DNA from: a virus
Length of the DNA: 21,697 nucleotides
Direction: 5' to 3' (one strand)
IMG/VR virus record: IMGVR_UViG_3300050821_012228
Coordinates: 1 to 21,697 of that record
Shown here: positions 1-21,697 of the stretch, piece after piece
Layout of the letters: each line of letters begins with the position of its first letter
Numbering within the stretch: the first letter of the stretch is position 1
The notes under the pieces: generated by a model
What the model saw: only the letters and a program-made list of their open reading frames with translations
Told to the model about the DNA's origin: nothing
Databases searched by the model: none
Translations under genes and position numbers: made by a program

Positions 1-1
1 T

Positions 2-124
2 CTCGATAGCCAAGCAGACTGCGTGGCAGGTGGCACCGATCCGGCGCAAGAAGCCGAGCCGAATGACGCTCTGGTCTTGGTTCGCCTTTTGGATTTTGAA
101 ACTGACGGGGAATTCGCTCAATGA
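2..124 (+). CDS. C-terminal end of an unknown protein (partial)
   Basis: An open frame enters from the left edge and stops with TGA, leaving about 40 residues. The visible part is acidic and ends in LLDFETDGEFAQ. The stop overlaps the ATG of the next gene (ATGA), so it is very probably the upstream member of the same operon and translationally coupled to the Sak4-like ATPase. No domain can be named from this fragment. In phage recombination modules this position is often a small DNA-binding or host-nuclease-inhibitor protein, but that is only context. Confidence 0.6.
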   Translation, partial: LDSQADCVAGGTDPAQEAEPNDALVLVRLLDFETDGEFAQ

Positions 125-1164
125 CTGACATCCTTTCCTCAATCTCACGCGGCAAACGACCGCAGCGCATCTTCGCTCTTATCTACGGAACAGACGGCGT
201 CGGGAAAAGCTCGATGTGTTCGCATGCACCCAATCCAATCTTTGTCGGAGCTGAGAGAGGCACCGAGCAACTCGACGTCGCCAGGTTCCCGCAGACCGAG
301 ACGATCGGCGATCTCCTGGATCAGCTCCGGGCATTACAAACCGAGAAGCACGAGTTCCAGACGGTCGTCCTCGACAGTCTGGACTGGATTGAACCGTTGG
401 TCTGGAAAGCGGTCTGCGATGAAGCCAAGGTAGAATCAATCGAGCAGGCGTTCGGCGGCTATGGCAAAGGCTATGTCCGCGCGCTCGATCTGTGGCGCAC
501 ACTGCTCAAGGAACTGGCGACCCTGAACCATAAGATGCACGTGCTCATGATCGGGCATTGCATGATTAAGAGCTTTGCGGATCCCGATCTCGCCAACTCT
601 TACGATCGTTATCAGCTCAAGATTAACGACAAGGCTGCGGCGCTAGTTCGCGAGGCAGCTGACGCGGTGCTCTTTGCCCGGTTCGAGACCGAGCTCGTGC
701 GCGAGCAAGGCAACGGCCGATCAAAAGCCAGGGTCCGCGGAGAAGGCGTCCGGATCATGTATACCGAGAGTCGGCCGGCGTTTGACGCCAAGAACCGGTT
801 TGGGCTGCCCTTCGCGATGCCACTGGACTGGAAGACGTTCGGTGACGCGATCCGCTCTTTCTACGGGCTCAAGGATAGCAATGGCAACGGGCATGCCAAG
901 CCGGCGAACGTAGAGCCGCAGACTACGGTTGTGCTAACAGCCAGCGAGTCCAAGGCGCTAACGGAAGTCCGGCAGCTGCTTAAGGCCTCCAGGATTACCG
1001 ACGCCGAAATGCTTGATGTCTTGCGCACAGCGCAGCTGCCGGAGGCTAAGACCGCTACGACACTGGCTGACATCCCGGACAAGACATTGCTGCTGGCCAT
1101 TGAGAGCTGGGAAACCGTGACGCCGTTGGTTCTAGAGCTCCGCGCACAGAAGGTGGCCGCCTGA
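121..1164 (+). CDS. Phage RecA-fold ATPase, Sak4-like / AAA_24 family
   Basis: 347 aa. A Walker A motif, GTDGVGKSS, lies at residues 23-31, a Walker B-like strand TVVLDSLDWIE at about 81-91, and a later strand VLMIGH at 141-146 where the sensor strand is expected. This arrangement near the N-terminus, followed by a region of about 100 residues of variable character, matches phage nucleotide-binding proteins of the AAA_24/Sak4 type. Sak4 proteins are RecA-like single-strand annealing recombinases of phages. The C-terminal third (about 250-347) is low in motifs and may bind partners. The gene overlaps its upstream neighbour (ATGA) and its downstream nuclease (TGATG), so ATPase and exonuclease are made together, as expected for a recombination pair. 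The family assignment is good; Sak4 activity is inferred. Confidence 0.8.
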   Translation: MTDILSSISRGKRPQRIFALIYGTDGVGKSSMCSHAPNPIFVGAERGTEQLDVARFPQTETIGDLLDQLRALQTEKHEFQTVVLDSLDWIEPLVWKAVCDEAKVESIEQAFGGYGKGYVRALDLWRTLLKELATLNHKMHVLMIGHCMIKSFADPDLANSYDRYQLKINDKAAALVREAADAVLFARFETELVREQGNGRSKARVRGEGVRIMYTESRPAFDAKNRFGLPFAMPLDWKTFGDAIRSFYGLKDSNGNGHAKPANVEPQTTVVLTASESKALTEVRQLLKASRITDAEMLDVLRTAQLPEAKTATTLADIPDKTLLLAIESWETVTPLVLELRAQKVAA

Positions 1165-2279
1165 TGCACGCGCCGCTTTTACCCGCTGTAATCGACAACG
1201 ACGAGCGGGCCGGCTATCCGAGCGCGTCGGAGTACGGTCGCCTCGTCAAATGTCGCGCCAGTCATTTAATGACCAAGCGAGCCAAGGCGCTTGGCCAGGT
1301 CGCTCACGAACGTAGCGACGCGGCTGATCTCGGTACAAAGAAGCATCTGGCTAATGTCGAGGGCCCGGACATTTTGTCGCCAAAGGAACGTCAAGATTGG
1401 GAGACTTGCCAGCACAAGCGTGCAGCCTTTCTGACGCAGTGGACCGCTGACTGCGCGCTCCCGGTTGAAGTAGTCAGAGAGGAACGTCTCTGGTTGCGCA
1501 AGGGTCTGCGACCGCTCTTGTCCGGTAAGCCGGACGAAGTCGTGCGCCAGGGCTCCAGAGTAGCTGTGCTCGACCAAAAATACGGTAATCACCGCGTCTC
1601 TGATCCCCGTGAAAACGCGCAGCTTGGCTTGTATGCGCTTTTGGTTGTTCTGGGGGACGGATCTATCACGGAGGTGACTTGCCTGATCCTGTCGCCATTC
1701 TACGACTTTGAGCCGGTCACCTATAGCCGCGCTGAACTGATGCAATTGCATCAATCGGTCCTGGTCGTCGTTGCCAGCCTGGCCGATCCCGGCGATCCAG
1801 TACCCGGCGATCACTGTCATTTTTGTCCGGCCCGGCTGATCTGCGCTGCGGCAAAAGATCAAGCCGCCCAGGCGATGCTGGCCAAGGTGGTCGAGCTGCC
1901 CTTGGGTGAACAGGCCGCCGAATTGTTGGACAACATCAAACGGGCCCAAGCGCTCTTTAAGGAGGTTGAAGCCTATTACAAGCGGGTGCTCGAAGAAACG
2001 CCGGGAGCGATTCCGGGTTGGGCGCTGGAGCCTGGTTACACGCGTCGCGAGATAGCGGACACCGCTGCGCTGCATCAACACGTGGCCGGGCTGTTTTCGA
2101 CTGAGGAATTTCTCTCCACCTGCTCGGTCTCAGTACCGCAACTGGAAAAGTTGTGGGCCAAAAAGAACGCGGTTCCGATCACGCGAGCACGCGAGCCGTT
2201 CAAGAAATTCCTGGGCGCACTATTAACCGAGAAACGCAGTGCCCCGAGCTTAAGCCGGGTCAATAACCGCCTGGAGTAA
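1164..2279 (+). CDS. Cas4/RecB-like PD-(D/E)XK exonuclease with putative FeS cluster
   Basis: 371 aa. Catalytic-core candidates are H61, E106/E107, GKPD with D124, and LDQK with D137 and K139, in the order of the PD-(D/E)XK fold. A single cysteine, C30, precedes the core and three more (C218, C221, C227, in CHFCPARLIC) follow it. That 1+3 pattern is the hallmark of the 4Fe-4S-stabilised Cas4/AddB-type nucleases, and the size and tail resemble phage DUF2800-type proteins. The expected role is trimming of DNA ends to give single strands for the upstream ATPase/annealase, with which it overlaps by TGATG. The last 120 residues have no recognisable motif. No cas1 or cas2 and no CRISPR repeats are present, so a CRISPR role is not supported. 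Confidence 0.8.
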   Translation: MHAPLLPAVIDNDERAGYPSASEYGRLVKCRASHLMTKRAKALGQVAHERSDAADLGTKKHLANVEGPDILSPKERQDWETCQHKRAAFLTQWTADCALPVEVVREERLWLRKGLRPLLSGKPDEVVRQGSRVAVLDQKYGNHRVSDPRENAQLGLYALLVVLGDGSITEVTCLILSPFYDFEPVTYSRAELMQLHQSVLVVVASLADPGDPVPGDHCHFCPARLICAAAKDQAAQAMLAKVVELPLGEQAAELLDNIKRAQALFKEVEAYYKRVLEETPGAIPGWALEPGYTRREIADTAALHQHVAGLFSTEEFLSTCSVSVPQLEKLWAKKNAVPITRAREPFKKFLGALLTEKRSAPSLSRVNNRLE

Positions 2280-2281
2280 TC

Positions 2282-3277
2282 ATGACAACCAAGAACCACG
2301 ATTGCTTTGCCGCGTTGGTCGAGAAGTTAGGTTATCACATGCTTAGCGAGCGCGGGTTGAGTTACAACTATTTCGGTCTCACGTCGCGTGTCCTCTTGAA
2401 ATTCAGCGCTTGGCGGGCCGAAAACGGTCTGCTCGATTCTCCCATTAGGGCGACGACGACCCAGCAAATAGCAGCTTTCCTGGCAGCCGAAAAGGTCCGC
2501 GGTCTGGGCCCTGGCTCACTGAAGATAACCGTTTACGCTCTAAAAGCATTTTTTGGCTTCCTCAAGAGCCGCCACCTTGCGGACCATGATCCGACGCTAA
2601 TCTTCCACGCTCCGAAGGTTCCGCTCCTGTTGCCTCACATTCTAAACGAGCCGGAGACGGCGCAACTAATGGCCGTGGATTTTACGAAGCGGCCGGCGAA
2701 ATCGAGGGCTCGGGTGCTCCCCTTACGCGACAAGGCGGTTCTTGAGATGCTCTATGCGACCGGGTTACGCAATAGCGAATTGATCACGGCGAACCTGCAA
2801 CATTTAGACCTCGCGGCGCGCACCTTACGAGTCCTTGGAAAAGGGCAAAAAGAACGAATCGTCTGTTTCGGGAGGCCTGCTGCCGCGGCATTAGCTGAGT
2901 ACCTCGAGGACGAACGAAAGCGCCGGGTGGCACGTGCCAGGCACATAACGAACCGGGATCGGGAAGCGATTTTTTTATCCTGGAATGCCCAGGCGATAAC
3001 GTACCAACGCACGTGGCAGCTCTTGCAAGAAGCGCGTCTTCTTTCCGGGCTCGAAAAACCGGTTTACCCGCACCTGTTGCGGCACACGTGCGCGACGCAC
3101 CTGTACAGGCATGGGGCGGATCTATTAGTTATCAAAGAATTACTTGGTCACAGCGACCTAAACACCACGATGCTCTACACGCACGTCGAGCTGAGCGGCC
3201 TCATGGCCGTCTACAAAAGATGTCACCCGAGGGCGTTGTTACCAAGCTCGTCATCGCTTCTGCGCACCAATCATTAG
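2282..3277 (+). CDS. Tyrosine recombinase / integrase (XerC/D type)
   Basis: 331 aa. The N-terminal SAM-like core-binding domain spans about residues 10-100 and the catalytic domain about 120-315. The full active-site set is visible: R163 (ATGLRNSEL), K187 (LGKGQK), H264 and R267 (PHLLRHTCATH), H290 (LLGHSDL) and the nucleophile Y299 (TTMLYTHV). It is therefore expected to be active. It follows the nuclease by 2 nt, with GGAG about 7 nt before ATG. Its size and the short YKRCHPRA tail are XerC/D-like rather than large-serine or lambda-like with an AP2-type arm domain. It may integrate the element or resolve multimers. No attachment site is recognisable next to it, and it sits inside the operon rather than at an element edge. 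Confidence 0.95.
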   Translation: MTTKNHDCFAALVEKLGYHMLSERGLSYNYFGLTSRVLLKFSAWRAENGLLDSPIRATTTQQIAAFLAAEKVRGLGPGSLKITVYALKAFFGFLKSRHLADHDPTLIFHAPKVPLLLPHILNEPETAQLMAVDFTKRPAKSRARVLPLRDKAVLEMLYATGLRNSELITANLQHLDLAARTLRVLGKGQKERIVCFGRPAAAALAEYLEDERKRRVARARHITNRDREAIFLSWNAQAITYQRTWQLLQEARLLSGLEKPVYPHLLRHTCATHLYRHGADLLVIKELLGHSDLNTTMLYTHVELSGLMAVYKRCHPRALLPSSSSLLRTNH

Positions 3278-3283
3278 AAACCT

Positions 3284-3937
3284 ATGCCAAAACAAACCCC
3301 AGAGGACACCACAGCACGGACGCCTTCACCACGATTCTCAACCAACGGCTTCGACTGCGAGCTGCCCGAGTTAGCACGTGCCGAGCTCTTACAGCCCAAG
3401 CGTGCCCGGATGCTAGGTAGACCACCAGCTCCGCCTCCAAAGCGTTCCTGGCTCGATTACGCGCGCGCCTGGGGCCATGCGGTGATGCTCGGGCTCTTGG
3501 GTCTGTTCTTTATCGTGGCGCTGTGCTCGATTCTGAGCTGGTCCGCCAGTAAACATGCGCCAGTTCCTGCTTCGGATCCTGCGCCGACTGTTACGCCGGC
3601 CAGCACACCAGCAGGAACGCCAGCAATTCCGGCAGCGGCGGTGAGGACGTCGCCCATAGTGGAAGTCCGGCGTGCTGAGTTTATCCACCCAGCCCGGCAC
3701 CCGGCCCCCGCGCCGACGCAAGAACTCGTGGATATATCAATCAATACCGCATGGCGCTTGATAATGCCGTGCGACCGTCAAGAGATCACCGTCACCTATC
3801 GTGGCGAAGTAACTTCTTTCAGCGATCTGCCGAAGAATCCAAGTCCGAACGATATGTACCACGTCACTGAATCTGAACACGACTGGGTGTGGTATCAACT
3901 CGCTAACTTTAGCGGACCGGCGTGGGTTGACCCCTAA
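3284..3937 (+). CDS. Single-pass membrane protein with a C-terminal 'FxDLPKNP...WVWYQ...AWVDP' domain
   Basis: 217 aa. A basic N-terminal segment (to about residue 62) is followed by one hydrophobic helix at about 66-86, a Pro/Ala/Thr-rich linker (92-145) and a compact C-terminal domain (166-217) ending in AWVDP. The layout suggests a cytoplasmic N-terminus, one membrane anchor and an exported domain on a flexible stalk. A diverged second copy of the same C-terminal domain is encoded at 4548-4781 (see there). Similar small modules of the form FxDLP...GDxY.V......WVW occur in phage-encoded proteins, but I cannot name the family. The gene starts 6 nt after the integrase stop. Its function is unknown; presentation of a surface domain by the lysogen is one possibility. 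Confidence 0.65.
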   Translation: MPKQTPEDTTARTPSPRFSTNGFDCELPELARAELLQPKRARMLGRPPAPPPKRSWLDYARAWGHAVMLGLLGLFFIVALCSILSWSASKHAPVPASDPAPTVTPASTPAGTPAIPAAAVRTSPIVEVRRAEFIHPARHPAPAPTQELVDISINTAWRLIMPCDRQEITVTYRGEVTSFSDLPKNPSPNDMYHVTESEHDWVWYQLANFSGPAWVDP

Positions 3938-3942
3938 GTTAT

Positions 3943-4605
3943 ATGGCTTTTGATTTGGCAGGCAGCGTTTTTGGGCGATTGACCGCAATTAAGATTGTGG
4001 GCCATACTCATCAGGGGATCCGTCTTTGGGAGTGTCTTTGTAGTTGTGGGCAATTCTCTGTTGTGACAAGCCCTCACCTGCGGAGAGGGCACACCAAATC
4101 TTGCGGCTGTTTGGCCTGGGACAACCCCGGGAGGCCTATTACGCATGGGCATACTCGAAACAGGAAACATTCTTTAACTTATTCTTCTTGGAGGTCGATG
4201 CATCAGAGATGCCGGAACCCTCGGAGTTTGTCATTCAAGAATTACGGTGCTAGGGGGATCAGTATAGCCGAGCGATGGTATAAGTTTGCGAATTTTCTTG
4301 AGGATATGGGCGAGCGTCCTATAGGACTCACCCTCGAAAGACGTAATAATGATTTTGGGTACTTTAAAGAGAATTGTAAATGGGATACTCGGAAGGCACA
4401 AAATCGTAACCATCGGCGAATAAAGTTGACCTTTAAGCAGGCGTGTGAAGTGGCTTTAAGAGCGCTTAAAGGCGAACGGCATAGGCTGATTGCAGGGGAT
4501 TTTGGCATATCCGTAACAATGGTATCCTCTATTGCGACCGGTCGAAAATGGAAAGACGCGGTGAAGTGCGCAGCGGATCAGTTTCAGTTGGAAAGGAAGC
4601 TATAA
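3943..4605 (+). CDS. Homing-type endonuclease: zinc ribbon + HNH/AP2-like core + C-terminal HTH
   Basis: 220 aa. Residues 8-57 form a Cys-rich ribbon seen in many phage free-standing endonucleases: a GRLT motif, then C31, C33, C35 and the pair C54/C56 in SCGCL. Residues 77-156 hold the usual core, with W83, the RCRNP motif, YGARGI, ERW, FLEDMGERP, LERRNND and ENCKWDTRKAQNRN. In relatives LERRNND is normally LDRIDND, so two acidic or neutral positions differ here and activity is uncertain. Residues about 178-203 look like a helix-turn-helix for target recognition. The gene is visibly more AT-rich than its neighbours and has no clear ribosome binding site. It lies exactly between two copies of one domain. 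It looks like a recently acquired selfish gene rather than part of the operon's job. Confidence 0.75.
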   Translation: MAFDLAGSVFGRLTAIKIVGHTHQGIRLWECLCSCGQFSVVTSPHLRRGHTKSCGCLAWDNPGRPITHGHTRNRKHSLTYSSWRSMHQRCRNPRSLSFKNYGARGISIAERWYKFANFLEDMGERPIGLTLERRNNDFGYFKENCKWDTRKAQNRNHRRIKLTFKQACEVALRALKGERHRLIAGDFGISVTMVSSIATGRKWKDAVKCAADQFQLERKL

Positions 4606-4781
4606 TCAACACTGTAAACTGCTCCACGGTCAGATTTTGTGGCACGGTGAACACATTTGCCGGCTTGCCAAAGAACCCGCAATTGGGAGACAGCTACGGT
4701 GTGCTAGAAGATGTCGGCAGGAATTCGTGGGTGTGGTATCAGCCGCTCGGGTTTTCACATGCTGCGTGGGTGGATCCATGA
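4548..4781 (+). CDS. Partial paralogue of the upstream membrane protein's C-terminal domain
   Basis: Up to 77 aa from the ATG. The credible part begins at about residue 20 and matches the last 50 residues of the 3284-3937 protein: LPKNP at 41-45, a GDSY turn, WVWYQ at 61-65 and a final AWVDP. The hydrophobic anchor and linker are absent. The first 58 nt overlap the 3' end of the endonuclease gene. A strong Shine-Dalgarno-like run (4590-4599, GGAAAGGAAG) is followed by ATA and ATC but no ATG or GTG, so the true start is unclear. It is either a stand-alone domain gene or the 3' remnant of a gene whose 5' part was lost when the endonuclease arrived. The stop overlaps the next ATG (ATGA), so downstream coupling survives. 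Confidence 0.5.
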   Translation: MERRGEVRSGSVSVGKEAIINTVNCSTVRFCGTVNTFAGLPKNPQLGDSYGVLEDVGRNSWVWYQPLGFSHAAWVDP

Positions 4782-5221
4782 GCGAGATTCCGCAGCTCAA
4801 GCCGTTGCTCTTGCCATCGACGATCTGGGCTCGGCTCTCGGCCAAAACAGATTCTGAGAACGCGTTGCCGATCAACTTATCGACCTACGTCATCGAGCGA
4901 CTAAAAAAGGATCCGGTCCGCGCGGAGCGTTTAAGCGCGCTGGCGGCCGACATCTGGGACCACTTGGCGGCACGCCGGCCAGGCTGGGGCTCATGGCCTG
5001 AAAGCACCGAGGACGCACTTGCTGTCAGCATGCTCATCAGTCTCGAGATCGAGCACGATGCCGATCGATTGATTCTCGAACTGTCTGAAGAGGAGATAGC
5101 TAAGGTCGAACAACAAAGCCGGGAGCAAGGACTTTCGCTCGAGCAAATCATAATCAATCGCATCGTCGAGCGAGTAGAGGGTCAGGGCGAGGGCGATCAG
5201 TGGAAGGCTACGGAGTCATGA
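4778..5221 (+). CDS. Hypothetical protein with a C-terminal ribbon-helix-helix-like segment
   Basis: 147 aa from the ATG at 4778, chosen because it overlaps the previous stop as ATGA; an upstream ATG at 4637 would put 141 nt into the preceding gene. The N-terminal two thirds are mixed and charged, with a Trp/Pro-rich turn (RRPGWGSWPES). The tail, about residues 105-137, reads LSEEEIAKVEQQSREQG then LSLEQIIINRIVERV. That is the strand-helix-turn-helix pattern of RHH/CopG-type DNA-binding or dimerisation segments. No specific family is recognised. Its 3' end touches a transposon right-end hairpin: the TGA stop is the first part of that hairpin's flank. Confidence 0.6.
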   Translation: MSEIPQLKPLLLPSTIWARLSAKTDSENALPINLSTYVIERLKKDPVRAERLSALAADIWDHLAARRPGWGSWPESTEDALAVSMLISLEIEHDADRLILELSEEEIAKVEQQSREQGLSLEQIIINRIVERVEGQGEGDQWKATES

Positions 5222-5249
5222 ACCCACGGCTAAAGCCCGTGGGCTTCTC
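5218..5249 (-). mobile_element. Orphan IS200/IS605-type right-end hairpin
   Basis: On the minus strand the sequence runs GAAGCCCACGGG then CTTTAGCCGTGGGTTCA. It forms a 7-bp stem (5223-5229 with 5237-5243) and a loop around GCTTTAG, ending in TTCA. This is the typical shape and text of the right end found just after tnpB in IS605/IS1341-type elements, where it is both a TnpA recognition hairpin and the 3' part of the guide (omega) RNA. No tnpB remains next to it: the flanking bases to the right are the start of a plus-strand nuclease gene. I read it as the scar of a lost element. A simple terminator hairpin is the alternative, but the exact GCTTTAGC core argues for the transposon end. Confidence 0.6.
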
Positions 5250-5258
5250 CCCCTTCCT

Positions 5259-5741
5259 GTGACACACCGCCAATCAAACGCGCCCAGATTGGCTCTCAGT
5301 GCGTTGCTCGGTCTATTGCTGGCGAGCGCCGCTCTCGGCCAGGAGGTGGCCTCCGGTGATCTGCCGGATCCGCGACTGACGCCTGGAGCGTGGGATACCC
5401 AAGCGACCACGGACGACGTGTGTACGCCAGGTTACGCGCATGCGCACCGGCCATCGTTCGCGGAGTCAAACGCACTTAAGCACGCGGTCTTCGCGCGATA
5501 CGGGATTGCGTGGAGCGAACATGGAAAATACGAATTGGACCACCTCGTGCCATTAGAGCTCGGAGGTAATAGCTCTATCGAAAACCTTTGGCCCGAACTG
5601 TGGCCCGAAGCAATTGCCAAAGACGCGCTCGAGAACCGGTTGCACGCGCTAGTCTGTGCTGGCGAGCTGTCGTTGCACGACGCGCAGATGCAGATCTCAA
5701 GCGACTGGGAGGCCTGCTATCGGAGGTACATCGGAAATTGA
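5259..5741 (+). CDS. Secreted HNH nuclease
   Basis: 160 aa from GTG. A signal peptide is clear: a short basic start, a hydrophobic core at about 10-25 (LALSALLGLLLASAALG) and probable cleavage near residue 27. The mature part carries DPRLTPGAW, a Cys (C55) in CTPGY, and the HNH core YELDHLVPLELGG with D94-H95, followed by IENLWPE (N109, W111) and KDALENRLH (K121, N126, H129). A second and third Cys (C133, C153) could pair with C55 outside the cytoplasm. This layout is common in small exported HNH proteins of bacteria and phages. It should cut DNA in the periplasm or outside the cell. There is no obvious ribosome binding site, because the orphan transposon end occupies the space just upstream; a TTG at 5289 is an alternative start. 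Confidence 0.8.
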   Translation: MTHRQSNAPRLALSALLGLLLASAALGQEVASGDLPDPRLTPGAWDTQATTDDVCTPGYAHAHRPSFAESNALKHAVFARYGIAWSEHGKYELDHLVPLELGGNSSIENLWPELWPEAIAKDALENRLHALVCAGELSLHDAQMQISSDWEACYRRYIGN

Positions 5742-5814
5742 TGAGCACAGCAAGAGCGGCGCGGGCTCTGGAGCGATCCTACACCGGTCGCACCGTGGTT
5801 GTATCGCCGAGCGG

Positions 5815-6200
5815 TTAAACCAACTTTATAAGTGAGCAATTACAAGACTGCTCCCAAATCGTTTGCCGGTCTTCCGCACTAAGGTTAACCAAAGGCCGAA
5901 CTACCTTTTCAGTTTTCGGCAATGTCTGGAACTCAACCCCTTTTGGGACATATCGCAAAATTGCGACATGTGCTCGTCACCCTTGAGAATACCCTTGATT
6001 AGATATCGGGCCGCACTTGCAACCGAACCTGTTATAGCCGTGCTGGTGTTGCCTCGTTGAGTTGCGTTCTGGGTTGAGTTTCGTAAATCATTAACAACCT
6101 CCACCGAGTCGATAAGTTGATAGCTTTTCCAAACCAAAAAGTTAAGAGCTGGCTTTACGACCGGCTCGAGCAACAGTCGAAATAAGGCGAGAGCACCCGC
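5815..6200 (-). pseudogene. Frameshifted, truncated relic of the ParB-like/HTH family seen at 7177 and 18589
   Basis: Two adjacent open segments in different minus-strand frames encode one recognisable protein. The first (5901-6200, closed upstream by TAA) contains KSYQLIDSVEVVNDLR, which lines up with ADRLIQAAEVAENLR of the 7177-7941 protein. The second (about 5940 to 5815) contains LPKTEKVVRPLVNLSAEDR then QTIWEQS, which lines up with IRPLTKLEPEQQRDAW. The switch occurs at an AAAAGGGG run (5937-5944 on the plus strand). Both the N-terminal part and the long C-terminal part of the family are missing. I call it a pseudogene. A programmed -1 shift is possible because the zero frame reads A AAG GGG, but the truncation at both ends makes decay more likely. 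Confidence 0.6.
5948..5971. repeat. 11-bp inverted repeat inside the relic
   Basis: ACATATCGCAA and TTGCGACATGT face each other across two bases, with one mismatch (a possible G-U pair). The dyad has the size of a repressor operator, but it lies within the decayed coding stretch and no promoter elements flank it, so its meaning is unclear. Confidence 0.35.
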
Positions 6201-6281
6201 TTAGTAAAAAACTGAACAAGGTTAGTTCAGCGGATAAAAAGAGGTCAGAAAGTGAAAAGCGAACAAAGTCCGGCAATGGGA

Positions 6282-6310
6282 TATGTGAGTCGGAGGCTCC
6301 GACTCACATA
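6282..6310. repeat. 29-nt perfect palindrome
   Basis: TATGTGAGTCGGAG is followed by one G and then its exact reverse complement, giving 14-bp arms. It covers the stop codon of the minus-strand ORF at 6304. As RNA it would fold into a strong hairpin from either strand and could end transcription from both sides, although no T-run follows on either strand. A protein-binding or DNA-processing site is also possible. Confidence 0.6.
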
Positions 6311-6618
6311 CCTACTCGGTGTAAAGACGCCCGCGCTGCCGCTTTTTGCTCTTTATTGGCGTCTTTGATAAAGAGCGCATAGGCATCAGTTAAATTATTC
6401 AACTTGAATAATTTGTCCCGATGGACATAAAGCTTCATGTAGCGCCACGCTGTTGGCTGAGCAAACTCAACGTTTACTTCCCAAGGATTTAGATTTGTGA
6501 AGTGCTGGTTTTTGTTATGTCCGGAAAACCAGTAAACCGCGCGTGACCAGCCCATTCCTTTTTCCGATCCGGCGGTGGCTGAACGTCTTGAGAGACAGCC
6601 TGGTTTAACCCAGAGCAT
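6304..6618 (-). CDS. Hypothetical protein
   Basis: Up to 104 aa. The stretch from about residue 21 onward (GMGWSRAVYWFSGHNKNQ, then NPWEVNVEF, then a Lys/Asn-rich tail) looks protein-like. The first 20 residues lie in sequence that appears non-coding, so a start at 6555 (84 aa) is at least as likely. The last residues (ASLHRVGM) fall in a short repeat also present at 6744 and in the arm of the palindrome, so the original C-terminus may have been replaced. No domain is recognised. It may be a remnant. Confidence 0.35.
   Translation of the reverse strand: MLWVKPGCLSRRSATAGSEKGMGWSRAVYWFSGHNKNQHFTNLNPWEVNVEFAQPTAWRYMKLYVHRDKLFKLNNLTDAYALFIKDANKEQKAAARASLHRVGM
6315..6341 (-). repeat. Dispersed 27-28 nt repeat, copy A
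   Basis: Begins CTCGGTGTAAAGACGCCC on the plus strand and closely matches 6744-6771, with a few substitutions and one length difference. On the minus strand both copies read (A/W)ASLHR in one frame. Beyond the core, weaker similarity continues for about 25 nt. It lies at the 3' end of the 6304 ORF. Confidence 0.45.
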
Positions 6619-6743
6619 CAGGAGCAGCCGTTCGCAATATTGCGGTGCAGCGGGCGGATTTCAAACTCCGAGTTTCGCCTCCAGCTCTCTTATGTTTCCT
6701 CAGGAAGCAGACTTTTTAGTGCTCCAGAAATGCAACGCCGCCT

Positions 6744-6771
6744 CTCGGTGTAGAGACGCCCACCGTTGCCG
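6744..6771 (-). repeat. Dispersed 27-28 nt repeat, copy B
   Basis: Begins CTCGGTGTAGAGACGCCC and ends GTTGCCG. It is the partner of copy A at 6315 and lies in the roughly 180-nt gap (6619-6802) downstream of the 6803 gene. The rest of that gap contains no convincing gene; all three minus-strand frames are broken by stops. Confidence 0.45.
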
Positions 6772-6802
6772 TTCTCAGGGCTCTGGGCGCCAGCCGAACA
6801 CG

Positions 6803-7177
6803 TTATAGGTGTTGATGCCAATACTTGATCTCTGTCTTGGCCGCCTCGTGGTGTTCGCGATCTTTTTTAGAAATCAACTCAATTCGCATCAGCTTGTGAT
6901 GCCGACTCATATCCCTGCGAAAAGCCCACATTCGTTCTTTCCCTTCGTTTAAAACCACGATCGCGTACAAATCCATTTGCTCCGATCCGTCGAACGCCTT
7001 GAAACAGTGCCGCCTCTTATAACTTTCAATATCGGCTGAGGCGCATCTATTTTTATCTATCCAGCTTGCCTCATAGACTGAGGCCAATTCAGAAGTTGCC
7101 TCCAGCGGATTTAACTCTCCAGTCGGCGATTTAGTGCGTTCGAGGATCTCCCGTATGAGTGTATCAGGTGCAGGCAT
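6803..7177 (-). CDS. Hypothetical protein, last gene of the HTH operon
   Basis: 124 aa from the ATG at 7177, chosen because it overlaps the upstream stop as TGATG; an extended ORF to 7237 would only add residues antagonistic to that coupling. The N-terminal half is acidic (LIREILERTKSPTGELNPLEATSELASVYEASW describes its helical character, in pieces), and the C-terminal half is basic with strands (DLYAIVVLNEGKERMWAFRR) and a His/Lys-rich end. It has no recognisable family. Coupled translation with the 254-aa DNA-binding-type protein suggests they act together. Downstream lies repeat copy B. Confidence 0.6.
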   Translation of the reverse strand: MPAPDTLIREILERTKSPTGELNPLEATSELASVYEASWIDKNRCASADIESYKRRHCFKAFDGSEQMDLYAIVVLNEGKERMWAFRRDMSRHHKLMRIELISKKDREHHEAAKTEIKYWHQHL

Positions 7178-7941
7178 CAGTTTTTTCCCTCCCACTGGCT
7201 GGCGCATTCTTTCAGGGTTTCGATCGCCTTTTGCCACAAACCTGTAGTTAGTTGTAATTGCGTGGCTTCCAAGGTGTCTTTGTCATAATCGAGCAGGTCC
7301 ATCGCGATTTCACTTGGCGGTTGTTTGCCCAAAGCAAGAGTGCCTAGAATGATAAAAAGATGACGCGCCTTGATCTCGCGTTCCTGTTTCTCTTTTTGTT
7401 CTCGTTCCCGTCGGGCAGCCATTCGCACTTGTTCTTGTTTCTCGAGTTCACTGAGAGGTTTCGCAAGGATAGCGGTGACCTCGCCGTAGATGGATTTCTC
7501 ATTTTTTGCCGCGGCCTCAGCGATCGCTTTCTCAACGATTTTCGCGACCATCCCGGCAGTAGGTTTTGGTGATAGCCTGGTTGCCGTCTGCCACGCATCT
7601 CGTTGTTGCTCGGGCTCGAGTTTGGTGAGTGGTCGAATTTGACTCTCGGATGTCGGAATGAGACCAATTGGTCTCAAATTTTCAGCAACTTCTGCTGCCT
7701 GGATTAATCGATCAGCCTGACGACGAACCATCGTCCACCGACCTCGGCAATAATCCTCGAATGTAGCAAAGTCTTGCCGGTAAAGTCTCGCTTCACGGAT
7801 ATTCAAAAGAGCATTTCCGACCTCGACAAAGGTCTGCAACCCTTTTTCGATGATCGTTTCACAAGCACGCAGGCTGAGTGATTCTTCGACAGATAGAATC
7901 ATCGATGGCGCGTGCCCGTTCGTTAAGTGATGGGCGCTCAT
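7177..7941 (-). CDS. ParB-like / phage HTH-type protein, paralogue 1
   Basis: 254 aa. Residues about 25-130 form a conserved block: GLQTFVEVGNALLNIREARL, then YRQDFATFEDYCRGRW, a helix ending in RLIQAAEVAENL, and SQIRPLTKLEPEQQRDAW. The same block in the same order occurs in the 18589-19290 protein and, broken, at 5815-6200. The pattern resembles proteins annotated as ParB-like or DUF3102-like in plasmids and phages. It lacks the ParB nucleotide-binding motif, so partition is not shown. Residues about 161-192 are a highly charged probable coiled coil (Arg/Glu/Gln/Lys-rich). It overlaps its upstream neighbour by ATGA and its downstream one by TGATG, so the three genes form a coupled operon. 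DNA binding is inferred from the helical block and context. Confidence 0.6.
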   Translation of the reverse strand: MSAHHLTNGHAPSMILSVEESLSLRACETIIEKGLQTFVEVGNALLNIREARLYRQDFATFEDYCRGRWTMVRRQADRLIQAAEVAENLRPIGLIPTSESQIRPLTKLEPEQQRDAWQTATRLSPKPTAGMVAKIVEKAIAEAAAKNEKSIYGEVTAILAKPLSELEKQEQVRMAARREREQKEKQEREIKARHLFIILGTLALGKQPPSEIAMDLLDYDKDTLEATQLQLTTGLWQKAIETLKECASQWEGKN

Positions 7942-8177
7942 CGAGCCACCTCCTTGACCGTAAATTTCTCCAACGCTCTCTCGACATCGCTCAGGCGAAA
8001 CCGAACGTGTCGGCCGATCTTGAAATACGGAATCTGCCGATGAATCATCATCAACTCGACTGAACGCCGGCCTTTACCGAGGAATTGCGCAAGCTCGTCC
8101 TTTTTCAGGAGCCGATCTATTACGCCGATCTTTTCGATTCGGAACGAATTGGGAACTGCTTTGCCTTTGGAAGGCAT
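7938..8177 (-). CDS. Excisionase/MerR-like winged-HTH DNA-binding protein
   Basis: 79 aa from the ATG at 8177, preceded by AGAGG about 8 nt upstream; a longer reading to 8360 adds residues that do not look like protein. Residues 23-72 are the usual excisionase/helix_turn_helix_17 layout: LLKKDELAQFLGKGRRSVE (first helices and turn), MIHRQIPYFKIGRHVRF (wing) and RLSDVERALEKF (last helix). Such proteins act as recombination directionality factors or small regulators. It heads the operon 8177-6803, has a 240-nt leader with its own promoter and a palindrome across that promoter, and may control its own expression. Its distance from the integrase leaves the excisionase role open. Confidence 0.75.
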   Translation of the reverse strand: MPSKGKAVPNSFRIEKIGVIDRLLKKDELAQFLGKGRRSVELMMIHRQIPYFKIGRHVRFRLSDVERALEKFTVKEVAR

Positions 8178-8343
8178 AAAACACACCTCTGGTTTATGCC
8201 TCTCGGTTTTGGCTGCGCGAGGAGAGAGTCTCGCCTGCAACTTACACTCGGTTCGGCCACTGACCCGGCCCTGGATTGACGCGCTATCGTACCTTAACCC
8301 AGCATGGATTAAGCATCGGCGCTCATCGGCCTTTTGATCCAGA

Positions 8344-8357
8344 CGAGGAAAACCTCG
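8344..8357 (-). other. Hairpin at the start of the excisionase-operon leader
   Basis: CGAGG and CCTCG enclose AAAA (plus strand). With the predicted promoter just upstream, this 5-bp hairpin would sit at or near the 5' end of the minus-strand transcript, where it could protect the RNA or pause polymerase. Confidence 0.4.
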
Positions 8358-8364
8358 CACTGGT

Positions 8365-8394
8365 ATTAAAGGATATATCCTTGCGCGTTGTCAA
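8365..8394 (-). promoter_or_regulatory. Promoter with internal operator-like palindrome, for the 8177-6803 operon
   Basis: On the minus strand TTGACA (8394-8389) is followed after 18 nt by TTTAAT (8370-8365), a good sigma70-type pair. The perfect 14-bp palindrome AAGGATATATCCTT (8382-8369) fills the distal spacer and touches the -10 box, the classic position for a repressor site. The candidate binder is the HTH protein encoded just downstream or the RHH-like protein upstream. Confidence 0.6.
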
Positions 8395-8417
8395 GCGACC
8401 CGCGCAACAATATTGCG

Positions 8418-8672
8418 TTAGGTTGGAGGATTGCCGAGCAACCGGTTGCGGAACTGTCTTAAGCGCCGTTTCCGATGCCGCCGCTCCTTGCCGCTCTCCC
8501 GCTTCTGCGCGTTTTGCTGATCTCTCGCTTTTTGCAGGATCCGGGTGGCCTGCTCGTTGAGCGCCAATTCTTTTGGCGTCTTGGGATCGTGCAGCAAAGG
8601 AATACGTTTTTCTGTACCGTCGTCCCCGCGGACGATAACCCAAGCGATAACTCGATTATCGGGATAATCCAA
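8418..8672 (-). CDS. Small basic hypothetical protein
   Basis: 84 aa. The N-terminal half contains strands (VIAWVIVRGDDGTEKRIPLL) and the C-terminal half is extremely basic (KRESGKERRHRKRRLRQFR), which suggests nucleic acid binding. It overlaps the 3' end of the RHH-like gene by 17 nt and lies in the same direction, so the two are probably co-expressed. The stop is followed about 25 nt later by the next operon's -35 box. No family is recognised. Confidence 0.5.
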   Translation of the reverse strand: MDYPDNRVIAWVIVRGDDGTEKRIPLLHDPKTPKELALNEQATRILQKARDQQNAQKRESGKERRHRKRRLRQFRNRLLGNPPT

Positions 8673-8850
8673 ATTTCTCCTCCAGCGCGGATTCGACCAA
8701 ATCGCTCATCGTCACCCCTTGCTTGGTAGCCGCGTTTCGCAGCACGGTATAGAGCTCGTTGCCGACGCGAGCGGATACGGAATGCCGGTTGAGTTTTTTC
8801 CGACCTGATCCGGCTCGTTTGCCACCACGTTTGCTCGCAGGCTTATGCAT
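8656..8850 (-). CDS. Ribbon-helix-helix-like regulator
   Basis: 64 aa. A Lys/Arg/Gly-rich tail (residues 1-22) is followed by a strand (HSVSARVG) and two helices (NELYTVLRNAATKQGV and TMSDLVESALEEKFG), the proportions of RHH/CopG proteins, which bind DNA as dimers through the strand. It is the first gene after a well-formed promoter and could be autoregulated through the TTGAAA-TTTCAA dyad there. It is followed by the basic 84-aa protein. A toxin-antitoxin pair was considered, but the partner does not resemble any toxin I know. Confidence 0.6.
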   Translation of the reverse strand: MHKPASKRGGKRAGSGRKKLNRHSVSARVGNELYTVLRNAATKQGVTMSDLVESALEEKFGLSR

Positions 8851-8859
8851 CGGGGAACC

Positions 8860-8887
8860 ATAATAAGCCTGTTGAAAAATGTTTCAA
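8860..8887 (-). promoter_or_regulatory. Promoter of the RHH-like gene, nearly leaderless
   Basis: On the minus strand TTGAAA (8887-8882), a 16-nt spacer and TATTAT (8865-8860) end only 9 nt before the ATG at 8850, so the transcript would begin at or next to the start codon. The inverted repeat TTGAAA-AATG-TTTCAA (8872-8887, plus strand) overlaps the -35 box and could be an operator. Confidence 0.55.
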
Positions 8888-8919
8888 GTTTCAAATGTGA
8901 TTGCCGTAGCTATTTACAA

Positions 8920-9132
8920 ATGAAAACACGATTCACCATTAGATGGCTTACCGTAGGCATTCATGCTTTAATAATGCTCGCCTTTATCCTCTTTTTCACC
9001 GCAAGTGTCATAGGAGTTTTTACAACGGGCACTAGCGTGATAATGCCATTTGTTATTGAGACAATCATCCCTTTTGTCGCACTCTGCCTAGGACTTGGAG
9101 CTATATCTAAACTCTTCAGAGGAGACGATTAA
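8920..9132 (+). CDS. Small two-TM membrane protein
   Basis: 70 aa from the ATG at 8920; the upstream ATG at 8845 adds residues that overlap the opposite promoter and look non-coding. Two hydrophobic helices (about 10-33 and 40-62) are joined by a short TTGTSV loop, with a charged end (KLFRGDD). The size and topology are compatible with a class II holin, but there is no family signature, and it runs opposite to the amidase-containing virion operon, which argues against simple co-expression as a lysis gene. There is no ribosome binding site, and the base composition is AT-richer than neighbours. It converges on the 566-aa gene with 12 nt between stops. Confidence 0.45.
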   Translation: MKTRFTIRWLTVGIHALIMLAFILFFTASVIGVFTTGTSVIMPFVIETIIPFVALCLGLGAISKLFRGDD

Positions 9133-9144
9133 TGCGAAATCTCC

Positions 9145-10845
9145 TTAATGCCTCGCCATCAGCTTTTTGGCTACTTGCTCGCGCTTGGCGGCTGCTTTCG
9201 CCGCCTCGTAATCTATATTGGCGTGCAACCCGGTCAGTCCCATACCGGCCAATCCCAGAGCACGAATGACCGATAGAGCATCCTGCGCGCTGCTACCTTT
9301 GGCTCGCAGCAGCTGGTCATAAACATACTTGATCGGTCCCGCAAAAGGAATCGGAGCGTGCGATAGCGCCCATTCAGTAGTGGCGTCTGCCACATGTGCT
9401 GCTCCCTTCAAGTTTGGATTAAAGCCGTAAGGTGGAGCGTACGCAGTGCCGGTTTGGTCTTTTACCCACGGCAATGGTCGCCCCTGGAAGTTATGCCCCA
9501 TTGCTATTTCTAACCCTATCTGTCCGCCGGGGACGATCTTGTTCAATTGATATTGACCAACTGATTTGGCGAGCTCACCCCATTGTCCCCACCCGCGCGA
9601 CTCTTTATTGATCTGTTTCTGGCTATGGGTTTGTTGCCAGCCGATTGCTATCACGTTGGCCAAGAACTTTAGCTCAGTATGCAAGCCGGGGACTGACCAC
9701 TCTAGCCCTCCTGTCTTAAATGACATCCAATCGGCCTTAGCTGGGTTGCTCCAGTTGACGTTGTCTTCGTCCTTAGTCCCTGTTGCTTTATTAAAGCCCC
9801 AATTAACCCCCAGAAACCCTGCCAGAGTGCCGAGGTATTGAGTGGCGCGGACCAGCCGCCGGTTGGCGACGTATCTTTCTGCCGGGCTGGCGTTCGGGTT
9901 AAAAATGGCCTTGGCTGTTGTCAGCGGATCACCAACTAAGCGGCTTATTTTACTGGCAGTTAGCTTCGGTCCAAATAAAGCCGGGGCTATCTCTTTAGGC
10001 ATTCCGCCGCTAGTCCCGGTGGCATGATTGGCCATCTGGGCTAACCCTTTTGCCACCTCCAATTTCTGTTCCTCGGTCCAGGTAGGGTTACGTTTCAAGG
10101 CCAGCTGGTACTCGCTATTCCACATCTTGAACCGGGCGATTTTGATCAGTGTCCATGCTCTGTCGGATGAGCTCCCTTGTTTGCCGACCAGGTTGCCGCC
10201 GTGCGATCTCTCGCCCACCTCCAGCTTAGAGTAGAGCGCCATGTCATAGTTGACATTCTTCTTCACCTTGTTAGTGAAGTAATTATCCACGTTGACTTGA
10301 TCCTCGGCTGCTCTTTTAGCGGTGACGAGCGGAAACGCTTTATTCCAGACATGGAATAAATTAGTCCAGAAAATCCCCATGTTCCTGGGCTGAAATGCCA
10401 GGTCGCCGGGGTGGATAACTCCCAGACCAAGCGAATGGCCTCCAACAGCTACATTTCGGGGAAAATTAAATGCTGCCTCTAAAACTCTTTCTGGTGTCCC
10501 CTGCTTCTGCTGTTTCAGAATAGCGTTGGTCAAATCTTGGGCTTTCGCCGTGACATTGCGACGATTGATTTCTGCTATTTTAGCAGCAAGAGCGAAAGGT
10601 TTGAGCGGTGTCTTGCGCCCAGCTAATTTGTCGGTGATCCATGCTGGATCTTTGACCATCCCGCCGTAAAAGTGACGGTTGATCGCGTCGTGAACATCTT
10701 CAAAAGATCTTCCCTCATCAATCCCCCCGCCGGTCTCCCGGCCGGTGACCGGATCAATTCCGCTCTTCTTCTTAGCCCACGCCCAAATCGCCATTCTCCC
10801 GCGCTCGTTGTCGTAAGGATCTTCCCCGGTATAGCATGTCGACAT
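9145..10845 (-). CDS. Large polyvalent-type virion protein with LPD38-like region
   Basis: 566 aa. The most recognisable part, about residues 285-400, reads APALFGPKLTASKISRLVGD, then a helical stretch with NPNASPAERYVANRRLVRATQYLGTL in it, and ends in a WSNPAKADWMSFKTGG turn. This resembles the LPD38-type region at the C-terminal side of phage polyvalent and internal virion proteins. The earlier part (GIDPVTGRETGG, residues 29-40; FNFPRNV at 127) is also typical of that class. The last 30 residues are Ala/Lys-rich. No enzyme motif is seen. The gene starts 4 nt after the 1402-aa gene stops and is the last of the operon. In other phages the two proteins may be one chain. Probably packaged in the particle or injected; inferred from family and context. 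Confidence 0.65.
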   Translation of the reverse strand: MSTCYTGEDPYDNERGRMAIWAWAKKKSGIDPVTGRETGGGIDEGRSFEDVHDAINRHFYGGMVKDPAWITDKLAGRKTPLKPFALAAKIAEINRRNVTAKAQDLTNAILKQQKQGTPERVLEAAFNFPRNVAVGGHSLGLGVIHPGDLAFQPRNMGIFWTNLFHVWNKAFPLVTAKRAAEDQVNVDNYFTNKVKKNVNYDMALYSKLEVGERSHGGNLVGKQGSSSDRAWTLIKIARFKMWNSEYQLALKRNPTWTEEQKLEVAKGLAQMANHATGTSGGMPKEIAPALFGPKLTASKISRLVGDPLTTAKAIFNPNASPAERYVANRRLVRATQYLGTLAGFLGVNWGFNKATGTKDEDNVNWSNPAKADWMSFKTGGLEWSVPGLHTELKFLANVIAIGWQQTHSQKQINKESRGWGQWGELAKSVGQYQLNKIVPGGQIGLEIAMGHNFQGRPLPWVKDQTGTAYAPPYGFNPNLKGAAHVADATTEWALSHAPIPFAGPIKYVYDQLLRAKGSSAQDALSVIRALGLAGMGLTGLHANIDYEAAKAAAKREQVAKKLMARH

Positions 10846-10849
10846 AATT

Positions 10850-13800
10850 TTAGCAGGGGATGTTCATTTTCTTTAAACCTGCTTGACGGATCTCTTCAAT
10901 TTTTGCGTCATTCATTTTACCGCGAGTCCATTTATCCACCTGATGGCTCAACTCTGACTTCGCTTTGTATTCATCCGAATGAGCCTGGCGTACCTGTTTT
11001 GCTGTAGCCTTGATCTGCGGGTCGGCACTGGGCGGAGAATTCTTACCCTTAGTCTCTTCGAAGTATTTCTCCTTTAGTCCGTTCTCACTGGACAGATCGT
11101 ATTGAAGGTCACCTTGTAACCCTACCCCGATGTGGTTGAAGATCTCTTTCATCTTCTTGATCGGTCCGCCGTCTGAATGAAAGTCGACCAGTTTTTTTAA
11201 AGCGTTATCAGCATCGAGTTTTAGTTGGGAGTCGCTCGGGTTTTCCTCCGATTGAATTCCCAGTTGACGTGAACGCTGAGTCAATTCTCTTTCCTTTGCT
11301 CTAACCGCTGCCGCCATTTCTGCTGGATGAGAAACTTTCCCATTCATCAAGTCACTGACATGCTGATCAATTTCCCCTGGGCTCATCCTTGTCCCTCGCA
11401 CCAGCAGTTCCTCAGTGGTGACCCCAATGTTAGGATCAATCGGTGGAAGCTCGCCAGAAGCTGTCCGTGCTTTCTGGTAAATGTTGGCTACCCCGTTGAC
11501 AGTAGTCTTATTAGCTTCCCGCGCCACGTAATGATCTTCCCCGCTGATGTTTCCAGGACGCGGCGGTGGAGACGCTGTGGGCTCGAAGATAGCGTTAATC
11601 GCGGTTTCCCTGGCTTCACTAACAGATTGACCGGATCGTTCACGCGCACGGTTGAATGCTTTATTTAAAAGACCAGGATCAACATATTGACCACCTGTCC
11701 CGCGTTGCCGTAAATTTTCTGCCAGTGCCTCAGCCTCTTCTCTGGTTACTCCGTCCCACAACGGTAAAGCGCCTCGCTGCCCTTCTCTTCCGTAAAGATA
11801 AATCTGGAGATTTTTAGTTAACGGATTTACCCCCACCTTAATTTCGTTATCAGGATGAAGACCTTTAATAGGAGTAACCACAGGACTAGGAGTAACCACA
11901 GGCGAAGGAGGCGTCACTGGAGCATTGCCCTCTATCGGCTGCGCAGATGCAGCTTCTGCGCCAGCAGTGGCCTCCTGGCCACCAGTCGCCATCGTCTCGG
12001 GTTGAGCCCCGCGCACCGCTCCGCCAGCCGGCCCAGTCTCAGGCGGAGGCGTGACTGGCTCTTCTCCCAGAGGCGCTTTGGTAGGGGCCTCAGGGTGTAA
12101 AGCCTCTGCGCCAGCATGCACAACCCCTGTTACACCGCCCTGCAACGCACCACCAATGGTCGCCGCAGCAACGCCTTGGCCGATCGGTTCGCCAGTAACG
12201 ACGTTGGTTAACGCCTGCGTGCCACCAGAAATGCCAGCGCCTAATCCTGTTTGAGTCAACGCTTGAGCAATCGCCTTTTTAATCGGCGATTTAATCCCTT
12301 GCATCAATGCGCCGGTACCTGCACCAAAGAGTCGACCAGCTGCTTCTTGGCCGACCAGTTGAACAAGAGTTCCGTAAGCGGCTTTCTGATCCAGTTCATC
12401 CTCACTGTATTCGGGATGCTCGGCTTTCATTTGTTCCCTAAGCTGCTGGCCAATCTGCGCAGCCATCAATGGCGGAATACCCGCGACCGCAATCATCTCA
12501 GGAATTTGCGCCAGGTTCTCGCTCGCGAACGCAACCGGCGTGCCGACCAGGCGCGGGTCAGTTACCATCCGCTGTTTCAATGCGGCTTTCGCTACTTCCA
12601 TCTGCGCGGCTTGCTGCTTGGCGTAGTTCGGATCACTTAACCGATCGAGCGCCGAAACAACTTCCTGCGGATCTTGCCCCCGAACGCCAGTTTGCGGGTT
12701 CGGGATCAGACTCGAGACATAAGCGCCACGTTGATCGGCCGGCATCGCATAGAGCTTGGTGAGCAGTGCATGCTTGTCGGCATCGCTGCCATTAGGCAAC
12801 GCTTGCGAAAGGAAAGCGTCTAAATGCGATTGCTCGGCCCTGACGCCCGTCGCTTGCTGTAAGAGTGGCGAGAGTTGCTGGAAACTCCCGACAAACTTGT
12901 TCCAGAAATCGGCGCCGACATCGAGCGCGTTCGGGTCAGTCTGCGCCTTGGCCCAAGCATCATCATCGCTCAAGTCAGGATACTTCTGTTTCATCAGCCC
13001 GATGATCTGTGGCTTCAGATTAGCTTGGAATTGTTGCCGAATCGCATCGCTGACGCCCTCAACGGGCTTATCAAAACTCTTATAGAGCCCGACCACGTTC
13101 GGCGTCGAATTAGCCAGTTGCGTTAGCGTACCTAACTGTTTTTGTTGATCAGCTGTTTGGGCCGCAGTCTCTTCGGCTGGTGATAACGTCGCCCAAGATT
13201 CCCAATCTTGTTTCTTTGGCTGCGCTGCCGCCTGGGTTGTCCCGCCTAGCTGGCCTCCGCTTAAAGCCGTATTGTTCGGGTCGAAAATGTCGAAGCGCGC
13301 ATTCGCATACTTCTCTGGCACCTTGTCGCCGTACCGCCAAGTCCTGCCGGCGTACTGGAACTCCTGGCCCGGCTGCGGATTACCTACCAGCTTGGCCGCG
13401 GCGGCATTCAGGGCCACGTCATAGCCGGGAACCATCTGCTCCACATACTTGCCGTGCCCGGCTGCGCTTTCCGGATCAAGATTCGGATCACCCTTATATC
13501 CAAAATGAGTAGTGTTCACCCCTGAGGCGAGCAACTTGTCAAGTACCTCAGTCGTACTGGTGGTACTAGTAGTTGTCGTATCGGGGGCTGCGCCGTTGAC
13601 CGCCGCACGAAATTCTTTCCACGGGTAGTTGTACGGATCCTGTTTACGTCCGGGAGCAACATTCGAATGCCCCATGATCTGGTCGTCTGCTATCCCGTAC
13701 TTGGCCTTGAGATAAGCCGTCAGCTTGGCTGTCGCTGCTACTTGGGCCGGCGACCATGCCTCGCCATTTTTTCTAAATTCCGCTGGTGCATCGGGACCTG

Positions 13801-15058
13801 GATCATAATGCTCTTGCTCGATCCCGATGGTATTCGAGTTGTTGTAGCCGGCGTACGGCCCTTTAGTTACGCCAGCGTGATATGCGGTATCCTGATCATT
13901 AACAAACTGATAGATACGCCCATCTTTCGTGACGAAATAATGCGCTGATACTCCGCCAGTAGTCAGTTGACTAATGCCGCTCTTTTCAGTGCCATCGCTC
14001 GAATGCAGGATGATCCCCTGAATCTTCCCGTCACCAGCACGCCCTGGCGCATAGGAGCCTTTCTGTGCGCTGTAATCGGTGTTGATGTTCAGGTCCGCCG
14101 CGGTTGGCGCTGCCGTGGTGGAAGGCTTTGCCGCTTCCCCTCCGGCCGGCGTCCCGTCGACAGTGGTCCATGTTTTCCAATCGCCGAAGACTGGAGCAAC
14201 CGCAGGCTGCACAATCGTCCCCGGAGCCTTAGGCCCGCTCGGTTGCGGACCTGTTACAGGCTGAGCCGGTTGCACTTTAGGTGGTGTCCCTGGCGCTCCT
14301 TGATCTTCTGCAATCCTGGGATAAGTAACCGGAGCAGCTACTCCTACCGCCCGTGGCGCAGTCCCTGGAGGCACACTGACTAGCTCGCCTCGTTCGACTT
14401 GACTCAACTTGTCCGGCGCCGGTGTCGGCGGGATAACTCCAGCTGCAGGATTAAGAATGGCGTTCTTACTTCCCTCAATGAACCCAGGCACTGGCTTTTG
14501 TCCAGCCGGGTGCCATGGCATGGTCGCTGGTTGTCCTTTCGGGAACTGAACCAGTGTGGCGCGCTCGACCTGGTCGAGCTTGTCCGGAGCTGGCGCGGTA
14601 GCCTCAACAGTTTCCTTGGGCAACGTAACGTCGCTCGGCTTGAACGCTTCCTTGTCGCGCTCAGTGGCGAGCTCTGCGAACGGAACCATGCCAGCCGAAG
14701 CGGTTGGATCGACGACGTACCGCTGCCCGGTTTCGGGGTCGGTCTGGAGATCGGGACCGAAGGAGGATTCCGGCGTTGGCGTAGGTCCGGGCGGGGCTAA
14801 ATCGATGTGACCGGCTGGGATTTGATCCGCGGTCGGCCATTCATTCCAGTCGCCGTATTCCCCTTTGACCTTTTTGGGTACTTCAATCTTCGGGCCGCTT
14901 TCACTAGCCGGATAATCGCTGCCAGAAGAAACTTCTTCGGACGCTGGCGCAGTGTCTTCTGAAGGCGATGTATCCAGAGCAGTTGCCCCGGTGTCCAGAT
15001 GACTCAAGGCTTCTTCTATTTGCCGTCGTCTGATCGCATCCTCTAGTGTCGTGGCCAT
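10850..15058 (-). CDS. Large virion protein with zinc amidase (Amidase_2) and 3D/RlpA-like domains
   Basis: 1402 aa. Residues 1-320 are Pro/Ala/Thr-rich and disordered, with two kinds of short repeat (DWxxW and APDKLxQVER). Residues 344-488 are an N-acetylmuramoyl-L-alanine amidase: zinc ligands H352 (ILHSS), H463 (MGHSNVAPGRKQDP) and D474, probable catalytic E414 (IGIEQE), plus HYFVTKDGRIYQ and AYHAG. Residues about 512-594 (THFGYKGDPNLDPES, MVPGYDVALN, ARFDIFDP) look like a double-psi barrel of the 3D/RlpA kind. Residues 854-985 are rich in Gly/Ala and hydrophobic (GGALQGGVTG), as in membrane-inserting phage ejection proteins; the rest is helical and charged. The natural reading is a particle-borne protein that locally opens peptidoglycan and helps DNA cross the envelope, not a free endolysin, because of its size and missing signal. 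Confidence 0.75.
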   Translation of the reverse strand: MATTLEDAIRRRQIEEALSHLDTGATALDTSPSEDTAPASEEVSSGSDYPASESGPKIEVPKKVKGEYGDWNEWPTADQIPAGHIDLAPPGPTPTPESSFGPDLQTDPETGQRYVVDPTASAGMVPFAELATERDKEAFKPSDVTLPKETVEATAPAPDKLDQVERATLVQFPKGQPATMPWHPAGQKPVPGFIEGSKNAILNPAAGVIPPTPAPDKLSQVERGELVSVPPGTAPRAVGVAAPVTYPRIAEDQGAPGTPPKVQPAQPVTGPQPSGPKAPGTIVQPAVAPVFGDWKTWTTVDGTPAGGEAAKPSTTAAPTAADLNINTDYSAQKGSYAPGRAGDGKIQGIILHSSDGTEKSGISQLTTGGVSAHYFVTKDGRIYQFVNDQDTAYHAGVTKGPYAGYNNSNTIGIEQEHYDPGPDAPAEFRKNGEAWSPAQVAATAKLTAYLKAKYGIADDQIMGHSNVAPGRKQDPYNYPWKEFRAAVNGAAPDTTTTSTTSTTEVLDKLLASGVNTTHFGYKGDPNLDPESAAGHGKYVEQMVPGYDVALNAAAAKLVGNPQPGQEFQYAGRTWRYGDKVPEKYANARFDIFDPNNTALSGGQLGGTTQAAAQPKKQDWESWATLSPAEETAAQTADQQKQLGTLTQLANSTPNVVGLYKSFDKPVEGVSDAIRQQFQANLKPQIIGLMKQKYPDLSDDDAWAKAQTDPNALDVGADFWNKFVGSFQQLSPLLQQATGVRAEQSHLDAFLSQALPNGSDADKHALLTKLYAMPADQRGAYVSSLIPNPQTGVRGQDPQEVVSALDRLSDPNYAKQQAAQMEVAKAALKQRMVTDPRLVGTPVAFASENLAQIPEMIAVAGIPPLMAAQIGQQLREQMKAEHPEYSEDELDQKAAYGTLVQLVGQEAAGRLFGAGTGALMQGIKSPIKKAIAQALTQTGLGAGISGGTQALTNVVTGEPIGQGVAAATIGGALQGGVTGVVHAGAEALHPEAPTKAPLGEEPVTPPPETGPAGGAVRGAQPETMATGGQEATAGAEAASAQPIEGNAPVTPPSPVVTPSPVVTPIKGLHPDNEIKVGVNPLTKNLQIYLYGREGQRGALPLWDGVTREEAEALAENLRQRGTGGQYVDPGLLNKAFNRARERSGQSVSEARETAINAIFEPTASPPPRPGNISGEDHYVAREANKTTVNGVANIYQKARTASGELPPIDPNIGVTTEELLVRGTRMSPGEIDQHVSDLMNGKVSHPAEMAAAVRAKERELTQRSRQLGIQSEENPSDSQLKLDADNALKKLVDFHSDGGPIKKMKEIFNHIGVGLQGDLQYDLSSENGLKEKYFEETKGKNSPPSADPQIKATAKQVRQAHSDEYKAKSELSHQVDKWTRGKMNDAKIEEIRQAGLKKMNIPC

Positions 15059-15105
15059 AAAGTCTTAGGCAGGGGACCGCGGTCGTTGACAAAAAGAAAC
15101 TCCTT

Positions 15106-16308
15106 TTATTGTTTGCCAGGCACTTGCGCAACCTTGCCGTTCGGCAGTCTTATCCAGGTTCCAGGCGCCCGGCTATAAACGTCCAGATTATTCTTAGCAG
15201 GGTAAGGATTGCCTGCTGTTGCTCCCACGCTCTGATTTTCGCCTGGTACCCTGTACGCCGGCAAACCTTGTTTGAGCCGTAACGCGTTGGCCTGTTTCGC
15301 ATAAATTTGAGCCTCGGCAAGCGACATGGTAACTCGATGTTTATCAGGTCCAACCGTGACGGAATTTCCTGTCGCCACTGGCGCGTTGGGGTTGGCAATA
15401 GTTTTGGTCGAATCATTGGGATCAGGAATGGTATCAGGCTCATTCAAAGTTGCCGCTATGTCATTAGCAGTTCCGGTGCCGTAAATCCCGTCGATATGCC
15501 TGTTTAATTGCTCTTGATCGATCACCGGTTCACTGGCGATATTTTCCGCCGGCGGATTCTTTTCTGGTTTGTTTTTCCCAGCAGCAATTTCCATCTGGGT
15601 TTTCTCTAAAGTCGCTCTCTTCTGTGCAGCTTCTAAAGCGTATTGGCCAGTCCCGCTGGCTTTTGCCGCTTCATCGGCGGCTTTCGCTCTAGCGGCCTCT
15701 TGCTGAAGCCGTTGCGCCAGCATCGCTTTGCGCAGATCCATCTCGGCTACCCCGCCGGTATGAATCAAACCGCCCACGGTTCCGGCACTGGTGCCTGGGT
15801 CTCCAAACGCGGTTCCGCCCGCCGAATAATCGGACGGGTTCAAGGTGAAATCGCCTCCAGGCTGGCCATTAGCGCTAGTGGCCGGCGCATTCCCAACCGT
15901 GGCCGCAGACGGAGAACTTTGCAGTCGAGCCGCCGCTATCGCCCTGCTAAACTCGTCATCGGAAACGCCCTGGTCTTGCTGGAGCGGTTCAACGTTGCCG
16001 GTTGCCGGGTTGGGCGCAACCCGTCCCATATCTTGGGTCTGACCCGCACCACCGTCGCCCCCAAGCTTTCCCAAACTCATCGTTTGGCCTGCCCCAGGCT
16101 GGTCACCGATAGACGCTTCGTCCATCAGCTGGTTGGCGATCTGGTTCTGTTTCTGCTCCTGTATCCCTTTAGCTAAAGCCGCCCCAAGTCCTTGGATATC
16201 TTTACCAAAGGCGGAGCCAATTGCCATTCCGCGCTGGACATCGTTAGTTTCTGCGGTTTGCGGTCGGTTCTGGACGCGCGGATAGTACGGGCGATAATTT
16301 GAAGCCAT
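15106..16308 (-). CDS. Putative virion/internal protein, Gly-Ala-Gln rich
   Basis: 400 aa. It begins MASNYRPYYPRVQNRPQ and has a short hydrophobic-glycine patch (AIGSAFGKDIQGLGAALAKG, residues 30-49). A long low-complexity middle (about 70-190) is rich in Gly, Ala, Pro and Thr, a helical section (about 190-245) is rich in Ala, Gln and Lys, and a more ordered C-terminal third (about 265-400) ends LPNGKVAQVPGKQ. The composition fits an internal core or scaffold-like component placed just before the amidase protein. A good start signal, AGGA, lies about 9 nt before ATG. There is no enzyme motif and no certain family. Confidence 0.55.
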   Translation of the reverse strand: MASNYRPYYPRVQNRPQTAETNDVQRGMAIGSAFGKDIQGLGAALAKGIQEQKQNQIANQLMDEASIGDQPGAGQTMSLGKLGGDGGAGQTQDMGRVAPNPATGNVEPLQQDQGVSDDEFSRAIAAARLQSSPSAATVGNAPATSANGQPGGDFTLNPSDYSAGGTAFGDPGTSAGTVGGLIHTGGVAEMDLRKAMLAQRLQQEAARAKAADEAAKASGTGQYALEAAQKRATLEKTQMEIAAGKNKPEKNPPAENIASEPVIDQEQLNRHIDGIYGTGTANDIAATLNEPDTIPDPNDSTKTIANPNAPVATGNSVTVGPDKHRVTMSLAEAQIYAKQANALRLKQGLPAYRVPGENQSVGATAGNPYPAKNNLDVYSRAPGTWIRLPNGKVAQVPGKQ

Positions 16309-16318
16309 AAAATTTGTC

Positions 16319-16732
16319 CTACGATGCGATTAGTGGTTCTGCTTTCTTCGGGAAGGGTATTCGGACCTTTTGGAGGCGTTCTGCCGATTCTGCACGTGCC
16401 TCCAACATCCGCGCGCGTTCCGTGACGAAGATTGGGAGTTTAGCGAGCTGCTCAAATTTGACTTTTGCCTTTGCCTCGTCCAGAAATCGCCAGACACCGT
16501 TGCCCCACGGAGTCGTTAAACCTTTTAAAGCTTGCCGATCTGGTCCGTTGTCTGACTGGTTAAAGCCGCGGATCAAGACAAACCAGTAGGAAGGCGGGTC
16601 GTTGAGAACTCGCACAAGTTCGAGGCGTCCAGCTTGTTCTATTCGATAGCATCGCAATGGGCCGCCATCCGGCGCAGCTTGTCCGTACTGTTCGCCCAAC
16701 GCGCCGCGGTTCAAGACCAACACCTTTTTCAC
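16319..16732 (-). CDS. Hypothetical protein of the late operon
   Basis: 137 aa. A strand-rich N-terminal half (MKKVLVLNRG, then LRCYRIEQAGRLELVRVL and YWFVLIRGF) is followed by a helical, charged C-terminal half (LDEAKAKVKFEQLAKL, then ARMLEARAESAERLQKV). It lies 10 nt before the 400-aa gene and about 90 nt after the 88-aa gene. That gap holds one of two near-identical 20-nt sequences. The family is unknown; the size and position would suit a head-tail accessory protein, but nothing in the sequence shows it. Confidence 0.55.
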   Translation of the reverse strand: MKKVLVLNRGALGEQYGQAAPDGGPLRCYRIEQAGRLELVRVLNDPPSYWFVLIRGFNQSDNGPDRQALKGLTTPWGNGVWRFLDEAKAKVKFEQLAKLPIFVTERARMLEARAESAERLQKVRIPFPKKAEPLIAS

Positions 16733-16783
16733 AACGCCCGTGAGTTTGACGTAGTTTACGCAGAAATGCGAGTTTTTGCTCGG

Positions 16784-16803
16784 GGGCAGAACACTTTGCT
16801 CAC
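16784..16803 (-). repeat. 20-nt intergenic repeat, copy 1
   Basis: Minus-strand GTGAGCAAAGTGTTCTGCCC, about 50 nt before the 137-aa gene. It differs at one position from 17114-17133. Just upstream on the minus strand (about 16806-16822) an imperfect hairpin is centred on TCTCGCGCGAGA. Confidence 0.55.
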
Positions 16804-16822
16804 TCTGTCTCGCGCGAGAGAG

Positions 16823-17089
16823 TCAGTTCTTCTCGAGCGCCTTCCCTGCTCGGAACTCGATCCAGCGGTCCAGCTCCGCGATCAGCCTGCTGCGCTCCGC
16901 CTGCCGCTCTCCAAGCTCGCACTGCAACTGCTCGGCGGCGCCAATTAGCCACGGACTCACCTCGTGGCCAGAGGCTTCAGCCTGGTCGAATCCTTCAAGG
17001 ATCGCCTCGCACCGCTCATTGAGCGCAGGATCCTTAAGCTGAGCCAGCTTGGCCTGGAACTGTTGCAGGAGCACTCTTCGATAACGCAT
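16823..17089 (-). CDS. Small helical hypothetical protein
   Basis: 88 aa, almost entirely amphipathic helix: residues 1-40 (RRVLLQQFQAKLAQLKDP, NERCEAILEGFDQ) and 55-80 (ERQAERSRLIAELDRW), a probable coiled coil. The start follows copy 2 of the 20-nt repeat by 24 nt and has no Shine-Dalgarno sequence. It lies between the terminase-small-like gene and the 137-aa gene. The function is not known. Confidence 0.5.
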   Translation of the reverse strand: MRYRRVLLQQFQAKLAQLKDPALNERCEAILEGFDQAEASGHEVSPWLIGAAEQLQCELGERQAERSRLIAELDRWIEFRAGKALEKN

Positions 17090-17113
17090 AAAGATTTAGA
17101 CAAGGCGACTGCC

Positions 17114-17133
17114 GGGCAGAACAGTTTGCTCAC
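17114..17133 (-). repeat. 20-nt intergenic repeat, copy 2
   Basis: Minus-strand GTGAGCAAACTGTTCTGCCC. It begins at the stop codon (TGA) of the terminase-small-like gene and precedes the 88-aa gene. It matches 16784-16803 at 19 of 20 positions, although the flanks are unrelated. Confidence 0.55.
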
Positions 17134-17975
17134 CCGCGGCCGGCTTTCTTGACCAGCGCGCTCCAGCCTTCCGGTCCCATCAAATCCTGGATCGCCGCGT
17201 GCAGATCACGCAGCGTAATAACCTCACTATTGAATTCGACCGTTGTTGATTGTGATGCAAGTCCGCCCAGAACCTCGCGCACCAAAGTACCGCACACAAA
17301 AACAGCCGCTTCCTTCGCGATCAGCCTGGCATTGTCGCCTTGACTGAGTTGTGCCCACCAACCCGGCGATGGTTCGCCTACGGGCTTGGTGATCGGCGCC
17401 GAAACCGTCGCGTGGACGACAGTTGGAACCTCGGGAAAGCCAGGCGCTCCATTGCCGCCTCTTTTGTCTTTCAGGAGCCGCTCAATCCTGGCGTCCACCT
17501 CACGAACTCTCGAGCTTATTTCGCCGGCGACTTCCGCGGTGACGACCAGCGTGTTGTTAATCGTCTGGTTGGTGGTGTTGATTTGAAGCTGTATCTCAGG
17601 CCGCGAAAAATCAGACGGAAATCGGCGCTCTAAAATCCAGGCGGCCGCCGAGAAATTCTCCTCCGCGTTTGCCTCAATCTTTTTTAACAACCTCAACGCC
17701 GTCTTGCCAGCCGCTTCCTCTACCTGCTTGGCAAACACCGGATCTTTGCGCCGCCACTCGTTAAATGCGTCGTCTGATATCCCGCACGCTAAACACGCGA
17801 TGCGATACGGCGCGCCCGTCTCGATGGCTGCCAACAACGCTTTCTCTAATTGCGGCGTTCGTTTACCCGGGCGCCCGTTTGCAGTGAACTTCGGCTGATA
17901 ACCAGCTCGTCGTTTGCTCTGATCCCGTTTCGGTACGGGTTTGACGTCGGTGGAAAAAGAAGAAACTGATGACAT
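17130..17975 (-). CDS. Terminase small subunit-like HTH protein
   Basis: 281 aa from the ATG at 17975 (GGGAG about 11 nt upstream); a start at 18044 would overlap the preceding gene by 65 nt. After a basic tail, residues about 43-127 match a common phage module: LEKALLAAIETGAPYRIAC, then ACGISDDAFNEWRRKDP (helix-turn-helix), then a helix with FSAAAWILERRFPSDFSRPE. Proteins with this HTH followed by AAAWxLERRxPxxFxRPE are usually annotated as terminase small subunit or as a DNA-binding relative. The second half, including SSRVREVDARIERLL, may oligomerise. If it is TerS it recognises the packaging site, but terL is not next to it, so a regulatory role remains possible. Confidence 0.6.
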   Translation of the reverse strand: MSSVSSFSTDVKPVPKRDQSKRRAGYQPKFTANGRPGKRTPQLEKALLAAIETGAPYRIACLACGISDDAFNEWRRKDPVFAKQVEEAAGKTALRLLKKIEANAEENFSAAAWILERRFPSDFSRPEIQLQINTTNQTINNTLVVTAEVAGEISSRVREVDARIERLLKDKRGGNGAPGFPEVPTVVHATVSAPITKPVGEPSPGWWAQLSQGDNARLIAKEAAVFVCGTLVREVLGGLASQSTTVEFNSEVITLRDLHAAIQDLMGPEGWSALVKKAGRG

Positions 17976-17979
17976 GTCT

Positions 17980-18303
17980 TCAATTTCTCCCGCCAGCCGC
18001 AACTTGAATTCTTCTTTCAGCGTCAGCCAACAGGATGACCGCAAGCCAATCCGCGAGCAGTCCTTCGGTCACGCCGGCAATCCCAAACTCGCGTTGAAAC
18101 AGTTTCTCGAGATGCTCATTCTCGTAACCCAAAGTCAATGCAGCTCTCAGTGACAAAGCCATGATCTCGGCATCCTCCCACGCACTGTATCGATCAAAAT
18201 CACTGCCGCCAATGATCGCGTCGGCTTGATCGATGAACTCGAGCAACTTCGCACGCTGATCGACTGAAAGCGTTTCGAGATACTCTGGCTCCGGGAGGCT
18301 CAT
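17980..18303 (-). CDS. Hypothetical acidic helical protein
   Basis: 107 aa, start overlapping the upstream stop as ATGA. Acidic and mostly helical, with LETLSVDQRAKLLEFIDQAD at 9-28, GGSDFDRYSAWEDAEIMALS in the middle and LLADWLAVILLADAERR near the end. It precedes the terminase-small-like gene by 4 nt. There is no known family; it could be a partner of the DNA-binding proteins on either side. Confidence 0.55.
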   Translation of the reverse strand: MSLPEPEYLETLSVDQRAKLLEFIDQADAIIGGSDFDRYSAWEDAEIMALSLRAALTLGYENEHLEKLFQREFGIAGVTEGLLADWLAVILLADAERRIQVAAGGRN

Positions 18304-18596
18304 TTCATTGCCTCCTTAATCAGTTTCGAGAGCTCGATCAGGTCAACTTTCCGCTCCGCGCCGAGCCCGTCCAAATATTCACGGATTGTTCGCGCTACGG
18401 TCGCGTGCTTCTGCTCACGCTCCGCGATCTCAGCGAACCGGCGCTCAAGCTCCGCGGCCTGCTCAGAATGGGACTTGTACAACAACAGATCTGCGCGTTT
18501 CGCGCTGATCAAACCGTTTTCGTAAGCCTCACGCACTTCGGGCGAAGCGCGTCGGCGGATCCGCGAGATCCTCTTGGTTTGTCCAGGGCTAAGCAT
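18300..18596 (-). CDS. Small basic helical protein with ParB-like segment
   Basis: 98 aa. Residues 10-40 (ISRIRRRASPEVREAYENG, then LISAKRADLLL) resemble the helices that follow the HTH in ParB-type proteins, where RxAPEVREAYExGxIS is common. The rest is a charged helix (ELERRFAEIAEREQKHATV). It overlaps the preceding ParB-like gene by 8 nt. Together they may represent a two-part DNA-binding factor. The partition function is not demonstrated. Confidence 0.5.
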   Translation of the reverse strand: MLSPGQTKRISRIRRRASPEVREAYENGLISAKRADLLLYKSHSEQAAELERRFAEIAEREQKHATVARTIREYLDGLGAERKVDLIELSKLIKEAMK

Positions 18597-19290
18597 CGGT
18601 CAGCTCCGGAAATCTTTTAGAGAGGATGTCGCAGCAACTTAAACACCGGTCAGCCATGATCCGGCAAGCCGTAAAGGCCGAGAGCGCTTGCGCGAACTTC
18701 TCAACATGCGAGGTCACCAGATTCGCATCGAAGCCTTTATAAGCTGACAAACGGCGGACAGGAGAAATAAAGCTTTGCTCCCTTGTGGGGTGCTCGCGTT
18801 TACGCGACTTATGCCCGGTGCCGTTGGTCCCCGGTGATTCGATCGCGTTCTTAATCGTGCGACAAATCTTTGAGACAATCGGCTGAGTCGGCCCACACTT
18901 TGGCGATGTCGCCTCGACCAGTTGCCAGCTCACGGGTTGGAGCGCAGCGGGCAAAGAGGCCAGTGGCCTGATCGTCGCCTCGGTCGTATTGGGCGGCAAC
19001 GTCACGCCGCTATCTAGCAATGTTTGAGCTGTGCTGGCAGACCTGATCACCTGGTCAGTTGTGCTCCTGGCCAAGCCGAATGTCTCGCGGCAGAAGCTTT
19101 CGAAAGTGTCATGGGTCTCCCGATAAAGCCGGCTGCTGCGCAGCTCCAATAAAGCTGCCCCAACCGCAAGGAATTGCGATAGGCCGCGTTCAACGGTGCG
19201 AATCAACTGCGCGCGCCTGATTTTTTCCGCGGCTGTGAGCGGTTGCGGCGCGGACTCCGGAGCCTTGGGTTGTTCGATTAATGCGACCAC
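18589..19290 (-). CDS. ParB-like / phage HTH-type protein, paralogue 2
   Basis: 233 aa from GTG at 19290. Residues about 33-130 share the block seen at 7177-7941: GLSQFLAVGAALLELRSSRL, YRETHDTFESFCRETFGLA, a helix with QVIRSASTAQTLL, and EATIRPLASLPAALQPVSW. The C-terminal half differs, being shorter and without the charged coiled coil, and it carries three Cys near the end (CRIMADRCLSCC). It is the first gene of the 10-kb minus-strand operon and has a good promoter whose -10 box lies 9 nt before the start codon. Being first, it may act as the operon's regulator. DNA binding is inferred from the shared helical block; no ParB CTPase motif is present. Confidence 0.6.
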   Translation of the reverse strand: MVALIEQPKAPESAPQPLTAAEKIRRAQLIRTVERGLSQFLAVGAALLELRSSRLYRETHDTFESFCRETFGLARSTTDQVIRSASTAQTLLDSGVTLPPNTTEATIRPLASLPAALQPVSWQLVEATSPKCGPTQPIVSKICRTIKNAIESPGTNGTGHKSRKREHPTREQSFISPVRRLSAYKGFDANLVTSHVEKFAQALSAFTACRIMADRCLSCCDILSKRFPELTDA

Positions 19291-19299
19291 GGGTGTACG

Positions 19300-19329
19300 A
19301 TATTACCCATGTTCTGCGCTGCCATTCAA
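19300..19329 (-). promoter_or_regulatory. Promoter of the long minus-strand operon, nearly leaderless
   Basis: On the minus strand TTGAAT (19329-19324), an 18-nt spacer and TAATAT (19305-19300) stand 9 nt before the GTG start at 19290, so little or no 5' leader is expected. The interval GGGT...ACCC (19291-19308) is a short dyad flanking the -10 box. The divergent gene's ATG (19309) lies inside the spacer, so the two genes share control DNA. Confidence 0.6.
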
Positions 19330-19812
19330 GAATTCGCTTTCAGCTTGCCCACAGATGCGGGTTTGTTGCGCGCCGGTGTGTCTGCCGGCGAACCGATTGA
19401 TCAAACCGAAGTGCTCTCCTTAGCTGCTATGGCGCAGTCGCTTTTCGTCACAGCCACGATTGAAAGCCGCAGGCTGGACAGAGTTGAGGATTGCCGTCGG
19501 CTATGGGGAGAAACGGCGAGAGTGTTCGAAGAGCTCTGTTCAGCGTGGGCCGGCGTCCAGTCCGATGATTCATCAGTCGCGTGGCTGCGCGGTCGGCTTG
19601 AGCATTACCGGTCGTTATGCGTTGACCGCGTTGAGCTTTTTTCAATCACCGAATCAGCACGCCGGGAGTTCGCCGAGCGCAGGGCGGCCGACTCCGATAA
19701 TGAACATGCGTTCGGGACCCGAGGCGATATCGAACCGGTTCGCGAGTTCTCGAAATTAGAGACGGCCTCAATCGAGCGCGCGTACCGCCGGCATCAGGGC
19801 GTCTCCATATAG
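19309..19812 (+). CDS. Hypothetical protein, divergent from the late operon
   Basis: 167 aa. Helical and charged throughout: LSLAAMAQSLFVTATIESRR, then DCRRLWGETARVFEELCSAW, SSVAWLRGRLEHYRSLC and ESARREFAERRAADS. Four Cys are scattered without zinc spacing. It has no membrane segment and no known family. It starts 18 nt from the opposite GTG; a weak -10 (TACGAT) sits 7 nt before its ATG, so it too may be leaderless. Read with the 233-aa protein across the shared promoter, it could be part of a two-way switch, but that is speculation. Confidence 0.5.
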   Translation: MFCAAIQEFAFSLPTDAGLLRAGVSAGEPIDQTEVLSLAAMAQSLFVTATIESRRLDRVEDCRRLWGETARVFEELCSAWAGVQSDDSSVAWLRGRLEHYRSLCVDRVELFSITESARREFAERRAADSDNEHAFGTRGDIEPVREFSKLETASIERAYRRHQGVSI

Positions 19813-19944
19813 CGCTCTGTTTGGCGCCTTGGCAAGTGAGCTTGAAAAACGAAAAATGCGTTATGCTGCAGCCACCTTGAGGATGCCTATCGCCCCGCGC
19901 GGAGTGGGCGATCCCTCGCCCGAGTTTGGGCGTCGCCCGAGTAT

Positions 19945-19967
19945 CACGGCAGCGGACGGGTGCCGTG
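19945..19967. repeat. 7-bp hairpin just outside the tnpB right end
   Basis: CACGGCA and TGCCGTG enclose 9 nt. On the minus strand it lies where the guide portion of a TnpB-associated RNA would be, about 8 nt past the right-end hairpin's flank. A direct repeat TCGCCCGAGT (19916-19925 and 19933-19942) lies nearby. Confidence 0.4.
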
Positions 19968-19974
19968 CTCCAGA

Positions 19975-20003
19975 GTGAACACTCTGTCAGCTAAAGCAGA
20001 CAG
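19975..20003 (-). mobile_element. IS605-type right end of the tnpB element
   Basis: On the minus strand CTGTCTGCTTTAGCTGACAG forms a hairpin (20003-19984) with the GCTTTAGC core typical of IS200/IS605 right ends, followed by AGTGTTCAC at the presumed cleavage border. The tnpB stop codon (TGA, 19989-19987) lies within the hairpin. In this family the right end also forms the 3' scaffold of the omega RNA, with the adjoining 16-20 nt serving as guide. Confidence 0.7.
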
Positions 20004-20874
20004 CTTCTTGGAGCACGCCACCCAACGGCAACGTTACGCTCCACAAGCCCGTTCCGGACTCGGCGAACGCTCTGCGGCAAATATTCCGCGCAGCGTTCAC
20101 GTCTCTTTGTAGGACGAGCCCGCAGTCGCATCGATGCACACGAACGCTCAGAGATTTCTGAACGGTCACACCGCAATTACTGCACTCTTGGCTTGTCCCG
20201 CGAGGATTGACCTCGACTACCTCAACCCCAGCTCTTTCAGCCTTGGATTTGAGCGTTGTGATGAATTGGCTCCAACCAGCATCACTGATCGACCGGGCCA
20301 GTCTGCCGTTCCCGACCATCCCGTGGATGTTCAGGCGTTCGACAGCAATCTTGCCGTATCGACCGACTAAATTATTCGACACTTTGTACGCGTACTCACG
20401 CCGCAGATTGGCTACACGCCGATGCTTGCGCCTCAAGTTTTTGACAGCTTTCCTACGGTTGTGCCCACCTTTCTTCTTGCGGCTGACAGCCCGGCCAGCA
20501 CGACGCATATCGGGCAACTCTTCTTTCAGGAAGCGCGGATTCTCCACGTGCTTGCCGTCGCTGGTTGAAAGGAAGTGCTCAAGACCAACGTCGATGCCGA
20601 CAGCCGGATTGATATTACCAAGTTTGGGCGGATCAGGCTGTTCAGCGAATGCGACCACGAACCATTTATCCACTTCGCGTTTGATCGAGAGCGTTTTGAT
20701 TGTGCCTTCAACCTCACGGTGCAGGCAGGCGCGGATCGTTCCGACGTGCTGGACGCGCAACTTGTTTCCTTTGAGCCGCGCTCCGTCACCGTGGCTGCCG
20801 TATTCCCATGCACCTGCCGCAATAAATTCTGCGTCAACCCAGCTCACTTCCAAGTCATAACCAAATCGGAGCAT
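19987..20874 (-). CDS. tnpB: TnpB (IS605 OrfB family), N-terminally truncated
   Basis: 295-aa frame, of which residues from about 28 (GDGARLKGNKLRV) are TnpB; the first 27 are antisense to the HNH fragment. Full-length relatives are about 370-400 aa, so about 100 N-terminal residues (the REC/WED part that holds RNA and the target motif) are gone. The RuvC domain is intact: D95 (VGIDVGLEHF), E179 (IAVERLNIHGM) and D258 (QRDVNAARNI), with zinc-finger cysteines C231, C234, C249 and C251. TnpB is an RNA-guided nuclease that helps IS200/IS605 elements persist. No tnpA is near. Without the N-terminal part it is unlikely to cut DNA on its own. It runs opposite to the HNH gene it interrupts. Confidence 0.9.
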   Translation of the reverse strand: MLRFGYDLEVSWVDAEFIAAGAWEYGSHGDGARLKGNKLRVQHVGTIRACLHREVEGTIKTLSIKREVDKWFVVAFAEQPDPPKLGNINPAVGIDVGLEHFLSTSDGKHVENPRFLKEELPDMRRAGRAVSRKKKGGHNRRKAVKNLRRKHRRVANLRREYAYKVSNNLVGRYGKIAVERLNIHGMVGNGRLARSISDAGWSQFITTLKSKAERAGVEVVEVNPRGTSQECSNCGVTVQKSLSVRVHRCDCGLVLQRDVNAARNICRRAFAESGTGLWSVTLPLGGVLQEAVCFS

Positions 20875-21069
20875 TCAAAGATCCACGCCCTTCAACCACA
20901 ATCGCACTGCAAGCGTGGTCACGAATTAACGCCTGAGAATAGCCATTGGTTCATGGGTCATAGAGGAACAATGCGCAGACAATGCCGGATCTGTATCAAG
21001 GAATGGAGCCGTCTTAAGCACCTAAAGCGCAGATCTGCTCGGCGCTTAGAGCGAATCGCGATATCCTGA

Positions 21070-21191
21070 ACCACGATCGTCGGACGAAGATCAGCAAGTT
21101 TGGCCAACCCGCGCAAGCCCGGCAACGTCGAATCTGCCGACACGCCCTGGTCGGGCTGCGGGAGAACGGCCGGCATGCGGTAGGTGGACAT
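21070..21191 (-). pseudogene. 5' fragment of a gene broken by the HNH insertion
   Basis: An ATG at 21191 overlaps the stop of the zinc-ribbon gene (TGATG) and opens a frame starting MSTYRMPAVLPQPDQG. It looks like protein up to LADLRPTIVV and then enters the antisense of the HNH gene's 3' end at about 21070. The translational coupling shows that this was once a working gene start. 'RPTIVV' is where ERCC4-type phage nucleases continue with DTREQ, so an interrupted ERCC4-family nuclease is a candidate, but only the strand before the motif is preserved. Its 3' part is not found in the window. Confidence 0.45.
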
Positions 21192-21568
21192 CACCTTTTC
21201 GCGGCTCGCTCCGCACTGAAAACCCGGTGAGAGTCCACCTTTTTCATGGACGCGACACCTTTGTGCTGAATCAAAACAAGGTGCCAGACGTGATGGCATC
21301 CCTCACACCAGTATTCTATCCGCAATGATGAACGTCTTTCCGAAGTCGCATTCTCGAAAATGAGGCTGGTCCCATGGTAAATTTCAGCTTCGTGCTCATC
21401 GGTTCCCAGTTCAGTACCAACCCGAAGGATATGATTGTATTGGCTTTCACATTCCGGGCACAGGATCATCTCTTCGTGAGTTTCGTCGATGTCTCTATGT
21501 GTCCGTTGTTTGCGTAAGGCTTCTAGCACTTCAGGCTTAAAAACGTGTTGTGGGTTTAGTGATGTCAT
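21191..21568 (-). CDS. Zinc-ribbon hypothetical protein
   Basis: 125 aa from the ATG at 21568 (GAGG 5-6 nt upstream); a longer reading to 21604 would overlap the previous gene. Two Cys pairs, CPEC (C37, C40) and CEGC (C88, C91), probably hold one zinc and bring together strands MILCPECESQYNHILRV and LRIEYWCEGCHHVWHLVLI. This resembles the small zinc-ribbon proteins common in replication/recombination regions of phages. It couples downstream by TGATG to the broken gene and follows the upstream gene by 7 nt. The molecular role is not known. Confidence 0.65.
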   Translation of the reverse strand: MTSLNPQHVFKPEVLEALRKQRTHRDIDETHEEMILCPECESQYNHILRVGTELGTDEHEAEIYHGTSLIFENATSERRSSLRIEYWCEGCHHVWHLVLIQHKGVASMKKVDSHRVFSAERAAKR

Positions 21569-21575
21569 AAAGGCC

Positions 21576-21697
21576 TCAGGGAAAAGGAACGTACATCTTG
21601 CCATCCGGGCCGCGCTCCCAGCCGGCCGTGAGCAACTCAGCGTCTTTAAGGGCCTGCAGTTCTTCGGGCGTGCCCCACTCCCACTCGCAATAGCGCC
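21576..21697 (-). CDS. C-terminal end of an unknown protein (partial)
   Basis: An open minus-strand frame enters from the right edge and ends with TGA 7 nt before the zinc-ribbon gene's ATG. About 39 residues are visible, with WEWGTPEELQALKDAELL and GWERGPDGKMYVPFP. The aromatic-rich end suggests a small folded protein. The stop codon is part of the next gene's ribosome binding site (TGAGG), so the two are coupled. Family not recognised. Confidence 0.55.
   Translation of the reverse strand, partial: RYCEWEWGTPEELQALKDAELLTAGWERGPDGKMYVPFP

What the first reader, a model, noticed from the sequence alone, without database searches (positions are those of the whole stretch)
19856..21191. Three-layer nested insertion: phage gene, HNH endonuclease, tnpB, then one deletion
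Seen: the tnpB frame with its right end is flanked on the plus strand by what look like the two ends of one HNH gene, and the tnpB N-terminus and HNH middle are both missing at a single junction near 20790-20809. The HNH 3' end in turn abuts a minus-strand gene start that is coupled (TGATG) to its upstream neighbour and then breaks off. Inference: a homing endonuclease entered a phage gene, a tnpB element then entered the endonuclease gene, and one deletion disabled both. Stacks of competing homing parasites are rarely caught this clearly.
Basis: partly seen in the sequence, partly recalled or inferred. Interest (0 to 1): 0.72.

Follow-up and report, generated by a model that had tools for sequence, protein, structure and literature searches.

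The report
Wrecked tnpB fused to wrecked endonuclease
In a phage genome fragment, a decayed tnpB transposon gene and a decayed HNH endonuclease gene are joined at one deletion scar next to a broken phage nuclease gene: a tidy example of ordinary mobile-element decay, but the claimed three-layer nesting is not borne out.

Summary
The core observation holds. A tnpB with an intact right end (boundary at 19975) loses its N-terminus at 20808, and an HNH gene reading the other way loses its N-terminus at about 20809-20815. Both breaks are one junction of at most 6 bp. The HNH 3' end abuts a minus-strand gene that overlaps its upstream neighbour by TGATG and stops after about 41 codons. That gene is probably an ERCC4-type nuclease: the closest relative (G002) has an ERCC4 C-terminus in the same syntenic place and orientation, and the fragment ends at "RPTIVV", where ERCC4 proteins continue "DTREQ".

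The nesting is not supported. The "left HNH fragment" (19856-19975) shows no HNH similarity. It lacks the CxxW-type motif seen in 76 of 79 relatives, is 17 GC points richer than the HNH part, scores below shuffled versions of itself, and is hairpin-rich. Nesting would also leave the ERCC4 remainder to its left, and that is missing.

One deletion between side-by-side elements (HNH gene in or at the ERCC4 gene, tnpB beside it) explains every loss. This is ordinary degradation, with two oddities: a 15-bp inverted repeat straddling the tnpB right end, and a relative's tnpB rearranged exactly at its right end.

The parts
19309..19812 (+). Small phage gene (167 aa, unknown function), left border of the rearranged region
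   Evidence: 65% aa identity over 138 residues to a gene in relative G002 (L258:1178-1585), in the same position next to the 18589-19290 homologue; positive coding score
19813..19974 (.). Its first about 16 nt next to 19975 would be the guide of the tnpB reRNA
   Evidence: No family hits, no similarity to G002, folds at -61.3 kcal/mol, HNH tests failed
19958..20023 (.). 15-bp inverted repeat (arms 19958-19972 and 20009-20023, 14 of 15 paired) straddling the tnpB right end
   Evidence: only such repeat in the window; 0 of 2000 shuffles; not seen at other right ends
19975..20007 (-). tnpB element right end (hairpin and terminal TTCAC); element boundary at 19975
   Evidence: Motif shared with right ends of L082, L087, L010, L101 and others
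19987..20808 (-). tnpB remnant: RuvC motifs and zinc finger kept; about 110 N-terminal residues and the left end lost
   Evidence: closest G002 copy 57% and 51% aa
20809..20814 (.). Deletion junction between tnpB and HNH remnants
   Evidence: End of TnpB homology at 20808, start of HNH homology at 20815
20815..21069 (+). C-terminal part of an HNH endonuclease gene; about 60-75 N-terminal residues lost, including the first metal-site His of the DHL segment
   Evidence: phrog_826 4e-16; up to 42% aa identity to mycobacteriophage HNH proteins; alignments
21070..21191 (-). First about 41 codons of a broken phage gene, probably an ERCC4-type nuclease, ending at RPTIVV where ERCC4 proteins continue DTREQ
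   Evidence: Frame and TGATG overlap; ERCC4 C-terminus in the same place and orientation in G002; motif PTIVVDTREQ in L264/L265; no direct homologue of the 41 aa found
21191..21604 (-). Intact upstream phage gene (137 aa, zinc-ribbon-like, weak hit), overlapping the broken gene by TGATG
   Evidence: weak zinc-ribbon matches below cut-off

Best explanation
This is a degraded cluster of two selfish nuclease genes in a phage genome. An HNH endonuclease gene came to lie in or at an ERCC4-type nuclease gene, just before its catalytic DTREQ motif, in opposite orientation. A tnpB element (IS200/IS605 type) stood next to it. A single deletion from inside tnpB to inside the HNH gene then removed the tnpB left end and N-terminus, the rest of the ERCC4 gene and the HNH N-terminus, leaving two divergent, truncated, almost certainly inactive genes joined at 20809-20814. 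Shown: the two truncations at one junction, the intact right end, the broken minus-strand gene, and the ERCC4 C-terminus in a close relative at the equivalent place. Inferred: identity of the 41-aa fragment as ERCC4, the order of insertions, the single deletion, and homing as the means of HNH entry.
For: TnpB homology ends at 20808 and HNH homology begins at 20815. Right end at 19975. The left flank is not HNH. Relative G002 is collinear with the window up to the 19309-19812 gene and has the ERCC4 C-terminus (phrog_3490, 8e-8) in the matching orientation further along. The window has no ERCC4 C-terminus anywhere, so it was lost, which one deletion explains. tnpB elements insert in this phage group at other sites too (G002 copy).
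Against: The ERCC4 identity of the 41-aa fragment rests on synteny and a short motif; direct searches found no homologue. No genome with the intact arrangement was found, so one deletion against several events cannot be proven. The contig is metagenomic, and a chimeric join at 20809-20814 cannot be excluded without reads.
Confidence: 0.6

Rival explanations
1. One reading: HNH entered the phage gene, tnpB entered the HNH gene, and 19856-19975 is the HNH N-terminal part; a deletion then removed the middle.
Against: No HNH similarity, CxxW missing, GC 17 points higher than the C part, alignment score below most shuffles. No ERCC4 remainder left of it, so a second deletion would be needed. Upstream of GCWxW these proteins are not conserved, so a very N-terminal piece cannot be strictly excluded.
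Confidence: 0.12
2. The junction is an assembly chimera: reads from a tnpB element and from an HNH-carrying phage were joined, and no such deletion exists in nature.
For: Single metagenomic record. tnpB is a repeated element, and the relative's tnpB is also oddly rearranged, joined at its right end to an inverted tnpB 5' half.
Against: The genes left of the junction are syntenic to G002. The tnpB here has diverged from the G002 copy (57%), so no near-identical repeat to mis-join was seen.
Confidence: 0.18
3. Several independent events rather than one deletion: the tnpB and HNH genes decayed separately and the ERCC4 gene was lost in another event, for example by recombination between phages.
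For: Phage mosaicism is common (general knowledge); collinearity with G002 ends at the 19309-19812 gene.
Against: Both truncations share one junction of at most 6 bp, which independent decay would not produce.
Confidence: 0.1

Closest known systems
IS200/IS605-family TnpB elements (ISDra2 TnpB with reRNA; PMC8612924)
   Same: OrfB_IS605 and Cas12f1-like TNB domains, RuvC motifs, zinc finger, conserved right-end hairpin with terminal TTCAC
   Different: About 110 N-terminal residues and the left end deleted; no tnpA beside it
Free-standing phage HNH endonucleases (phrog_826; mycobacteriophage GageAP gp46, Plumbus gp66)
   Same: CRNKFCVNPAHF core followed by a second C..GH..TPEN..CR.C module, up to 42% aa identity
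   Different: Only the C-terminal part is present; the first HNH histidine segment is gone
Phage ERCC4-type nucleases (phrog_3490; phi105 gp42, L264/L265)
   Same: Fragment ends in the hydrophobic strand PTIVV that precedes DTREQ in this family; relative G002 has the C-terminus in the syntenic place
   Different: Only about 41 codons remain, and they are not directly alignable to known members

Membership tests
IS200/IS605 tnpB | OrfB_IS605 and TNB (zinc finger, RuvC-III) domains | tested here: met
   Pfam 88.6 and 84.5 bits, above cut-offs
IS200/IS605 tnpB | Right-end hairpin with conserved terminus after the tnpB stop | tested here: met
IS200/IS605 tnpB | Complete N-terminal domain and left end | tested here: not met
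   Homology ends at 20808; HNH sequence follows
IS200/IS605 tnpB | Active RNA-guided DNA cleavage | not testable with these tools
   Expected to be lost, since the N-terminal part is missing
Phage HNH endonuclease (phrog_826) | C-terminal HNH core CVNPxH and Cys module | tested here: met
Phage HNH endonuclease (phrog_826) | N-terminal GCWxW...GYG...AHR...DH segment | tested here: not met
   Absent right of the junction and absent in 19856-19975
Homing endonuclease gene | Insertion into a gene that is intact in relatives | tested here: inconclusive
   Relative G002 keeps the ERCC4 C-terminus, but its contig starts inside the gene
ERCC4-type nuclease (fragment 21070-21191) | VVDTREQ and GDY/ERK active-site motifs | tested here: inconclusive
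   Fragment ends at PTIVV, directly before the DTREQ motif; no profile hit

The most novel reading that the evidence does not exclude
A recurrent process in this phage group breaks tnpB elements from the left end while keeping the right end exactly intact, for example conflict between an RNA-guided nuclease and a protein-guided homing nuclease, each cutting the locus of the other. Two different broken copies with intact right ends (window and G002), one of them fused to an HNH gene, would be its traces.
Probability: 0.07. Interest if true: 0.6.

Novelty: new member of a known kind. Interest (0 to 1): 0.22.

Why it matters
It records two kinds of selfish nuclease, RNA-guided TnpB and protein-guided HNH, sharing one phage locus, both dead after what was probably one event. 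It shows that such elements co-occur and decay together. It does not document stacked homing parasites in the strict nested sense, so it tests no open question by itself.

Tried and rejected
(1) Left fragment as HNH N-terminus: rejected. (2) Left fragment as part of the tnpB reRNA scaffold: rejected, since the right end lies at 19975, so the flank holds at most a 16-nt guide. (3) Left flank as ERCC4 remnant or as sequence shared with G002: no similarity above shuffles. (4) Close relatives of the HNH part, of the zinc-ribbon gene and of the 41-aa fragment in viral contigs or phages: none close. (5) PF02732 (ERCC4) finds nothing in any of the five relatives, including G002 where phrog_3490 does, so Pfam is blind here. 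(6) A 16-nt near match between the HNH 3' end and G002 (GTxGTTCAGGATATCG) was matched or beaten by only 1 of 200 shuffles, but it was found by scanning several stretches and has no extension; not used. (7) Rfam: no hit at gathering thresholds.

Full report
What the record is. The window is the whole of a 21,697-base virus record from IMG/VR. It carries Sak4-like annealing protein, DUF2800/exonuclease, integrase, terminase small subunit and a large amidase-containing protein, so it is a tailed-phage fragment. No annotated phage matches the region at DNA level. The best relative, G002 (IMGVR_UViG_3300050821_017518), was found through the terminase gene. It shares many genes at up to 87% aa identity and is syntenic across the left border of the finding.

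tnpB. The minus-strand frame 19987-20874 is a TnpB by Pfam and PHROG. Its right end is the conserved hairpin ending in TTCAC at 19975; the same motif follows the tnpB match in at least nine other loci. In ISDra2 the reRNA comes from the 3' end of tnpB plus the right end, and its last 16 nt come from the flank (PMC8612924), so the flank next to 19975 would be the guide. In an alignment with 21 relatives the window protein follows the family up to the W codon at 20806-20808 and is unrelated beyond it, where relatives have roughly 110 further residues. The apparent start ATG at 20874 lies in antisense HNH sequence.

HNH. The plus-strand part 20809-21069 matches phrog_826 from model position 132 of 281 and mycobacteriophage HNH proteins at up to 42% aa identity. 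In 79 viral relatives that are not cut off, at least 56 residues precede the point where the window's homology starts; 72 have DH/HH (or QH) just before it and 76 have C-x-x-[WFYIV] further up. The fragment is therefore truncated, and the two truncations meet within 20809-20814.

The left fragment. No profile or tblastn search supports this. The whole HNH profile over all six frames of the record sees only the C-terminal part. The fragment reads DGCRAP where the family has GCWxW. It scores 31 against the N-terminal regions of relatives, where its own shuffles average 35 and 174 of 200 equal or beat it; this test is of modest power, since some real relatives also score 30-35. Its GC is 67.2% against 49.8% in the HNH part, while relatives differ by -1.8 +/- 5.1 points. 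Its coding score is negative, though so is that of the real HNH part, so that measure says little. It is hairpin-rich. It is best read as intergenic DNA.

The broken minus-strand gene. The frame starting at 21191 overlaps the stop of the upstream gene (TGATG) and is open for 41 codons to the HNH stop codon. In G002, beyond the homologue of 19309-19812 and three small ORFs, the contig opens inside an ERCC4-type nuclease gene in the matching orientation (phrog_3490, 8e-8). The fragment ends at RPTIVV, and two viral ERCC4 proteins read PTIVVDTREQ, with about 20-30 residues before it. An ERCC4 identity is thus likely but inferred; nothing aligns directly to the 41 residues.

History. In a nested history the ERCC4 remainder would have to lie left of the left fragment. 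Only 43 bp are there before a gene conserved in G002, and no ERCC4 sequence exists elsewhere in the window. If tnpB stood beside the HNH gene instead, a single deletion from about tnpB codon 112 to about HNH codon 70 removes everything that is missing. This is the more economical model (0.6). Assembly chimera stays possible (0.18).

Oddities. A 15-bp inverted repeat with one mismatch straddles the tnpB right end (arms 19958-19972, 20009-20023). It is the only one of its kind in the window, none of 2000 shuffles has one, and the ten other right ends examined lack it. In G002 the only tnpB is split: its 3' half and right end face its 5' half, which lies inverted directly after the right end (L258:4296-4871 and 4872-5381). 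This could be an internal inversion or one tnpB inserted in another.

Verdict. Decayed tnpB and HNH genes are common in phages (general knowledge). The few literature searches made here found no description of this particular combination in the held library, but it is a new instance of a known kind.

Noticed in passing
window 19958-19972 and 20009-20023: 15-bp inverted repeat, 14 of 15 paired, one arm in the tnpB 3' coding end and one in the flank that would serve as guide; 0 of 2000 shuffles, absent at other right ends. The guide would pair with its own reRNA. Unexplained.
   Followed up: partly
L258:4296-5381 (relative G002): tnpB split into a plus-strand 3' half with right end and a minus-strand 5' half that begins directly after the right end: inversion with a breakpoint exactly at the element end, or tnpB inserted in tnpB.
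   Followed up: partly
window 3943-4605, +: A second HNH endonuclease of another family (phrog_374, 2.7e-51) that appears intact, about 48% GC.
   Followed up: no
window 7177-7941 and 18589-19290, -: Two paralogous genes (40% aa over 111 residues), of unknown function, in one phage fragment.
   Followed up: no
window 121-2279, + versus 17130-18044, -: DUF2800 (and Sak4 where the contig reaches it) faces away from the terminase gene, whereas in relatives L166, L167 and L169 they run in the same direction: a rearranged module order.
   Followed up: no
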